Shown piece after piece: positions 1-64,000 of a stretch of 64,000 nt of DNA. This stretch comes from Vulcanococcus sp. Clear-D1. GTDB lineage: Bacteria > Cyanobacteriota > Cyanobacteriia > PCC-6307 > Cyanobiaceae. The DNA lies in contig NZ_JACVZV010000018.1 of assembly GCF_014654725.1 (NCBI RefSeq), forward strand, positions 186,001 to 250,000, in the 5' to 3' direction. The notes below the pieces were generated by a model that saw nothing but the letters and a program-made list of their open reading frames with translations, made no database searches and had not been told where the DNA came from. The stretch's first letter is position 1; every line of letters starts with the position of its first letter. The translations under genes were made by a program, and so were the position numbers.

Positions 1-139
1 CAAAGCGGTAGCGGTCCCGCCCGCCGCAGGCAGGGCAGGGCTGGTGGCGGTTGCTGAGCTGCTCGACAGGCAGTCCAGCAAGCGCCTTGAGGATTTCCTT
101 CCAGCGGCCATTGGCCGCGGTCATCACGTCGGTTGCCAT
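1..139 (-). CDS. P4-type phage/plasmid primase, N-terminal zinc ribbon (partial, runs off left edge)
   Basis: Reading the minus strand from the ATG at 139 gives 46 codons before the window ends. The peptide contains C-P-A-C-G-G followed by R-D-R-Y-R-F, the signature of the zinc-binding domain that begins P4-alpha-like phage and plasmid primases. In that family the ribbon precedes a Toprim/primase domain and often a helicase domain, and the protein primes replication of the element. Only the ribbon start is visible here, so the rest of the protein is inferred. The gene lies 15 bp downstream of the small RHH gene on the same strand and may be co-transcribed with it. Confidence 0.7.
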   Translation of the reverse strand, partial: MATDVMTAANGRWKEILKALAGLPVEQLSNRHQPCPACGGRDRYRF

Positions 140-154
140 GGGTGTCGCTACGGA

Positions 155-349
155 TCAACGACGCTCAGCGGCTGCCGCCAACACAGGCCCAGGCAGGGCA
201 AGGCCGGCCTGTTCTGCCGCGATCGCCGCGTCGATCACCTGGCGCAGCACCGCCGAGCGACTGAGGGTGCCATGCAAGCGGCGCTGGTCAAGCCAAGCCA
301 GCTGCGCCTCGGTGATGGAGACGCTCAGAGGCGGCGCAAAGGAAGCCAT
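155..349 (-). CDS. Small ribbon-helix-helix-like protein
   Basis: A 64-residue protein starting at the ATG at 349. Residues 8-14 form a short strand-like stretch (LSVSITE), followed by two predicted helices (AQLAWLDQRR and SRSAVLRQVIDAAI). This is the layout of CopG/Arc-type ribbon-helix-helix DNA-binding proteins. A longer reading frame runs upstream to 454, but its N-terminus is unlike the fold, so the internal ATG is preferred. It lies between the divergent helicase gene and the downstream primase gene, consistent with a small regulator or plasmid-type copy-control factor. The target is unknown. Confidence 0.55.
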   Translation of the reverse strand: MASFAPPLSVSITEAQLAWLDQRRLHGTLSRSAVLRQVIDAAIAAEQAGLALPGPVLAAAAERR

Positions 350-452
350 GTATGCCTGGAGTTCTGAGCACAGCCTAAGCACACCCGGCAGGGCTTGATA
401 AGTTGAACATTGCTGAGGCGTCTGACTCAGTGCAAAGCCTGTCGTCACGCCC

Positions 453-1880
453 ATGGCCCCGATCGCTCTGCGCGACTACCAGCAGCGGCTGCTGGATGAT
501 CTCCGCGCTGCCCTCAAGGTTCACCAGCGGGTTTGCGCCGTCATGCCCACCGGTGCGGGCAAGGGTCAGACCATCGGCGCGATCGTTCAGGGCGCCGCCA
601 GCAAGGGCCGGCGGGTGCTGGTGCTCGCCCACCGGGCCGAGCTGATCGAGCAGCTCACCGGCACCGTGCGGGCCTGGGGGCTGGAGCCCGATGTGATCGC
701 TCCTGGCCACATGCTGCAGGGCCAGCAGGTCGCCGTGGGCTCGGTGCAGACCGTGGCCCGGCGGCTGGGGCAGCTGCCCCAGCCGGATCTGATCATTCAG
801 GACGAGGCCCACCACCTGGTCGCCGGCAACGTCTGGGGCCGGATCATCGAGGCCTGGCCTTATGCCCACCTGATCGGCAAGACCGCTACCCCCGAACGCC
901 TTGATGGCAAGGGGTTGGGCGTGGAGGCCGGCGGCTATTTCGAGGCCCTGGTGCTGGGGCCCTCAGCGGTCTGGCTGGTCGAACAGGGCTGGCTGGCCAG
1001 GCCCAAGGTGTTCTCCTGGCCAGGGGCCAGGAACAGCAAACTGCGACGTCGCATGGGCGAGTTCGACCTGGAGGAGGCGGCACGCGCCTTCGGGGAACGG
1101 GCCGCCATTGGTGATGCGGTGTCGCACTACCGACGCCGACTGCACCCGGGCACCGCCATCTGCTTTTGCTGCACGATCGAACACGCCGAGCAGATGGCCG
1201 GAGCCTTCCGCGCTGCGGGAATCCGGGCCGCGGCGGTGAGTGGCGGCACGCCGGCCGAGGAGCGCAAACGCCTGATCGCAGGACTGGGCACTGGGGAGGT
1301 GGAGGTGCTAACCAGCTGCATGATCATTTCTGAGGGCACCGACATCCCCTCGGTGGGCGGCGCGATCCTGATGCGCCCCACCGCTTCCCTGAGCCTCTAT
1401 CTGCAGATGGTCGGCCGGGCCCTGCGTCCCGCACTTGGGAAGCAGGAAGCGGTGATCCTCGATCACGTCGGCAACGCCCATCGCCACGGCCTGCCCACCG
1501 ATGAGCGCGAGTGGAAACTGGCCGGTCGGCGCCGGCGTGAGGGTGTCTCGATCCCGATCAAGGACTGCCCCGTCTGCTTCTGCAGCTGCTCCAGCGCGAC
1601 ACAGGTCTGCCCGGACTGCGGCCATCTGTTTCTGGCCGAGGAACGCGATGAGCAGCGCCGTCGGCTCCAGCAGGTTGAGGGTGAACTGGTGGAAGTCACG
1701 GGCGCAGCCCGCCACCGGCCTAAGCCCAACCAGCAGCAACGGTCGCGGCGCACGCACCCGGCCGCAGGCTGTCGCACCTTCGAGCAGCTGCTGCAACGCG
1801 AGCAGGATCGGGGCTACAAGCCAGGCTGGGCCAGGCACGTCTGGGCAGCCAGGCAAAAAGGTGGAGGAGCGAACCTCTAA
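453..1880 (+). CDS. Superfamily 2 DEAH-type DNA helicase
   Basis: 475 residues. The Walker A motif PTGAGKG is at residues 32-38, DEAH at 117-120, the motif III equivalent TATPERLDG follows, and the motif VI stretch QMVGRALRP lies in the second RecA-like domain. Near the C-terminus are four cysteines in two C-x2-C-like pairs (CPVC and CPDC), a probable zinc finger. The arrangement matches RadD/phage-type DEAD/DEAH helicases that often accompany VRR-NUC nucleases and P4-type primases on mobile elements. It probably unwinds DNA during element replication. The gene is divergent from the RHH gene, and its 3' end overlaps the convergent secreted-protein gene by 4 bp. Confidence 0.85.
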   Translation: MAPIALRDYQQRLLDDLRAALKVHQRVCAVMPTGAGKGQTIGAIVQGAASKGRRVLVLAHRAELIEQLTGTVRAWGLEPDVIAPGHMLQGQQVAVGSVQTVARRLGQLPQPDLIIQDEAHHLVAGNVWGRIIEAWPYAHLIGKTATPERLDGKGLGVEAGGYFEALVLGPSAVWLVEQGWLARPKVFSWPGARNSKLRRRMGEFDLEEAARAFGERAAIGDAVSHYRRRLHPGTAICFCCTIEHAEQMAGAFRAAGIRAAAVSGGTPAEERKRLIAGLGTGEVEVLTSCMIISEGTDIPSVGGAILMRPTASLSLYLQMVGRALRPALGKQEAVILDHVGNAHRHGLPTDEREWKLAGRRRREGVSIPIKDCPVCFCSCSSATQVCPDCGHLFLAEERDEQRRRLQQVEGELVEVTGAARHRPKPNQQQRSRRTHPAAGCRTFEQLLQREQDRGYKPGWARHVWAARQKGGGANL

Positions 1881-2404
1881 GTGCAGCCGATTTCACCCCA
1901 GATGTAGAACGATCTACCTTGCGAGGGGTAAACGCAGCGGTCTTGCACCAGATTGGAGTCGCCGCCTACTGACCAACCCACTCCCCATTCCCACATGTAG
2001 AAGACCACACTCCCTACATCGGGGCAGGCGGAGAGGACTTGCTCTGTGTATTTCTTGGTGAGCTGTGGGCTGCTCGTGAGTGCCTGGTTTGCGTTGTGCG
2101 CCTGCTGAGTAGCCTGCAGCCCTCGCGACCACTGCGTGTTGAGGTTGAAGACGATCCGCTGCTGCTTCTCTGGTATGGGCGAGGCTGCAGCGGGACTTTC
2201 TGACGCTGGTGAATAGATCTGCACATCTTGCAGATCCCCGCCCAGCCTGTTTTCAATGTCGCTGTGTACTTGATGAATGGCATTGAGGCAGCGAGGGTCC
2301 TTGATGCTTTCGTAGGCGGAAGCTCTGCCGTTCGCAAAAGCTGATCTGCCGGCCAGGGACGCCATGGTCAAAGCAAGCGTGACAAAAGAGATGAGCGCTT
2401 TCAT
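1877..2404 (-). CDS. Secreted protein of unknown function, paralogue of its upstream neighbour
   Basis: 175 residues. The start at 2404 gives a clear signal peptide (MKALISFVTLALTMASLAG then a cleavage-like AFA). It overlaps the upstream gene's stop as ATGA, indicating translational coupling. The mature part shares with the upstream protein a central block: SSP, then L-x-ACPD-(I/V)-G, then V-x-F, a Trp and a Gly-Val. It ends in a Trp-Gly-Glu and a terminal Cys. I do not recognise a named family. Small cyanobacterial exported proteins with a similar Cys-Pro-x-Val-Gly block exist, but that link is inference. Base composition is visibly less GC-rich than its neighbours, suggesting separate acquisition. 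Confidence 0.6.
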   Translation of the reverse strand: MKALISFVTLALTMASLAGRSAFANGRASAYESIKDPRCLNAIHQVHSDIENRLGGDLQDVQIYSPASESPAAASPIPEKQQRIVFNLNTQWSRGLQATQQAHNANQALTSSPQLTKKYTEQVLSACPDVGSVVFYMWEWGVGWSVGGDSNLVQDRCVYPSQGRSFYIWGEIGCT

Positions 2405-3006
2405 GGTGAGAAGTAGTACCCCCATTCGTATTGCATGACATTCGTGCCGTCCTCTCCAGGGACTAGGCGTGTATGCGGGCCATCTCCGAGGTCTACCCAT
2501 CGAAAGGTGCGAGCCGTGCCATCAGGGAAAAAGCCAACTGGGACCCCGCCCTCATGCCAGTGATTGAAGCTCACCAGGCCAATGTCTGGACATGCTTCCA
2601 AGATCCGTGCGCCAAGAGCGGATAGGTAAACTGGAGAGGAGAGAAGGCCCTGGTAAAGCTTGCCGGAGTCCCCAGATAAATTGATGTCCAGCTGCTGCGG
2701 TCTTCCTGGAGGCGCACCGTAGTAATACTTGCGGATGGAGGTGCTATCCAGTGTGATTGTTGGATACACCATCCGCGCGATGCGAGTGCCGGCATTGGCT
2801 CGATAGGGAGAGAAGAAGCCTCTCGATCTGAGCTCGGATTGGACTGATGATTGTGCTTCTGTACAAGTCGCCGTTGTGCTCTTCAATCTGGTGAAGTGAA
2901 GTGACTGTGCGAGGGCGCTGCTACTCAAGCCCTGCAAGGTCTGCCAGGTCAGGATCAGGGCCGTCAGTGGACGGAAAAAGGTATGGCCAATCAATGGCGG
3001 GTGCAT
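2401..3006 (-). CDS. Secreted protein of unknown function, first of a tandem pair
   Basis: 201 residues from the ATG at 3006. The N-terminus is a signal peptide of about 34 residues (hydrophobic PLTALILTWQTLQGLSS, cleavage-like ALA-Q). A longer frame to 3063 lacks a good signal peptide, so the internal start is preferred. The block LLSSP, LEACPDIG, VSF, W and GV aligns with the downstream paralogue. The C-terminus ends in aromatic residues (YEWGYYF). Both genes read toward the helicase and are overlapped by 4 bp. Exported cargo of the element is the simplest reading; a role in host-surface change or competitor exclusion is speculation. Confidence 0.6.
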   Translation of the reverse strand: MHPPLIGHTFFRPLTALILTWQTLQGLSSSALAQSLHFTRLKSTTATCTEAQSSVQSELRSRGFFSPYRANAGTRIARMVYPTITLDSTSIRKYYYGAPPGRPQQLDINLSGDSGKLYQGLLSSPVYLSALGARILEACPDIGLVSFNHWHEGGVPVGFFPDGTARTFRWVDLGDGPHTRLVPGEDGTNVMQYEWGYYFSP

Positions 3007-3158
3007 TTCCTTGGTGGCTGACGATGTCCTGCTTGGCATACGTAGGTATAGGCCGGAAGTCAATTTCAGTCAGGCCTGGCTGCCGCGACTGAAGGGCGGT
3101 GTGGCCTGGTAAGGCGCTCGCCAGGGTGGTCGCTGGCCCGAGTCTGGCAACAGGAGGC

Positions 3159-3536
3159 ATGGCCTTCTCCCCCAGCGAACACGAGATCCAGCAGCGCATT
3201 CGCCTGGCCTGCGGCCGCGGGGCCGTGCGGCTCTGGCGCAACAACACCGGTGCCCTGGTCGACCAGCAGGGACGCTTCGTGCGCTTTGGGCTCTGCAAGG
3301 GCAGCAGCGACCTGATCGGCCTGCGCGCGCTGGAGATCACGCCCGAGCTGGTCGGCCAGCGGCTCGCCCAGTTCGTCGCCCTGGAGGTCAAGACAGCCCA
3401 GGGCGTGCTCAGCCCGGAGCAGCGGGCCTTCCTGCGCCTCGTGCAGGAGCTCGGAGGCGCGGCAGCGGTCTGCCGCTCCGTGGATGAAGCCGAGCAGCTG
3501 CTTGGCACCCCGAGGCAAGTACGGCTGGGACACTGA
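3159..3536 (+). CDS. VRR-NUC domain nuclease
   Basis: 125 residues from the ATG at 3159, which lies directly after AGGAGG (3152-3157). The sequence follows the VRR-NUC pattern: RLWRNNTGA, then RFGLCKGSSDLIG, then ALEVK. Asp51, Glu76 and Lys78 form the PD-(D/E)xK catalytic set. The closing stretch SPEQRAFL ... GGAAAVCRS is also typical. VRR-NUC proteins are standalone phage nucleases, or fused to helicases, and act on branched DNA. Together with the SF2 helicase and primase it suggests a replication or recombination module. The stop overlaps the next start as TGATG. Confidence 0.85.
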   Translation: MAFSPSEHEIQQRIRLACGRGAVRLWRNNTGALVDQQGRFVRFGLCKGSSDLIGLRALEITPELVGQRLAQFVALEVKTAQGVLSPEQRAFLRLVQELGGAAAVCRSVDEAEQLLGTPRQVRLGH

Positions 3537-3700
3537 TGGATCCGGCAGAACTGAAGCAGCAGCTGAGGCGTCTCACGCAGGCCCACCCGGACGAGCACCC
3601 CTACACCCTTGCTCTGAGATTGCAGGCAGAGACAGGGAAGGTGATCACTGGCCAACTTGCCAAGCAGATCCTGCAGAGGCTTGGACAGGCTCGGACCTGA
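3536..3700 (+). CDS. 54-residue protein translationally coupled to the VRR-NUC gene
   Basis: The ATG at 3536 overlaps the preceding TGA (TGATG), and the frame stays open to the TGA at 3698-3700. The peptide is MDPAELKQQLRRL at the start and ends in QILQRLGQART. It is soluble, largely helical by composition and basic at the end. The coupling to the nuclease gene is the main evidence that it is real. No family is recognised. It could be a nuclease partner or a small DNA-binding protein. Confidence 0.5.
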   Translation: MDPAELKQQLRRLTQAHPDEHPYTLALRLQAETGKVITGQLAKQILQRLGQART

Positions 3701-3705
3701 TATGC

Positions 3706-3724
3706 CAGGACGTGTCAGGACGTG
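3706..3724. repeat. Tandem direct repeat upstream of the XRE-like gene
   Basis: The 9-mer CAGGACGTG occurs twice in succession, at 3706-3714 and 3716-3724, separated by one base. It sits 24 bp before the proposed start of the XRE-like regulator gene. A tandem repeat in this place could be an operator bound by that protein, but it may be chance. Confidence 0.45.
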
Positions 3725-3747
3725 ACTAGGAGTGCCAAGTCTGCCGT

Positions 3748-4500
3748 ATGGTTCGGGAAATCCCATTCAGGATCCTGAACGTGGCCATCACCTACGCGGA
3801 GCTGCTTGAGCGCCAGGAGGAGAACCGCGCAGCGTTCGGTCGGATGCTGCTGAACTGGCGAAGAACCAACGGCTGGACCCAATACACCGCCTGCAGCTGG
3901 GCGGAAGAGGCCGGCTTCGATGCGATCTCCTACGGCAACCTCTCGGTGATCGAGCAGGGCAAGGCCGGCGAGCTGCGCCAGAAGGCCTTCTGGCAGCTGG
4001 GCGAGCTGAACCGCCGCATCGCCGACAAGGACTGGGGCCCGGTCAAGAGCCAGGCGATCAAGGAGAAGCTCGAGAACGCCATTCCCCTGGGTGACAACGA
4101 CTGCCCAACCTGGACGCCCCTGGAGCTCTGGGCCTGCTACTGCGGTCTAAGAGATGTGCCGGAAGCATTCCGCACCACCCCCGCGCCGACCGTTGGCCAG
4201 CGCAAGGCCACGGAGCTCTCGAGCAAGTGGCGCAACCAGATGCGCCGGGTTGTCGACGAATGCGGCCTCGAGCCCAGCGACGCCCTCAACTCCCTGGCGG
4301 TCGAGGCCAGCGAAGAGCATCGCAAGCGCTTCTATGCCGTGCTCACGGGCTTCGGCGACTACAAGCCGGAGGAGCTGGTCCCGTTGTGGATCGAGGGCGA
4401 CCTCTACCTGCCCAAGCGCTGGCTGGACCAGTGGGAGGCGGCCAACAGGAAGGGCGCCAAGCCCAGCGGCCGCAAAGCCAAGAAGCCAGTCAAGGCCTGA
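3748..4500 (+). CDS. XRE-like helix-turn-helix protein, likely element regulator
   Basis: 250 residues. Residues about 27-90 resemble an XRE/lambda-repressor HTH: FGRMLLNWRR, then a Trp-Thr-Gln turn, then NLSVIEQGKAGELRQKAF and LGELNRRI. The remaining 160 residues are helical and polar and end in a lysine-rich tail (KKPVKA). I do not recognise the C-terminal part. An AGGAG (3728-3732) is 15 bp from the ATG at 3748; a GTG at 3781 (V12) is an alternative start. It follows the nuclease pair after 47 bp and precedes the replication operon, so control of that operon is plausible. Confidence 0.5.
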   Translation: MVREIPFRILNVAITYAELLERQEENRAAFGRMLLNWRRTNGWTQYTACSWAEEAGFDAISYGNLSVIEQGKAGELRQKAFWQLGELNRRIADKDWGPVKSQAIKEKLENAIPLGDNDCPTWTPLELWACYCGLRDVPEAFRTTPAPTVGQRKATELSSKWRNQMRRVVDECGLEPSDALNSLAVEASEEHRKRFYAVLTGFGDYKPEELVPLWIEGDLYLPKRWLDQWEAANRKGAKPSGRKAKKPVKA

Positions 4501-4590
4501 TGGCTAGGAATTAACAGTCGCTATGAGTGCGGCTTCCAGCAAAGAGCTCTAAGATCCGGACCAGCGGGCAACCGCCCGATTCGATCCGTC

Positions 4591-5361
4591 ATGGCTTCAC
4601 CCCCCAGGCCTCCAGGGGCCGGCATTGAGGCGCCGCCGGCCGTCCTGGCCCACGCCACCCCCGAGCAACAGCTCACCCATGCCCTGGCCAGCTTTCAGGC
4701 TGAGGTGTCCCCCATTGCCGCCGCCGATCTGGCGGAGGTGATGCACTCAGCCCGCCCTGCCTTCCGCGGCGGGATCGGCTGGTCCGCCCGCCTGCGCGAG
4801 CAGCAAGGCCGCTCCAGGCTTCAAGTCACGGTGATGCACGTCGCCGGGGCCGAGCTCTACAGCGAGTCCTGGGCCGATGAGGCCAGTGATCTGGCCGAAA
4901 CCACCGGTCTGATGTTGGCCATGCTGCTGGGCATTCCTGTGTCCACTCAGGCTCGGGCTGTAGAGCCCTGTGTAGATGCAGAGGAGCAGGCGACTGGAAA
5001 GTCTGACGTGAATCCTCTGCCACAGATTTGTCCCGATCAGCGAGCCGAGGATCCGTCTCCTGAGGGGCCAGTCCCCCTGGCTGATTCCAGGGATGACGGC
5101 GCTCCTGCAGACGCTGATCCAGCTCTGGCTCCCCTCACCCCTGAGGAGGTCAGTGAGGTTCACCGCCGTGTGCTCGATCTGCCCCAGGCCACGCGCCGGG
5201 AGCTGACCACTGCGTTCCGCGAGCACTTCCAGGTGCCGCGCAATGCCCGCTCCATCGGTGATCGCATCACCCAACGGCAGCACAGCGACTTCATCGCGCT
5301 CTTCCTCGAAGAAGCGCAGGTCCAGGTGCAGGCAGAAGCTCCTGCGGAGCCAGGACCATGA
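4591..5361 (+). CDS. Element protein of unknown function; possible ssDNA-annealing role
   Basis: 256 residues. The N-terminal half (residues about 20-115) has alternating strands and helices and ends in a hydrophobic stretch LMLAMLLGIP. A variable Glu/Asp/Pro-rich linker follows (about 120-180). The C-terminal half begins LTPEEVSEVHRRVLDLP and is helical. The order 'this gene, RHH gene, ssDNA-binding protein' resembles phage recombination modules in which an ERF- or RecT-like annealing protein precedes the SSB. The sequence itself does not prove that family. The stop overlaps the next start as ATGA. The 90 bp before it have no gene. Confidence 0.4.
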   Translation: MASPPRPPGAGIEAPPAVLAHATPEQQLTHALASFQAEVSPIAAADLAEVMHSARPAFRGGIGWSARLREQQGRSRLQVTVMHVAGAELYSESWADEASDLAETTGLMLAMLLGIPVSTQARAVEPCVDAEEQATGKSDVNPLPQICPDQRAEDPSPEGPVPLADSRDDGAPADADPALAPLTPEEVSEVHRRVLDLPQATRRELTTAFREHFQVPRNARSIGDRITQRQHSDFIALFLEEAQVQVQAEAPAEPGP

Positions 5362-5603
5362 GCGAGAGCCATCGCCCACGGCCGCCACGCCGCTACGGCG
5401 AGCAGCCCCGCTCTCAGGCTGGTCGCCATTTCATCCAGACCCAGGTGCGCACCGATGTGTACCTGCGGATCCGCGAGGTGATGGAGCGCCACAACATCTC
5501 CGCCAGCGGAGCGGTGCATCACCTGCTGCGCGAGCGCTTTGGCCTGCCGCCCCTTCCTCCATTCGATCAACACCAGATTTCCACCTATTCATCCCATGGC
5601 TAA
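5358..5603 (+). CDS. Small ribbon-helix-helix-like DNA-binding protein
   Basis: 81 residues. A basic, disordered N-terminus (HRPRPPRRYGE) is followed by FIQTQVRTDVYLRIREVMERHNISASGAVHHLLRERFG, given here in pieces: strand IQTQV, helix DVYLRIREVMERH, turn NISASG, helix AVHHLLRERF. This is an RHH pattern. The ATG overlaps the previous stop (ATGA), and its own stop lies within the first codons of the SSB gene (8 bp overlap). The position in the replication operon suggests a small regulator of it. Confidence 0.55.
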   Translation: MSESHRPRPPRRYGEQPRSQAGRHFIQTQVRTDVYLRIREVMERHNISASGAVHHLLRERFGLPPLPPFDQHQISTYSSHG

Positions 5604-6180
5604 AGACATCTTCCGTACGCCCCTCGCCGAAGTGCGTTGGGCTCACCTGATCACCCCGAGGCAACAGCTCGACAAGAGCAAACCCAAGGCCTGGACTGCC
5701 GATCTCCTGCTCGCCAACAGCGACGAGAAGGCCCAGTCCTTCCTGCTGGCGATGGAGGACCAGTTCATCGCCCTGCACGGCAGCCGCAAGCGCCGCGCCG
5801 AAAAGGGCTTCCCCTGGAAGCCCGACAAGGAGAAGCCCAGCGAGATCACGGTGGTGCGCTTCAAGGTGCCGCAGTTTCAGCGGCGCGACGGCTCTCTGTC
5901 TGAGGGCCCCCGCATCGTCGATGCCAAAAAGCAGCCCTGGGATGGGGCCGCCATCGGCAACGGCTCCAAGGTGGTCGTCGCCTTCGACATCTACGACTGG
6001 GACGGGGAGAATGGCTGCGGCATGACCTTCCAGCCTCGGGCCGTTCAGGTCGTGGAGTTCGTGCCCTACGAGCAGGTCGATCCCACCGACGGGTTTGAGG
6101 AGGTCGAGGGCTACACCACAACCGGCGCTGCTGCCGGTGATTGGAGCGCCGGCGCTGCCGACGACGAGGAGCTGTTCTGA
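5596..6180 (+). CDS. Phage-type single-stranded DNA-binding protein (DUF2815-like)
   Basis: 194 residues from the ATG at 5596 (MAKDIFRTPLAEVRW). The body shows the beta-rich pattern of DUF2815/gp2.5-type phage ssDNA-binding proteins: an early block of strands around WTADLLL, a basic loop (SRKRRAEKGFPWKP), GAAIGNGSKVVVAFDIYDW and a late FQPRAVQVVEF. It ends in an acidic tip with a terminal aromatic residue (DDEELF), typical of SSB proteins that recruit partners. A longer frame starting at 5539 is less likely. It probably coats ssDNA during element replication. The stop overlaps the next start (TGATG). Confidence 0.7.
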   Translation: MAKDIFRTPLAEVRWAHLITPRQQLDKSKPKAWTADLLLANSDEKAQSFLLAMEDQFIALHGSRKRRAEKGFPWKPDKEKPSEITVVRFKVPQFQRRDGSLSEGPRIVDAKKQPWDGAAIGNGSKVVVAFDIYDWDGENGCGMTFQPRAVQVVEFVPYEQVDPTDGFEEVEGYTTTGAAAGDWSAGAADDEELF

Positions 6181-6485
6181 TGCCACTCGATCGTCAGGAC
6201 CACAACGCCGGGGCCTGGAGGGGCAGGCACCTTCAGCGGCCCGGTCCCCAGCTGCCTGCGTTCTGCCGCACCCGCCGGCCCACCGTCATGGTCACGGCCT
6301 CCAGCCTGGCCGGCCTTCGCCTGCTGGTGTTCCTGGTGCTCCTCTTTCAGCTGAGCACCCTGCTGCTGGTGCTCGCCGGGCCCGTTCCGCCGCGGCCGGT
6401 GGCCAGCACAAGCACCGTCTTCCGCCCCGTTGCCGGCATTGACGCCGGTGAGGTTCCCCCCGTCACACCGCTTTCAGACCGATGA
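6180..6485 (+). CDS. Small single-pass membrane protein in the element operon
   Basis: 101 residues from the ATG at 6180, overlapping the SSB stop as TGATG and followed by an ATGA overlap with the KilA-N gene. Residues 1-36 are polar and basic. Residues about 41-65 form one hydrophobic helix (LRLLVFLVLLFQLSTLLLVL in the core). The short C-terminal tail is Pro/Val-rich. No family is recognised. Overlaps on both sides argue that it is translated, so a membrane function sits inside an otherwise DNA-related operon. Superinfection exclusion or lysis control are possible but unproven. Confidence 0.5.
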   Translation: MPLDRQDHNAGAWRGRHLQRPGPQLPAFCRTRRPTVMVTASSLAGLRLLVFLVLLFQLSTLLLVLAGPVPPRPVASTSTVFRPVAGIDAGEVPPVTPLSDR

Positions 6486-7288
6486 ACAACGCGACGACGT
6501 CATCCCATCCAGCTGCACCTGTTGCCTCGATGAATCACCCCGCTCTGGTCTCCCGCTCCTGGAACGGCACGCCGATCTCTCGGCGCACCAGCGATGGCTA
6601 CGTGAATGCCACGGCCATGTGCAAGGCCAACGGCAAGCGGTGGAAGGACTACCGAGAGTCCGACCGGTGCCAGCTCTATCTAGACGCGCTGGAAAGCGTG
6701 GCCGGAATTTCCGTCCACGCCCTTGTTGAGTCCCGCTCAGGCGGTGCCGGTGGCGGTGGCACCTGGGTCCATCCCCAGGTCGCGGTCGATCTGGCCCGCT
6801 GGATCAGCGCGCCGTTCGCGGTGTGGATGGACAGCTGGTTCCTGGAGAGCGTCCAGCAGGCTCAACTGGCTCCTGTGGAAACACCACCACCCCGGCTCAG
6901 GGAGGCCGAGGTGATCGCCCTGGTGGAACGCAGCATCAGCCTGTTCGAGCGGCTCGGCGGCCTGGATCAACGCGACGAGCTCCTGTTCAAGGACATCGTG
7001 CGCAGCAACGTCCTGACCGCAAGCTCGGGGCTGCTGCCCGGTGCCCCGACTGACGAGGAGCTCACCCTGGGAGACGCCTGGCTGGAGGTGTTCCAGCAAG
7101 CGCTTCCGCGCAACCAGTTCTGCGCAGCCGGCCGGCTCGTGGCCAGGGCGTACCGCGAAGAGTTCGGCGAAGAGCCCCCCTGCCGCCAACAGTTTGTTGA
7201 TGGGGCCCCGCGCCAGGTCAAGAGCTACCGCCGCTCCTGGTTGATCAACACCCTCAAGCGCTGCCGCGCCCAACTGGCCGGGGGCTGA
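6482..7288 (+). CDS. KilA-N domain protein
   Basis: 268 residues. Residues about 22-115 match the KilA-N DNA-binding domain: WNGTPISRRTSDGYVNATAMCK, given here in part, then KRWKDYRES, then GGTWVHPQVAVDLARWISAPFAVWM. The C-terminal 150 residues are helical with a conserved-looking end (KSYRRSWLINTLKRCR). KilA-N proteins occur in phages, plasmids and large DNA viruses and are often regulators or anti-host factors. The start overlaps the previous stop (ATGA) and its stop overlaps the next start (TGATG), so it is in the middle of the operon. Confidence 0.8.
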   Translation: MNNATTSSHPAAPVASMNHPALVSRSWNGTPISRRTSDGYVNATAMCKANGKRWKDYRESDRCQLYLDALESVAGISVHALVESRSGGAGGGGTWVHPQVAVDLARWISAPFAVWMDSWFLESVQQAQLAPVETPPPRLREAEVIALVERSISLFERLGGLDQRDELLFKDIVRSNVLTASSGLLPGAPTDEELTLGDAWLEVFQQALPRNQFCAAGRLVARAYREEFGEEPPCRQQFVDGAPRQVKSYRRSWLINTLKRCRAQLAGG

Positions 7289-7518
7289 TGGACACGCCGA
7301 CAACGTCATCCCACCAGCGGGTCTGGGTCACGACGGCAGAAGCCTGCGCTGCCCTGGGGATGAGCCGCGAAACCCTCCGCCAGCTGCGGCTGCGAGGGGT
7401 GCTCACCCCGGGCAAGCACTACCGCCGCTGGGGCTGCACCCAGGGACGGGGGCCACTGCAGTGGCACCTGGAGAACGTGGAGGCCACCATCACCGGCTGG
7501 AGCCGGCGCCACCTGTAG
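7288..7518 (+). CDS. Excisionase-like small HTH protein
   Basis: 76 residues. Residues about 13-40 read VWVTTAEACAALGMSRETL then RQLRLRGVL, a MerR/Xis-type winged helix-turn-helix start. The basic stretch GKHYRRWG follows and could be the wing. Size and domain fit recombination directionality factors of tyrosine-integrase elements. It is the last gene of the operon and overlaps the KilA-N stop. Role as excisionase is inference; a plain transcription factor is the alternative. Confidence 0.55.
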   Translation: MDTPTTSSHQRVWVTTAEACAALGMSRETLRQLRLRGVLTPGKHYRRWGCTQGRGPLQWHLENVEATITGWSRRHL

Positions 7519-7532
7519 CTATCGAGGTCCGA

Positions 7533-7934
7533 TCAGGGAACCAGTGGCTGGCTGATCTCCTTGATCAGAGCGGCATTGAGCTTGTTCTCGCAGCCCAGCC
7601 AGACGATGGGATGGATCGAGCCCCCCTCCGCCTTCGCTGCGGCTCGCTCGCAGACCTGCCGGCGGCTGGTGCGCCATTGCTCCAGAAGGGCTGAGCTGCC
7701 CAGCAGTCGCTGCAGCGTGACGTCGTTCTGATTCCGCTGGCGCCATAGGCAGGCCACGATTTCCTGGGTGTTGCCGTCGCAGTCGGGCTGAAAGGGAAAT
7801 CGCCGCAGCTGCTGCACGGATTGGTTCAGGCTGTCGTCCGCAGCCTGGGCGGACCCTGGAATCAGCACTGCTGAGATCACCAACGGAGCGAGCAGCAGGA
7901 GGGGCACGGAGCCGGACACCATCGAACCAGGCAT
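7533..7934 (-). CDS. Secreted LprI-like (DUF1311) protein
   Basis: 133 residues from the ATG at 7934 (an ATG at 7922 is also possible). The signal peptide has a long hydrophobic core (VPLLLLAPLVISAVLI) and an AQA-A cleavage site. The mature domain follows the DUF1311/LprI pattern: Cys, TQEIVACLWRQ, L-x-LL, WRTSRRQVC, then AEGGSIHPI, then C and L near the end. LprI-type proteins include a lysozyme inhibitor in mycobacteria, but most members are uncharacterised. It reads against the operon and shares an upstream region with the toxin-antitoxin pair. It is probably cargo. Confidence 0.65.
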   Translation of the reverse strand: MPGSMVSGSVPLLLLAPLVISAVLIPGSAQAADDSLNQSVQQLRRFPFQPDCDGNTQEIVACLWRQRNQNDVTLQRLLGSSALLEQWRTSRRQVCERAAAKAEGGSIHPIVWLGCENKLNAALIKEISQPLVP

Positions 7935-7993
7935 GGACCTGAGCAGGCATAGGACGCACCAGCCCGACGCTCTTGCGGAAGCTGCGGTTGCTG

Positions 7994-8013
7994 CGATTAT
8001 TTCGATTACGATT
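7994..8013. promoter_or_regulatory. CGATT repeats in the divergent region before the toxin-antitoxin genes
   Basis: Within the 105 bp between the LprI-like gene and the antitoxin gene, CGATTA occurs at 7994-7999 and 8003-8008, and CGATT at 8009-8013. The tract is AT-rich against a GC-rich background and 27 bp before the antitoxin start. It could be a promoter with an operator for antitoxin autoregulation. No clear -35/-10 pair was identified. Confidence 0.35.
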
Positions 8014-8039
8014 CGCGTGGCCTTCCCCTCCTCCTGTCC

Positions 8040-8513
8040 ATGGCCGTCGCTCTCCCCGGCTCCATTGAGCCCGTGATCCCAACGGCTGAGGCGGCTGAGG
8101 CCGCAGGGGCGAGCTTGCGCGATCTCGCTGGCTTCCGTGCCAGCCATGGCCTACGTCAAGCCAGCCTCTCCCTCGATCTGGAGGGTGGCCAGCGCGCATC
8201 CGTTCCCATCCCGGCCGCGGTGCTGGAGTTGCTGCAGGGAATCCTGGTGCAGATGGCCCAGGGCAATGCCGTCACGCTGGTGCCGGTGCACGCCGAGCTG
8301 ACCACCCAGCAGGCCGCTGATCTGCTGAACGTCTCGCGGCCCTTCCTGATCGAGCGCCTGACGCAAGGGGAGATCCCTTTCCGCAAGGTCGGCACCCATC
8401 GGCGCATCCGCCTAGCCGACTTGATGGCCTACAAGCACGCCATCGATCAGCAGCGTGCCGCGGCCCTCGATGAGTTGGCTGCCCAGGCCCAGGAGCTGGG
8501 GATGGGCTACTGA
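8040..8513 (+). CDS. Excisionase-type HTH antitoxin of a PIN toxin pair
   Basis: 157 residues. Residues about 83-135 form an excisionase/MerR-like DNA-binding domain: ELTTQQAADLLNVSRPFLI, then EIPFRKVGTHRRIRL, then ADLMAYK. The N-terminal 80 residues have a strand-rich part (QASLSLDLEGG) and no recognised family. The gene ends 1 bp before the GTG start of the PIN gene. Two-gene modules of an excisionase-type HTH protein followed by a PIN ribonuclease are known type II toxin-antitoxin systems (VapBC50-like). It should neutralise the toxin and repress the operon. Confidence 0.7.
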   Translation: MAVALPGSIEPVIPTAEAAEAAGASLRDLAGFRASHGLRQASLSLDLEGGQRASVPIPAAVLELLQGILVQMAQGNAVTLVPVHAELTTQQAADLLNVSRPFLIERLTQGEIPFRKVGTHRRIRLADLMAYKHAIDQQRAAALDELAAQAQELGMGY

Positions 8514-8514
8514 G

Positions 8515-9084
8515 GTGAATCGCTTCACCGTCGTCTACGACGCTTGCGTTCTCTATCCGGCTCCACTCCGCGATCTGCTGATGCGCCTGGCGCTCACGGA
8601 TCTCTACCGGGCCCGCTGGAGCAACCAGATTCACGACGAGTGGATCAACGCTGTGCTGCGTAACCGGCCCGATCTCTCCAGAGCGCAGCTGGAGCGCACC
8701 CGCTCGCTGATGAATGCCCACGTGCGTGATGCGCTGGTGGATGGCCATCAGCCCCTGATTCCAGCCCTGGAATTACCAGATCCGGATGACCGCCATGTTC
8801 TGGCTGCCGCCATCAAGTGCGGAGCCGATCTGATCATCACCTTCAACCTGAATGACTTCCCGGATCACGCCCTGGCGAGCTATGGCCTTGGCGCCTGCCA
8901 TCCCGATTCGTTTCTGGTGGATCAACTGAACCTGGATGCCGAACGGGTCTGCACGGCGATGCGGCAGCACCGGGCCAGTCTGAAGAACCCACCCAAGACA
9001 GTCGAGGAGTACCTGGTAACCCTGGAGGAACAAGGGTTGAGCAGGTTCTCGGAGGCCGTGCGGCACTACGCCGCTGAGCTCTGA
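8515..9084 (+). CDS. PIN-domain toxin (VapC-like ribonuclease)
   Basis: 189 residues with a GTG start at 8515 directly after the antitoxin stop. The acidic PIN residues are visible: Asp9 (VVYDACVLY), Glu42 (IHDEW), Asp89/Asp92 (PDPDDRH) and Asp114 (FNLNDF). VapC-like PIN proteins cleave RNA, often tRNA or rRNA, when released from antitoxin. The 3' end overlaps the convergent integrase gene by 19 bp. Linkage to the integrase suggests that it helps keep the element in the chromosome. A start further upstream at 8455 would lie inside the antitoxin and is less likely. Confidence 0.8.
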   Translation: MNRFTVVYDACVLYPAPLRDLLMRLALTDLYRARWSNQIHDEWINAVLRNRPDLSRAQLERTRSLMNAHVRDALVDGHQPLIPALELPDPDDRHVLAAAIKCGADLIITFNLNDFPDHALASYGLGACHPDSFLVDQLNLDAERVCTAMRQHRASLKNPPKTVEEYLVTLEEQGLSRFSEAVRHYAAEL

Positions 9085-10334
9085 ACGCGAAGCCCCTGGC
9101 CCAGCCGTTGTTCCGCCTTGGCGAAGGCGTCATCCACCACGTCATCCCCGCACCAGCGGCTGTAGGCCGCCAGGTGGGTCTGGACGCTGTGCCCCATTGC
9201 CGCGGCCACCACCTTGGGTGGCAGGTCGCAGATCACGTGGGCCCGGTGCGCGTAGCCGTGCCGGCAGGAGTAGGGCACGAGCTTCTCGCCCTTGGCTTCG
9301 TACTCCTGCCGGAGTTTGTTCCAGAGGGTGCGTCGGTGCAGGTACTGCCTGATGTCGTTGCCGCAAAAGCCAGCACGCATCGGGGGGAGATCGTCAGGGC
9401 AGAACTGCTCGGCTAGCTTCCAGTCGACTGCCCAGTCATCGCAAGGCAGCAGCCGCAGGGCGCGAGGTTTGGTCTTACCGCGGGAGGCAACCTTTTCATA
9501 GGTGCACCACAGGCGCCCATCGCGTAACTGCAGGTGCTGGAGCTCCTCGGGGCGCAATCCATAGGCGGCCATCAGTTGGAAGGCCAGTCGCCAACGCGGG
9601 TCGGGCAAAGCCCGCACCAACGCCAGGATGTGGTCCACTTCCAGGGGGGTGGTGACCGCTTTCGCAGAGCGTGACCGCCCCACAAAGGGGCTCAGGTCGG
9701 TTGGTGGCTCCCAGCTGGCTGCCGGGAGCTGGCCCTGGGCCACCGCCCAGCGGAGCAGGGCCGAGGTGGCCTGCATCTGAATCTGCCGGGTCCGCCCACC
9801 GGGCTTGTCCGCCCAGTGCAGGGTGAGCCGATCCAGCAGCTGAGTGGCGCTTCGGGGTGGCTGACGGGTGGCGAAGGCTTCCAGAACCAGCTTCATGTGG
9901 TGCCGATGCACCCTGGTCCAGGTGGAGTCCTTGATTTCGCCGCTGCGGATTTTGTACTCGCGATAACGTTGAATCAGGGCATTCCAGTCTGTCTGCTGTT
10001 CAAGATTGGACCTTTGGGTGGCAGTGGATCCGTCATCTGATTCTTCTGTTGAAGTGAACGTGATCTTCTTTGCTGCCAGTTCGGGCTCTATTCCGCTGCT
10101 GAAATCGTCGTAGATCCTGCAAACGGCATCGCCAATCTTCTTGGCGTGGTCGAAGTGCCAGGGGATCGGAAGTTGTATCTGACGCCGCTTGCCGCCGCCC
10201 GCTTTGGCTGTGATGTTCAGCCGGGTGAGCCCTCGGTGCTCCGCCAGCGACCATCCCCTTGGACATCCCTTGCGGGACAAGGCGTGAGCCGCCTCCACGC
10301 GGATGGCGATCTCCCAGGGGGCTGCCTCAGACAT
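9066..10334 (-). CDS. int: Tyrosine recombinase (site-specific integrase)
   Basis: 422 residues. The C-terminal catalytic domain has Arg261 (AAYGLRPEEL), a likely Lys286, Arg357 in PYSCRHGY, His381 in MGHS and the nucleophile Tyr390 in HLAAYSRW. The usual first His of the HxxR box is Tyr354 here, a substitution known in some integrases. The N-terminal part and residues about 115-170 would be the arm- and core-binding domains. The gene starts 127 bp from the tRNA-Gly 3' end and reads away from it, the standard layout for tRNA-targeting islands, so it likely integrates the element into that tRNA. Its end overlaps the PIN gene. Confidence 0.92.
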   Translation of the reverse strand: MSEAAPWEIAIRVEAAHALSRKGCPRGWSLAEHRGLTRLNITAKAGGGKRRQIQLPIPWHFDHAKKIGDAVCRIYDDFSSGIEPELAAKKITFTSTEESDDGSTATQRSNLEQQTDWNALIQRYREYKIRSGEIKDSTWTRVHRHHMKLVLEAFATRQPPRSATQLLDRLTLHWADKPGGRTRQIQMQATSALLRWAVAQGQLPAASWEPPTDLSPFVGRSRSAKAVTTPLEVDHILALVRALPDPRWRLAFQLMAAYGLRPEELQHLQLRDGRLWCTYEKVASRGKTKPRALRLLPCDDWAVDWKLAEQFCPDDLPPMRAGFCGNDIRQYLHRRTLWNKLRQEYEAKGEKLVPYSCRHGYAHRAHVICDLPPKVVAAAMGHSVQTHLAAYSRWCGDDVVDDAFAKAEQRLGQGLRVQSSAA

Positions 10335-10406
10335 GTGAGAAGGTCTGTGAGAAGGTCGCCCCTACAGCCTGGCACGGCCTGTCAGGTGTGGTCAGCCGCT
10401 GGCGGC

Positions 10407-10435
10407 CCTAAAGCCAGTGCCAGACTGGCTTTAGG
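10407..10435. repeat. Perfect 12-bp inverted repeat between integrase and tRNA-Gly
   Basis: CCTAAAGCCAGT (10407-10418) and its exact complement ACTGGCTTTAGG (10424-10435) are separated by 5 bp. Neither strand has a run of T after the stem, so it is not a standard terminator. It lies 73 bp upstream of the integrase start and 26 bp from the tRNA 3' end. This is where arm sites for integrase or excisionase, or an integrase operator, are expected. Confidence 0.6.
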
Positions 10436-10460
10436 AGGGATTTCTCAGGCCTGGACTAGA

Positions 10461-10532
10461 AGCGGGTGACCGGGCTCGAACCGGCGACGTTCAGCTTGGG
10501 AAGCTGACATTCTACCACTGAATTACACCCGC
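10461..10532 (-). tRNA. tRNA-Gly (anticodon CCC)
   Basis: The minus strand folds as a 72-nt cloverleaf: acceptor GCGGGTG paired with CACCCGC, D arm ATTC/GAAT with loop AGTGGTA, anticodon stem TCAGC/GCTGA with loop TTCCCAA, and T arm GCCGG/CCGGT with loop TTCGAGC. The discriminator base is T and CCA is not encoded. The anticodon CCC corresponds to 10498-10500. The 3' end faces the integrase gene and likely contains the attachment core. Confidence 0.95.
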
Positions 10533-10533
10533 A

Positions 10534-10605
10534 AATCTGAGGCGCAGTCCTCAGATTGGTTGGCCAGCATGATGCGATTGCTCGCAACTTTTGGCTGGCC
10601 AACCA
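10534..10605 (-). terminator. Two adjacent inverted repeats between the lipoprotein gene and tRNA-Gly
   Basis: AATCTGAGG (10534-10542) pairs with CCTCAGATT (10549-10557). Next to it GGTTGGCCAGC (10558-10568) pairs with GCTGGCCAACC (10594-10604). Both are perfect. They lie just after the end of the minus-strand lipoprotein gene and just before the tRNA 5' end. The first stem is followed on the minus strand only by a short T run, so termination is plausible but not certain; tRNA promoter elements may overlap here. Confidence 0.5.
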
Positions 10606-10623
10606 TAGCAACCTACTGGCGGA

Positions 10624-11085
10624 TCAGTTGGCGGCTGCTGGTGCCTTGTTGGTGCACTGAACGGCGGCTTGCAGTTCCTTGTGGGCGGCAATCACGCTGT
10701 CGGCCTGGGGTTTGAGGGTTTTGGCGGCTTCCTCGAGGGTGAGCTGCTTCTCCTTCGACACCTTCTTCAGCTCTTTGTTGAACGCTTGGGCCTGCTTCTG
10801 GAAGGCTTCAACGCGAGCTGCCTCGAGGGTGACCTCGGCTTGCTTCAGACCTTTCAGGGCGGTGCGCAGCTGTTTGCCAGCTGCTTCAGCGTCGCCCACG
10901 GTGGAGGTGGGGGTTAGGGCGGCGCTGGCCTCAAGGGCTGTGCCCACTTTGACCAACTGATCGCACACATTCACGGTGGCCTGCTGTTCAGTGACCACCT
11001 TGTTTTTCTTTTTCTTTTCCACAGGGGAGCACGCCACCAGAGCCAGGCTCAGGCAGGCGGCTGCGACGGCGAGAGAGCGGCGCAT
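10624..11085 (-). CDS. Lipoprotein of unknown function
   Basis: 153 residues from the ATG at 11085. The N-terminus is a lipoprotein signal (MRRSLAVAAACLSLALVAC), with the lipobox Cys followed by a Lys run (EKKKKNK). The mature part is helical and rich in Ala, Lys and Glu, with regular spacing suggesting a coiled coil (KQLRTALKGLKQAEVTLEAA), plus two Cys residues. No named family is recognised. A start at 11100 is also possible. It is the first host gene beyond the tRNA, transcribed toward it. Confidence 0.65.
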   Translation of the reverse strand: MRRSLAVAAACLSLALVACSPVEKKKKNKVVTEQQATVNVCDQLVKVGTALEASAALTPTSTVGDAEAAGKQLRTALKGLKQAEVTLEAARVEAFQKQAQAFNKELKKVSKEKQLTLEEAAKTLKPQADSVIAAHKELQAAVQCTNKAPAAAN

Positions 11086-11167
11086 TGGGAGGCAAAGCAT
11101 GCCTTCTGACCCTAGGCAGGCCGGCATGCTTTGCCCGCAGGCATGAGCCCCTGTTTCAGCTGACCAG

Positions 11168-12319
11168 TCAGGCGGCCAGAGCGGCAGCACAGGCGGCCAC
11201 ACCGGCACCTGCAGTGCCCTTGTGCAGGCCGAGCTCCTGCAGGGTCGCTTCGATGGCGGCCACGGCGGTGAGCACGTCGCGATCGCAGACGAAGCCCAGG
11301 TGGCCGATGCGGAACACGTGGCCCTTGAGGTGGTCCTGGCCGCCAGCCAGCAGGATGTCGAAGCGCTCCTTCACCTTCTTGCGCAGGCTCTCGGCATCAA
11401 TGCCATCGGGAGCCACGGCGGTGATCGCCGGGCTGCCGCAGCCTTCAGCGGCGTAGAGGGGCAGGCCGATCGCCTTCATGCCGGCCTGGGCCGCGGCGCG
11501 GTGGCGGGCATGGCGGGCAAAGATCGCCTCGAGGCCCTCGGCCTGCATCATCTCCAGTGCCGCTTCCAGGGCGAAGTAGAGGTTGATGGCGGGCGTGAAG
11601 GGGTTGCTGTCGGCGTGGGCCGATTTGCGGTATTTCGCCAGATCCAGATAGAACTTCGGCAGATCGGAGCGCTCGGCGGCGGCCCAGGCGCGATCGCTCA
11701 TGGCCACGAAGGCCAGGCCCGGGGGCATCATGTAGCCCTTTTGGGAGCCGGAGCCGATCACGTCGATCCCCCAGGCATCCATCGGCACGCTGCAGGCGCC
11801 GAGGCTGGTGACGCAGTCAGCGATGGTGAGGGCGGTGCCGTGCGCTTTCACGTGCTTGGCGATCGTTTCGAGATCGTTGATCACCCCGGTGGAGGTTTCC
11901 GAGTGGGTGAGGATCACGGCCTTGATCGCCTTGGCGCTGTCGGCCTCGAGAGCGCTGCGGAAGGCTTCGGGATCGAGGGGCTGGCCCCACTCCGCCTTCA
12001 CCACCTGCACATCCAGGCCATAGGCCTTGGCCACCTTCACCCAGCGCTCACCAAACTTGCCGTTGTCGCCGCAGAGCACCTTGTCGCCCTTGCTCAGCAC
12101 GTTGATGATTCCGGCCTCCATGGCGGCGGTGCCGCTGCCGGTGATCACCAGGACGTCGTTCTTGGTCTGATGCAGCCACTGCAGCTGCTCGGTGGTGCGG
12201 CGCACGATCTTCTGGAAGTCGGCGCTGCGGTGACCGATGGGGTGGCGACCCATGGCCTGCAGGACGGTTTCCGGCACCGGGGTGGGGCCGGGGATCATCA
12301 GGGTGAGCTTGTCCTGCAT
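11168..12319 (-). CDS. Class V aminotransferase (alanine/serine-glyoxylate type)
   Basis: 383 residues from the ATG at 12319 (MQDKLTLMIPGPTPVPE). It is a fold-type I PLP enzyme: the Ser/Thr-rich GSGTAAMEA phosphate-binding segment, the Asp of ADCVTSLGA, and the PLP lysine in GSGSQKGYMMPPG. Length and the opening IPGPTPVP match alanine-glyoxylate / serine-glyoxylate transaminases, which convert photorespiratory glyoxylate to glycine. It has historically been misnamed a soluble hydrogenase subunit in cyanobacteria. It is divergent from cbiD with a 92-bp intergenic region. The exact amino donor cannot be told from sequence. Confidence 0.88.
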   Translation of the reverse strand: MQDKLTLMIPGPTPVPETVLQAMGRHPIGHRSADFQKIVRRTTEQLQWLHQTKNDVLVITGSGTAAMEAGIINVLSKGDKVLCGDNGKFGERWVKVAKAYGLDVQVVKAEWGQPLDPEAFRSALEADSAKAIKAVILTHSETSTGVINDLETIAKHVKAHGTALTIADCVTSLGACSVPMDAWGIDVIGSGSQKGYMMPPGLAFVAMSDRAWAAAERSDLPKFYLDLAKYRKSAHADSNPFTPAINLYFALEAALEMMQAEGLEAIFARHARHRAAAQAGMKAIGLPLYAAEGCGSPAITAVAPDGIDAESLRKKVKERFDILLAGGQDHLKGHVFRIGHLGFVCDRDVLTAVAAIEATLQELGLHKGTAGAGVAACAAALAA

Positions 12320-12411
12320 AGATACAGCGGGTGGGGCGAATCTGGAGGCGGCTGCGCTGCCCGATGCGGCGCAATCCACCACCTTAAAAAACAGCCTTCC
12401 GGCCTCCTGCG

Positions 12412-13563
12412 ATGACCAGTTCCGGCTACACCCTGCCGGTGTGGGTGGCCGCCGCCGCTGTGGCGGCGGTGCAGCGTCTATGCGGCGAGGCGCCCTTGAG
12501 CTCCGCGTCTCCGAACGTGCTGCTGCAGTTGCAGCCCGATGCCGTTGCGCCTGAGCTGCCGCCGCTGGTGGCGGTGGCTGTTGAAGGTGCGGCGCTGCTG
12601 GGGCCGGATCGGGCTCTGGGGATCAGCCGCTGCGAGCCCGGTGATGGCCTGGATCTCACCCGGGGCCTGGCGGTGTGGGTGGAAGCGCGTTGGACGGAGC
12701 CGCTGCCCGGTGAGTCGTGGTTGCAGTTGGAGGCGGGTGAGGGTGTTGGGGTGTTGGCCGGCAGCACCGAGCTGTGCGTTTCGGCATTTGCGCGTGCACT
12801 GCTCGCCTGCAACCTGCAGCCCCTGTTGCCGGATCGGTGCGGTCTGAAGCTGCGCATCACCCTGCCGGGGGGACGGCAGCTGGCCCAGCGCACCAGCAAT
12901 GAGGCCTTTGGGGTGGTGGATGGTTTGGCGTTGATCGGCACGCAGGCAGCGGTGCAGCGCAGCGCCGATCCCGATCAGTTGGCCCGCGCCCGCGCTGAGC
13001 TGGTGCGGCGTGCCGCTGATCCCGCTCTCGCCAGGGATCTGGTGCTGGTGATCGGTGAGAACGGGCTGGATCTGGCCCCAAGCCTCGGCTTGCCAGCCCC
13101 GTTGCTGCTCAAGGCCGGCAACTGGATCGGCCCGCTGATGGTGGCGGCGGCGGAGCGAGGGGTGGAGCGCTTGCTGCTGTTCGGCTATCAGGGCAAGTTG
13201 ATCAAGCTCGCTGGCGGCATCTTCCACACCCACCACCATCTGGCCGATGGACGTCTGGAGGTGCTCACCACTCAGGCGGCGCTGCTGGGGTTGCCCCTGG
13301 AGCAGCTGCAGCGCCTGGCGCGGGCCGCCAGCGTGGATGAGGCGCTGCGCGAGCTGGCGGCAGAGGATGGCGCGGCGGCTCAGGCCCTGCAGCAGCAGCT
13401 GGCGGGTGCCATCGAGGAGCGCAGCGCCGCTTATGTGGCGCGGCACGGCCAGCGAGGCTTGCGGATCGGAGCGGTGCTGTTCGATCGCGGGCGAAGCCTC
13501 TGCGCCCAGGGGCCTGGTGGAGCTGAGTTGCTGCAGGCCTTCAGGGCCCGAGATCTAGGGTGA
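12412..13563 (+). CDS. cbiD: Cobalt-precorrin-5B C1-methyltransferase
   Basis: 383 residues. CbiD features are visible: the N-terminal Thr/Thr-containing [18 protein letters not shown], the Gly-rich [11 protein letters not shown] segment, and the [25 protein letters not shown] region, given here in parts, which is the family's most conserved C-terminal block. It methylates C1 of cobalt-precorrin-5B in the anaerobic cobamide (pseudocobalamin in picocyanobacteria) pathway. It is 34 bp upstream of guaA on the same strand, a neighbourhood common in cyanobacteria. Confidence 0.9.
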
Positions 13564-13597
13564 AGGGATTGCCCGGGCCGCAGCAGCTGGCCGCCCT

Positions 13598-15193
13598 ATG
13601 TCGAACGTGACCCCCACCGCCATCGGCGAAACCGATCGTCATCCGGCGATTGTGATTCTGGATTTCGGTTCTCAGTATTCCGAGCTGATTGCCCGGCGTG
13701 TGCGCGAAACCGAGGTGTATTCCCTGGTGATGGGATACAGCACCACCGCGGAGGAGCTGAAGGCGATCAATCCCAAGGGGATCATTCTCAGCGGTGGCCC
13801 CAGTTCGGTATATGCCGAGCACGCACCTTTGTGTGATCCCGAGATCTGGAATCTGGGGATTCCTGTGCTCGGTGTGTGTTACGGCATGCAGCTGATGGTG
13901 CAGCAGCTGGGGGGTTCGGTGGTGGCAGCTGGCCGCGCCGAATACGGCAAGGCGCCGTTGTTCGTTGACGACCCCACCGATCTGCTCACCAACGTGGATG
14001 AAGGCTCCACGATGTGGATGAGCCACGGTGATTCCGTGGAGCGGCTGCCGGATGGCTTCGTGCGTCTGGCCCACACCGACAACACGCCAGAGGCGGCGGT
14101 GGCCGACCACACTCGCCGGCTGTATGGCGTGCAGTTCCACCCCGAAGTGGTGCATTCCACCTGCGGCATGGCTTTGCTGCGCAACTTCGTCTATCACATT
14201 TGTGGTTGCCTGCCGGATTGGACCACCGCCGCCTTCATTGATGAGGCGGTGGCTGATGTGCGCCGTCAGGTGGGTGATAAGCGGGTGCTGCTTGCGCTTT
14301 CGGGGGGTGTGGATTCGTCCACGCTCGCCTTCCTGCTGCACAAGGCGATCGGCGATCAACTCACCTGCATGTTCATCGACCAGGGCTTCATGCGCAAAGG
14401 CGAGCCCGAGTTTCTGGTGGAGTTCTTTGATAAGCGCTTCCACATCAACGTGGAATACATCAATGCCCGCGAGCGCTTCATTAACAAGCTCGAAGGGGTC
14501 ACCGATCCCGAAGAAAAGCGCAAGCTGATCGGCACGGAATTCATCCGGGTGTTCGAAGAGGAGAGCAAGCGCCTCGGGCCCTTTGATTACCTCGCCCAGG
14601 GCACCCTCTATCCGGATGTGATCGAGAGCGCCGGCACCAACGTGGATCCCAAGACGGGTGAGCGGGTGGCGGTGAAGATCAAGAGCCACCACAACGTGGG
14701 CGGCCTCCCCAAAGACCTCCAGTTCAAGCTGGTGGAGCCACTGCGCAAGCTCTTTAAAGATGAGGTGCGCAAGGTGGGTCGCACCCTCGGCCTGCCCGAG
14801 GAGATCGTGGGCCGTCACCCGTTCCCGGGCCCAGGCCTGGCGATTCGCATTCTTGGCGAAGTGACCAGCGACAAGCTCGACATCCTGCGCGATGCCGATC
14901 TGATCGTGCGCGAAGAGATCAAGACCGCCGGCCTCTATCACGAGATCTGGCAGGCCTTTGCGGTTCTCCTGCCCGTGCGCAGCGTGGGGGTGATGGGAGA
15001 TAAGCGCACCTATGCCTTCCCGGTGGTGCTGCGCTGCGTGTCGAGTGAAGACGGCATGACCGCCGACTGGTCGCGCCTGCCCTACGACCTGTTGGAGACC
15101 ATCTCCAACCGGATCGTGAATGAGGTGAAGGGCGTGAACCGGGTGGTGCTCGACATCACCAGCAAGCCCCCCGGCACGATCGAGTGGGAGTGA
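13598..15193 (+). CDS. guaA: GMP synthase (glutamine-hydrolysing)
   Basis: 531 residues. The class I glutamine amidotransferase domain comes first, with the nucleophile Cys in GVCYGMQLM and the His/Glu of VQFHPEV. The ATP pyrophosphatase domain follows, with its P-loop LSGGVDSST, and then the dimerisation domain ending KPPGTIEWE. It converts XMP to GMP. Length is normal for the family. Start ATG at 13598 follows cbiD closely, so the two are probably co-transcribed. Confidence 0.97.
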
Positions 15194-15254
15194 GCGGCCT
15201 GCGCTGGCCGCAGCCGGACGGCTCCGTTACTCTCGGGGCCCCGGCTCAGGAGCC

Positions 15255-15866
15255 TTGACCGCCGCCCCCCAGCAGGAACTCCAGCTGCAGCGCCGCCTCC
15301 AGCAGGACAGCATCCAGCTGGCCGGCAAGGTGATCTACCTCAATCCCTTCCTGTATTGGCGCCGTTTCGACGCCAATACCGATCGCTGGCTGCGTGAACC
15401 CGGGCAGCTGGCGGAGGATCAGGTGAGTGCCAACCGTGTGCGCTTCTACCCCGAGCTCGACTGGGACCTGCTCAGCGATGAGGAGCGGGTGATCAAGGAC
15501 GGCGCTGTTGAGATGTTCCTCAAGAGCCTCGAGCTGATCAGCACCTTCAACCCTGAGCTCACCCCCGGCCAGCTGCTGGAGGTGGAGCGCAAGATGGCTG
15601 TCACCAAGAAGCGCGCCTTCGAGCGTTGGGTGTCGAAGGCTCTCAAGCGCCGCCTGCAGCAGGAGGTGAATGAGCGGCGCCGCTTCGATCGCGAACGCCT
15701 GCTGCGCGACTGGAGTGAGTGGCTGCTGCTGCCGGTGACCCGCCAAGCCTTGCTGCCCTTCTCCGCTTTGCTGGTGTTGGCGGTGGGCGGTGGCTGGTGG
15801 TGGGGCTCGCAGCAGTTCTGCCGTCAGCAGATTGTGCAGCCGCCGGTTGAGGCGGGGCCGCGCTGA
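15255..15866 (+). CDS. Conserved-type cyanobacterial protein with C-terminal membrane anchor
   Basis: 203 residues with a TTG start at 15255 after AGGAG (15248-15252). Residues 1-150 are polar, with many Arg/Glu helices. Residues about 163-187 are one transmembrane helix (LLPFSALLVLAVGGGWWWG) followed by a short tail. No named family is recognised. It sits between guaA and the small gene before PBP2, all on the same strand. The start is uncertain because no ATG is available nearby in frame. Confidence 0.55.
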   Translation: MTAAPQQELQLQRRLQQDSIQLAGKVIYLNPFLYWRRFDANTDRWLREPGQLAEDQVSANRVRFYPELDWDLLSDEERVIKDGAVEMFLKSLELISTFNPELTPGQLLEVERKMAVTKKRAFERWVSKALKRRLQQEVNERRRFDRERLLRDWSEWLLLPVTRQALLPFSALLVLAVGGGWWWGSQQFCRQQIVQPPVEAGPR

Positions 15867-15911
15867 GCACGCCAGACTGGGCGTTCGACCTGCGCCGCCG
15901 TTTCGGCTCCG

Positions 15912-16295
15912 ATGGCTTCTGATCCCCTCGATGCCTTGCGCCTCACCTTGATGCAGGAGGTGTTGCCGGTGGGGTTGGCGGTGGTGGAGCGTGCCCGACG
16001 TGGCGGTCCGCGCGATGTGATCGAGGCCTTCAGCGCTCAGGCCGATCCGCTTGAGCAGCTGCGCCAGGAGGGTGAGCCGGCGGCTCGCCAGGTGCGCGAG
16101 AGCCTCGATCGTTTGCAGCCTGGCCTGGGCAACCCCGTGATGAAGGTGGAGGTTCGCGATGTGCCCGCGGACGATCAGCCCGACCTGGCTGCACCGGCTT
16201 TGGAAGCGCGTGAGCGCGAGGAGTTGCAGCAGGCGCTGGCCCGCATCGGCTCCCACCTCACGCAGCTGGAGCAGCGGCTGCAGCCGGAGGCCTAA
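15912..16295 (+). CDS. Small helical protein of unknown function before the PBP2 gene
   Basis: 127 residues. The first 75 residues are helical (LRLTLMQEVLPVGLAVVERARR). A short strand-like block NPVMKVEVRDVP follows, and the end is a coiled-coil-like helix (EREELQQALARIGSHLTQLEQRL). It stops 5 bp before the PBP2 gene, so co-expression is very likely. A role in cell-wall synthesis is suggested only by this neighbour. Confidence 0.6.
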   Translation: MASDPLDALRLTLMQEVLPVGLAVVERARRGGPRDVIEAFSAQADPLEQLRQEGEPAARQVRESLDRLQPGLGNPVMKVEVRDVPADDQPDLAAPALEAREREELQQALARIGSHLTQLEQRLQPEA

Positions 16296-16300
16296 GCGAT

Positions 16301-18091
16301 ATGGCGCTGGCCTCCGGCGGGCAACGCCACACCGGCATGCAGCAGCAGCCCGCCATCTTGCTTGGGCTGGTGGTGCTGTTCGCCTCGGCGATGGTGCTGC
16401 GGCTGGGTTGGCTGCAGTTGCTGCACGGTGAGGAGAACCGGGCCCGTGCCGACGAGAACCGCATCCGGCTGCTGGCGCGCAATCCGGTGCGGGGCCGCAT
16501 CCTCGATCGCAATGGTCAGGTGCTGGTGTCGAGCCGGCTCACCTACAGCCTTTACCTTCAGCCCAAGCTGGTGAGCGATCAAGCCTGGCCTGCGCTGCGG
16601 GCGCGGCTCAGCCAGCTGATGGGGATGCCGGAAGCCCAGCTGGATCAGAAGCGCCGGGACGGGCCTGGCGCACAGCGCTATCGGATCGAGCTAGCCAGCG
16701 AGCTCACGCCCCAACAGGTGCTGCGGTTCCGTGAGCAGAGCACGGGCCTCAAGGGAGCGGAGGTGGATCTCGATGTGCTGCGTAGCTACCCGCACGGCTC
16801 TCTGGCCGCCCATGCCCTCGGATACACCCAGCCGATCACCGAGCAGGAATACAAGAGTCTGGCCAAGAAGGGCTATCAGATCCGCGATCGCATTGGTCGC
16901 ATCGGTCTGGAGGCGGCCTTTGAGTCGCATCTGCGCGGCGCCTGGGGCGGCCAGATGGTGGAGGTGAACGCCATGGGTGAGATCCAGCGGATCCTGGGCG
17001 ATCGGCCATCCAAGGCCGGCAAGGATCTGCAGACCACCCTCGATCTGGATCTGCAGCGGGCGGCGGAGCAAGTGCTCAAGGACAAGCCCGGCGGTGCGAT
17101 CGTGGCGCTCAACCCCGCCAATGGGGCGATCCTGGCCTTGGCCAGCCGGCCCACCTTCGATCCCAATTTCTTTTCCAAGAGCGTCACCACCCAGAAGGAG
17201 TACGACGCGCTGTTCAATTCACCGGTGAAGCCGCTGCTCAGCCGGGCGATGAGCGCTTACGACCCCGGCAGCACCTGGAAGGCGGTGACAGCCATGGCGG
17301 GGATGGAGAGCGGAAAGTTTCCGCCCAACACCAAGCTGGTGACGCGGGGCTGCATCACCTACGGCGGCCACTGCTTCCCCGATCACAACGGGGCTGGCTT
17401 CGGCACGATCGGCTACGAGGACGCGCTGCGCTTCTCGAGCAATACCTTCTTCTATCAAATCGGTGTGGGTGTGGGCTCGATCCCGCTCTACAACGCGGCC
17501 TTGAGCCTCGGGTTCACCAAACCCACCGGGATTGAGATCGGCTACGAGGAAAGCCCGGGTCTGGTGGGCAATGAGCGCTGGGCGGCCCAGGGCCGGGGCT
17601 GGTCCAAACCCGGCAGCACGCCCTGGATCCCCGAAGACATGGCCAGCATGTCGATCGGACAGTCGGTGGTGCAGATCACGCCCCTGCAGCTGGCCCGTGC
17701 CTATGCCGTGTTCGCCAATGGCGGCTATCTGATCACGCCCCATCTGGTGGATCAGGGCCTCGATTGGACCGATCCTCCCCGCCGCACCAAGGTGGCCATC
17801 AAGCCCAGCACCCTGGCCACCATCGCCCGGGGGCTGCGCAAGGTGGTGCAGGAGGGCACCGGCCATGGCATGAATGTGCCCAACCTGCCGCCTGTGGCGG
17901 GCAAGACCGGCACCGCCGAGGACAGCACCGGTGGCCCCGATCACGCCTGGTTTGCCTGCTTTGCCCCCTATCCCAATGGCCAGATTGTGGTGGTGGCCTT
18001 TGCCCAGAACACGCCCGGTGGCGGATCGGTGCATGCCCTGCCGATGGCCCGCAAGGTGCTTGAGGTGTGGACTCAGCTGCGCAAGAGCTGA
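16301..18091 (+). CDS. mrdA: Penicillin-binding protein 2 (transpeptidase)
   Basis: 596 residues. There is one N-terminal membrane helix (ILLGLVVLFASAMVLRLGWLQL), then the PBP dimerisation domain with the R-G-x-I-x-D-R-N block, and the transpeptidase domain. Active-site motifs are visible: SxxK as STWK in YDPGSTWKAV, SxN as SSN in RFSSNTFFYQ, and KTG in VAGKTGTAED. It cross-links peptidoglycan during elongation. The gene converges on sqdX; their stops are adjacent. Confidence 0.95.
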   Translation: MALASGGQRHTGMQQQPAILLGLVVLFASAMVLRLGWLQLLHGEENRARADENRIRLLARNPVRGRILDRNGQVLVSSRLTYSLYLQPKLVSDQAWPALRARLSQLMGMPEAQLDQKRRDGPGAQRYRIELASELTPQQVLRFREQSTGLKGAEVDLDVLRSYPHGSLAAHALGYTQPITEQEYKSLAKKGYQIRDRIGRIGLEAAFESHLRGAWGGQMVEVNAMGEIQRILGDRPSKAGKDLQTTLDLDLQRAAEQVLKDKPGGAIVALNPANGAILALASRPTFDPNFFSKSVTTQKEYDALFNSPVKPLLSRAMSAYDPGSTWKAVTAMAGMESGKFPPNTKLVTRGCITYGGHCFPDHNGAGFGTIGYEDALRFSSNTFFYQIGVGVGSIPLYNAALSLGFTKPTGIEIGYEESPGLVGNERWAAQGRGWSKPGSTPWIPEDMASMSIGQSVVQITPLQLARAYAVFANGGYLITPHLVDQGLDWTDPPRRTKVAIKPSTLATIARGLRKVVQEGTGHGMNVPNLPPVAGKTGTAEDSTGGPDHAWFACFAPYPNGQIVVVAFAQNTPGGGSVHALPMARKVLEVWTQLRKS

Positions 18092-19243
18092 TCAGCCCAC
18101 CAGGGCGGGTTTTTTGTTGCTGCTGAGCACCTGGCGGTAATACTCGCGGAGTTGCTCGGTGGCTCCGGCCCAGCCCCAGCGCTCTGCTTCCTGGCGGGCG
18201 TTGCGGCGCAGTTGCTCGCGCTGGCTGGGATCACCCAGGAGGCGCAGGGCTGCAGCGGTGAGGCTGCCGGCGCCGCCGTCCACGCCGTCGGGTTCATAGA
18301 GGCAGCCGTTCACGCCATCGGTCACGATGTCGGGGATGCCGCCGCGGTTTGCGCCCACCACCGGGCAGCCGGCGGCCATCGCTTCGAGTAACACCAGGCC
18401 CAGGGTTTCGGTGCTGCTGGGGAAGAGGAAGGCATCGGCACTGGCGTAGGCGCTGGCCAGTTCTTCTCCGGCCAGATAGCCCACAAAGGTGGCGGCGCTG
18501 CCGGCAAACAGGGTTTCCAATTGCTGCCGGTAAGGGCCATCGCCCACCAGGGCCAGCCGGGCCTCAGGCAGGGCATCGAGCACGGGCCGGATGCGCTCGA
18601 TCTGCTTCTCGGCCGACAAGCGTCCGATGTAGAGCAGCAGCTTGCCGGTTTCGCTGCGGCCCCCCAGTAGGCGCTGGCGCATGGCGTCGCTGCGCAGCTC
18701 GGGGCGGAACAAGTCGGTGTCCACGCCGCGCTGCCAGAGGGCGGTGTGTTGGATGCCCTTCTCGCTCAGCTCGGCCACCATCGCGGTGGAGGTGCAGAGG
18801 TTGAGCTGGGCCTGGTTGTGGGCCGCTTTGAGCAGCTCCCACAGCACGGGCTCGAGCATGCCAAGGCCGTAGTGCTCGAGATATTTGGGCAGATGGGTGT
18901 GGTAGCTGGCCACCAGGGGGTAGCCCTTGGTTTTGGCGATCCAGATGCCCCCCAGACCGAGCACCGCCGGGTTCACCACATGCACCAGATCCGGGTTGAA
19001 CGCTTCCAGCGCATCCGACACCATCGGTCGCGGCAGGGCCAGCTTCAGCTCGGGGTAGAGGGGCAGCGGCATCGCCGGAACCCCCAGCACCTGGGCGCCC
19101 ATGTAGGTGTCCGGCGCACCCTCCGGGCAGACGATCAGCACCTCATCGCCAGCCGCCACCAAGTGCTGCACCGTCTTGGTGAGCCGGGTGACGATCCCAT
19201 CCACCTTGGGCAGGAAGGTTTCGGTGAAGAGGGCGATCTTCAA
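18092..19243 (-). CDS. sqdX: Sulfoquinovosyl transferase
   Basis: 383 residues. A GT-B (GT4 family) glycosyltransferase with the N-terminal FTETFLPKVDGIVTRL block, SYHTHLPKYLEHYG in the acceptor side, and the C-terminal donor-binding motif PSSTETLGLVLLEAMAAGCPVVG, given in parts. These match SqdX/SQD2, which transfers sulfoquinovose from UDP-sulfoquinovose to diacylglycerol to make SQDG for thylakoid membranes. It is 20 bp downstream of sqdB on the same strand, confirming the pathway and suggesting an operon. Confidence 0.92.
   Translation of the reverse strand: MKIALFTETFLPKVDGIVTRLTKTVQHLVAAGDEVLIVCPEGAPDTYMGAQVLGVPAMPLPLYPELKLALPRPMVSDALEAFNPDLVHVVNPAVLGLGGIWIAKTKGYPLVASYHTHLPKYLEHYGLGMLEPVLWELLKAAHNQAQLNLCTSTAMVAELSEKGIQHTALWQRGVDTDLFRPELRSDAMRQRLLGGRSETGKLLLYIGRLSAEKQIERIRPVLDALPEARLALVGDGPYRQQLETLFAGSAATFVGYLAGEELASAYASADAFLFPSSTETLGLVLLEAMAAGCPVVGANRGGIPDIVTDGVNGCLYEPDGVDGGAGSLTAAALRLLGDPSQREQLRRNARQEAERWGWAGATEQLREYYRQVLSSNKKPALVG
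18096..18117 (+). terminator. Probable terminator of the PBP2 gene
   Basis: Just after the PBP2 stop there is a short GC-rich stem (CCCACC/GGCGGG with one mismatch) followed by six T residues (18110-18115). It lies inside the 3' end of the convergent sqdX gene. The stem is weak but the T run is good. Confidence 0.45.
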
Positions 19244-19263
19244 GGCAGAGGGGCCGGGTGGGA

Positions 19264-20457
19264 TCAGGCCGCCTGAATGGCAGCTTCCTGGGTCTTGGTC
19301 CAGGCCGAGATGCAGGGGATGCGGCTGCGGTCGCAGCGATCGGCATAGCGACCGGCGATTTCCACCACTTCCTTCAGCAGGCCGTCATCGAGGGTGGTGG
19401 GGTTGAGCCCCAGCTCGATGAAGCAGCGGTTATCCACGATCAGATCATTCTCCACCGCCTCGTTGCGGGGGTTGGGCAGGTGGTTGATCTCGGCGCCGGT
19501 GAGGGCGGCCACCTTCTTGGCCAGCTCACCAACCTGATGGCTCTCGGTCATCTGGTTGAAGATCTTCACCCGTTCGCCTTTGGTGGGTGGGTTCTCGAGG
19601 GCGAGCTGCACGCACTTCACCGAGTCACGGATGTGGATGAAGGCGCGGGTCTGCCCGCCGGTGCCGTGCACGGTGAGTGGGTAACCGATCGCGGCTTGCA
19701 TCAGGAAGCGGTTGAGCACCGTGCCGTAGTCGCCGTCGTAATCGAAGCGGTTGGTGAGGCGCGGGTCGCGGTCGGTGGCTTCGGTGTTGGTGCCCCAGAC
19801 GATGCCCTGGTGCAGATCCGTGATCCGCACCTTGTCGTTCTTGTTGTAGTAAAGGAAGAGCAGCTGATCCAGCGTCTTCGTCATGTGATAGACGCTGCCC
19901 GGGCTGGCGGGGTGCAGGATCTCTTCCTCGAAGCGGCTGCCGTCGGGCTGAGGCACCTCCACCTTCAGGTAGCCCTCGGGGATGGTGGCGCCGCGGTGGG
20001 AGCCGTAGCCGTAGACGCCCATGGTGCCCAGGTGCACCACATGGATGTCGAGGCCGCTCTCCACGATGGCGGCCAGCAGGTTGTGGGTGCCATTGACGTT
20101 GTTATCAACGGTGTAGCGCTTGGTGGCGCTGCTCTTCATCGAATAGGGAGCGGCGCGCTGTTCGGCGAAATGCACCACCGAATCCGGGCGCTCCTCCAAC
20201 AGCAGATCCAGCAGCCGCTGATATTCATGCGCGATGTCCATGTGCACGAAGCGCATGGGCTTGCCGCCGGTCTGCTCCCAGGCGGTGAGGCGATCGGGCA
20301 TCGTGGCGATCGGCGTGAGCGATTCCACGGCCAGATCAATGTCGATCTTGCGGCGGCTCAGGTTGTCCACGATCAGCACATCGTGGCCCTGGTCGGCCAG
20401 GTTCACGGCGCAGGGCCAGCCGCAGAAGCCGTCACCGCCGAGAACGAAAACCTTCAC
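19264..20457 (-). CDS. sqdB: UDP-sulfoquinovose synthase
   Basis: 397 residues. An extended short-chain dehydrogenase fold with NAD-binding GGDGFCGWP at the N-terminus and catalytic Tyr/Lys in SVYHMTKT. The blocks MGVYGYG and QGIVWGTNT are typical of SQD1/SqdB. It makes UDP-sulfoquinovose from UDP-glucose and sulfite, the first dedicated step of sulfolipid synthesis. Its product is used by the adjacent sqdX. Confidence 0.96.
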   Translation of the reverse strand: MKVFVLGGDGFCGWPCAVNLADQGHDVLIVDNLSRRKIDIDLAVESLTPIATMPDRLTAWEQTGGKPMRFVHMDIAHEYQRLLDLLLEERPDSVVHFAEQRAAPYSMKSSATKRYTVDNNVNGTHNLLAAIVESGLDIHVVHLGTMGVYGYGSHRGATIPEGYLKVEVPQPDGSRFEEEILHPASPGSVYHMTKTLDQLLFLYYNKNDKVRITDLHQGIVWGTNTEATDRDPRLTNRFDYDGDYGTVLNRFLMQAAIGYPLTVHGTGGQTRAFIHIRDSVKCVQLALENPPTKGERVKIFNQMTESHQVGELAKKVAALTGAEINHLPNPRNEAVENDLIVDNRCFIELGLNPTTLDDGLLKEVVEIAGRYADRCDRSRIPCISAWTKTQEAAIQAA

Positions 20458-20525
20458 CGCTGGACTCCTGGTTGGCGAGCGGCTGATCGAGCCACCGCTC
20501 CGTCAAGGCAAGCTACTACAGGGAT

Positions 20526-20693
20526 TCAGCTGATCCCTGCGGCCACACCCACCAGCAGCAGCACGAGCACGGCACCGCCGATCAGCAGCAGCTTGCTGTT
20601 GGCGCTGCTGCTTTCGCCCACCTCCATCACCTCCATCCGGGGTTCCTTGGCGAAGGCGTTGAGCCTGCCGCCGTCCTCTTCGGTGACCTGCAT
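20526..20693 (-). CDS. Ssl1498-family small light-harvesting-like protein
   Basis: A 55-residue protein from the ATG at 20693. It begins MQVTEEDGGRLNAFAKEPRM, matching the conserved T-x-E-(E/D)-GG-x-LN-x-FA-x-EP opening of the Ssl1498 family. It ends in one transmembrane helix (LLLIGGAVLVLLLVGVAAG). These small proteins occur throughout cyanobacteria and are described as light-harvesting-like. The gene is 68 bp upstream of sqdB on the same strand, which may reflect a shared thylakoid context. Confidence 0.8.
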   Translation of the reverse strand: MQVTEEDGGRLNAFAKEPRMEVMEVGESSSANSKLLLIGGAVLVLLLVGVAAGIS

Positions 20694-20762
20694 CGCAGTG
20701 GCGCGTCGTTCAGACGACAGTACGGAGGGTTTCCGGAATTGCCACTGTCCCGTTCAGAACCT

Positions 20763-21596
20763 TCACGTGCCCACCCGGCCGGCGGTGGGAGAGCTGGGGC
20801 AGGCATCGGCCCGAACCGGCAGGCGCCCGGCGTGGAACGCCGTGCGCCCGGCTTCGCAGGCCAGCGCCATCGCCCGGGCCATGGCGGCGGGATCGCCCGC
20901 CAGGGCAATGGCACTGTTGATCAGCAGGGCGTCGGCCCCCATCTCCATCGCCTGAGCCGCTTCGCTGGGAACCCCCAAGCCGGCATCCACCACCACTGGG
21001 ACGCGGGCGTTTTCGATGATCAGCGCGATGTTGGCGGCATTGCGGATGCCCTGGCCGGAGCCGATCGGTGAGCCCAGGGGCATCACGGTGGCGCAGCCGG
21101 CCTCTTCCAGCCGTTTGGCTAACAGCGGATCGGCGTTGATGTACGGGAGCACCGTGAAGCCCTCCTTCACCAGTTGTTCGGCGGCTTCCAGGGTGCCGAT
21201 CGGATCCGGCAGCAGGTGCCGCGTGTCGGGAATCACCTCCAGCTTCACGAAGGTGTTGTCTTCCTGGCCGGCCAGCTTGGCCAGTTCCCGCCCCAGCCTG
21301 GCCACCCGGATCGCCTCCTCGGCTGTGGCGCAGCCGGCGGTATTGGGCAGCATCCAGATCCGCTGCCAGTCGATGGCCTCCATGAGCCCTTCATGGCCGG
21401 CGGCCTGGCTCTGCACGCGCCGCACTGCCACGGTCACGATGTCGCAGGCGCTGCTGGCCAGGCTGGCCTGCATTGCCTGCAAGCTTGGATACTTGCCAGT
21501 TCCGGTCATGAGGCGGCTGCTGAAGCGGCGGCCGCCGATCACCAGGGGGTCGTTCTGCTGGCTGTTGGTGGCGGTCACGGCAGCGGTTGGGGCCAT
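20763..21596 (-). CDS. thiG: Thiazole synthase
   Basis: 277 residues. ThiG hallmarks: [11 protein letters not shown] near the N-terminus, the Schiff-base lysine in [20 protein letters not shown], and the phosphate-binding end [23 protein letters not shown], given in parts. It forms the thiazole phosphate of thiamine from DXP, dehydroglycine and ThiS-thiocarboxylate. No TPP riboswitch was seen upstream. The ThiO-like oxidase at 56 kb could supply dehydroglycine. Confidence 0.95.
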
Positions 21597-21670
21597 GCAG
21601 CGAACGTACCGCGCGGTCCTGACCGATCGGCCGGGATCCCCTTAGCCTTGGCCCACTTCTCACGAGTGCT

Positions 21671-22192
21671 GTGATTCCGTTGCTGCTGGCTGCCACGCCC
21701 CTGCCTGTGGGTAGTGCGGTGCCCTTCCAGGAGCCCGCGGCGGTGTCCACCCCGCTCTCTGAGAATTTCGGTCAGCAGGCTCCCGTGCGCACCTTTGATC
21801 CGGTGGCCCGAGCTGCTGATCTGGCCAGCACCATGCCACGCCAATGGAGCGGTACGTATCAACCGTTCGCCGGTGGTAGCCCGGTGAGCGTCCAGCTGGA
21901 TGTGTCGGCCGTACAGGCCATGGGACAGATGGTCGATCTGCGCGGCCAGATCACCGTGGGCTCCACCACCCTGCCGGTGCAGGGCAATCTCAACGCCAGC
22001 TCCGATCAGCTCGATCTGCTGCTGCTCGGCGATGTGAGCGCAGCTGGACTTGAGGATGGCGGCCGTTTTCTCGGCCTGCAGGGTTTCACCCTCTCCGGAT
22101 GGAATGCCCCGCGTCTGACCAATCCCGGTGGTCAGCTGGTGCTCAACCCGGTGGGAACCGGGGGAGCTCCTGCGGTCCGCGGCCTCTGGTGA
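21671..22192 (+). CDS. Exported protein of unknown function
   Basis: 173 residues with a GTG start at 21671. The first 15 residues are hydrophobic (IPLLLAATPLPVG), a possible short signal. The mature part is beta-rich (WSGTYQPFAGG, VSVQLDVSAVQAMG, LRGQITVGSTTLPVQG), suggesting a small barrel, and ends in GLW. No named family is recognised. The gene is convergent with the ycf37-like gene. Confidence 0.55.
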   Translation: MIPLLLAATPLPVGSAVPFQEPAAVSTPLSENFGQQAPVRTFDPVARAADLASTMPRQWSGTYQPFAGGSPVSVQLDVSAVQAMGQMVDLRGQITVGSTTLPVQGNLNASSDQLDLLLLGDVSAAGLEDGGRFLGLQGFTLSGWNAPRLTNPGGQLVLNPVGTGGAPAVRGLW

Positions 22193-22206
22193 GAAGCCTG
22201 AGCGTC

Positions 22207-22728
22207 TCAGGCGGCTGTGCGTTCCAGTCGCTTGAGCCGCTTTTTAGCGGTGCCGTTGCTGCTGTCGAGCTCAAGCACCTTCAGATAATTCTCTTTGGCT
22301 TCCTCGGGCTTTTGCTGCTTCTCGAGGGCGAAAGCCAGGTTGTTGAGAGCCACTGGGTAGTCGGCCTTGGCCTTCAGGGCTGCGCGGTAGTGCTTGATGG
22401 CGGCGCCGTAGTTGCTTTGTGCAGCCAGCGCGAAGCCCAGCGCGTTTTCGATTAACGCCTGGGCCTCGGGGGGTTCAGCTGCGGAGCACTTGCTCGCCAG
22501 CTTCAGATTGTCGACGGCTTGGTTGTAGAGCCGCTTGCGCAGCTGCACGGAGGCCAGTTCGTAGAGATCAGCGGCAGATTGCTCGCCGGTTTTGCTGGCT
22601 TGCTCCAGGCGGATCAGCGCGACCTCGTCGCGCCGGACCCGCAGGATCTGGCGTGCCACCAAAACAGCGGCACCGCCAAGAATCACCAACAGCCCGATCA
22701 GGTAGGCCTGAGGAAGCGAAAAATCCAT
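22207..22728 (-). CDS. Ycf37-like TPR protein (photosystem I assembly)
   Basis: 173 residues from the ATG at 22728. One N-terminal membrane helix (AYLIGLLVILGGAAVLVA) is followed by about three tetratricopeptide repeats (for example ALGFALAAQSNYGAAIKHYRAAL, given in part, and ALNNLAFALEKQQKPEEA). This is the size and layout of Ycf37, which supports photosystem I assembly or stability. It lies downstream of rplT on the same strand. Other TPR membrane proteins would look similar, so the name is moderately supported. Confidence 0.65.
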   Translation of the reverse strand: MDFSLPQAYLIGLLVILGGAAVLVARQILRVRRDEVALIRLEQASKTGEQSAADLYELASVQLRKRLYNQAVDNLKLASKCSAAEPPEAQALIENALGFALAAQSNYGAAIKHYRAALKAKADYPVALNNLAFALEKQQKPEEAKENYLKVLELDSSNGTAKKRLKRLERTAA

Positions 22729-22763
22729 CAACCAACCTGATCAGGCAGCGCAGAGATTAGCGG

Positions 22764-23111
22764 TCAGCTCTTGGCTGCACCCACCACAGCGGTGAAGCTG
22801 CCGGGATCCACAACAGCCAGCTGGGCCAGCATCTTGCGGTTCAGCTGCACATCGGCCTTCTTGAGGCCACCGATCAGACGGCTGTAGCTCAGGCCGTTCA
22901 GGCGAGCAGCAGCGTTGATACGGGCGATCCACAGGCGACGGAAGTCGCGCTTGCGGCGACGACGGTCGCGATAGGCGTTGCAGAGGGCCTTCATCACCCG
23001 CTGGTTGGCGGTGCGGAAGAGCGAGCCGTTACCGCCGCGGAAGCCGCGGGCTAGGCGAAGAATCTTGTTGCGGCGCTTGCGGGCAACATTGCCCCTCTTA
23101 ACGCGTGCCAT
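22764..23111 (-). CDS. rplT: 50S ribosomal protein L20
   Basis: 115 residues, normal length. The sequence starts [20 protein letters not shown] and contains [20 protein letters not shown], both characteristic of L20. It binds 23S rRNA early in 50S assembly. It is 45 bp downstream of rpmI, the usual rpmI-rplT order. Confidence 0.98.
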
Positions 23112-23156
23112 CGATGGTTCTCAGAAAACGGTGATACAGCGGGTCAGCCGGGCGAT

Positions 23157-23354
23157 TCAGCTGTAGGGGAGCATGGCGCGCACGTTGTCCGCGTCGCGCT
23201 CGTCAACCACGGCCATGGTGCCGAGGAAACGCTTGCGCTTCGGGCTCTTGTGGTCGAGCAGGTGATTGCGGAAAGCGTGGCGGCGCATGAACTTTCCGCT
23301 GCCGGTGGCTTTGAACCGCTTGGCGGCTGCTTTGCGGGTCTTGAGCTTCGGCAT
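23157..23354 (-). CDS. rpmI: 50S ribosomal protein L35
   Basis: 65 residues. It starts [18 protein letters not shown] and contains [15 protein letters not shown], the L35 signature. It is followed by rplT. No infC is adjacent here. Confidence 0.97.
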
Positions 23355-23447
23355 TGTCTACGCGCTCGGGCACAAACGATGAGGGTACGACCTGGGAGTC
23401 CCTTCCGCCAACTCCCCCTAGGGTCGAGCGGCGCCTGGATCGATGCG

Positions 23448-24959
23448 ATGGCTGCTGCTCGAGCACTCACAGCCCTGCTGTCGCTGGCGGTGCTGGCGGC
23501 GGGCTGCCAGGGGGCGGGCGCCGAATCGTTCACCCGCCTGCCGGTGCCCAAGCCGCCTGCGGTGCAGGGCTCCAAGCCCGTGCTCTGGGTCTCGTTGGCG
23601 GCTCATCTCGGCGGTCAGCCGTTGGCATTGGAGGGGGCCTCAGCGCCCCTGCAGCTGGTTGATGCCCGCGGCGAACAGTTCAGTGCCCGGCGTGTGCAGC
23701 TGCGGTGGGTGGCGCAGGCCCTGGCCGAGCCGATCGAGATCCGCCGCAGCGTGTTGGGCCCCTTCGCCAGCTTTGAAGCGGCGGAACAGGCGGCGCTGGC
23801 CTGGCGGGCCCTCGGCGTGCCAGCCGAGGTGGCCCATCCGCGCGACTGGGAGGTGTGGGCGCCCGCTGATGCGCCGGCCCCGCAGGGCACGGCCCCGCGC
23901 CAGCTCCAGCAGCGGCTCACCCAGCAGCGGGTGCTGCAGCTCAACGCGGCTTCGGGATGGCGGAGCCTGCAGGGCCCCGTGCAGATCCAAGCCCCAGGCG
24001 GGCTGCGCTTCAACGGCGGTGTGTTTGCTGGACCGTTCCGCTTGCAAGCCGATGCGTATGGCAGTTGGACGCTGGTGGAGCAGGTGCCCCTGGAGCGTTA
24101 TCTCCAGGGCGTGGTACCCCATGAAATCGGCGCGGGTTCACCAGCGGCGGCCCTGGCGGCTCAGGCCGTACTGGCCCGCACCTGGGCCTTGCGCAACCGG
24201 CACCGCTTCGAGGTGGATGGCTACCACCTGTGTTCCGACACCCAGTGTCAGGTGTATAGCGATCCCCGCCAGGCCGGATCGGCGGTGCGCCAGGCGGTGA
24301 GCCGCACCGCTGGGCAGGTGCTGGCTCAAAACGGTGAGCCGATCCATGCCGTGTATCACGCCAGCAACGGTGGCGTGAGCGCGGATGAAGACGAGGCCTG
24401 GCCGCTGCCGGAGCTGGGCTATCTCGAACCCTTCCTGGATCTGGATGGGGCCTCGGTGCAGGGGTTGACCCTGCCGCTCGATGCCCAGGAGGTGGCCGCT
24501 TTGCTCGCCCGCCGATCCGGTGTGGTGGGCGCCACGCATCCGTTGTTCCGTTGGCGGCGGCAGCTGGATCAGGTCAGCCTGCGCAAGGGTCTTGGGGCAA
24601 GGGCAGCCAGCCTCGGCTCGCCGCTGAAGCCGGTGGTGATGGAGCGGGGTCCCAGCGGGCGGGTGCTGCGCCTGGCGATTGAGGGGCCCGGCGGGCGAGT
24701 TGTGCTGGAGCGCGATGCCATCCGCCGCACCTACCGCCAGTTGCCCAGCACGCTGTTTGTGCTTGCCGCTAGTGGTGCCGGGAGCTGGAGCGTGGTGGGT
24801 GGGGGTTTCGGCCATGGGTCCGGCCTGTCGCAGGCTGGAGCGATTGAGCTGGCTGCGCGGGGCTGGAGCGTGGAGCAGATCCTCAACCGCTATTACCCCG
24901 GTGCACGCCTGGTGCCCATTCAGACGTTGCCTGAAGAGGTCCACCGCGGAGCCCTCTAA
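23448..24959 (+). CDS. SpoIID/LytB-domain lipoprotein
   Basis: 503 residues from the ATG at 23448. A lipoprotein signal ends in the lipobox LAAGC at residue 20. Residues about 100-140 (PFASFEAAEQAALAWRALG) look like a SPOR-type repeat. The SpoIID domain follows, with VPLERYLQGVVPHEIGAG, AAQAVLARTWAL, HLCSDTQCQVYSD, YHASNGG and the late GHGSGLSQAGA. SpoIID-type proteins are amidase-enhancer-like and cleave glycan strands in sporulators; in cyanobacteria their function is open. Likely acts on peptidoglycan at the cell surface. Confidence 0.85.
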   Translation: MAAARALTALLSLAVLAAGCQGAGAESFTRLPVPKPPAVQGSKPVLWVSLAAHLGGQPLALEGASAPLQLVDARGEQFSARRVQLRWVAQALAEPIEIRRSVLGPFASFEAAEQAALAWRALGVPAEVAHPRDWEVWAPADAPAPQGTAPRQLQQRLTQQRVLQLNAASGWRSLQGPVQIQAPGGLRFNGGVFAGPFRLQADAYGSWTLVEQVPLERYLQGVVPHEIGAGSPAAALAAQAVLARTWALRNRHRFEVDGYHLCSDTQCQVYSDPRQAGSAVRQAVSRTAGQVLAQNGEPIHAVYHASNGGVSADEDEAWPLPELGYLEPFLDLDGASVQGLTLPLDAQEVAALLARRSGVVGATHPLFRWRRQLDQVSLRKGLGARAASLGSPLKPVVMERGPSGRVLRLAIEGPGGRVVLERDAIRRTYRQLPSTLFVLAASGAGSWSVVGGGFGHGSGLSQAGAIELAARGWSVEQILNRYYPGARLVPIQTLPEEVHRGAL

Positions 24960-24983
24960 AGTTCGTCAGACCTGGAACATGTC

Positions 24984-26333
24984 ATGGCCGCCGGGGGCAC
25001 AGCCACAGGAGCCCGCCGACTGCAGGCCTCGTTGTTTCTGATCGGTTGTTGTCTTGCGGGGGCTGCCCCCCACGCGCTTCCGCCCACTCGCAGCCTTTGG
25101 CCTTCCCTGGCGCTCACGCTGCTGCTGGGCACCTACGCCGTCCGCAGCGTGTTCCTGCCCCTGATGCGAGGTGCGGGGGCGGCTGTGGATAGCCCGCCGC
25201 CAGCCACCTGGCCAGCCGTGGATCTGGTGGTGGCCGCTCGGGATGAAGAAGCGGTGATCGGTCGTTTGGTGGAGCGCTTGGCTGAGCTCGACTATCCCGC
25301 CGAGCAGCTGCGTTTGTGGGTGATTGACGACGGCAGCGAAGACCGCACCCCGGAGGTGCTTGAGGCTTACCAGCGCCGCTACACGCAGTTGCAGGTGCTC
25401 CGCCGCAGCCGAGATGCCGGTGGCGGCAAGTCGGGGGCGCTCAATGCGCTGTTGCCCCAATTGCAAGGCCGCTGGCTGTTGGTGCTCGATGCCGATGCAC
25501 AGCTGCAGCCCGACGGCCTGAAGCGGTTGGTGGCCTTCGCTGAAGCTGGTGGCTGGTCGGCGGTGCAGCTGCGCAAAGCTGTGGTGAATGCCGATCACAA
25601 CCTGCTCACGCGCGCCCAGGCCATGGAAATGGCCCTTGATGCCGTGATTCAGCAGGGCCGTCTGCACAGTGGCGGTGTGGTGGAGCTGCGTGGCAATGGC
25701 CAACTGCTGCAGCGCCAGGCCGTGCTCGCCTGCGATGGCTTCAACGAAGCCACTGTCACCGACGATCTCGATCTCAGCTTCCGCCTGCTGGTGCAGGGGC
25801 AGCCGGTGGGTCTCCTCTGGAATCCGCCGATCCAGGAGGAGGCGGTGACAAGTGTGATGGGCCTGTGGCGCCAGCGGCAACGCTGGGCTGAAGGCGGCCT
25901 GCAGCGTTTCTTCGATTACTGGGGTGAGCTCACCGGCCCGGCCACCAGCGCTGCCCGCAAGCTCGATCTCAGCGGCTTTTTCCTGTTGCAGTACGCCCTG
26001 CCGGTGATGGCCGTGGCAGATCTGTTCACCAGCCTGCTCAGCCGCACCACCCCGCTGATGTGGCCGCTGTCGTTCGTGGCCTTTGGCCTCTCGGGCGGCG
26101 CCATCCTGGTGGGTTGCCTGCGCAGCAGCGAAGGGCCGGCCCTGCCCCGCATGAATCCGCTCAATCTGGCTTTAGGGATCGCCTATCTCGGCCACTGGTT
26201 CGTGGTGATTCCCTACACCACCCTGCGGATGGCGCTCCTACCCAAGCGGTTGGTGTGGGCCAAGACCCTGCATGTGGGATCCGGCCAGAGTGAGGCCGCC
26301 GAGGAGCCGGATCTCACCACCCAGGTGCTCTGA
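24984..26333 (+). CDS. Family 2 glycosyltransferase, membrane-bound
   Basis: 449 residues. One or two N-terminal membrane segments precede a GT-A domain with the UDP-binding DDGS, the metal-binding DAD (VLDADAQ), the catalytic acid in TDDLDLSFR and the product-channel QRQRW motif. At least three C-terminal membrane helices follow. This layout is shared with processive synthases of cellulose/hyaluronan/PNAG type. The polymer or lipid product cannot be named from sequence. The gene is 24 bp after the SpoIID gene, so both may act in envelope assembly. Confidence 0.85.
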   Translation: MAAGGTATGARRLQASLFLIGCCLAGAAPHALPPTRSLWPSLALTLLLGTYAVRSVFLPLMRGAGAAVDSPPPATWPAVDLVVAARDEEAVIGRLVERLAELDYPAEQLRLWVIDDGSEDRTPEVLEAYQRRYTQLQVLRRSRDAGGGKSGALNALLPQLQGRWLLVLDADAQLQPDGLKRLVAFAEAGGWSAVQLRKAVVNADHNLLTRAQAMEMALDAVIQQGRLHSGGVVELRGNGQLLQRQAVLACDGFNEATVTDDLDLSFRLLVQGQPVGLLWNPPIQEEAVTSVMGLWRQRQRWAEGGLQRFFDYWGELTGPATSAARKLDLSGFFLLQYALPVMAVADLFTSLLSRTTPLMWPLSFVAFGLSGGAILVGCLRSSEGPALPRMNPLNLALGIAYLGHWFVVIPYTTLRMALLPKRLVWAKTLHVGSGQSEAAEEPDLTTQVL

Positions 26334-26348
26334 CGCCTCGCAGCCGGA

Positions 26349-28178
26349 TCAGGCGGCCTGGCTGTCTGCGCTGGTGCCCTCCAGTTCTGGCAGGGGGCCA
26401 TCGAGCTGCACCACTTCGCCGTTGAAGAACTCCGCCAGGCGCTTGGCTTGATCATCGATCAAGGCTGGCTGCGGTTGGGGTTTGGCAGCTGCCGCTGGTG
26501 CTGTCGCCTCTGGGGGTGGTTCGGCCGGAGGCGAGACGGGTTGGGGAGGCTCTGAACGAGGTTCTGGTGCTGCGGCACGCGGGGGCTCTGGTGTTGGGGC
26601 GGCCACCACGGCTACAGGCTTCGGCGGAGCCGCGGGGATCGTTGCCTGCGCGGCTGGTGCGGGGGCCTGCGGCGGTGGCGCGCCCCCGGCTTCGAGCATC
26701 ACCTGGCGCGGGCTGCCCAGGGCTGAGGCCACTGCCTTCTCCAGCAGGGGCAAGCGGCTTTGCACCATCGCCATCCAGTTGCCGGCCACCTGCACCACGG
26801 CACGCTGTTGATCCAGGCGGGCCAACACGGCTTGCTGCGAGAGCAACATGCGCGTGGAGGGGAGCTCCAGGCCGGCGAGGATCTGTTGCCATAGCTCCAC
26901 CAGGTCGGCGCTGGCCGGGGCCGTTGTTGGTGCGGGAGCGGCGGGTTCGGGCGGTGCTTCGGGGGTGGTGGCGGGAGCCGCCGCCGCGGCAGGAACAGCC
27001 ACAGCGACCGGCGCCGAGGCTGGTTGTGCCGCAACAGGGGCCGGAGCTGGGGCTGCTCCGGTGGCGGCGGTGCGGACCGCTTGGGGTTCGGCGAGCAGGC
27101 CGAGCAGCAGTACTTCCAGCCACAGCCGCGGCTGCACGCTCTGGCGCAGCTGCTGCTCGCTGCCTTTGAGCTGGGCCTGCCAGAGCAGCAGTGGGGCCTT
27201 GCCGATGCGCCGCGCCAAATCCGGCAGGCCGCTGCGGAACTGGGGCGAAAAACTGGTGAGCTCGAGCCGGTCGGGGGCGACGCCGGCCAGCACCAGATCC
27301 CGCAGCAAACCGGCCAGCCCCTGCAGAACGGCGGAGGGTTCACGGCCTCGCTCCAGCAGGGTGCGGATCGCTTCGATCAGGCCAAGCGGTTCGCTAGCGG
27401 CCAACGATTCGGCCAGCTGCAGCAGTTCCTGTTCGGGCACCGCGCCCAGCAGCTCCCACACCGCCTGGGGTTCCACCGGCGCCGGCAGCAGGCTGAGCTG
27501 ATCGAGCAGGCTCTCGGCATCGCGCAGGCCACCCTGGGCCCGCTGGGCCACCACATGCAGGGCCTCAGCGGTGATGCCGATCTCCTCCTGCTCCGCGATC
27601 CAGCTCAGGTGCCGCTCCAGGGCGTCGAGGGGGATACGGCGGAAATCGAAGCGCTGGCAGCGGCTGAGGATGGTGGGCAGCACCCGCTGGGGGTCCGTGG
27701 TGGCGAGCACGAACACCACCCGCGGCGGCGGCTCCTCCAGCGTTTTGAGCAGGGCGTTGAAGGCCGCGGTGGAGAGCATGTGGCACTCGTCCACCACATA
27801 CACCTTCCAGCGAGCCTGCACCGGCGCAAAGCGGGAGCGCTCGATCAGCTCTCGGATGTTGTCCACGCCGGTGTTAGAGGCGGCGTCGATCTCGATCACA
27901 TCGAGGGCGTTGCCGTTGGCGATCGAGGTGCACAGCTCACAGGTGCCGCAGGGCTCCGGCGTGGGGCCATCAGAGCCGATGCAGTTGAGCGAGCGCGCCA
28001 AGATGCGGGCGCTGGAGGTTTTGCCCGTGCCCCGCGGGCCGCTGAACAGGTAAGCCGGCGCGATCCGCCCCGATCGCAGCGCATTGCCGAGGGTGGCCGC
28101 AATCGCCTCCTGCCCCACCAGCTGATCGAAGCGCTGCGGGCGGTACTTGTGGTGGAGGGGTTGGTAGGCAGCCGGCAT
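26349..28178 (-). CDS. dnaX: DNA polymerase III subunits gamma and tau
   Basis: 609 residues. N-terminal AAA+ clamp-loader ATPase with Walker A GPRGTGKTSSA, four zinc-binding cysteines (C-x-C region around PCGTCELC), Walker B VDECHML and sensor LATTDPQRV. The C-terminal third is very rich in Ala and Pro (several PAPAP tracts), as in other cyanobacterial DnaX proteins. It loads the sliding clamp. No intein is visible. Confidence 0.95.
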   Translation of the reverse strand: MPAAYQPLHHKYRPQRFDQLVGQEAIAATLGNALRSGRIAPAYLFSGPRGTGKTSSARILARSLNCIGSDGPTPEPCGTCELCTSIANGNALDVIEIDAASNTGVDNIRELIERSRFAPVQARWKVYVVDECHMLSTAAFNALLKTLEEPPPRVVFVLATTDPQRVLPTILSRCQRFDFRRIPLDALERHLSWIAEQEEIGITAEALHVVAQRAQGGLRDAESLLDQLSLLPAPVEPQAVWELLGAVPEQELLQLAESLAASEPLGLIEAIRTLLERGREPSAVLQGLAGLLRDLVLAGVAPDRLELTSFSPQFRSGLPDLARRIGKAPLLLWQAQLKGSEQQLRQSVQPRLWLEVLLLGLLAEPQAVRTAATGAAPAPAPVAAQPASAPVAVAVPAAAAAPATTPEAPPEPAAPAPTTAPASADLVELWQQILAGLELPSTRMLLSQQAVLARLDQQRAVVQVAGNWMAMVQSRLPLLEKAVASALGSPRQVMLEAGGAPPPQAPAPAAQATIPAAPPKPVAVVAAPTPEPPRAAAPEPRSEPPQPVSPPAEPPPEATAPAAAAKPQPQPALIDDQAKRLAEFFNGEVVQLDGPLPELEGTSADSQAA

Positions 28179-28187
28179 GGCTGGAGG

Positions 28188-28859
28188 CTACTGGCCGTTC
28201 TCGAGCATCCGCTCCAGCCGTCCTTCCAGTTCTTCCACCTCACTGAGCTGATCCGCCAGCTTCTGCGCGGCCAGCCGCAGGGTTTCAAAGCCTGGGCTCT
28301 GCGACTCGCCCGGACTCCAGCGTTGCTCCGCCTTGGCGAGTTCGAGCTCCAGCCGGTGTTGCAGCTTCAGCCTCAGCCCATCGAGCTGTTCGATGCTGCG
28401 CCGGGCCAGGGCCTTGCCCTGCTCGAGCTGCGCATCGTTGAGTCGAAGACCCTGCCGCAGCAGCATCCGGGCGCCGCTCAGCACGGCGGCCGGCACGAAC
28501 TGGCCTAGGCCCAGGGCCCTGAGGCTGCCGGTGTGCAGCCAGTTCTCCACTTGCTCGCTGCGGTGCCGGCCGGTTTTGCACCAGTGGGCGAAATGCTCGC
28601 AGTTGTTGAACAGCAGGTTGTAGTTCTGCTCCCCCAGGCGCCCCATGGCCCGGCGCAGGGTCACCCCCGGCGCTGAGCAGCTGCCATCGGGGTAACTCAC
28701 CACACTCAGGGGCTGGCCGCGGCTGAACTCCTGCACGGGGCTGCGCAGGATCTCCCGGCCCTCGAGGTAGTGGGCCACGGTGCCGTCGCCCAGATCGATG
28801 CCGTGGTGGTTGAACAGGCCGTGCTGGCGCGGTACCTGCAGGTGATCAGCAGCGGCCAT
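28188..28859 (-). CDS. LRAT/NlpC-P60-fold domain protein
   Basis: 223 residues. Residues about 10-115 follow the lecithin-retinol-acyltransferase-like fold: HHGIDLGDGTVAHYL with the first His pair, and the catalytic Cys block NNCEHFAHWC. The C-terminal 80 residues are a long charged helix (ARRSIEQLDGLRLKLQHRL). Bacterial LRAT proteins are thiol acyltransferases or hydrolases of mostly unknown substrate. The gene lies between dnaX (9 bp) and clpX (12 bp) on the same strand, so it probably shares their transcript. Confidence 0.7.
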   Translation of the reverse strand: MAAADHLQVPRQHGLFNHHGIDLGDGTVAHYLEGREILRSPVQEFSRGQPLSVVSYPDGSCSAPGVTLRRAMGRLGEQNYNLLFNNCEHFAHWCKTGRHRSEQVENWLHTGSLRALGLGQFVPAAVLSGARMLLRQGLRLNDAQLEQGKALARRSIEQLDGLRLKLQHRLELELAKAEQRWSPGESQSPGFETLRLAAQKLADQLSEVEELEGRLERMLENGQ

Positions 28860-28871
28860 GGCCCACCGCGA

Positions 28872-30224
<1,353 letters not shown>

Positions 30225-30327
30225 CGAGCAGAAGCGGCGGTGCGGCGGGAGCGTCCTGGCTGGGGCGGGTCAGGGGCCCGAAACCAGGATCAACGGGATC
30301 CCACGTTTCGTCAGCTGTCCTTAAGGA

Positions 30328-30927
30328 TCAAACCGGGGCGTCGTCGGTGACAACGCGGTCGATCAGTCCGTATTGAACCGCCTCTGCCGGGGAAAGGAAG
30401 TAGTCGCGGTCCGTGTCTTCGGCGATCTTCTCGAGCGGCTGGCCAGTGTGCTCGGCCATCAGCCCGTTGAGGGTGTCTTTGAGATAGAGGATTTCCTTGG
30501 CCTGGATCTCGATATCCACCGCCTGGCCCTGGGCGCCGCCGAGGGGCTGGTGAATCATGATCCGCGCGTTCGGCAGGGCCAGGCGCTTGCCCTTGGTGCC
30601 GCCGGAGAGCAGGAAGGCGCCCATCGAGGCCGCCAGGCCGTAGCAGATGGTCACCACATCAGGAGACACCTGCTGCATGGTGTCGTAGATCGCCAGGCCG
30701 GCGGTCACCGAGCCACCCGGCGAGTTGATGTAGATCTGAATGTCCTTCTCGGGATCTTCGGCTTCGAGGAACAGGAGCTGGGCCACCAGGGCATCAGCCA
30801 CCTGGTCGTCGATACCGGTGCCCAGAAAGATGATCCGCTCGCGCAGCAGGCGCGAATAGATATCGAAAGCCCGTTCGCCCCGGCCGGACTGTTCCACCAC
30901 GGTGGGCAGCACGCCCGGGGCCGCCAT
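30328..30927 (-). CDS. clpP: ATP-dependent Clp protease proteolytic subunit
   Basis: 199 residues from the ATG at 30927. Catalytic residues are visible: Ser in [11 protein letters not shown], His in [12 protein letters not shown] and Asp in DTDRDYFLS. The opening [19 protein letters not shown] matches the cyanobacterial ClpP that pairs with ClpX. A GTG at 31020 would add 31 residues that are not typical, so the ATG is preferred. Stop is 103 bp before clpX. Confidence 0.95.
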
Positions 30928-31059
30928 CGGGGCTGTTGCGCTCCGCAAAGCGATGGTGGCTTCCGGGCGGGTCCCCAGCCAGCGGTTCTGGATCGGGTGA
31001 GGGGTGCTGGCGTTGATCACGCGGCCGGACTTGTCGTCAGTCCGGCCAATCTATGGGGA

Positions 31060-32496
31060 TCAGGCTTCGGCAGCGGGCTCGGCGTCGGTCTCTGCCTTGG
31101 CCTTTTGGGCGGTGCTCTTCTTGGCCGCCGCCTTTTTGGGCTTGTCGCCCTCGGCTTCAGGAGCCTTCTCGGTGATGGTGGAGTTGCTCTCCAGCCAGCC
31201 CATCAGCTTCTCGCGCATCAGGTCTTCCTGCACGGCCTGGCGCAGGCGGGCGGGATCGATGCGGGAGTTGTCGCTGAAGCCGCGGCTCAGCTCCTTCACC
31301 TTCGCCTCGATTTCATCAGCGGCCACCTCGATCTTCTCGGCGCTGGCCAGGGCCTTGAGGGCCAGGCTGCGCTTGAGGCGCTCCTCCGCTTCGGGGCGCG
31401 AGGTTTCGCGCAGGCTCTGGATCAGCTGGGGGGTGAACAGCTTCTTCACGTCCATGCCCTGTTGGGCGAGCTGGCCGGCGGTTTGCTCCAGCAGCGAGAT
31501 GATTTCTTCCTGCACCAGGGTTTCGGGCAGTTCCACCTCGAGCTGCTCCACCAGAGCGGCCAGCAGGGCGTCGTGGCGGTTCGACTCGTTGCGGCGCTCG
31601 GCGTCTTCCTTGAGGCGCTCCTCTAGGTCGGCGCGCAGCTCAGCCAGAGTCTGTTTGTCGCTGGCCTGCTGGGCGAAGGCGTCGTCGAGGGCGGGCAGTT
31701 CGCGGGCCTTCAGCTCCGTGAGGGTGATCTCAAAGCTGGCCTTGCGGCCGGCGGCGTCTTCCTGGGGGTATTCCTCGGGGAACTGGCAGGCCACGGTCTT
31801 GCTGTCGCCGGGCTTCATGCCGATGATCCCTTCCACGAAGCCGGGGATCATGCGGCCGTCTTCGAGCTCCACCTCCATCGCGTCGGCGCTGCCACCGCTG
31901 ATGGCTTCGCCGTTGTCGGTGAAGGTGCCGGAGAAGTTGATCACGGCCACGTCGCCGGATTCAGCGGCACGCTTCTCCACCGGCACCAGGGTTGCCAGCT
32001 GGCGGCGGGACTGCTCGATCAGCTCATCCACGCGGGCGGCATCGAAGCTCACGCTCTCGGCTTCAGCCTTGAGCCCCTTGGTGCTCTTGAGGCTGGGGGT
32101 GGGCTCCACATCCATTTCAAGGGTGAGGCTCAGCTCCTTGCCGGGCTCGAAACGCTCGAGCAGGGCTTCAAAGCCGCCATCCACGCTGGGCTGGCCAATG
32201 GCCGGGATCTCTGCCTGCTTGAGGGCATTGCGGAACACGTTGTCCACCAGCTCCTCGAGGGCGGTGGCGCGGATGCGCACGGCGCCGATCTGCTGCACGA
32301 GCACGGCGCGGGGCACTTTGCCTTTGCGGAAGCCGGGCAGCTTGAGCGTGCGGCTGAGCTTCTCCACCGCCTGCTCATGGCTGCTCTGAGTCAGGCCTGC
32401 GGGAACACCGATCTCCACCGCCATCCGGCTGCCGGGGCGAGGGCTGGTGCTCACCTTGAGCTCGGATTGGCTGGCAGTGGAGGCGGCAGGACTCAT
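31060..32496 (-). CDS. tig: Trigger factor
   Basis: 478 residues. The ribosome-binding tail has the signature [12 protein letters not shown]. The peptidyl-prolyl isomerase (FKBP-like) domain follows ([11 protein letters not shown] ... [15 protein letters not shown]), and then the helical substrate-cradling C-terminus. The last 35 residues are Lys/Ala-rich and low in complexity. It is a ribosome-bound chaperone, upstream of clpP and clpX on the same strand. Confidence 0.95.
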
Positions 32497-32786
32497 GGAT
32501 CGGCGTCTAGGCAGCCCACGATCCTATGAACTGACGTGTGACAGGCCGATGCCCAGCGTCGCCGGCACTGCGTTCGCCGCGTATTGTTGGAAGCAAGAAC
32601 AGCGACCTGAAGATCTCTTAGCGAAAGCCCGCTGGGCTTCCGCACACTGTTTGGCAGATCGCATCAGCCCTGGCGCGTCCCGCTGCCACAGCCACAGCCT
32701 CTGCAACTGCGGCTGCCCTGTTTCCGGATCACGTTCTCCGTTGCTCAGCGACATCACTGCACCTGAACCACGCACCTGAATCACCG
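32497..32786. promoter_or_regulatory. Divergent tig-asd intergenic region with a hairpin
   Basis: The 290 bp between tig and asd are less GC-rich than the flanking genes and must hold both promoters. GCGAAAGCCC (32621-32630) pairs with GGGCTTCCGC (32634-32643) with one mismatch, a possible hairpin in one of the leaders. The frame open on the minus strand here gives a peptide with no recognisable features and is not called. No lysine riboswitch was recognised. Confidence 0.45.
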
Positions 32787-33863
32787 TTGACCAGCTCCAT
32801 TCGCCCTCTGCCTCAGCGCCCTCTGCACGTGGCCGTTCTTGGTGCCAGCGGTGCCGTGGGTCAGGAGCTCCTGCTCCTGCTGGCCGAACGTCAATTCCCC
32901 GTTGGCCGCCTCACCTTGCTGGCCTCACCCCGTTCAGCCGGTCAGACCGTGACGTGGAACGGCCAGACCCTCACGATCGAGCCCGTGAGCGCTGAAGCCT
33001 TCAACGGCGTGGATGTGGTGCTGGCTTCAGCCGGCGGTTCGGTGTCTAAGCAGTGGGCGCCCGTGGCCGCCGCTGCCGGTGCCGTGGTGATCGATAACTC
33101 CAGCGCCTTCCGCATGGATGCGGAGGTGCCTCTGGTGGTGCCCGAGGTGAATCCTCACGCCGCTTTTGGCCACAACGGCGTGATCGCCAATCCCAACTGC
33201 ACCACGATCCTGATGACGCTGGTCCTCGCGCCGCTGGCGGCCAAGCGGCCTCTGCGCCGGGTGGTGGTGAGCACGTATCAGTCCGCCAGTGGCGCCGGTG
33301 CCCGTGCCATGGAGGAGTTGGCCAACCTCAGCCGCACCGTGCTGGACGGTGGTACGCCGGAGAGCAGCGTGCTCCCCTATTCCCTCGCTTTCAACCTCTT
33401 TCTGCATAACTCGCCGCTGCAGCAGAACGGCTACTGCGAGGAGGAGCTGAAGATGCTCAACGAAACCCGCAAGATCATGGGGCTGCCCGATCTGCGTGTG
33501 TCGGCCACCTGTGTGCGGGTGCCGGTGCTGCGGGCTCATTCCGAGGCCATCAACATCGAGTTTGAAGAGCCGTTCCCGGTGGATGAAGCCCGTGCGCTCC
33601 TCGCCGCGGCACCCGGTGTGGAGCTGATTGAAGACTTCAGCTCCAACCGCTTCCCGATGCCCACCGACGTGACGGGGCGCGACGCCGTGGCTGTGGGCCG
33701 GATCCGTCAAGATCTCAGTGAGCCCAATGCGCTGGAGATCTGGCTCTGCGGTGATCAGATCCGCAAAGGTGCGGCGCTCAACGCGATTCAGATTGCCGAG
33801 CTGTTGCTGGATCCGGCTGCCGCCGCCGCCGCCGGAGCGGCCACTGCAGGTGCTGTCGCTTGA
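32787..33863 (+). CDS. asd: Aspartate-semialdehyde dehydrogenase
   Basis: 358 residues with a TTG start at 32787. NADP-binding [13 protein letters not shown], the catalytic Cys in NPNCTTILM, and the later [12 protein letters not shown] with catalytic His. It reduces aspartyl phosphate to the semialdehyde, feeding lysine/diaminopimelate, threonine and methionine synthesis. The stop overlaps the possible TTG start of dapA; the ATG of dapA is 5 bp later, so the two genes form an operon. Confidence 0.95.
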
Positions 33864-33868
33864 GCACG

Positions 33869-34786
33869 ATGGCCGCACCACTGCAGCCCGGCGCTGCTTC
33901 CCCCGCTCCCTTTGGCCGGGTGATCACCGCGATGGTGACCCCGTTCGCCGCTGATGGCTCCGTGGATCTGGAGCTGGCCGCACGCCTCGCCAGCCATCTG
34001 GTGGATCACGGCTCCGATGGTTTGGTGCTCTGCGGCACCACCGGCGAGTCCCCCACCCTCAGCTGGGACGAACAGCATCAGCTGTTCTCGGCGGTGAAGG
34101 TTGCCGTGGGTGGGCGCGCCAGCCTGCTGGCGGGCACCGGCAGCAACTGCACCGCTGAAGCCGTGGAAGCCATCGCTGAAGCCGCGGCTCTCGGCGCCGA
34201 TGGTGCGCTGGTGGTGGTTCCCTACTACAACAAGCCGCCCCAGGCGGGCCTGGAAGCGCATTTCCGCGCTGTGGCCGCCGCTGCTCCCACGCTGCCGCTG
34301 ATGCTGTACAACATCCCGGGCCGCACCGGCTGCAGCATCAGCCCCGAGACCACCGCTCGGCTGATGGATTTGCCCAATCTGGTGAGCTTCAAGGCCGCCA
34401 GCGGCACCACCGAAGAGGTGAGTGCCCTGCGCGCCCTCTGCGGCGAGCGGCTGGCGATTTACAGCGGCGACGACGCCCTGCTGCTGCCGATGCTGGCTGT
34501 GGGTGCCGTGGGCGTGGTGAGCGTGGCCAGCCATGTGGCCGGCGATCAAATCCAACAGATGGTGCAGGCCTTCCTCGCCGGTGATCACCGCACGGCTCTG
34601 GCGCTGCATGAACAGTTGCTGCCGCTGTGCAAGGCGATGTTCTGCACCACCAATCCCATCCCCGTGAAAGCCGCGCTGGAGCTCAGCGGCTGGCCCGTGG
34701 GTGCCCCAAGGCTTCCTCTCGTATCCGCTTCTAACGACGTGCGCGATCAACTCACTTCCGTTCTGGCAGCCCTGCGTCCCACCTGA
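33869..34786 (+). CDS. dapA: 4-hydroxy-tetrahydrodipicolinate synthase
   Basis: 305 residues from the ATG at 33869 (a TTG at 33860 is also in frame). DapA features: [10 protein letters not shown], the Tyr in [10 protein letters not shown], the YNIPGRTG block, and the Schiff-base lysine in VSFKAASGT. It condenses pyruvate with aspartate semialdehyde, the first step of the diaminopimelate/lysine branch, directly using the product of asd. Confidence 0.95.
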
Positions 34787-34872
34787 CGCCAAGGCCCACC
34801 GGAGCACGCCACGGCGTTCGCTCCCCCGATGTTTCCGTTCTGCTTCCGGCTGCGCCGGACCCCCATTCCTGA

Positions 34873-36873
34873 ATGACGAACCAAGCCAAGAAACCCTGTC
34901 TGCGGGTCATCCCCCTCGGTGGCCTTCACGAGATCGGCAAGAACACCTGCGTTTTTGAATACGGCGACGACATCATGCTCGTGGATGCCGGCCTGGCATT
35001 CCCCAGCGATGGCATGCACGGCGTCAACGTGGTGATGCCGGACACCAGCTATCTGAAGGAAAACCAGAAGCGCATCCGCGGCATGATCGTGACCCATGGT
35101 CACGAAGATCACATCGGTGGCATTGCCCACCACCTCAAGAACTTCAACATCCCCGTGATTCATGGCCCGCGTCTGGCGCTGGCGATGCTCACCGGAAAGA
35201 TGGAAGAAGCCGGTGTGATGGATCGCACCATTCTTCAAACCGTCGCTCCCCGCGATGTGGTGAAGGTGGGTCAGCACTTCTCGGTGGAGTTCATCCGCAA
35301 CACCCACTCGATGGCCGACAGCTTCTCGCTGGCCATCACCACTCCTGTGGGCACCGTGATCTTCACCGGTGACTTCAAGTTCGATCACACTCCTGTCGAT
35401 GGTGAGACCTTCGACATGGCTCGCCTGGCCCACTACGGCGAACAGGGTGTGCTCTGCCTGTTCAGCGACTCCACCAACTCTGAGGTGCCGGGCTTCTGCC
35501 CGCCGGAGCGCTCGGTGTTCCCTTGCCTGGATCGCCACATCTCCCAGGCCGAAGGCCGGGTGATCATCACCACCTTCGCCAGCTCGATTCACCGCGTGGC
35601 GATGATTCTGGAGCTGGCCCTCAAGAACGGCCGCAAGGTGGGCCTGTTGGGCCGCTCCATGCTCAACGTGATCGCCAAGGCCCGCGAGCTGGGCTACATG
35701 CGCGCTCCTGATGATCTGTTTGTGCCGATCAAGCAGATCCGTGATCTGCCCGATCGTGAAACCCTGCTGCTGATGACCGGCAGCCAGGGCGAACCGCTAG
35801 CTGCCCTGAGTCGCATCTCCCGCGGTGAACACCCGCAGGTGCAGGTGAAAAACAGCGACACGATCATTTTCTCGGCCAGCCCCATTCCCGGCAACACCAT
35901 TTCGGTGGTGAACACCATCGATCGGTTGATGATGTTGGGCGCCAAGGTTGTCTATGGCAAGGGTGAAGGCATTCACGTGTCGGGCCATGGCTTCCAGGAA
36001 GACCAGAAGCTGATGCTGGCGCTCACCAAGCCGAAGTATTTCGTGCCCGTTCACGGCGAGCACCGCATGCTCGTGTGCCACAGCAAGACCGCTCAATCCA
36101 TGGGCGTGCCTGCTGAAAACATCCTGATCATCGATAACGGTGATGTCGTGGAACTCACCCCCGATTCGATCGCCAAGGGTGATCCCGTGAAGGCCGGCAT
36201 CGAGCTGCTCGATGCCTCCCGCAACGGCATCGTTGATGCCCGCGTGCTCAAGGAGCGTCAGCAACTCGCCGACGACGGTGTGATCACGATGCTGGCTGTG
36301 ATCAGCACCGATGGCGTGATGGCCGCTCCGCCCAGGGTGAACCTGCGTGGTGTGGTCACCGCTGCGGATCCCCGCAAGCTCAGCCTCTGGGCCGAGCGCG
36401 AGATCACCTGGGTGCTCGAGAACCGCTGGCAGCAGCTCTCGCGCAACAGCGGCGGCAAGGCCCCCGATGTGGATTGGATGGGCGTGCAGCGCGAGATCGA
36501 GATCGGCCTGCAGCGCCGCCTGCGCCGTGAGCTGCAGGTGGAGCCCCTGATCATTTGTCTGGTGCAGCCCGCCCCCGGCGGAACCCCCGCCTACAAGGGC
36601 CGCGCTGATGCCGAGCCCGATACTCGTCCCGCCCCCCGCGGTGGCCGCGGCGGTGGCCGTGATGGCGGTCGTGATATTCAGCGCGGTGAGCGCCCGGAGC
36701 GTGTGGAGCGCTCCCAGCAGCCTCGCCGTGAACTGGCGGCTGTGGGCGCTGCCCCGGCTCCAGCCCCCGCCGCTGCCGCCGCAGTTGCAGCTCCGGCGGC
36801 CACACCTGCCCGGGTGGAGGAGCCTGAGATCAGCGGTCGTACCCGTCGCCGCCGTTCGGCTGCAGCGAGCTGA
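34873..36873 (+). CDS. rnj: Ribonuclease J
   Basis: 666 residues. The metallo-beta-lactamase/beta-CASP core has the metal motif THGHEDHIGG, NTHSMADSF, and STNSEVPG. Late motifs GSQGEPLA and HVSGHG are typical of RNase J. The C-terminus (residues about 575-666) is a low-complexity tail rich in Arg, Gly, Pro and Ala with RGGRGGGRDGGRD-like repeats, probably RNA-binding. It degrades and matures RNA, replacing or complementing RNase E. Follows dapA by 86 bp. Confidence 0.95.
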   Translation: MTNQAKKPCLRVIPLGGLHEIGKNTCVFEYGDDIMLVDAGLAFPSDGMHGVNVVMPDTSYLKENQKRIRGMIVTHGHEDHIGGIAHHLKNFNIPVIHGPRLALAMLTGKMEEAGVMDRTILQTVAPRDVVKVGQHFSVEFIRNTHSMADSFSLAITTPVGTVIFTGDFKFDHTPVDGETFDMARLAHYGEQGVLCLFSDSTNSEVPGFCPPERSVFPCLDRHISQAEGRVIITTFASSIHRVAMILELALKNGRKVGLLGRSMLNVIAKARELGYMRAPDDLFVPIKQIRDLPDRETLLLMTGSQGEPLAALSRISRGEHPQVQVKNSDTIIFSASPIPGNTISVVNTIDRLMMLGAKVVYGKGEGIHVSGHGFQEDQKLMLALTKPKYFVPVHGEHRMLVCHSKTAQSMGVPAENILIIDNGDVVELTPDSIAKGDPVKAGIELLDASRNGIVDARVLKERQQLADDGVITMLAVISTDGVMAAPPRVNLRGVVTAADPRKLSLWAEREITWVLENRWQQLSRNSGGKAPDVDWMGVQREIEIGLQRRLRRELQVEPLIICLVQPAPGGTPAYKGRADAEPDTRPAPRGGRGGGRDGGRDIQRGERPERVERSQQPRRELAAVGAAPAPAPAAAAAVAAPAATPARVEEPEISGRTRRRRSAAAS

Positions 36874-36902
36874 AGCGGATCCAGCTGGGCTCGGCCTGGG
36901 AT

Positions 36903-38348
36903 TTAGATCCGGGTCGAGCCCAGGCCGCTGTGGGCCAGATACTGCTGCACCAGGATTCCGCCTAACGGAATGGTGATCAGCAGGGGCAGGCCACAAAGCA
37001 GCACCGATCCGAGCATCAGTAGCCCTGCCACCAGTTCCCACTTGAGCAGTCCGGCTCCAGCGGGGCTGTTGCCCACCTCTTTCACCGAAGTGATCACAGC
37101 CGGCAGGGCGGCCTGCTGATCACAGACCACGCGCCGGATGATCACCGGTGTGGCAATCGCCACTAGTACCCCGGGCACGATCAGCAGCAATAGGCCGATC
37201 CCGGTGGCCAGGCCCACCACCGCGCCAGCCCGTACAAACCGCCAGAAATCTCGGCGCAGCAGCTGCAGCATCGCTGTGGCGCTGGGGTGGCTGCCTTGCT
37301 CAAAGGCCAGGGCCGGCAGCATCTGCAGGCTCACCCCCAGCAGGTTGCTCCACAGGTTCAAAGCCACAGCGCCCACAGCCAGGGCCAGCCCGGGCAACAA
37401 CGCCAGCAGCGGATTGAGCTCGGCCAGGCCTTGCAACCCAGCACCAAAGAGTTGGAGCAGGGCCACCCCCAGGGCGGTCAGTACCGCCAGGCCTTCGAGG
37501 ATCAGGTAGCTGCGCCAGTGACGCTTGAACAACGTCCACGCAGCGCCCAGGCTTGGGGCGGTGACGTGGATCGTGCCTGTTTCAGGGCTGGGTTGCAGCA
37601 CGGGCTCTGGCGCCGGTGGCTCGGTGGTTTCCACCGAGTGGTCTGCGCGGCTCGTGAGCCGCACAAGCAGCAGGCCGCGGTCCAGTTCGTTGCGCTCGGC
37701 GTCGCTGGGCGGTGCTGGGGTGTCCGCCACGGCTGCGGGAGGTTCCGCCGATGCTGGGGTGGGCTCCGGTGGGGGTGCGGCCTCGCTCTGGGTTTCCGTG
37801 GATGCGGTGGTGCTTGCTCCCGTCCAGGGAGTGGCGGCGGTTCCTGCATCCGAGCTCGGGGTGGCCGCGGGTTGGGCAGCTGGAGTGGCTGTGGCCCAGG
37901 CCTGTTGGATGGATGCCAGGGCCTGTTGCGGGTCGTCGAGTTGGGCTAGCCAGGGGGTTGCCGGTAGGTCGCTGGTGGGTTGGCTGCTGGGTTCGCTGGC
38001 CAAGGCGCTGACCGGGCTGCTCCCGGGATTGGTCTGGGCGGGCTCCGTTTGCTGAGCGCAGAGTCGCAGGCTCTGCTCGGCCAGTTGCCGGTACGTGGGT
38101 TCCGGGCAGCTGCTTAGAACTGCCTGGTAGGCGTCTTCCGCCTGGCGCGTTTGGCCCAGGCCATAGAGATGGATGTGGCCGATCAGCAGCTGCAGGCGTT
38201 GATCCAGCAGGTCGCTGCGGTTGGGCTGGAGCTGTGGCTGAAGAGCCTCGGCCTGCTGCAGCGCACCCGCGAAATCACCCTGGCCATAGGCCCGCTCCAC
38301 GGCGCTGTAGGCCTGCTCCTCCGGGCTGGGCATGGGCACTGGGGGCAT
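36903..38348 (-). CDS. Membrane protein with TPR-like N-terminus and low-complexity linker
   Basis: 481 residues from the ATG at 38348. Residues about 1-100 resemble TPRs (AYSAVERAYGQGDFAGALQQ and GLGQTRQAEDAYQAVL). Residues about 120-240 are an Ala/Pro/Ser/Thr-rich linker. The C-terminal 200 residues hold about five membrane helices (such as AVLTALGVALLQLFG and LLLLIVPGVLVAIATPVII), similar in style to DUF975-type domains. Function is unknown. It begins 23 bp after the tilS stop, on the same strand, and converges on rnj. Confidence 0.6.
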   Translation of the reverse strand: MPPVPMPSPEEQAYSAVERAYGQGDFAGALQQAEALQPQLQPNRSDLLDQRLQLLIGHIHLYGLGQTRQAEDAYQAVLSSCPEPTYRQLAEQSLRLCAQQTEPAQTNPGSSPVSALASEPSSQPTSDLPATPWLAQLDDPQQALASIQQAWATATPAAQPAATPSSDAGTAATPWTGASTTASTETQSEAAPPPEPTPASAEPPAAVADTPAPPSDAERNELDRGLLLVRLTSRADHSVETTEPPAPEPVLQPSPETGTIHVTAPSLGAAWTLFKRHWRSYLILEGLAVLTALGVALLQLFGAGLQGLAELNPLLALLPGLALAVGAVALNLWSNLLGVSLQMLPALAFEQGSHPSATAMLQLLRRDFWRFVRAGAVVGLATGIGLLLLIVPGVLVAIATPVIIRRVVCDQQAALPAVITSVKEVGNSPAGAGLLKWELVAGLLMLGSVLLCGLPLLITIPLGGILVQQYLAHSGLGSTRI

Positions 38349-38371
38349 GCGGGGGCTGCTTGTTCCCTTGT

Positions 38372-39436
38372 TTAGGGCGAGTCGGGTGGCTCTGCCCTGT
38401 GCGGTGGGCCAGCGCTGGGCTGCTGCAACCAGAGGTGCTGCCGGTCCCACTGCAACCGGAGTCCCTTGCGCAGGTCAGTGCTGCCCGGCTCGCGGCCATG
38501 GGTCAGGCGGCTGAGGAGCAGGTCGAGCTGCGGGGCTGGGAGGTTGCTCACCCCCTGGCGGGCCAGCCAGTGCTGCAGCAGTTGCCGTTGGTTCGCAGGT
38601 TGCAGGGCCACCAGATCGCGTCGCCGCAGGGCGATGGGCGGCGCGGGCGGGCCGGCCAGCAGTCCTGTCAGGGCAAGCTCCACCAGCTCCTGTTGGCTGT
38701 CCTGCTCCTGGCCCAGCCGTTCGGCCACGCCGCTGATGCGTCGACTGGCGCCTGGGTGCAGTTGCTCGAGCACCGGCAGCACCTCCTGGCGCAGGCGGTT
38801 GCGGCTGTAGCGGGGGTCCTCGTTGCTGGCATCCGGCCAGAGGGGTAGGCCCAGCTGCGTGTGGATCTCGCCGGTTTCTCCGCGGGTGAACAGCAACAGT
38901 GGCCGCACCAGGGTGAGCTCCGCTGTGAGCGGCCGCTGCGGGCGCAGGCTGGCCAGGCCGCGGCGGTGGCTGCCGCGGGCCAGCTGCAACAGCAGGGTTT
39001 CAGCGCGGTCACTGGCGGTATGGCCGGTGACCACATGGCTGGCGCCGCAGCTGCTGGCGGCGGCTGCCAGGGCGGCGTAGCGCCAGGCGCGGGCGGCCGC
39101 CTCAGTGGGCTCAGGCTCCCGCCACACCTCCATGTGGAGGGGGATCCCCTGTTGGGCCGCCCAGCGCGCCAGTTCACTGGCCTGCTCGCCCGCGTTGGCC
39201 CGCAGCTGATGGTTGCCGTGCCATAGCTGCAGCTTCCAGTGATGCAGGCGCTGCAAATCGTGGAGCAGGCCCACCAGGACCATTGAATCCTGGCCGCCCG
39301 ACACCGCCAGCAGCAGGCTGGCTCCATCGGGCAGCAGCGCCGGCCGCTGCAGCAGCCAGCGGTGCAGGCGCAGGTGGTGGCGGCTCCAGCGTTGCGCCAA
39401 ATGCTGCGTGGGAGAATCGTTCCACTCTGTCTGCAC
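38372..39436 (-). CDS. tilS: tRNA(Ile)-lysidine synthetase
   Basis: 354 residues if the GTG at 39436 is used; a TTG at 39400 would give 342. The PP-loop ATP-binding motif is AVSGGQDSMVL, followed by WHGNHQLR, HTASDRAET and EDPRYSRNRLR, all typical of TilS. It modifies C34 of tRNA-Ile(CAU) to lysidine so that AUA is read as Ile. A longer frame upstream would overlap the ycf23 gene on the other strand and is rejected. The starts of the two genes are only 4 bp apart. Confidence 0.9.
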   Translation of the reverse strand: MQTEWNDSPTQHLAQRWSRHHLRLHRWLLQRPALLPDGASLLLAVSGGQDSMVLVGLLHDLQRLHHWKLQLWHGNHQLRANAGEQASELARWAAQQGIPLHMEVWREPEPTEAAARAWRYAALAAAASSCGASHVVTGHTASDRAETLLLQLARGSHRRGLASLRPQRPLTAELTLVRPLLLFTRGETGEIHTQLGLPLWPDASNEDPRYSRNRLRQEVLPVLEQLHPGASRRISGVAERLGQEQDSQQELVELALTGLLAGPPAPPIALRRRDLVALQPANQRQLLQHWLARQGVSNLPAPQLDLLLSRLTHGREPGSTDLRKGLRLQWDRQHLWLQQPSAGPPHRAEPPDSP

Positions 39437-39440
39437 TGGT

Positions 39441-40196
39441 ATGTCGCGTCTCGCCCAGCTGCCCGCTTCGCTTCGTCTGGCTCTGGAGGAGCGCCGCGCC
39501 CTGAAGGTGATCGCCGGTCTCACGAACTTCGATGCCGCCAGTGTGGAGCGCATCAGCCGCGCGGCCGGTCTGGGCGGTGCTGATCTGATCGATGTGGCCT
39601 GCGATCCGGCTCTGGTGCAGCTGGCTGCCGAGGTGAGCGGCCTGCCGATCTGTGTGAGCGCCGTGGATCCCGAGCTGTTCCCCGCTGCCGTGGCCGCCGG
39701 TGCCGCCATGGTGGAGATCGGCAACTACGACGCCTTCTATCCCCTGGGCCGCATCTTCGATGCTGAGGAAGTGCTGGCGATCACCCGTCGCACCCGCGAA
39801 CTGCTGCCCGAGGTGGTGCTGAGCGTCACCGTGCCGCACGTGCTGCCCCTCGATCAGCAGGAGCAGCTGGCCGTTGATCTGGTGGTCGCCGGTGCAGACC
39901 TCATCCAGACCGAGGGCGGCATGAGCGCCAAGCCCTTCAGCGCCGGCAGCCTCGGCCTCATCGAGAAGGCTGCTCCCACCCTGGCTGCTGCCCACAGCAT
40001 CAGCCGCGCCGTGAGCGTGCCTGTTCTCTGCGCTTCTGGTCTGTCGTCGGTCACCGTGCCGATGGCGATCGCCGCTGGTGCCGCCGGCGTGGGTGTGGGT
40101 TCGGCGGTGAACAAGCTGAATGACCAGCTGGCCATGGTGGCTGTGGTGCGCGGTCTGCGCGAAGCTCTCGGCAGCGCTGTGAACGCCGCCGTTTGA
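39441..40196 (+). CDS. ycf23: Ycf23/DUF561 family protein
   Basis: 251 residues from the ATG at 39441. It is a TIM-barrel-like protein: IAGLTNFDAASV, GGADLIDVACDPALV, MVEIGNYDAFYPLGR, DLIQTEGG, VLCASGLSSVT and AAGVGVGSAVNKL. This matches Ycf23 (DUF561), conserved in cyanobacteria and some plastids but without an established function. It is divergent from tilS. Confidence 0.8.
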   Translation: MSRLAQLPASLRLALEERRALKVIAGLTNFDAASVERISRAAGLGGADLIDVACDPALVQLAAEVSGLPICVSAVDPELFPAAVAAGAAMVEIGNYDAFYPLGRIFDAEEVLAITRRTRELLPEVVLSVTVPHVLPLDQQEQLAVDLVVAGADLIQTEGGMSAKPFSAGSLGLIEKAAPTLAAAHSISRAVSVPVLCASGLSSVTVPMAIAAGAAGVGVGSAVNKLNDQLAMVAVVRGLREALGSAVNAAV

Positions 40197-40256
40197 TCGC
40201 GAGAGCAGATCACAACGCTCTACATCCAGCCTGAACTGCAGGAGCGCTCAGGCGTG

Positions 40257-40305
40257 AAACCCATGACGACGTTGCGGCGAGCGCCGCCCGTTGTTGTGGG
40301 TTTTT
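40257..40305 (+). terminator. Rho-independent terminator after ycf23
   Basis: A 15-bp stem (40257-40271 with 40289-40303, three G-U pairs) encloses a second small GC stem (GCGGCG/CGCCGC) and ends in a run of five T (40301-40305). It is 60 bp after the ycf23 stop. Stem strength and T run support termination. Confidence 0.7.
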
Positions 40306-40394
40306 CATTGCTCTGGTTGGTGCAGTGGCCGGCAACCCCCGCTTCGTTGCTGATGAGCACCACGCCCCTGGGCTGACTACCCGAGAATGGCCTG

Positions 40395-42404
40395 ATGGCC
40401 ACTCCGTTTCAGCTTCACGCTCCCTACAGCCCCAAGGGTGATCAGCCCGAGGCGATCAAAGGCCTGGTGGCTGGCGTGGAGGGCGGCGAGCGCTATCAGA
40501 CGCTGCTGGGAGCCACGGGGACGGGCAAAACCTTCACCATCGCCAATGTGATCGCCCAGACGGGGCGGCCGGCGCTGGTGCTGGCGCACAACAAGACATT
40601 GGCGGCGCAGCTGTGCAATGAGTTGCGGGAGTTTTTCCCCAACAACGCCGTTGAATATTTCATCTCCTACTACGACTACTACCAGCCGGAGGCGTATGTG
40701 CCCGTCTCCGACACCTACATCGCCAAAACGGCGTCGATCAACGAAGAGATCGACATGCTGCGCCACTCGGCAACCCGCTCGTTGTTTGAGCGGCGCGATG
40801 TGATTGTGGTGGCCTCGATCAGCTGCATCTACGGCCTGGGTATTCCCAGTGAATACCTCAAGGCGGCGGTGAAGTTCGAGGTGGGTGAAACGCTCAATCT
40901 GCGCGGTTCGTTGCGGGAGCTGGTGAACAACCAGTACTCCCGCAACGATCTGGAGATCTCCCGCGGCCGCTTCCGGGTTCGGGGTGATGTGCTCGAGATC
41001 GGCCCGGCTTATGAAGATCGGTTGGTGCGGATTGAGTTGTTTGGCGATGAGGTGGAGGCGATCCGCTACGTGGATCCCACCACTGGCGAGATCCTGCAGA
41101 GCCTGGAGAGCATCAACATCTACCCGGCCAAGCACTTCGTGACCCCGAAGGAGCGGCTGGCTGATGCGATCAAGGCGATTCGCAGCGAGCTGCGTGAGCG
41201 ATTGGATGTGCTCAATGAACAGGGCCGCCTGCTGGAGGCCCAGCGGCTGGAGCAGCGCACCACCTACGACCTGGAGATGCTGGAGCAGGTGGGCTACTGC
41301 AATGGCGTGGAGAACTACGCCCGCCATCTGGCTGGTCGCCAGGCCGGTACGCCGCCGGAATGCCTGATCGATTATTTCCCTGACGACTGGCTGCTGGTGG
41401 TGGATGAGAGCCACGTCACCTGCAGTCAGCTGCAGGCGATGTACAACGGCGATCAATCGCGCAAGCAGGTGCTGATTGAGCACGGCTTCCGCTTGCCCTC
41501 CGCTGCTGATAACCGCCCCCTGAAAGGCTCGGAGTTTTGGGAGAAGGCGCGGCAGACGATTTTCGTGAGCGCTACCCCGGGCGACTGGGAGATGCGCCAG
41601 AGCGATGGCCAGGTGGTGGAGCAGGTGATTCGCCCCACAGGCGTCCTTGATCCGATCGTGGAGGTGCGGCCCACCGAAGGCCAGGTCGACGACCTACTGG
41701 GGGAGATTCGCCTGCGCGCCGACAAGCGGGAGCGGGTGCTGGTGACCACCCTCACCAAGCGCATGGCCGAAGACCTCACCGACTACCTGGCTGAGAACGG
41801 CGTGCGGGTGCGTTACCTCCACTCCGAGATCCACTCGATCGAGCGGATCGAAATCATCCAAGACCTCCGCAACGGCGAATACGACGTGCTGGTGGGGGTG
41901 AATCTGCTGCGGGAGGGCCTCGACCTGCCCGAGGTGTCGCTGGTGGCGATCCTCGATGCCGACAAGGAAGGGTTCCTGCGGGCGGAGCGTTCCTTGATCC
42001 AGACCATCGGCCGCGCCGCACGCCACGTGGAGGGGGTGGCGCTGCTCTATGCCGACAACCTCACCGACAGCATGGACAAGGCGATCACGGAAACGGAGCG
42101 CCGCCGTGCCATCCAGCACGCCTACAACGAGAAGCATGGGATCACGCCCTCGCCTGCAGGCAAGCGGGCCGGCAACTCGATCCTGGCGTTTCTGGAGGTG
42201 TCGCGCCGGCTCAACGATGAGCAGCTCGAGCAGGCCACCGAGCAGGCGGAGCACAACGAGGTTCCCCTGGATGCCCTGCCTGAATTGATTCAGCAGTTGG
42301 AAGAGAAGATGAAGAATGCCGCCAAGAATCTGGAGTTCGAGGAAGCCGCCAACTTGCGTGATCGCATCAAAGGTTTGCGCCAGAAACTGGTGGGTAAGCA
42401 CTGA
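40395..42404 (+). CDS. uvrB: Excinuclease ABC subunit B
   Basis: 669 residues. Walker [14 protein letters not shown], the damage-verifying beta-hairpin [12 protein letters not shown], helicase motifs VDESHVTC and [10 protein letters not shown], and the C-terminal UVR motif ([18 protein letters not shown], which binds UvrC). It verifies lesions in nucleotide excision repair with UvrA and UvrC. Standalone gene with its own promoter region after the ycf23 terminator. Confidence 0.98.
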
Positions 42405-42437
42405 AATTCTTTAAGACTTTTACGTCAGCATTTGTGC

Positions 42438-42465
42438 ATCATTTTGGGATGTTTCCCGAAATGAT
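42438..42465. repeat. 12-bp near-perfect palindrome upstream of spsA
   Basis: ATCATTTTGGGA (42438-42449) and TCCCGAAATGAT (42454-42465) pair with one T-G wobble around a 4-bp loop. It lies in the 115-bp AT-rich gap between uvrB and spsA, 55 bp before the spsA start. It could terminate uvrB or be an operator for spsA; there is no clear T run after the stem. Confidence 0.5.
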
Positions 42466-42519
42466 TCCTGTTTGCGCGTGGAATTTCGGCTAAAGCTGAG
42501 CTAATCGGCGGAGAACAGG

Positions 42520-44640
42520 GTGGGTTTTTATCTGCTTCATTTGCATTTGCACGGGCTGTTTCGAGGGCGTGACCTCGAATTGGGGCGCGATGCGGATACC
42601 GGCGGTCAGACCACCTACGTGCTCGAGCTGATGCGGGCCCTGGCGGCTCGCCCCGAGGTGGATCGGGTGGAGGTGCTCACCCGGCTGATTCACGACAAGC
42701 GCGTTTCTCCGGATTACGCCGAGCCGCTGGAAGATCTGGGCGGTGGAGCCTGCATCGTGCGCCTGCCCTGTGGGCCGCGCCGCTATCTACGCAAGGAACT
42801 GCTCTGGCCCCATCTCGATGAGCTGGCCGATGCCGTGGTGGCCCACATTGCTGCGCAGGATCGCCGGCCGGATTGGATTCATGCCCACTACGCCGATGCG
42901 GGTTATGTGGGAGCGCTGGTGTCGCAGCGGCTCGGGATCCCTCTCGTGTTCACGGGCCATTCCCTGGGTCGCGAAAAGCAGCGTCGCCTGCTGGCCGGTG
43001 GGATGACTCACGATCAGATCGAGCACGCCTATGCCATCGGTCGCCGCATTGATGCCGAGGAGCGCACCCTGGCTCAGGCCGCCCTGGTGATCACCAGCAC
43101 CCAGCAGGAGGCGCAGCAGCAATACAGCCGCTACGACCGCTTCATCGCCAGCCGTGCGGTGGTGGTGCCGCCCGGTGTGGATGCCCGCCGTTTCCACCCC
43201 CAACAGTTGCCCGGGGAGGAGCAGACCGTGGCGGAGCTGATGCGGCCGTTCCTGCGCGATCCGGCCAAGCCGCCGCTGCTCTGCATCTGCCGCGCCGTGC
43301 GCCGCAAGAACGTTCCAGCCCTGGTGGAGGCCTTTGGCCGCTCGGCCCTGCTGCAGGAACGTCACAACCTGGTGCTGGTGCTGGGCTGCCGTGAGGACCC
43401 CCGCTCCATGGAGAAACAGCAACGCGATCAGTTCCAGCAGATCTTTGAGCTGGTGGATCGCTTTGATCTCTACGGGCGGGTGGCCTATCCCAAGCAGCAC
43501 CGTGGCGACGACATTCCGGCGATTTATCGCTGGGCAGCGCGCCATGGCGGTGTGTTCGTGAATCCTGCGCTCACCGAGCCCTTCGGCCTCACCCTGCTGG
43601 AGGCCGCAGCCTGCGGGTTGCCCCTGGTGGCCACCGATGACGGCGGGCCGCGCGACATCCTGCAGCGCTGCGCTAACGGCCAGCTCGTGGATGTGACCGA
43701 CCTCGACGATCTCCAGCAGGCCCTGGAATCCGCCGCTGCTGATTCAGGCCGCTGGCGCCGCTGGCGCGATAACGGCATTGAAGCCGTGAGCCGCAATTTC
43801 AGCTGGGATGCCCATGTGTGCGCCTATCTCGGCCAAGCCCAGCGCCGCTGCCAGGAGTTGATGGAACAGCGCCCGCAACCCGTCCTGCCGGCCTCGGCGG
43901 CGGCGCCGGTGCAGCGGCTGTTGCTGCTGGATCTCGATGTGTGCCTGGATGCCCCGGATCCTGCCGGGCTGCAGGAGTTGCGGCGCCGTCTGGCGGCTGA
44001 TGCCAGCTGTGGCATCGGCATGCTGAGTGGCCGCAGCTTCGCCTCAGCCAGCCTGCGCTACCACGAGTTGCATCTACCCCCGCCGCAGGTGTGGATCCTG
44101 GAGGCCGGCGCCGAGATTCTGTATGGCCCTGAGGGCGTGCCGGATCTGGCCTGGCGAGACCACATCGCCCAGGGCTGGCAGCGGCAGGCTGTGGAGCAGG
44201 CCTTGGCTGATCTGGCCCCGCGCCTGGTGCTGCAACCCCAGGTGCAGCAGGGCCCTTTCAAGCTGAGCTACACCCTTAAGTCGCCCACGGCTGGTGTGCT
44301 CGAGATGGTGCGTCAGCGCCTGCGCCAGGGACGGTTTGAGGCCCGCGCCCATCTCTTCCACCATTGGTTCTTGGATGTGTTGCCGCTGCGGGCCTCCAAG
44401 GCGGAGGCGATCCGCCATCTGAGCCTGTGTTGGGGCCTGCCGCTGGAGCAGGTGCTGGTGGTGGCGTCGCAGCAGGGTGATGGCGACCTGCTCAACGGTC
44501 GCGCCCTAGGGGTGGTGGTGGGTGATCACGACCGTTCCCTTGATGATCTCCGCCGCCGCTCCAAGGTGTTCTTCGCCTCGCGCCGGCAGGCGTGGGGTGT
44601 GCTGGAGGGCCTGGATCACTACCGCTTTCTGCGGCGCTGA
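42520..44640 (+). CDS. spsA: Sucrose-phosphate synthase with degenerate phosphatase-like domain
   Basis: 706 residues with a GTG start at 42520. The GT-B glucosyltransferase part starts YLLHLHLHGLFRG and ELGRDADTGGQTTYV and ends with the donor motif PALTEPFGLTLLEAAACGLPLVATDDGGP, given in parts. The C-terminal 240 residues match the HAD phosphatase-like domain of bacterial SPS, starting LLLLDLDVCLD. The usual D-x-D-x-T has no Thr and the late GDSGND-type motif reads QQGDGDLL, so phosphatase activity is doubtful. It makes sucrose-6-phosphate, a compatible solute precursor. Confidence 0.92.
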   Translation: MGFYLLHLHLHGLFRGRDLELGRDADTGGQTTYVLELMRALAARPEVDRVEVLTRLIHDKRVSPDYAEPLEDLGGGACIVRLPCGPRRYLRKELLWPHLDELADAVVAHIAAQDRRPDWIHAHYADAGYVGALVSQRLGIPLVFTGHSLGREKQRRLLAGGMTHDQIEHAYAIGRRIDAEERTLAQAALVITSTQQEAQQQYSRYDRFIASRAVVVPPGVDARRFHPQQLPGEEQTVAELMRPFLRDPAKPPLLCICRAVRRKNVPALVEAFGRSALLQERHNLVLVLGCREDPRSMEKQQRDQFQQIFELVDRFDLYGRVAYPKQHRGDDIPAIYRWAARHGGVFVNPALTEPFGLTLLEAAACGLPLVATDDGGPRDILQRCANGQLVDVTDLDDLQQALESAAADSGRWRRWRDNGIEAVSRNFSWDAHVCAYLGQAQRRCQELMEQRPQPVLPASAAAPVQRLLLLDLDVCLDAPDPAGLQELRRRLAADASCGIGMLSGRSFASASLRYHELHLPPPQVWILEAGAEILYGPEGVPDLAWRDHIAQGWQRQAVEQALADLAPRLVLQPQVQQGPFKLSYTLKSPTAGVLEMVRQRLRQGRFEARAHLFHHWFLDVLPLRASKAEAIRHLSLCWGLPLEQVLVVASQQGDGDLLNGRALGVVVGDHDRSLDDLRRRSKVFFASRRQAWGVLEGLDHYRFLRR

Positions 44641-44654
44641 CCTCGGCCTGGCCC

Positions 44655-45683
44655 TCAGAGAGGCGGTTGCTCCTGGCTGCGGTAGAGGTCGCGGTGGGGG
44701 TTGGCATCCGGCAGCCAGTAGCTGATGTCTTCATGCCAGTAGGGGGTGCCTTCCAACCGGCTGGAGCTGAGCTTGGTGGTGGCCATCGCCGTCACCAGAG
44801 CGCCCATGTCCACCGGGGAGAGGTCGGTGAGCACGTCTTTGCCGGCAATGTTCATCAGTTCCGGCAGGCGGGTGGCCATGGCGGGATTGGCCAGCTTTTT
44901 GAACACCTCCTTGAGCACCAGCTTCTGCCGCTCCATCCGGCCGATGTCACCGAGCTCATCGTGGCGGAAGCGCAGGAATCCCTCCAGGGCTTCTCCCTTG
45001 AGCAGTTGCCGGCCCGGATAAAGGTCGATGTACAGGCCTTGGCTGTTGTCCACGTAATACATGCGTTTCGGCACGTCCACCTCCACGCCACCGATGGCGT
45101 CCGCCAGCCGCTGCACGGCTTGGAGGTTGAGCACGAGGTAGCGATCAACCCGGGCCGAGAGCAGCTTGCTCAGCTCCTGCTTCACCATGTCGGGCCCGCC
45201 GCTGCTGTAGAGGGCGTTGGCCTTCATCACGCCGTAGCGATCGGATTCGATGAAGGTGTCGCGCGGCACCTGGGTGAGCTCGGTGCGGCCATCGCGTAGC
45301 TGCACCGTGAACATCACATCGGTGTTGGTGCTCACATGGTCGGTGCCCATCACCACGATGCGCCGGTCGCCCATGCCGGCCGGTGCCACCAGGGAGCCGA
45401 TCACGTTGCTGGGGTGGTGCAGTCCGGCGAGCAGGCCGGTGGCGAGATGGGGAATCGGGCCATTGAGGCCGTAGCCCAGGCCAATGCCTGCCATGAACAG
45501 GGGCAGGCGCGGCAGACCCCGTTTCCCGGTTTGGGGGCGCCGCCGTGGATCCATCGGTGTCACCGTGGCCTGGCGGGCTGGCGCTGTGCCGCGACGGCCC
45601 TGCCGCTCCTGCTTTTCCACAGGTTTCAGCCGGCCGCGGGATGGGCGGCGGCGCGGCGCGGGATTGGGCTGGGCCTGCGACAT
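44655..45683 (-). CDS. LytR-CpsA-Psr (LCP) family transferase
   Basis: 342 residues from the ATG at 45683. A basic cytoplasmic N-terminus (APRRRPSRGRLK) and one membrane helix (PLFMAGIGLGYGLNG) precede the LCP domain. The domain shows VVMGTDHVSTNTDVM, QVPRDTFIES, ALYSSGG, and the RFRHDELGDIGRMERQ signature with conserved Arg/Asp residues. LCP enzymes attach glycopolymers to peptidoglycan or polysaccharide carriers. The attached polymer is unknown here. Convergent with spsA. Confidence 0.85.
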   Translation of the reverse strand: MSQAQPNPAPRRRPSRGRLKPVEKQERQGRRGTAPARQATVTPMDPRRRPQTGKRGLPRLPLFMAGIGLGYGLNGPIPHLATGLLAGLHHPSNVIGSLVAPAGMGDRRIVVMGTDHVSTNTDVMFTVQLRDGRTELTQVPRDTFIESDRYGVMKANALYSSGGPDMVKQELSKLLSARVDRYLVLNLQAVQRLADAIGGVEVDVPKRMYYVDNSQGLYIDLYPGRQLLKGEALEGFLRFRHDELGDIGRMERQKLVLKEVFKKLANPAMATRLPELMNIAGKDVLTDLSPVDMGALVTAMATTKLSSSRLEGTPYWHEDISYWLPDANPHRDLYRSQEQPPL

Positions 45684-45760
45684 GGACGGTGTGCGTGGGC
45701 GCACCGTATCGCGCGTCTTCCCTTGTGGCCAGGGGCATCTGGGCCTCTCGCCCAGCTGGA

Positions 45761-46951
45761 TCAGCCGCCCGGCAACACCGAGATCGCGGCCGCCGCCTGA
45801 TCGGCGCGCTGACGGGCTTCCTCGAGATTGGCGCCGCTGGCCAGGGCAACGCCCATGCGCCGGTGCGGTCGGGCATCGGGCTTGCCGAACAACAGCACCT
45901 GCACATCCACCTCCGCCAGGGCCTGCTCGAGGCCGCTGAAGCGCGCGGCGTCGCTGGCCTGCTCCGCCAGGATCACGCGGCTAGCGGCCGGGCCGGTGGA
46001 GCGGATCTCGGGGATCGGTAGGCCCAGCACCGCGCGCAGATGCAGTTCGAATTCGCTCAGGTTCTGGCCCGCCAGGGTCACCAGGCCAGTGTCGTGTGGG
46101 CGAGGGGAGAGCTCGGAGAACACCACTTCACTGCTGCCGTCTGCCCCCCGGCACACGAAGAACTCCACCCCGAAGATGCCGGCCCCACCAAGGTTGTCGG
46201 TGACCTGGCGCGCCATGGTTTGGGCGGCGGCCAGTTGATCCCAGTCGAGGTGGGCTGGCTGCCAGCTGCATTGGTAATCGCCCCGCTCCTGGATGTGGCC
46301 GATCGGCGGGCAGAACAGGGTGGGCCCGTTCCACTGCTTCACGGTGAGCAGGGTGATCTCCTGCTCAAAGCGCAGAAACTCCTCCACGATCACCCGCGCG
46401 CCGCTGCCGCGGGCGCCGGCCATCGCCGCCTCCCAGGCCGCGGCGATCCCTTCGGGCCCATCCACCACGCTCTGGCCCTTGCCGGAGGAGCTCATCACTG
46501 GCTTTACCACCACGGGCCAGCCCAGGGGTGCGGCGGCGGCAGCCAGCTCCTCAGCGCTTTCGGCGTAGGCGAAGCGAGCCGTGCGCAGCCCCAGCTCGCT
46601 GGCGGCCAGATCACGGATCCGATCGCGATTCATCGTGACCGCCGTGGCCCGGGCGGTGGGAATCACGGTGATGCCACCGGCCTCGAGCTCCGCCAGGGCA
46701 TCCACCGCCAGCGCCTCGATCTCCGGAATCACCACATCAGCTTGATGGCGCCGCACCACGGCCTTGAGGGCTTCGGGGTCGGTCATCGCCACCACTTCGG
46801 CCTGATCGGCCACCTGCATCGCTGGTGCGCCGGGGTAGCGGTCCACGGCAATCACCCGGCAGCCGAGGCGTTGGGCGGCGATCGCCACCTCCTTGCCCAG
46901 CTCTCCGCTGCCCAGCAGCATCAGCGTGCGCGGAAAGGTGGGGCTGGCCAT
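45761..46951 (-). CDS. purT: Formate-dependent GAR transformylase (PurT)
   Basis: 396 residues. An ATP-grasp enzyme opening MLLGSGELGKEVAIAAQRLG, with KPVMSSSGKGQSVV in the ATP-binding domain and EVVFSELSPRPHDTGLVTLAGQ, given in parts, at the metal site. It uses formate and ATP to formylate GAR in purine synthesis, in contrast to the folate-dependent PurN. Formate could come from the PurU encoded at 57.8 kb. Confidence 0.95.
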   Translation of the reverse strand: MASPTFPRTLMLLGSGELGKEVAIAAQRLGCRVIAVDRYPGAPAMQVADQAEVVAMTDPEALKAVVRRHQADVVIPEIEALAVDALAELEAGGITVIPTARATAVTMNRDRIRDLAASELGLRTARFAYAESAEELAAAAAPLGWPVVVKPVMSSSGKGQSVVDGPEGIAAAWEAAMAGARGSGARVIVEEFLRFEQEITLLTVKQWNGPTLFCPPIGHIQERGDYQCSWQPAHLDWDQLAAAQTMARQVTDNLGGAGIFGVEFFVCRGADGSSEVVFSELSPRPHDTGLVTLAGQNLSEFELHLRAVLGLPIPEIRSTGPAASRVILAEQASDAARFSGLEQALAEVDVQVLLFGKPDARPHRRMGVALASGANLEEARQRADQAAAAISVLPGG

Positions 46952-47001
46952 GGCCGCGGCTGAGGCGAGAGACTGCCCCGATCCTGCCCCGGCGCCCCCC
47001 T

Positions 47002-47187
47002 GTGCTGCAGTTCTTCCCGTTGGCCTGGCTGTTGTTGGGCTATGCCACCGCCGGCGATGCGGCTGATGGCCTGCTCAATGGTCTGAGCATCGAGAGCCTG
47101 CAGCGCTGGACCCTGGTGTATCTGGGGATCTCCGCTCTGGCCTTCATCGTGGTCTGGCTGGTGGGTTACCTGCGCCGGCCTGGTTGA
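47002..47187 (+). CDS. Small two-helix membrane protein
   Basis: 61 residues with a GTG start at 47002. Residues 2-17 (FFPLAWLLLGYATAG) and 37-56 (TLVYLGISALAFIVVWLVGY) are hydrophobic helices joined by a polar loop. It ends in basic RRPG. Lies between purT (divergent) and the convergent small gene. No family is recognised; size resembles small thylakoid or photosystem proteins but this is only a guess. Confidence 0.5.
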   Translation: MLQFFPLAWLLLGYATAGDAADGLLNGLSIESLQRWTLVYLGISALAFIVVWLVGYLRRPG

Positions 47188-47210
47188 GCCGCCGCCTCAG
47201 GCCAGATCGA

Positions 47211-47453
47211 TCAAGCCGGATCAATCAGATCCAGCTGCCGCACCGGCGACTGCTCATCGATGAAGCCATAGGCGGCAAATACCGAGGCATCGCTGTGGGT
47301 GATGTGCTGCCCATCGCTGTGGCGCTCCAGCACAAAGCCCTCGTTGGCCATCCGGCGCATCAGGGCGGCCGCTTCTTCAAACCGTGCCGCCATCGCCTCA
47401 AGGCTTGCGCAATCGGCGGTGAGGCCCGCTTCCTTCCAGGTGAAGTACGCCAT
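47211..47453 (-). CDS. Small soluble protein coupled to mraY
   Basis: 80 residues from the ATG at 47453, which overlaps the mraY stop (TGATG). It is mostly helical (SLEAMAARFEEAAALMRRMA) with a short beta part (GFVLERHSDGQHITHSD) and FAAYGFIDE near the end. No named family is recognised. The overlap suggests translational coupling to mraY, though a cell-wall role is only inferred. Confidence 0.6.
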   Translation of the reverse strand: MAYFTWKEAGLTADCASLEAMAARFEEAAALMRRMANEGFVLERHSDGQHITHSDASVFAAYGFIDEQSPVRQLDLIDPA

Positions 47454-48517
47454 CAGGGGAGCAGCACCAGTCCCAGCATTACAAGGATCAGGCTGATCAG
47501 CCAGAAGCCCACCACCACCTGCTGCTCGCTGGCACCGCCCAGCTCGAAGTGGTGATGCAGCGGCGCCATGCGGAACACGCGTTTGCCCTGGCCGGTGGCG
47601 GGGTTCTTGGTGGCTTTGAACACCCACACCTGCACGATCACCGACAGCGATTCCGCCAGGAACACCCCGCCCATCAGCAGCAAAGGCCAGAGGCTGTTGC
47701 TCAGCAGCGCCACCGCCGCCAGGGCCGAACCCATGGCCAGCGATCCGGTGTCGCCCATGAACACCCGTGCCGGGTGGCGGTTGAACAGCAGAAAACCCAG
47801 CCAGCAGCCGGCCATCGCGGCGCAGAAGCCCGCCATTGCCGGATCGCCCTCGTGGCCCCGCAGCATCAGCTGGATGCCCAGGCCGCTGAACACGATCGCG
47901 CCGCATCCCCCCGCCAGACCATCGAGGCCATCGGTGAGGTTGGTGGCGTTGCTCTCGGCCAGGAATACAAACAGGCCCAGGGGCAGGATCAGGAGTCCCA
48001 GGGGCAGCACCCAGCCCAGCGGTAGGGCAATGAACGGAGCGAGCTGTTGATCCCAATGGGCCCAGGCCAGAAAGGCGATCGCGCTCAGCCCCTGCAGCAG
48101 CAACTTGGCGCGGGGGCTCAGGCCGGTGTTGTGGCGCTTGGTGAGGCTGCGCCAGTCGTCCACCGCTCCGATGGCCATGGTGGCCAGCGTGATCGCGGCC
48201 ACCGCCAGCAGGCGGTGATCGGCCGGTGCCACCAGGCCGCCAGCAATCACGCCCACCGGCACCACCAACAGGCCGCCCATGGTGGGGGTGCCCGCCTTGC
48301 TCTGGTGGGCCTGGGGTCCTTCTTCGCGGATCACCTGGCCCAGCTTCAGCCGCCGCAGCTGCGGCACCCCCCAGGCGCAGATCACGGCGCTCACCACCGC
48401 GCTGATCAGCAGCGGTGGCGCCAGCTGTGGTGCCTGGCTGAACCAGTCGCACAGGGCGCTGAGCCCTAACAGCAACAAACCCAGCAACAGCGCCAGAGAG
48501 CGGCTGTTGCTGGGCAT
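47453..48517 (-). CDS. mraY: Phospho-N-acetylmuramoyl-pentapeptide transferase
   Basis: About 354 residues from an ATG near 48517. It is a polytopic membrane enzyme of about ten helices. MraY signatures are present: [10 protein letters not shown] near the N-terminus, [15 protein letters not shown], and [10 protein letters not shown] with the conserved Asp residues, plus HHHFELGG near the C-terminus. It forms lipid I. It is not in a dcw cluster here, as is usual in cyanobacteria. Confidence 0.95.
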
Positions 48518-48560
48518 GGAGGCGATCAGCCTGGTGGGGGAGATCAAGGGGCTGAGGACG

Positions 48561-48836
48561 TCAGTCCTCCCAATCTTCCTCGCTCTGCTCGTCGGCGGCG
48601 TTGTAATCCTCTTTCTCGCCCATCAGTGCGGAGAGCTCTTCCTCTTCCACAGTGCTCACATCGGTGCTGGCGGTTTCCTCATCCGCCACCAGGCGGCCGC
48701 TGCTTTCCAGCCAGCTCAGCAGATCGGGCTCTTCCCGCAGAGGCAGCACCGGAGCTGGCTCATTGCGGCCATAGCGGGTGAGCGACGGGTTGATCCCATC
48801 CAGCTGGCTGAGGCTTGTGCTGAGATTGCTGCTCAT
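48561..48836 (-). CDS. DUF3134-type small acidic protein
   Basis: 91 residues. It starts with a polar region ([20 protein letters not shown]) and ends strongly acidic ([19 protein letters not shown] then EEDWED). The [29 protein letters not shown] block, given here as its parts, is what I associate with the cyanobacterial DUF3134 family. Function is unknown. It is 43 bp upstream of mraY on the same strand. Confidence 0.65.
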
Positions 48837-48930
48837 TGCTGACGGCTAGGGCTGCTATGGCGCGGACGGCTGGCGGCTGGGCTTGCACCCCAGCGTGGGC
48901 CAATCCGCCATCCTATCGGAGTCCCTCTCC

Positions 48931-49212
48931 GTGGCTGCCCTGGCTCACCCCGCCTTGCCCGTCTGGCGCTCCCTATTGGGGCCCTGGCTGTTGGCGCTCG
49001 GCCTGAGCGCTCTGCTGGTGGCGGCCGGCTGGCGCTGGCCAACGCCTCTGTTGCAGCAGGCCTGGGCCCAGGCTGATCCCGGGCGGCCGGCCCTGTTGGC
49101 GCTGCTGCTGGTGCTGCTGCCGCCGGCCCTGATGGCGGCCCTGCTGCTCGCTCGGATGCGGCGCCACCACGACAGGGGAGAATCGATCGATTGCGCGCAC
49201 GGAGAGCATTGA
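48931..49212 (+). CDS. Small two-helix membrane protein coupled to argG
   Basis: 93 residues with a GTG start at 48931, preceded by GGAG at 48918-48921. Two hydrophobic helices ([19 protein letters not shown] and [20 protein letters not shown]) are joined by a polar loop. The tail is charged. The stop overlaps the argG ATG (TGATG). No family is recognised. A start at 48883 (TTG) is possible. Confidence 0.5.
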
Positions 49213-50411
49213 TGGGCAGGGCCAAGAAGGCGGTGCTGGCCTATTCCGGCGGTGTGGACACCAGCGTCTGCATCCCTTACCTGAAGAACGAATGGGGCGT
49301 GGAGGAGGTGATCACCTTCGCCGCCGACCTGGGCCAGGGTGATGAGCTCGAGCCGATCCGCCAGAAAGCGCTCGATTCCGGGGCCAGCCAATCGATCGTG
49401 GGCGACCTCATCGAACCCTTCATCCGCGAGTTCGCCTTCCCGGCGATCCGCGCTAACGCCCTCTATGAAGGCCGCTATCCCCTCTCCACCGCCCTGGCCC
49501 GGCCGCTGATCGCCCGCCGCCTGGTGGAGATCGCCCGCGAGGTGGGCGCCGATGCCGTGGCCCACGGCTGCACTGGCAAGGGCAACGACCAGGTGCGCTT
49601 CGATGTGGCCATCGGGGCCCTCGCCCCCGATTTGAAGGTGCTTACCCCCGCGCGCGAATGGGGCATGAGCCGCGAGGAAACCATCGCCTACGGCGAGCGT
49701 TGCGGTATCCCCTCGCCTGTGAGCAAGAAGTCGCCCTATTCAATCGATCTCAACCTGCTGGGCCGCTCGATTGAGGCCGGCCCGCTCGAGGATCCCAATG
49801 TGGAGCCGCCCGAGGAGATCTACGCCCTTACCGTGAGTGTGGATGCCGCTCCCGATCAGCCCCAGGTGGTGGAGATCGGATTTGAGCAGGGCAATCCCGT
49901 GAGCATCGATGGCGTGCGCCTTGATCCGGTGAGCCTGATTCGCCGCGCCAATGAACTGGCCGGCAGCCACGGTTTCGGCCGCCTCGACATGATAGAGAAC
50001 CGGGTGGTGGGCATCAAAAGTCGCGAGATCTACGAAACCCCAGGTCTGCTGTTGCTGATCAAGGCCCACCAGGAACTGGAGAGCCTCACCCTCGCGGCCG
50101 ATGTGCTGCGCAGCAAGCGCCAGCTGGAGCAGCAGTGGGCGGATCAGGTGTATCAGGGCCTCTGGTATGGCCCGCTCAAGGATGCCCTCGACGGCTTCAT
50201 TGAGCGCACCCAGCGCACCGTGAACGGCACCGTGAAGGTGAAGCTGCACAAGGGCAACGCCACCGTGGTGGGCCGCAGCAGCGCTAATAGCCTTTACGTG
50301 CCCGACATGGCCACCTACGACGCCGGCGATCAGTTCGATCACCGCGCCGCTGAGGGCTTCATCTATGTGTGGGGTTTGCCCACTCGCCTCTGGGCTGCCA
50401 GCCAGCGCTGA
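49212..50411 (+). CDS. argG: Argininosuccinate synthase
   Basis: 399 residues from the ATG at 49212. The PP-loop YSGGVDTSV is at residues 11-19. Further signatures are [14 protein letters not shown] and [15 protein letters not shown]. It condenses citrulline and aspartate with ATP to argininosuccinate in arginine synthesis. Length is normal. Confidence 0.97.
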
Positions 50412-50416
50412 TCTGA

Positions 50417-50860
50417 TCAAGCGGCGCGTGGGCCTCGGCGATCTGCCCGGCCCAGGCGCCGCATCGCCGGGCGGCTGGGGAGCTGCGGCAGGGCTGGGGC
50501 GCCGCTCGCCTCAGCCGTGGCGGGGTTGAAGCGCAAGCGCACCTCGCCGGGCACGGGCGCCAGCATCTGAATCTGCTGCCGCAGATCGGCGTTGTCGTCG
50601 AGCAGGCGTTCCTGCCGTTCGAGCACCGGTTGAAGGCGCTGCTCGAACTTCCGCTCAAAGATGTCTGGAAGCTCCTCCAGCAGGGCTTCCAATTCGGCAA
50701 TCTGAAGTCGCGCTTCGGCCAGCTTGCGTTCAGCACTGGCCAGAGCCAGCTGCAGCTGGTGTTCGCTCAACTGGAAGCCAGAATCCTGAGCCTGTTCGGC
50801 TTCAGGTTGCACGTGCGGCTGATCGGTGCTGGCGTCGTCCACCGTTGTCAGCCCAGCCAT
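50417..50860 (-). CDS. Coiled-coil protein of unknown function
   Basis: 147 residues. Residues about 30-95 form a long heptad-like helix (QLALASAERKLAEARLQIAELEALL then QRLQPVLERQERLLDDNADLRQQIQ, both given in part). The N-terminus is acidic and polar, and the C-terminus is Arg/Pro-rich. No family is recognised. It converges on argG with 5 bp between stops and lies 57 bp downstream of rpsF. Confidence 0.5.
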   Translation of the reverse strand: MAGLTTVDDASTDQPHVQPEAEQAQDSGFQLSEHQLQLALASAERKLAEARLQIAELEALLEELPDIFERKFEQRLQPVLERQERLLDDNADLRQQIQMLAPVPGEVRLRFNPATAEASGAPALPQLPSRPAMRRLGRADRRGPRAA

Positions 50861-50917
50861 AAAAAACCGACCAAACCTTAACCAAGGCCTGGTCGGGATT
50901 CAAGCTAAGGGAAGCGA

Positions 50918-51286
50918 TCAGGCTTCGGTGGTCTGCAGGGCAGCGGCATCGCTGGTGGCCTGGGCCACGGGGCCGCTGCGGGGAGCCGGCAGGGGGCCGT
51001 CTTGCTTGACGGTCAGATAACGAATCACGTCTTCGGAGATGCGCATGGCCTTCTCCAGGGTGGCCACCTGCTGGCCGTCGCCGTTGTGGGCGAGCTGCAC
51101 GTAGATGCCTTCCTTGTGCTTGGCGATGGGGTAGGCCAGACGGCGCTTGCCGCGCATCTGGCAATCCAGCACCTCAGCACCGGCTTCCGTCACCAGATCG
51201 CGGTACTTGGTGACGTGGGTCTCCACCTCTTCCTCCGGGATGTCCGGACGAAGGATGTACATCGTTTCGTAATAGGGCTGCGACAT
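50918..51286 (-). CDS. rpsF: 30S ribosomal protein S6
   Basis: 122 residues. It starts [20 protein letters not shown], contains [19 protein letters not shown] and [16 protein letters not shown], the typical S6 blocks. The C-terminal extension ([18 protein letters not shown]) is Ala-rich. Binds 16S rRNA with S18 in the platform. Confidence 0.96.
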
Positions 51287-51375
51287 GGCTTGCGCGATCC
51301 GACGTGGACGCCGAAGGGAACGGTGGCTGGTGGGCCGGAGCTAGGCCCCTGCTCTCCAGCGGCGGATCGTCCACC

Positions 51376-51837
51376 CTACAGCTGCATGCGCACCGCTTCG
51401 GAGAGGCTCGGCACGTCGGCCTCTTTGCCGCGCACGCACTGCACCACGGCAAACACCAGCAGCACCAGCATCCCCAGAAAAACCGTGTTGGCCAGCGTGC
51501 GGCCAGCGAAGCCGAGGCTGCCGAGGCGCAGCAGCTGGAAGGCCAGTGAGAGCACCACCAGCACGATGTCGAGCAGGATCGCCTGCAGCACGTTGAAGCG
51601 CAGGAAGTAGGGGATGCGCGGGTTGCGCACCACCGCCAGGAAGAGCACCAGGAAGAGCAGGAAGCCGCCGAAGGGCACGTTGCGCTCCAGGAGCACCACG
51701 GGAATCGCCGGCAGCATCAGCCACTGCAGGGCTGGAAACAGGTTGTCGAGTGATTCACCGAAGGGCAGGGCGTCGCTCCAGGGCAGCAGGTAGGCCAGCA
51801 CTGCCAGGAATCGCTGCCACCAGGGGATGTCGCCCAT
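51376..51837 (-). CDS. Tic20-family membrane protein
   Basis: 153 residues from the ATG at 51837 (a GTG at 51846 is also possible). Four membrane helices are visible, with the conserved PWWQRFLAVLAYLLPWSDAL opening and the RNPRIPYFLRFNVLQAILLDI block, given in part. This matches the cyanobacterial homologues of the plastid import channel protein Tic20 (Ycf60). Its cyanobacterial function is not settled. Located between rpsF and aroE, all on the minus strand. Confidence 0.85.
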   Translation of the reverse strand: MGDIPWWQRFLAVLAYLLPWSDALPFGESLDNLFPALQWLMLPAIPVVLLERNVPFGGFLLFLVLFLAVVRNPRIPYFLRFNVLQAILLDIVLVVLSLAFQLLRLGSLGFAGRTLANTVFLGMLVLLVFAVVQCVRGKEADVPSLSEAVRMQL

Positions 51838-51861
51838 CGCGCTCACGCCATTGCGCAGAGG

Positions 51862-52791
51862 TTATGGCAGCTGCTCGAGCAGTGCCTGGCGCATGACCGC
51901 CACCGGTACATCGCTGCGGCCGCTCCAGAGCCGCAGGGCAGCGGCACCTTGCTCCACCAGCATCTCCAGGCCATCGAGGCTGTGGCAGCCCCGGGCGGCA
52001 GCGCGTTGCAGCAGTTGGGTGGGCCGCGGGGTGTAGATGATGTCGTAGACGCAGCAGCTGGGCTGCAGGGCAGACAGCTCTGGCTTGCTCAGCGGGCAGG
52101 CCTCGGCGGCGGCGGGATTGCTGGCCGAGGCCATGCCCACCGGGGTGGTGTTCACCACCAGATCTGCTGCCGCCAGCACGTCTGCCAGAGCAGGGCTGTC
52201 GCTGGCCCAGGGCAACGCCTGGAGCTGCGGTGCCCAGGCCCGGCAGTCCGCAAGGAAAGCCTCCAGAGCCTCAGGTCGCCGCCCTGCCAGATGGATCTCG
52301 GCGAAGCCCAGCTCCACCAGCCCCGCAACCACGGCCCGGGCGCTGCCGCCGCAGCCCAGCACCACCGCGCGCTTGCCGCTCCAGCTGGTCCCGCCGCGCC
52401 GCAGCGGCGCGCAGAAACCCTCTACATCGGTGTTGGTGCCATGCCAGCCGCCGCCGGCCATGGGCACCAACACGTTCACCGCCCCGAGCCGCTGCGCGAG
52501 GGGACTGAGCTCACGGGTGAGGGCCGCCACGCTGTGCTTATGGGGGATGGTCACGTTGAGGCCGCGGCAGTCCATGGCCTCCAGCCCCCGCACCACTGTG
52601 GCCAGCTCCGTGGAAGGAGCTGGCAGCGCCAGGAACACCCAGTCCAGTCCCATCGCCTGCAGCGCCGCGTTCTGCATCACCGGTGAAAGCGAGTGGTGCA
52701 CCGGGTTGCCGAGCACCCCCACAAGCGCCGTGGTACCGCGAATGCTGGGGAGGCCGCTCACGCTGGGTCGGGTGCTGTTCGGCAACCACAC
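51862..52791 (-). CDS. aroE: Shikimate dehydrogenase
   Basis: 309 residues from a GTG at 52791; a GTG at 52761 (V11) is an equally good start. Substrate-binding [17 protein letters not shown], catalytic [10 protein letters not shown], the NADP-binding [13 protein letters not shown] and NTTPVGM. It reduces 3-dehydroshikimate to shikimate. It is divergent from dnaK with about 53 bp between starts. Confidence 0.94.
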
Positions 52792-52844
52792 CTAGCCCTG
52801 ACTGGGGCCTGCTGTTGAGGATGCCTCCAGTTCAGAGGACAGTC

Positions 52845-54746
<1,902 letters not shown>

Positions 54747-54775
54747 CGCCTAACGGGCGCTGTGCTCTAACCGAG

Positions 54776-54803
54776 AACCCCGGCTGCGGCCGGGGTTTTT
54801 TAT
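54776..54803 (+). terminator. Rho-independent terminator after dnaK
   Basis: AACCCCGGC (54776-54784) pairs with GCCGGGGTT (54789-54797) around a 4-base loop and runs into TTTTTT. It is 30 bp after the dnaK stop, a textbook terminator. Confidence 0.92.
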
Positions 54804-54818
54804 TGGCCGCGCGCCAGC

Positions 54819-54848
54819 CAAAAAAAGAGACGGGTGTGAGCCCGTCTC
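54819..54848 (-). terminator. Rho-independent terminator after the PstS gene (minus strand)
   Basis: GAGACGGG (54827-54834) pairs with CCCGTCTC (54841-54848) around a 6-base loop. On the minus strand the stem is followed by six T residues (complement of 54821-54826). It stands about 115 bp after the stop of the minus-strand pstS gene and faces the dnaK terminator. Confidence 0.85.
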
Positions 54849-54961
54849 TGAGGTTCTCCCTTGCCCGACCCGATGGAGGTCGTGAGCGGACGATGCCGCG
54901 GACTCAGGGGCGCTGATGTCTTCGTTGGTACCAGTTGAACAAGCGTTCGGTTGCGCTGGCC

Positions 54962-55960
54962 TCAGTTGCCGATTTTGGCGACAGCCGCCTTTGCCTTCTC
55001 GATCACCGGGGCGGGCATGGTCACGTAGCCGAGCTGGGGCGCCTGGGCCTGGGCCTGCTCAGACAGCATGAAGTTGAAGGCCTTGCGCAGCAGATCGGCC
55101 TTGGTGCCATTGCCGTTCTGATAGGCCAGGATCCAGGTGAAGGTCACGATCGGGTAGCCCTTGATCGGGTTGGGGTTGCCGCCGATCAGGTCGGGACCCA
55201 GATCGATCGAACCGAGCGCTTCGCTTTCGCTCTCGCTGCTGGGCTTCACCACTTGCCCTGAAGCATTGGTGAGAGCAGCGGCCTGCAGCTTGCCTTTCAC
55301 GTAGGCCGATTCCACGTAGCCCAGGCCGCCCTCCACCTGGTTGAGCTGGGCTGCGACCCCTTCATTGCCTTTGGCGCCTACACCGGTAGGCCAAGCCACG
55401 GTCTTGGAGGTGCCGGGGCCGTTCTTCCAGGCGTCGGAGATGGCGGCCAGGTGCTTGGTGAAGTTGTAGGTGGTGCCGGAGCCGTCGGAGCGGTGCACCA
55501 CGGTGATCTTTTGATCGGCGCAACCCAGCTGGCTGTAGTTGGTGATCTTGCCGAGGAAGATGTCAGCCAGCTGCTGCTGGCTCAGCTTGAGGTCGCAGCC
55601 GGCGTTGTTGTAGGCCACGGCGATCGCGCCGGCCGTCATCGGGATCTGGAGCACACCGCGGCTCACCTTGGCGATCTCGTCCGCCTTCATCGGTGCATCG
55701 GAGGCCGCGAAATCCACCGTGCCGGCGGTGAACTGACGCACGCCGGCGCCCGAGCCCACCGATTGATAGTTCACGCGCACCCCTTGGCCGGCCAGCTCCT
55801 GGAACCAGCGCTGGTAGATGGCTGCCGGGAAGGAGGCGCCTGCCCCGGCCAGATTGCCGGCGGGGCCGCTGCCGCCACCCACGGAACAGGAGGCCAGGCT
55901 CAGGCCAGCCGCCACTCCGGCCAGGCCGATGAGCACACGTGCGGTGGTGGTGCGTCGCAT
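54962..55960 (-). CDS. pstS: Phosphate ABC transporter substrate-binding lipoprotein (PstS-like)
   Basis: 332 residues. A lipoprotein signal ends in the lipobox SLASC. The mature protein shows the PstS phosphate-binding motifs: GAGASFPAAIYQRW, YQSVGSGAGVRQF, VDFAASDAPM, VVHRSDGSGTTYNF and TFTWILAYQNG. It binds phosphate outside the membrane for PstCAB. The permease genes are not adjacent here. The upstream region shows no convincing Pho box. Confidence 0.92.
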   Translation of the reverse strand: MRRTTTARVLIGLAGVAAGLSLASCSVGGGSGPAGNLAGAGASFPAAIYQRWFQELAGQGVRVNYQSVGSGAGVRQFTAGTVDFAASDAPMKADEIAKVSRGVLQIPMTAGAIAVAYNNAGCDLKLSQQQLADIFLGKITNYSQLGCADQKITVVHRSDGSGTTYNFTKHLAAISDAWKNGPGTSKTVAWPTGVGAKGNEGVAAQLNQVEGGLGYVESAYVKGKLQAAALTNASGQVVKPSSESESEALGSIDLGPDLIGGNPNPIKGYPIVTFTWILAYQNGNGTKADLLRKAFNFMLSEQAQAQAPQLGYVTMPAPVIEKAKAAVAKIGN

Positions 55961-56018
55961 AGTCAGAGAAGGTGGCTAAGCCGTTCCAGCTCAGTTTGAC
56001 CCAGCGGTTGCAGGCCGT

Positions 56019-57083
56019 TCAGGCACTCGGCTGCTCCAGCTGCTGTAGCACCCAGGCGGCCGTGGCAGGGGCCAGCAACACGCCATTGCGGTAGTGGCCG
56101 CTGGCGAGCAACAGGCCCGGTTCGAGCTGCTCCAGCAGTGGGGCCGGCCGGTCGTCGGGCCGGGCGCGCAGGCCCTGCCAGTGGCGCAACGGCTCGGCTT
56201 CGCGCAGCCAGTCGGGCCCATGGCCCCCGAGATGGCGCAGCTCGGCCAGGGCTTCGGGGCTGCCATCGCTCAGCCCCGGCTCCACCGTGGCGCCCAGCCA
56301 GAGCCGCCCTCCGGGGCGGGGCACCAGGTTGATGCCATCCCAGCTCACGCTTCCCGGCCAGCGCTCGGCATCACAGCCTGCCGGCAACTGCAGCTCCAGG
56401 GCCTGGCCCAGCACGGGGCTTTGGGGCCGGCTGTGGCCGAGCGGCTGCAGCAGCTGTGGACTGCCCAGCCCGGCAGCCACCACCAGCCAATCGCTGCAGT
56501 AGAGGCCGGCATCGGTGTGGATGCGCCAGCGCTCCTCGCAGCCACTGCTTGCCCGTTCCAACTGTTCAACGCAGGCTGCCTCGGTGAGCAGCCCGTGCCG
56601 GCGCCCGTCTTGAAGCAGGGCCTGCATGGCTGGGAGAGGATCGATCTGCCCGTCTTCCGGTGAAAGCAGCGCTCCGCTGGCTGCAGCCGGAAGGGCGGGT
56701 GTGAGCTCCTGCAGTTCAGCCCGGTTGAGCAGCCGCAGGGGCAACCCCTGTTTCTGGCGCTCTTCGCCTAGCCGGGCCTGGGCGAGCCACTCCTGCTCGT
56801 TGCTGGCTAGCTGCAGCAGGCCAGGGCGCCAGGGGATGGGATGGCCCCTGTGCTCCAGGAGCTGCCGCCATTGCTGCCAGAGCGCCAGGGATTGCTGCCG
56901 CAGCCGCCAACCCCGGCCGCTGCTGCGCCGGAAGATCTGCGCCATCAGCAGACCCAGGGCAGCGCTGCTGCCGGCCTGGCTCGATTGGCCCTGGGCGAGG
57001 GCTGGATCGATCAGCTGCACCTGATGGCCGTGCTGGCAGAGCAGCCAGGCCACAGAAAGGCCCACCACGCCGGCGCCGATCAC
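56019..57083 (-). CDS. FAD-dependent amine oxidase, ThiO/glycine-oxidase-like
   Basis: 354 residues from a GTG at 57083. The dinucleotide-binding IGAGVVGLSVAWLL is at the very N-terminus, so the true start may lie slightly upstream at a non-ATG codon. The DAO-family C-terminal block GLRARPDDRPAPLLE and GHYRNGVLLAPATA is clear. Cyanobacterial ThiO proteins oxidise glycine to dehydroglycine for thiazole synthesis, which would feed ThiG (thiG at 20.8 kb). Other amine substrates are possible. It is downstream of psbQ on the same strand. Confidence 0.75.
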   Translation of the reverse strand: MIGAGVVGLSVAWLLCQHGHQVQLIDPALAQGQSSQAGSSAALGLLMAQIFRRSSGRGWRLRQQSLALWQQWRQLLEHRGHPIPWRPGLLQLASNEQEWLAQARLGEERQKQGLPLRLLNRAELQELTPALPAAASGALLSPEDGQIDPLPAMQALLQDGRRHGLLTEAACVEQLERASSGCEERWRIHTDAGLYCSDWLVVAAGLGSPQLLQPLGHSRPQSPVLGQALELQLPAGCDAERWPGSVSWDGINLVPRPGGRLWLGATVEPGLSDGSPEALAELRHLGGHGPDWLREAEPLRHWQGLRARPDDRPAPLLEQLEPGLLLASGHYRNGVLLAPATAAWVLQQLEQPSA

Positions 57084-57142
57084 GGTGATCGACGTGGGCC
57101 GGCGGGTGGGCTCTGGTGCCGTGATCGGGATGGGAGAAGCGA

Positions 57143-57649
57143 TCAGGCCTGCTTCAGATCAGCTTGCACTTGAGCCGGCAGCACCTGGGCGTAGAGGCCG
57201 AAGCCGCTGGCCACCTTGATGTAGGCCTTGCTCAGCTTGTTGGCGTCCTGCAGGCGGGCGGCTTCATCGAGTTCAGCCAGGGCTTCCTTGAGGGCGTCAG
57301 CACGCTTGGTGGCTTCAGGGCGCTCAGCCGGCAGCAGGCGCTGGTTGATGTAGAGCATTTCGCGGCCCACTTCCTGCATCGGGCCGTGGATCAGGTTGCG
57401 GGTGAAGGTCCAGTCGCGCTCGTTCACGAGGGTGGCGAGCTCGGGCAGGCGATCGCGGGCGGCCAGGAAGCCTTCAGCCTGGCGCTCGATCACGGCGATG
57501 TCGTCAGCGCTGAGGGTGGGAGCCTTGGCTTTCCCGCCGCTGCAGGCGGTGAGGCCGAAGCTCAGCACCAGCGCCAGGGCCACAAGGGCCAGGCTGCGCA
57601 GGGCGGATGAGAACCGGGTTGTTAGCGCGGACATCGTCTGAGCAGCCAT
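57143..57649 (-). CDS. psbQ: Photosystem II lipoprotein CyanoQ (PsbQ)
   Basis: 168 residues from the ATG at 57649 (an ATG at 57634 is also possible). The signal peptide ends in the lipobox GLTAC, followed by a four-helix-like mature protein with conserved ERDWTFTRNLIHGPMQEVG and AYIKVASGFGLYAQVLP. This matches CyanoQ, which stabilises the oxygen-evolving complex on the lumen side of PSII. Confidence 0.9.
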   Translation of the reverse strand: MAAQTMSALTTRFSSALRSLALVALALVLSFGLTACSGGKAKAPTLSADDIAVIERQAEGFLAARDRLPELATLVNERDWTFTRNLIHGPMQEVGREMLYINQRLLPAERPEATKRADALKEALAELDEAARLQDANKLSKAYIKVASGFGLYAQVLPAQVQADLKQA

Positions 57650-57780
57650 GGAATTGGAGCTTGATTCGGGGACTTTACCCAGGGGTTTTGGCTCTGAAGC
57701 GCTTGTGAGGTGAGCTGCAACTGGCTGTGTGCAACAGGCCGGCAGAATTCAGCCTTTCCAGGGCTGCGCCCCGCCTCGCC

Positions 57781-58653
57781 ATGACGGCTGCCACGGCCAT
57801 CCTTCAGATGATCTGCCCGGATCAGCCCGGCCTGGTGCGGGAGCTTTCCGGCTGGGTTGCCGCCAATGGCGGCAACATCGTGCATGCCGACCACCACAGT
57901 GACCAGGGAGCTGGTCTGTTCCTGAGCCGTCTTGAGTGGCAGCTGGAGGGTTTCGGTTTGCCCCGCGAGGCCATCTGCCCTACTGCCAAGGCCTTGGCTG
58001 ATCGGCTGGGGGGCAGTTACAAGGTGAATTTCTCCGACTACCGCACGCCAACGGCGATCTTTGTCAGCAAGCAAGATCACTGCTTGCTGGATTTGCTCTG
58101 GCGCACCCGCACCGGCGAGCTGCCGATGCAGGTGCCACTCGTGATCGGTAATCACCCGGATCTCGGTTCGATCGCTGAAGAGTTCGGCGCACGCTTTGAA
58201 CATGTGCCGATCAGCAATGCCAACCGCGAGGAGGCCGAAGCCCGGCACCTGGAGCTGTTGGCGGAGCACGGCATCGAGCTGGTGATCCTGGCCAAATACA
58301 TGCAGGTGCTCACGCCGCGTTTCCTGGCGGCCTTTGACCCCCCAGATGCCTTCCACCGGGTGATCAACATTCACCATTCCTTCCTGCCGGCCTTCATGGG
58401 CGCGCAGCCTTATCACCGCGCCTGGGAGCGGGGCGTGAAATTGATCGGCGCCACCGGCCACTACGTGACCGAAGAGTTGGATGCCGGCCCGATCATTGCC
58501 CAGTCGACGGTGAATGTGAGCCACCGCGATGAGGTGGACGATTTGATTCGCAAGGGCCGCGATACCGAGCGCCTCGCCCTGGCTCGGGCGGTGCGTCTGC
58601 ATCTCAAACGTCAGGTGATGGTGTACCGCGGTCGCACGGCGGTGTTCGAGTGA
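57781..58653 (+). CDS. purU: Formyltetrahydrofolate deformylase
   Basis: 290 residues from the ATG at 57781. An N-terminal ACT domain (ICPDQPGLVRELSGWV) precedes a formyltransferase-like hydrolase domain with VIGNHPDLGSIAEEFG, LAKYMQVLTPRFL, NIHHSFLPAFMGAQPY and ATGHYVTEELDAGPIIAQ. It hydrolyses 10-formyl-THF to THF and formate, supplying formate for PurT and balancing one-carbon pools in photorespiration. The stop overlaps the next GTG start. Confidence 0.95.
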   Translation: MTAATAILQMICPDQPGLVRELSGWVAANGGNIVHADHHSDQGAGLFLSRLEWQLEGFGLPREAICPTAKALADRLGGSYKVNFSDYRTPTAIFVSKQDHCLLDLLWRTRTGELPMQVPLVIGNHPDLGSIAEEFGARFEHVPISNANREEAEARHLELLAEHGIELVILAKYMQVLTPRFLAAFDPPDAFHRVINIHHSFLPAFMGAQPYHRAWERGVKLIGATGHYVTEELDAGPIIAQSTVNVSHRDEVDDLIRKGRDTERLALARAVRLHLKRQVMVYRGRTAVFE

Positions 58654-59957
58654 GCGCCCCCCGTTTGCTTGCGCGCCTGGATGCCGGTCGGCCCCCCCAG
58701 GCTGATGCCCTTGGCTGGCGTTGTTTTCAGCTGGCTGTGTTTGTGCTGCCCGCCAGTGCCCTGTTCGCGGGCCTGCTGTTGCTGGTGCCGCTGATCCAGG
58801 GCAGTCGTCGCCGTGCCCCCTGGTGGCATGACCGCGTCAATGTGTTGTGGATGCTGACTGCGGCCCTGATGGTGGTCGGAGCGGTTGCGCTGACCTTCCG
58901 CTCCCAGGAGGTGCCGGACTATCCGGTGTCGCTCGCCTGGTTTGGACTGTTCAACTGGCTGCCCTTTTTCTGGGCCTTCTGGGCTTTTCAGCCCTATCTG
59001 GCCGATGGTGCAGCACGGCGCCGGGTGGCTCTGGCTCTGGTGGCTGGCACGGTGCCGGTGCTGGCGACGGGTTTGGGACAGCTGTTGCTGGGCTGGCATG
59101 GCCCCTGGCAGATCTTGGGTGGTGCCGTGATCTGGCACCTCAAGGAGGGCGGCAATCCCACTGGCCGGCTGTCTGGTCTGTTCGATTACGCCAACATCAC
59201 GGCTGCCTGGCTGGCGTTGAGCTGGCCTCTGCTGCTGGCGGCGCTGATCAGTTGCTGGCGCCGTTGGCGTGACCGCCTGGCCGGTAGTGGCTGGCGTCTG
59301 TTGGTGGTGTTGCTGCTGGTGGTGGCGCAGGTGGCTTCGATGGTTCTCACCGATTCCCGCAACGCCTGGGGTGTGATGGTCACAGCGGTGCCACTGGTGG
59401 CGGGGCCGGCCAGCTGGATCTGGATGCTGCCGTTGCTGGCGCTCGCTCTGCTGCCTGTTGCGCTGGCCACCCTGCCTGGTGTGCCGGCGCTGCTGCAGGA
59501 TCCCGCCCGCGCGGTTGTGCCCCAGTCGATCTGGGGGCGCCTCAATGATTTCAACCACCACGGTCACCGCAAGCTTGCGTCGCTGCGCATTACCCAGTGG
59601 TCCGTGGCAGCCAGCCTGATTGCCGAGCGTCCGTGGCTGGGCTGGGGGGCGGCGGCCTTCAGCGTGATTTATCCCTTGCGCACCGGTCGCTGGCATGGCC
59701 ACACCCACAACATCTCCATCGACCTGGCCTTCAGCTACGGCCTGCCGGTGGGCGTGTTGGTGGTGGGCCTGGTGCTCTGGCTACACATCCGCGGCGTGCG
59801 TCAGGGGATGCTCCAAGGACCGGTGTTCGATCGGGCCTGGTGGACCGCCGCCTTCATGCTCGCAGTGCTTCACGCCACGGATATCCCCACGTACGACAGC
59901 CGCGTCAACATCGCGGGCTGGATCCTGCTGGCAGGCCTGCGCTGCTGGAGCCGTTAG
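58650..59957 (+). CDS. O-antigen ligase-like polytopic membrane protein
   Basis: 435 residues with a GTG start at 58650, overlapping the purU stop by 4 bp. About ten hydrophobic helices are visible. The conserved loop SVAASLIAERPWLGWGAAAFSVIYP, given in part, with the following HGHTHNISID is typical of the Wzy/WaaL O-antigen ligase family. It probably joins or polymerises surface glycans. The substrate is unknown. Coupling to purU seems to be an accident of compact packing. Confidence 0.8.
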   Translation: MSAPRLLARLDAGRPPQADALGWRCFQLAVFVLPASALFAGLLLLVPLIQGSRRRAPWWHDRVNVLWMLTAALMVVGAVALTFRSQEVPDYPVSLAWFGLFNWLPFFWAFWAFQPYLADGAARRRVALALVAGTVPVLATGLGQLLLGWHGPWQILGGAVIWHLKEGGNPTGRLSGLFDYANITAAWLALSWPLLLAALISCWRRWRDRLAGSGWRLLVVLLLVVAQVASMVLTDSRNAWGVMVTAVPLVAGPASWIWMLPLLALALLPVALATLPGVPALLQDPARAVVPQSIWGRLNDFNHHGHRKLASLRITQWSVAASLIAERPWLGWGAAAFSVIYPLRTGRWHGHTHNISIDLAFSYGLPVGVLVVGLVLWLHIRGVRQGMLQGPVFDRAWWTAAFMLAVLHATDIPTYDSRVNIAGWILLAGLRCWSR

Positions 59958-61504
59958 GCCAGGGCATCCTGCTGGTGCTTCACCAGGGTGCTTTTGGGGA
60001 GTGGGCCTTCCAGGTGCTCCCAGGGCAGCACCCGTTCGGTGCTCCAGCAGGTGTGAATCACGTCCTCCCAGGCGGGAGGCAATGGCTCAGAGCCTGAAGC
60101 CTCGCCCTCGCGCACAGCGCGGTAGGCCTGCTTCCAGCCTCCAAGGCTTTCGTGGCGGCCACGGGCCGCGGCGATCACCGGTGCCAGGCGCCGGTCACTG
60201 CGCGACAGCAGCGCCTGGATCACGCTCCAGCCGTAGCTCTCCGGCCGCAGGTCGATGCCTTTGGGTTTGAGCCGTTTGCCCAGCAGCTTCAGGCGCTTCT
60301 CGGCTTCGGGCCGCACGCCCTGCCACTGGAACGGGGTGTGGGCCTTGGGCACAAACGTGCTTACCCCGAGCGACAGCCGAAGCCCGGGAGTGGCTTTCTT
60401 CAGGGCCAGCAGCAGCTCCGCGGTGGCCTCCACATCGGCTTCCTCTTCGCTGGGGAGACCCACCATTCCGTAGAGCTTCAGCCCGCTCAGGCCACCTTCC
60501 TTGGCGTAGCGGGCGGCTGCATAGATCTCCTCGGTGGCGAGCTTTTTGTTCACCACCTCGCGCATGCGCTCGCTGCCGCTCTCGATCGCGATCGTGAGCG
60601 ATTTGCTGCCCCGTTTGGCCAGGATCCGCCCCAGCTCGGGCGTCACCGTGGCGGCCCGCACCGAGCTCACGCTCACCCGCGTGGCCTCGAAACGGTCTTG
60701 ATCGAGCCACTGCAGCAGATCGGCAAACTGCGGGTGCTGGGTCACCGAGGCTCCCAGCAATCCGAGGCGTTGGGTGGCGGTGAGGCCCTTTTCCACCGCG
60801 GGGATCAGGCCGTCGTCGAGGCTCGGTGTGCGGAAGGGCAGGGTGAGGTAGCTCGCCAGGCAAAAGCGGCAGAGCTCCGGGCAGCTGCGCACCACCTCCA
60901 CCATGTGGATGGAAGGCCAGGCCGCCTCCGGTGTGATCACCGTGGAGTGGCTGAGGGTGTTGCCCCGCCAGGTTTGTTTGGCCACCGTGGCGGGGATGCC
61001 AGCTTCGATCGGCTCCATGGCCAGCAGCTCACCCTCACTGCCATAGCGGGGGACATACAGCGCCGGTACATAGACACCCGGCACCTGAGCCAGCTGCCGC
61101 AGCCGCTCGGGCCGCGATGCACTGCGGCATTCCTGCAGCGCATCGATGAAGGCGGGAAGCAGCAGCTCGCCATCGCCCAGCAGCACCGCATCGAAGAAGG
61201 GCGCCAGGGGTTCGGGGTTGGCGGTGAGCACCGGACCGCCCCCAAACACGATCGGATCCTCATTGCCTCGCTCAGCGGCCCAGAGGGGGATGCGCTGCTG
61301 CTCCAGCAGATCGAGCAGCACCGGACCATCCAGCTCCCAGCTCAGCGACAGCCCGAAGAGGTCGCAGTGGCGGTGCGGAGCGTCGCCCTGGTCGGTGAAC
61401 AAGCGCCGCACATCCACATCGGTGCGCTGCGCCAGGGTGGCCCACACCACCTGATACCCCAGGCTTGTGATCCCCACCGTGTAGGTGCTGGGGAAGGCCA
61501 ACAC
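59954..61504 (-). CDS. B12-binding domain radical SAM protein
   Basis: 516 residues from a GTG at 61504; homology style suggests that translation may begin 15-20 codons upstream, where only non-canonical start codons exist. The N-terminal part (FPSTYTVGITSLGYQVVW, VFGGGPVLTANPEPL) resembles a cobalamin-binding domain. The radical SAM cluster motif is RSCPELCRFC (C-x3-C-x2-C), followed by LKLYGMVGLPSEEEADVEA. Members catalyse methylation or other radical chemistry; this group has no fixed substrate. It overlaps the O-antigen ligase-like gene by 4 bp at convergent ends. Confidence 0.85.
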   Translation of the reverse strand: MLAFPSTYTVGITSLGYQVVWATLAQRTDVDVRRLFTDQGDAPHRHCDLFGLSLSWELDGPVLLDLLEQQRIPLWAAERGNEDPIVFGGGPVLTANPEPLAPFFDAVLLGDGELLLPAFIDALQECRSASRPERLRQLAQVPGVYVPALYVPRYGSEGELLAMEPIEAGIPATVAKQTWRGNTLSHSTVITPEAAWPSIHMVEVVRSCPELCRFCLASYLTLPFRTPSLDDGLIPAVEKGLTATQRLGLLGASVTQHPQFADLLQWLDQDRFEATRVSVSSVRAATVTPELGRILAKRGSKSLTIAIESGSERMREVVNKKLATEEIYAAARYAKEGGLSGLKLYGMVGLPSEEEADVEATAELLLALKKATPGLRLSLGVSTFVPKAHTPFQWQGVRPEAEKRLKLLGKRLKPKGIDLRPESYGWSVIQALLSRSDRRLAPVIAAARGRHESLGGWKQAYRAVREGEASGSEPLPPAWEDVIHTCWSTERVLPWEHLEGPLPKSTLVKHQQDALA

Positions 61505-61573
61505 TGCCCGCAGCGCCCCGGCGGCCGGGGCGGCGGGTTCAAACAGCAGGGTTTCCTGGTTCAGAGTTTTGGC

Positions 61574-64000
61574 TTAGACCTCGGCCAACACTCTCGCTTC
61601 CTGCTCCGCGCTCACCACGCGGCCGCTGTCTTCAAAGCCTTCGATTTGATCGAAGTTGAGGTACCGGTAGAGCTCGGCGCCGCGGGGGTCGATCTTGGCG
61701 GCGGCAATCGCCAGGTATTGCTCCTTGGTGGGGATTCGGCCCAGCTGGGCGCACACCGCCGCCAGTTCAGCGCTGCCGAGATACACCTGGGCGCCGTTAC
61801 CGAGGCGGTTGTTGAAGTTGCGGGTGCTGGTGGAGAACACGGTGGTGTTGTCCTCCACGCGGGCCTGGTTGCCCATGCAGAGCGAGCAGCCGGGCATCTC
61901 CATGCGGGAGCCGGCCTTCTCGAAGATGGCGTAGTAGCCCTCCTGCTTGAGCATCTCCTCATCCATGCGGGTGGGCGGGCACACCCAGAGGCGGGCGCTG
62001 TTCTCGCCCTGGCCTTCCAGCACCGTGGCGGCGGCGCGGTAGTGGCCGATGTTGGTCATGCAGGAGCCGATGAACACCTCATCGATGCGATCGCCCGCCA
62101 CCTCGCTCAGCGTCTTCACGTTGTCGGGGTCGTTGGGGCAGGCCAGGATCGGCTCGGTGATCTCGTCGAGGTTGATCTCGATCACGGCGGCGTATTCGGC
62201 GTCGGCGTCGGCCTCCATCAGCACCGGGTTCTCGAGCCAGGCTTCCATCGCCTTGATGCGGCGGGCCAGGGTGCGCTCATCGCTGTAGCCGCGGGCAATC
62301 ATGTTCTTGAGCAGCGCCACGTTGCTGCGCAGGTATTCGCTCACCGTTTCCACGGAGAGCTTGATGGTGCTGCCGGCGCAGGAGCGCTCGGCGGTGGCAT
62401 CGGTGAGCTCAAAGGCTTGCTCGAGCTTGAGATCGGGCAGCCCTTCGATCTCCATGATCCGGCCGCTGAAGATGTTCTTCTTGCCGGCTTTCTCCACGGT
62501 GAGCAGCCCCTGCTGGATCGCCACGTAGGGAATCGCGTTCACCACATCGCGCAGGGTCACACCCGGCTGCAGCGAGCCGGAGAACTTCACCAGTACCGAT
62601 TCGGGCATGTCCAGCGGCATGGCGCCGATGGCGGCCGCGAAAGCCACCAGGCCCGAGCCGGCGGGGAAGGAGATGCCCAGGGGGAAGCGGGTGTGGCTGT
62701 CGCCGCCGGTGCCCACGGTGTCGGGCAGGAGCATGCGGTTGAGCCAGCTGTGGATGATGCCGTCGCCGGGGCGCAGGGCCACGCCGCCGCGGGAGCTGAT
62801 GAAGTCGGGCAGTTCAGCGTGGGTTTTGAGGTCCACGGGCTTGGGATAGGCCGCGGTGTGGCAGAAGCTCTGCATCACCAGATCGGCGGAGAAGCCCAGG
62901 CAGGCCAGCTCCTTCATCTCATCGCGGGTCATCGGCCCGGTGGTGTCCTGGGAGCCCACGGTGGTCATCAGCGGCTCGCAGCTGGTCCCCGGGCGCACAC
63001 CCGCCAGGCCGCAGGCCTTGCCCACCATCTTCTGGGCCAGGGTGAAGCCCTTGCCGCTGTCGGCCGGGGCCGTGGGGCGGATGAACAGATCGCTGGCGGG
63101 GAGGCCCAGCTGGGCGCGCACCTTGTCTGTCAGCGAGCGGCCGATCAGCAGGGGGATGCGGCCGCCGGCGCGCACCTCATCGGTGATCGTGCTGGGCTTG
63201 AGCTCGAAGCGGGCCACGATCTCGCCGGCGGCCGGCTCCCCGGCGGCGCGCTCGATCGTGCCGGCGTAGGGGCGGATCGTGATCACATCGCCCGAGTTGA
63301 GGGCGGTCACGTCGCATTCGATCGGCAGGGCGCCGGAGTCTTCGGCGGTGTTGAAGAAGATGGGCGCGATCTTGCCGCCGAGCACCACGCCGCCGCTGCG
63401 CTTGTTGGGCACATGGGGGATGTCGGTGCCGGTGTGCCAGAGCACCGAGTTGATGGCGGATTTGCGGGAGCTGCCGGTGCCCACCACATCACCCACGTAG
63501 GCCACGGGGTGGCCCTTCTGCTTCAGCTCGGCGATCAGATCCAGGCCGCCGGGCATGCGGGTTTCCAGCATCGCCGTGGCGTGCAGGGGGATGTCGGGGC
63601 GGGTGGTGGCGTGGGTGGCCGGCGACAGATCGTCGGTGTTGGTTTCGCCCTCCACCTTGAACACCGTCACGGTGATCTCCGCGGGCAGCTCCGGCTTGGC
63701 GGTGAACCACTCGGCATTGGCCCAGCTGTCGATCACCCGCTTGGCGTACGGGTTGCTGGAGGCCAGCTCCAGCACATCGTTGTAAGCGTCGTAAACGAGC
63801 AGGGTGCGGCTGAGGCCCGTGGCGGCGGCCTCGGCGATGGCGGTATCACTGCTCGAGAGCAGCTCGATCAGTGCGCCCACGTTGTAGCCGCCGATCATGG
63901 TGGCGAGCAGGTTCACCGCCTCTACAGGGCTCACCAGCGGGCTGGTGGTCTTGCCCTGGGCCACGGCGCTCAGCCAGTCCGCCTTCACGTAGGCGGCTTC
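61574..64000 (-). CDS. acnB: Aconitate hydratase B (partial, N-terminus beyond right edge)
   Basis: The frame is open from the right edge to the TAA at 61574, about 808 residues, out of about 860 for full AcnB; roughly the first 50 residues are missing. Iron-sulfur cluster cysteines are in [15 protein letters not shown] and [10 protein letters not shown]. The swivel domain ([21 protein letters not shown], given in part) precedes the catalytic domains, the AcnB order. It interconverts citrate and isocitrate in the TCA cycle. The stop lies 69 bp upstream of the radical SAM start, on the same strand. Confidence 0.96.

What the first reader, a model, noticed from the sequence alone, without database searches (positions are those of the whole stretch)
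4591..7518. Six-gene operon with every junction overlapping
The genes at 4591, 5358, 5596, 6180, 6482 and 7288 overlap by ATGA, 8 bp, TGATG, ATGA and TGATG junctions in turn. It joins a possible annealing protein, RHH, SSB, a membrane protein, KilA-N and an excisionase-like protein. Such strict coupling suggests one functional module, not random cargo, and several members have no assigned role.
Basis: partly seen in the sequence, partly recalled or inferred. Interest (0 to 1): 0.6.

Follow-up and report, generated by a model that had tools for sequence, protein, structure and literature searches.

The report
Exchangeable-slot early operon in cyanobacterial prophage
The six overlapping genes are a real, conserved gene block of a virus integrated in a freshwater cyanobacterium; related viruses keep the block and most of its gene overlaps but swap some genes for unrelated ones, including the single-stranded-DNA-binding protein.

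Summary
They lie in a 56,093-bp temperate-phage-like element in tRNA-Gly(CCC), present as two identical tandem copies in the assembly. The order ANN–RHH–SSB–TM–[slot]–xis recurs in prophages of mostly Cyanobium/Synechococcus records, so it is a module rather than random cargo. Genes inside it are exchangeable. The SSB position holds a gp2.5-like protein, another predicted OB-type protein ('SSB2') or a canonical SSB; the KilA-N position holds KilA-N or Bro-N, or is empty. The overlaps around TM persist through the swaps: an ATG on the SSB stop codon in 60 of 60 loci, and ATGA after TM in 53 of 58. In hand-picked pairs, 13 of 18 homology breakpoints lie 6–36 bp from a junction. The first gene's product ('annealing protein') is predicted to have a small Erf/Rad52-type domain, joined to a C-terminal domain shared with the phage's own Rad52-family protein. 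Most likely this is an early recombination and lysogeny-control operon, co-translated by termination–reinitiation, whose members are exchanged at the junctions. Overlaps and phage mosaicism are each common; new are this operon family, its undescribed genes, and junction retention through replacement. Biochemistry is untested; TM's role is unknown.

The parts
4591..5361 (+). ANN: 256 aa; N-terminal alpha-beta3-alpha domain (res. ~21-118) predicted Erf/Rad52-like, disordered linker, helical C-terminal domain (res. ~176-248) shared with Rad52-family proteins
   Evidence: no Pfam/PHROG/NCBIfam family
5358..5603 (+). 'RHH': 81 aa, conserved small protein; ribbon-helix-helix label unconfirmed
   Evidence: weak PHROG regulator hit E 0.31
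5596..6180 (+). SSB: gp2.5-like ssDNA-binding/annealing protein with acidic C-terminal tail ending ...DDEELF
   Evidence: PHROG_112 E 9.5e-14; 15 phage records; weak T7 gp2.5 match E 0.032
6180..6485 (+). TM: ~101 aa, one predicted transmembrane segment, conserved PQLPAFCR...AGPVP motif; function unknown
   Evidence: dN/dS below 0.64 in 12 of 13 comparisons
6482..7288 (+). Exchangeable slot: KilA-N-domain protein (Bro-N protein or nothing in relatives)
   Evidence: Pfam KilA-N E 3.1e-19; Bro-N in relatives
7288..7518 (+). xis: HTH_17/excisionase-like protein
   Evidence: Pfam HTH_17 E 6.1e-7; PHROG excisionases weak; TIGR01764 below cut-off
3748..4500 (+). conserved upstream gene u3748, 250 aa; HTH-like in a relative; 90-bp gap before ANN
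   Evidence: 56 of 69 loci; HTH_31 in L135 homologue, below cut-off
3099..3536 (+). VRR-NUC nuclease
   Evidence: Pfam E 1.4e-9
453..1880 (+). DEAD/ResIII helicase
   Evidence: Pfam E 1.8e-23; PHROG_16 E 2e-90
9066..10334 (-). tyrosine integrase
   Evidence: PHROG_1 E 2e-23; homologues in 40 of 69 related loci, 36 of them downstream on the opposite strand
10460..10505 (.). 46-bp att core at the 3' end of tRNA-Gly(CCC); also at C18:84274 and C18:140367

Best explanation
The six genes are the distal part of an early operon of a temperate cyanophage integrated in tRNA-Gly. Conserved core: an Erf/Rad52-fold accessory annealing protein (ANN), a small putative regulator (RHH), an SSB and a one-pass membrane protein (TM). 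A lysogeny-control end follows: an antirepressor-type DNA-binding protein (KilA-N or Bro-N) and an excisionase near the integrase. Inferred mechanism: one mRNA is translated by termination-reinitiation through the overlaps, linking amounts of SSB and its neighbours. ANN, with the phage's separate Rad52-family protein, loads on SSB-coated DNA through the shared C-terminal domain. I propose this domain reads the SSB's acidic tail, which would let sequence-unrelated SSBs replace one another if tail and TGATG junction are kept. Individual genes are exchanged between related prophages by crossovers at or near the junctions. Shown: anatomy, conserved order, slot replacement, retained overlaps around TM, homology breakpoints in selected pairs. 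Predicted: ANN and SSB2 folds. Inferred: one transcript, translation coupling, SSB-tail binding, who does the recombining. TM's role is open.
For: Prophage: integrase, tRNA att repeats, terminase, portal, capsid, scaffold, sigma and primase genes. Order kept in four further elements of two same-genus genomes, and ANN-RHH-SSB-TM-slot-xis in two divergent ones; across 69 TM-anchored loci window-gene homologues: ANN 56 (one, L123, at an odd distance), RHH 56, u3748 56, xis 49, int 40. SSB slot by BLAST cluster: gp2.5-like 42, SSB2 16, canonical SSB 2 of 60 (Pfam SSB E 5e-29 for L130). Antirepressor slot by cluster: KilA-N 26, Bro-N 29 of 70 loci (Pfam Bro-N in two representatives). Breakpoints (BLAST alignment ends): in 6 of 7 hand-picked KilA/Bro pairs homology ends 6-24 bp inside the slot gene, and in 5 of 7 resumes 24-36 bp inside xis; in 2 of 4 SSB-swap pairs it starts in the last 22-25 bp of the SSB gene. 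ANN model: of 35 BFVD hits with E<=1e-3, 20 are named, 18 of them ERF (best E 5e-10, unnamed); best PDB match Gp77 Z 8.6, RAD52/Mgm101 about 4-4.6. The ANN C-terminal domain recurs in Rad52-family proteins, including this element's (E 1.5e-10; Pfam Rad52 E 3.6e-42). L130 has RecT (E 2e-5) and PDDEXK genes between an ANN-like domain and RHH. Redbeta CTD binds SSB (PMC8303780, passages read).
Against: No promoter/terminator support: one sigma-70-like site, inside the SSB gene, and terminators at chance level. ANN matches no solved structure by sequence and none by Foldseek at E<=1e-3; BFVD hits have low TM-scores (0.22-0.35 by query length); Z 8.6 is little above the 7-8 that the tool calls typical without a clear match, and dsRBDs (up to 5.7) score above RAD52. 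The C-terminal domain's match to Redbeta CTD was not tested. SSB2 structural matches are weak (best Z 6.0). Some distant relatives have non-TM genes after the SSB (L084, L085, L087-L090, L152), so TM is not universal, and in distant relatives RHH|SSB does not overlap by 8 or 11. TM-anchored searches find TM by construction. A 1-bp overlap after a gp2.5 SSB also occurs outside this operon (S-SRP02, before RusA). Breakpoint pairs were chosen by eye: L065/L062 breaks inside TM; L098/L096 and L099/L068 resume near the end of the Bro-N gene, not in xis; L149/L151 and L105/L118 start 39-54 bp inside TM.
Confidence: 0.7

Rival explanations
1. Plain genome compaction: phage early genes simply overlap by the commonest lengths, and shared descent alone keeps the junctions; there is no functional module.
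For: -4, -1 and -8 are the commonest overlaps generally (PMC10666635, section read). The element has other overlapping neighbours, for example C18 89704, 94285, 94737, 125325 and 133443. S-SRP02 has the same 1-bp overlap after its SSB with another gene. RHH|SSB varies in distant relatives.
Against: Overlaps around TM persist when the flanking gene is an unrelated family: three SSB kinds, KilA-N or Bro-N, TM or non-TM followers. u3748|ANN keeps a gap, so not every junction is compacted.
Confidence: 0.2
2. The junctions are retained because they are where recombination happens (short shared sequence at gene starts and ends), not because translation is coupled.
For: In most compared pairs homology extends 6-36 bp into swapped genes and then stops. 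KilA-N and xis genes start alike: 18 of 24 nt after the ATG in the window, reached by 2 of 20,000 random 24-mer pairs. SSB tails are encoded by similar codons in three families. Rad52-like phage recombinases promote mosaicism (PMC3945230, abstract and one section read).
Against: Stop/start geometry is kept even where shared sequence is only a few bases and the next gene is unrelated. The start repeat is weaker in Bro-N loci (mean identity 0.37 against 0.49 in KilA-N loci).
Confidence: 0.3
3. ANN is not an annealing protein but a dsRBD-like or regulatory protein that borrowed a Rad52 C-terminal domain.
For: dsRBD chains score Z up to 5.7, above RAD52 at about 4. The N-domain is only about 100 aa. 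A full Rad52-family protein is encoded elsewhere in the element.
Against: The named BFVD hits with E<=1e-3 are 18 of 20 ERF. The gene lies two genes upstream of an SSB in the elements read, and beside RecT and a PDDEXK gene in L130.
Confidence: 0.3
4. The element is a satellite or other integrative element rather than a prophage.
For: Few tail genes were recognised by the PHROG scans, which covered 30 proteins of the element outside the window.
Against: Terminase large subunit (E 4e-74), major head protein (6e-54), portal (2e-18) and scaffold (4e-13) in a 56-kb unit.
Confidence: 0.06

Closest known systems
Erf / Rad52-superfamily phage single-strand annealing proteins
   Same: predicted fold of the ANN N-domain; close to an SSB gene; C-terminal domain shared with Rad52-family proteins of the same phages and hosts
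   Different: much smaller core, no sequence-profile match, and it coexists with a full Rad52-family protein in the same element
Phage recombination/replication modules with SSAP plus SSB (Red, Sak/Sak4, Erf types)
   Same: annealing protein, SSB and nuclease encoded together; member families replaced by unrelated ones in different phages (general knowledge, recalled; PMC5928155 and PMC8093625 seen only as search listings)
   Different: here replacement happens gene by gene inside one otherwise homologous operon with the stop/start overlaps around TM kept, and a lysogeny-control slot and xis are in the same chain
T7 gp2.5-type SSB of cyanophages such as S-SRP02
   Same: SSB family; 1-bp overlap with the next gene in S-SRP02
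   Different: there it follows RNA polymerase and precedes RusA; no ANN or TM match in the phage collection, and no credible RHH match
KilA-N / Bro-N phage antirepressor-type proteins
   Same: Pfam KilA-N and Bro-N domains; shuffling of the two domains among viral regulators is known (recalled)
   Different: here whole genes alternate in one slot between TM and xis neighbours

Membership tests
Temperate tailed-phage prophage | integrase plus att repeats at a tRNA | tested here: met
   46-bp repeats at C18 84274, 140367, 196460; tRNA-Gly; integrase
Temperate tailed-phage prophage | terminase, portal, major capsid genes | tested here: met
   PHROG 38, 145, 212
Temperate tailed-phage prophage | inducible virions | not testable with these tools
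   -
Erf/Rad52 single-strand annealing protein (ANN) | SSAP core fold | tested here: inconclusive
   AF2 plus Foldseek BFVD favour ERF, with low TM-scores; PDB matches modest, Z 8.6 Gp77 and about 4 RAD52
Erf/Rad52 single-strand annealing protein (ANN) | sequence-profile match to ERF/Rad52 families | tested here: not met
   no Pfam, PHROG or NCBIfam hit; only the C-terminal domain matches proteins that carry Rad52
Erf/Rad52 single-strand annealing protein (ANN) | anneals ssDNA, forms rings | not testable with these tools
   -
gp2.5-like SSB | profile match and acidic tail | tested here: met
   PHROG_112 E 9.5e-14; tail ...DDEELF
KilA-N protein | Pfam KilA-N domain above cut-off | tested here: met
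   69.2 bits against 23.8
Excisionase | excisionase-family profile above cut-off | tested here: inconclusive
   HTH_17 above cut-off; TIGR01764 17.7 against 28.8 bits
Ribbon-helix-helix regulator (5358 product) | RHH profile or fold | tested here: inconclusive
   no profile match; fold not predicted
SSB (relatives' 'SSB2') | OB fold and acidic tail ending in F | tested here: inconclusive
   pLDDT 83; OB-type matches Z 4-6 only; tail present

The most novel reading that the evidence does not exclude
The SSB tail is a three-way connector: its acidic residues are the only SSB feature that ANN and the phage Rad52 need (via their shared C-terminal domain), its codons and stop form the reinitiation site for the next gene, and the same few bases serve as a crossover point. 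That would make SSB a plug-in cassette, and the operon a self-shuffling set of slots whose own annealing proteins drive the exchange.
Probability: 0.2. Interest if true: 0.75.

Novelty: new variant of a known kind. Interest (0 to 1): 0.47.

Why it matters
It gives a natural series in which one position of a conserved phage operon is filled by three sequence-unrelated SSB-type genes and another by two antirepressor families, with breakpoints often within a few tens of bases of the gene borders and retained stop/start geometry. That makes two open questions testable: what really constrains the compatibility of SSBs with annealing proteins, and how phage mosaics form at gene borders. It also names three conserved families without a known profile (ANN, the 81-aa gene, TM) in picocyanobacterial prophages.

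Tried and rejected
ANN, TM and the 81-aa gene were searched in 50,697 phage records: no match for ANN at E 0.01, none for TM at E 1, one chance-level hit for the 81-aa gene (E 0.6). KilA-N, by contrast, gave 91 records. SSB2: no phage record at E 0.1.

Considered and rejected: that ANN is replaced by RecT where the canonical SSB is present. In L130 an ANN-like N-domain of 111 aa (my reading by eye, no profile hit) remains upstream of the PDDEXK and RecT genes. L142 was not read gene by gene.

Considered and rejected: that TGATG after the SSB reflects TM alone. Non-TM genes also start there.

Promoter and terminator scan gave nothing usable. PDB sequence searches found no ANN relative. The VIA lists do not exclude families that are absent from them. 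Redbeta CTD was not in the list; that is no evidence either way. RAZR plus Gp77 gave no paper, nor did my four-term cyanobacterial prophage query. I found no paper describing this operon in the listings, but only the ten searches were made. Papers read: PMC10666635 (outline/abstract and one section), PMC3945230 (outline/abstract and one section), PMC8303780 (passages by term); all others were seen only as listings.

Rows dropped: of 70 TM loci (the window included), 10 had no SSB assigned: L093, L097, L103, L109, L115, L121, L123, L131, L132, L143. Several are cut by a contig end; for the others I did not establish why. Of 58 loci with a downstream ORF, 5 were not ATGA: L095 and L122 have TM ORFs of abnormal length (174 and 116 aa), L132 is unexplained, and in L135 and L137 the script picked a wrong frame; direct reading shows xis starting with ATGA on the TM stop. 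In one search, L069 and L074 were truncated and L086 had no SSB. In one search, four of the 40 int hits (L103, L112, L130, L143) are on the other strand or upstream and may be other recombinases. In the divergent element G006:C2 the Bro-N and AlpA-like genes are 50 bp apart. Of 14 pairs compared, 7 were KilA/Bro and 4 SSB swaps; L145/L149, L105/L141 and L135/L141 had the same SSB kind and were not counted.

Full report
1. What is there. The six ORFs and five overlaps are exactly as described. The window is C18:186001-250000 of a 2.96-Mb, 39-contig genome. Self-comparison of the contig shows two 100%-identical tandem units of 56,093 bp, bounded by a 46-bp core at C18 84274, 140367 and 196460; the last is window 10460-10505, the 3' end of tRNA-Gly(CCC). 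The window holds the right end of the second unit. Each unit carries terminase, portal, major head protein, scaffold, a sigma factor, primase-helicase, a weakly exonuclease-like gene, a Gp157/Gam-like gene, a Rad52-family gene and an integrase, so it is prophage-like.

2. Members. Profiles give KilA-N (6482), HTH_17/excisionase-like (7288) and gp2.5-like SSB (5596); 4591, 5358 and 6180 match no family above cut-off. In comparisons with up to 13 chosen relatives the five tested genes are mostly under purifying selection: dN/dS 0.06-0.21 for SSB, 0.09-0.25 for KilA-N (9 relatives), 0.04-0.39 for the 81-aa gene, 0.27-0.59 for ANN, and 0.39-0.63 for TM except one value of 1.25.

3. Conservation. 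Among 60 genomes (the window's own included) the SSB was found in 4 and ANN-related sequence in 14, all in one genus. Four full elements in two other genomes repeat the order helicase, VRR-NUC, u3748, ANN, RHH, SSB, TM, slot, xis. Two divergent ones (G006:C2, G014:C38) keep ANN-RHH-SSB-TM-slot-xis with other families in three slots: SSB2, Bro-N and AlpA-like; helicase and VRR-NUC were not found in the stretches held. TM-anchored searches gave 10 viral and 59 genomic loci. In those 69, window-gene homologues were found for ANN in 56 (L123 at an odd distance), RHH 56, u3748 56, SSB of the gp2.5 type 48, KilA-N 26, xis 49 and int 40, of which 36 downstream on the opposite strand. Several of these loci are the same elements as in the genome search (judged from equal contig lengths) or near-duplicates.

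4. Slots. SSB slot, 60 loci, by BLAST cluster: gp2.5-like 42, SSB2 16, canonical SSB 2 (Pfam SSB for L130). SSB2 is modelled at pLDDT 83 with weak OB-type matches and an acidic tail ending in F. Downstream slot, 70 loci, by cluster: KilA-N 26, Bro-N 29, other or unassigned 15 (Pfam Bro-N in two representatives). Combinations mix: gp2.5 with KilA-N 20, gp2.5 with Bro-N 17, SSB2 with Bro-N 7, SSB2 with KilA-N 1, canonical SSB with Bro-N 2. In L081, L135, L137 and L153 an xis-type gene follows TM directly (read by eye).

5. Junctions and swaps. SSB|TM is TGATG in 60 of 60; TM|slot is ATGA in 53 of 58; slot|xis is TGATG in 26 of 26 KilA-N and 20 of 28 Bro-N loci; RHH|SSB is 8 (35) or 11 (10) bp and ANN|RHH is 4 in the 45 loci where the script found RHH. 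The script favoured starts giving these overlaps. With SSBs located by homology instead, 19 of 19 ANN-anchored and 7 of 7 SSB2-anchored loci have an ATG on the SSB stop, including loci where that ORF is not TM-like. Against a general rule: RHH|SSB is a gap of 2-7 bp or a 1- or 4-bp overlap in distant relatives, and the gp2.5 gene of phage S-SRP02 has the same 1-bp overlap with RusA, while AP013546 has a gap. So the SSB|next overlap is the sturdiest feature and may belong to the SSB rather than to this operon.

6. Breakpoints. In seven KilA-N/Bro-N pairs chosen by eye, the flanking nucleotide homology (86-94%) ends 6-24 bp inside the slot gene in six (in L065/L062 inside TM), and resumes 24-36 bp inside xis in five; the other two (L098/L096, L099/L068) resume near the end of the partner's Bro-N gene, and L098 and L099 have xis displaced by about 0.4 kb. 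In four SSB-swap pairs, L149 (gp2.5) against L142 (canonical), and L142 against L151 (SSB2), share homology only from the last 22-25 bp of the SSB gene onward; L149 against L151, and L105 (SSB2) against L118 (gp2.5), start 39-54 bp inside TM. Altogether 13 of 18 breakpoints lie 6-36 bp from a junction; BLAST alignment ends are approximate. The SSB tail codons and stop read ...TTCTGATG in nearly all loci; in the window AGGAG lies 8 nt before the TM start, so tail codons could also serve as a ribosome-binding site (inference).

7. ANN. AlphaFold2 on 25 sequences gives two confident domains, residues about 21-118 and 176-248, with a disordered linker. In BFVD, 35 hits have E<=1e-3; 20 carry names, of which 18 are ERF/essential recombination function, one a putative recombination protein and one uncharacterised; TM-scores are low (0.22-0.35 by query length), as expected for a two-domain model with a loose linker. 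In PDB no Foldseek hit passes 1e-3; the VIA list gives Gp77 of the RAZR complex Z 8.6 over 99 residues, dsRBDs up to 5.7, and Mgm101 and RAD52 about 4-4.6. The C-terminal domain matches the ends of proteins which, read by eye, have Rad52-like motifs, including this element's own Rad52-family protein (Pfam Rad52). So 'annealing protein' is a reasonable structural reading, not a demonstrated one.

8. Mechanism. Overlaps of these lengths are the setting for termination–reinitiation (PMC10666635: abstract and one section read). Redbeta's C-terminal domain binds SSB and this is needed in vivo (PMC8303780: passages read). Rad52-like phage recombinases drive mosaicism between diverged sequences (PMC3945230: abstract and one section read). 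Together with sections 4-6 these suggest a co-translated early operon whose SSB is interchangeable because partners read its tail, and whose genes are exchanged at the junctions. Each of these inferences is untested here, and the junctions could be kept for one reason (translation) or the other (recombination).

9. Limits. Loci are not independent; TM-anchored sets contain TM by construction; starts were chosen by rule; breakpoint pairs were selected by eye; no expression data exist here. The function of TM and of the 81-aa gene is unknown; N-in topology for TM is my inference from arginines before the segment.

10. Verdict. Observation confirmed. Interpretation partly supported: a module, but with exchangeable members. 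New variant of a known kind (phage recombination/early operon).

Noticed in passing
G000:C18 84274-196505 (window 1-10505 is the right end): Two 100%-identical tandem copies of the 56,093-bp element sharing a central att core; either a real tandem lysogen or an assembly effect of a circular form.
   Followed up: partly
G000:C18 91187-104012 (outside the window): Defence-like island in the prophage: proteins matching PADLOC HmaC, HmaB, PLD-helicase (also HmaA) and PifA models.
   Followed up: partly
window 8040-9084: HTH_17 gene followed by a PIN-domain gene (Pfam E 2.7e-12 and 5e-10), toxin-antitoxin-like, between xis and int; homologues in 5 and 9 of 69 related loci.
   Followed up: partly
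window 6482-6508 and 7288-7314: The starts of the KilA-N and xis genes are alike (18 of 24 nt after the ATG); a possible short repeat bracketing the slot.
   Followed up: partly
L145 8303-9112 and downstream: A Bro-N gene and a KilA-N homologue both lie between TM and xis, as if the slot held two genes.
   Followed up: no
L083-L085, L087, L089, L090, L152, L154: Distant viral contigs keep ANN-RHH-SSB but continue with genes that read as sigma-70-like instead of the lysogeny end (Pfam only for L090); most have an extra small gene between ANN and RHH.
   Followed up: partly
L130 4646-7414: DUF3799 PDDEXK and RecT genes inserted between an ANN-like domain and the RHH gene, in an element with a canonical SSB.
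   Followed up: partly
L158 5010-6046 (phage S-SRP02): The annotated gp2.5-type SSB gene overlaps the next gene (RusA) by one base, and a KilA-N gene lies next to the integrase about 4 kb upstream.
   Followed up: no
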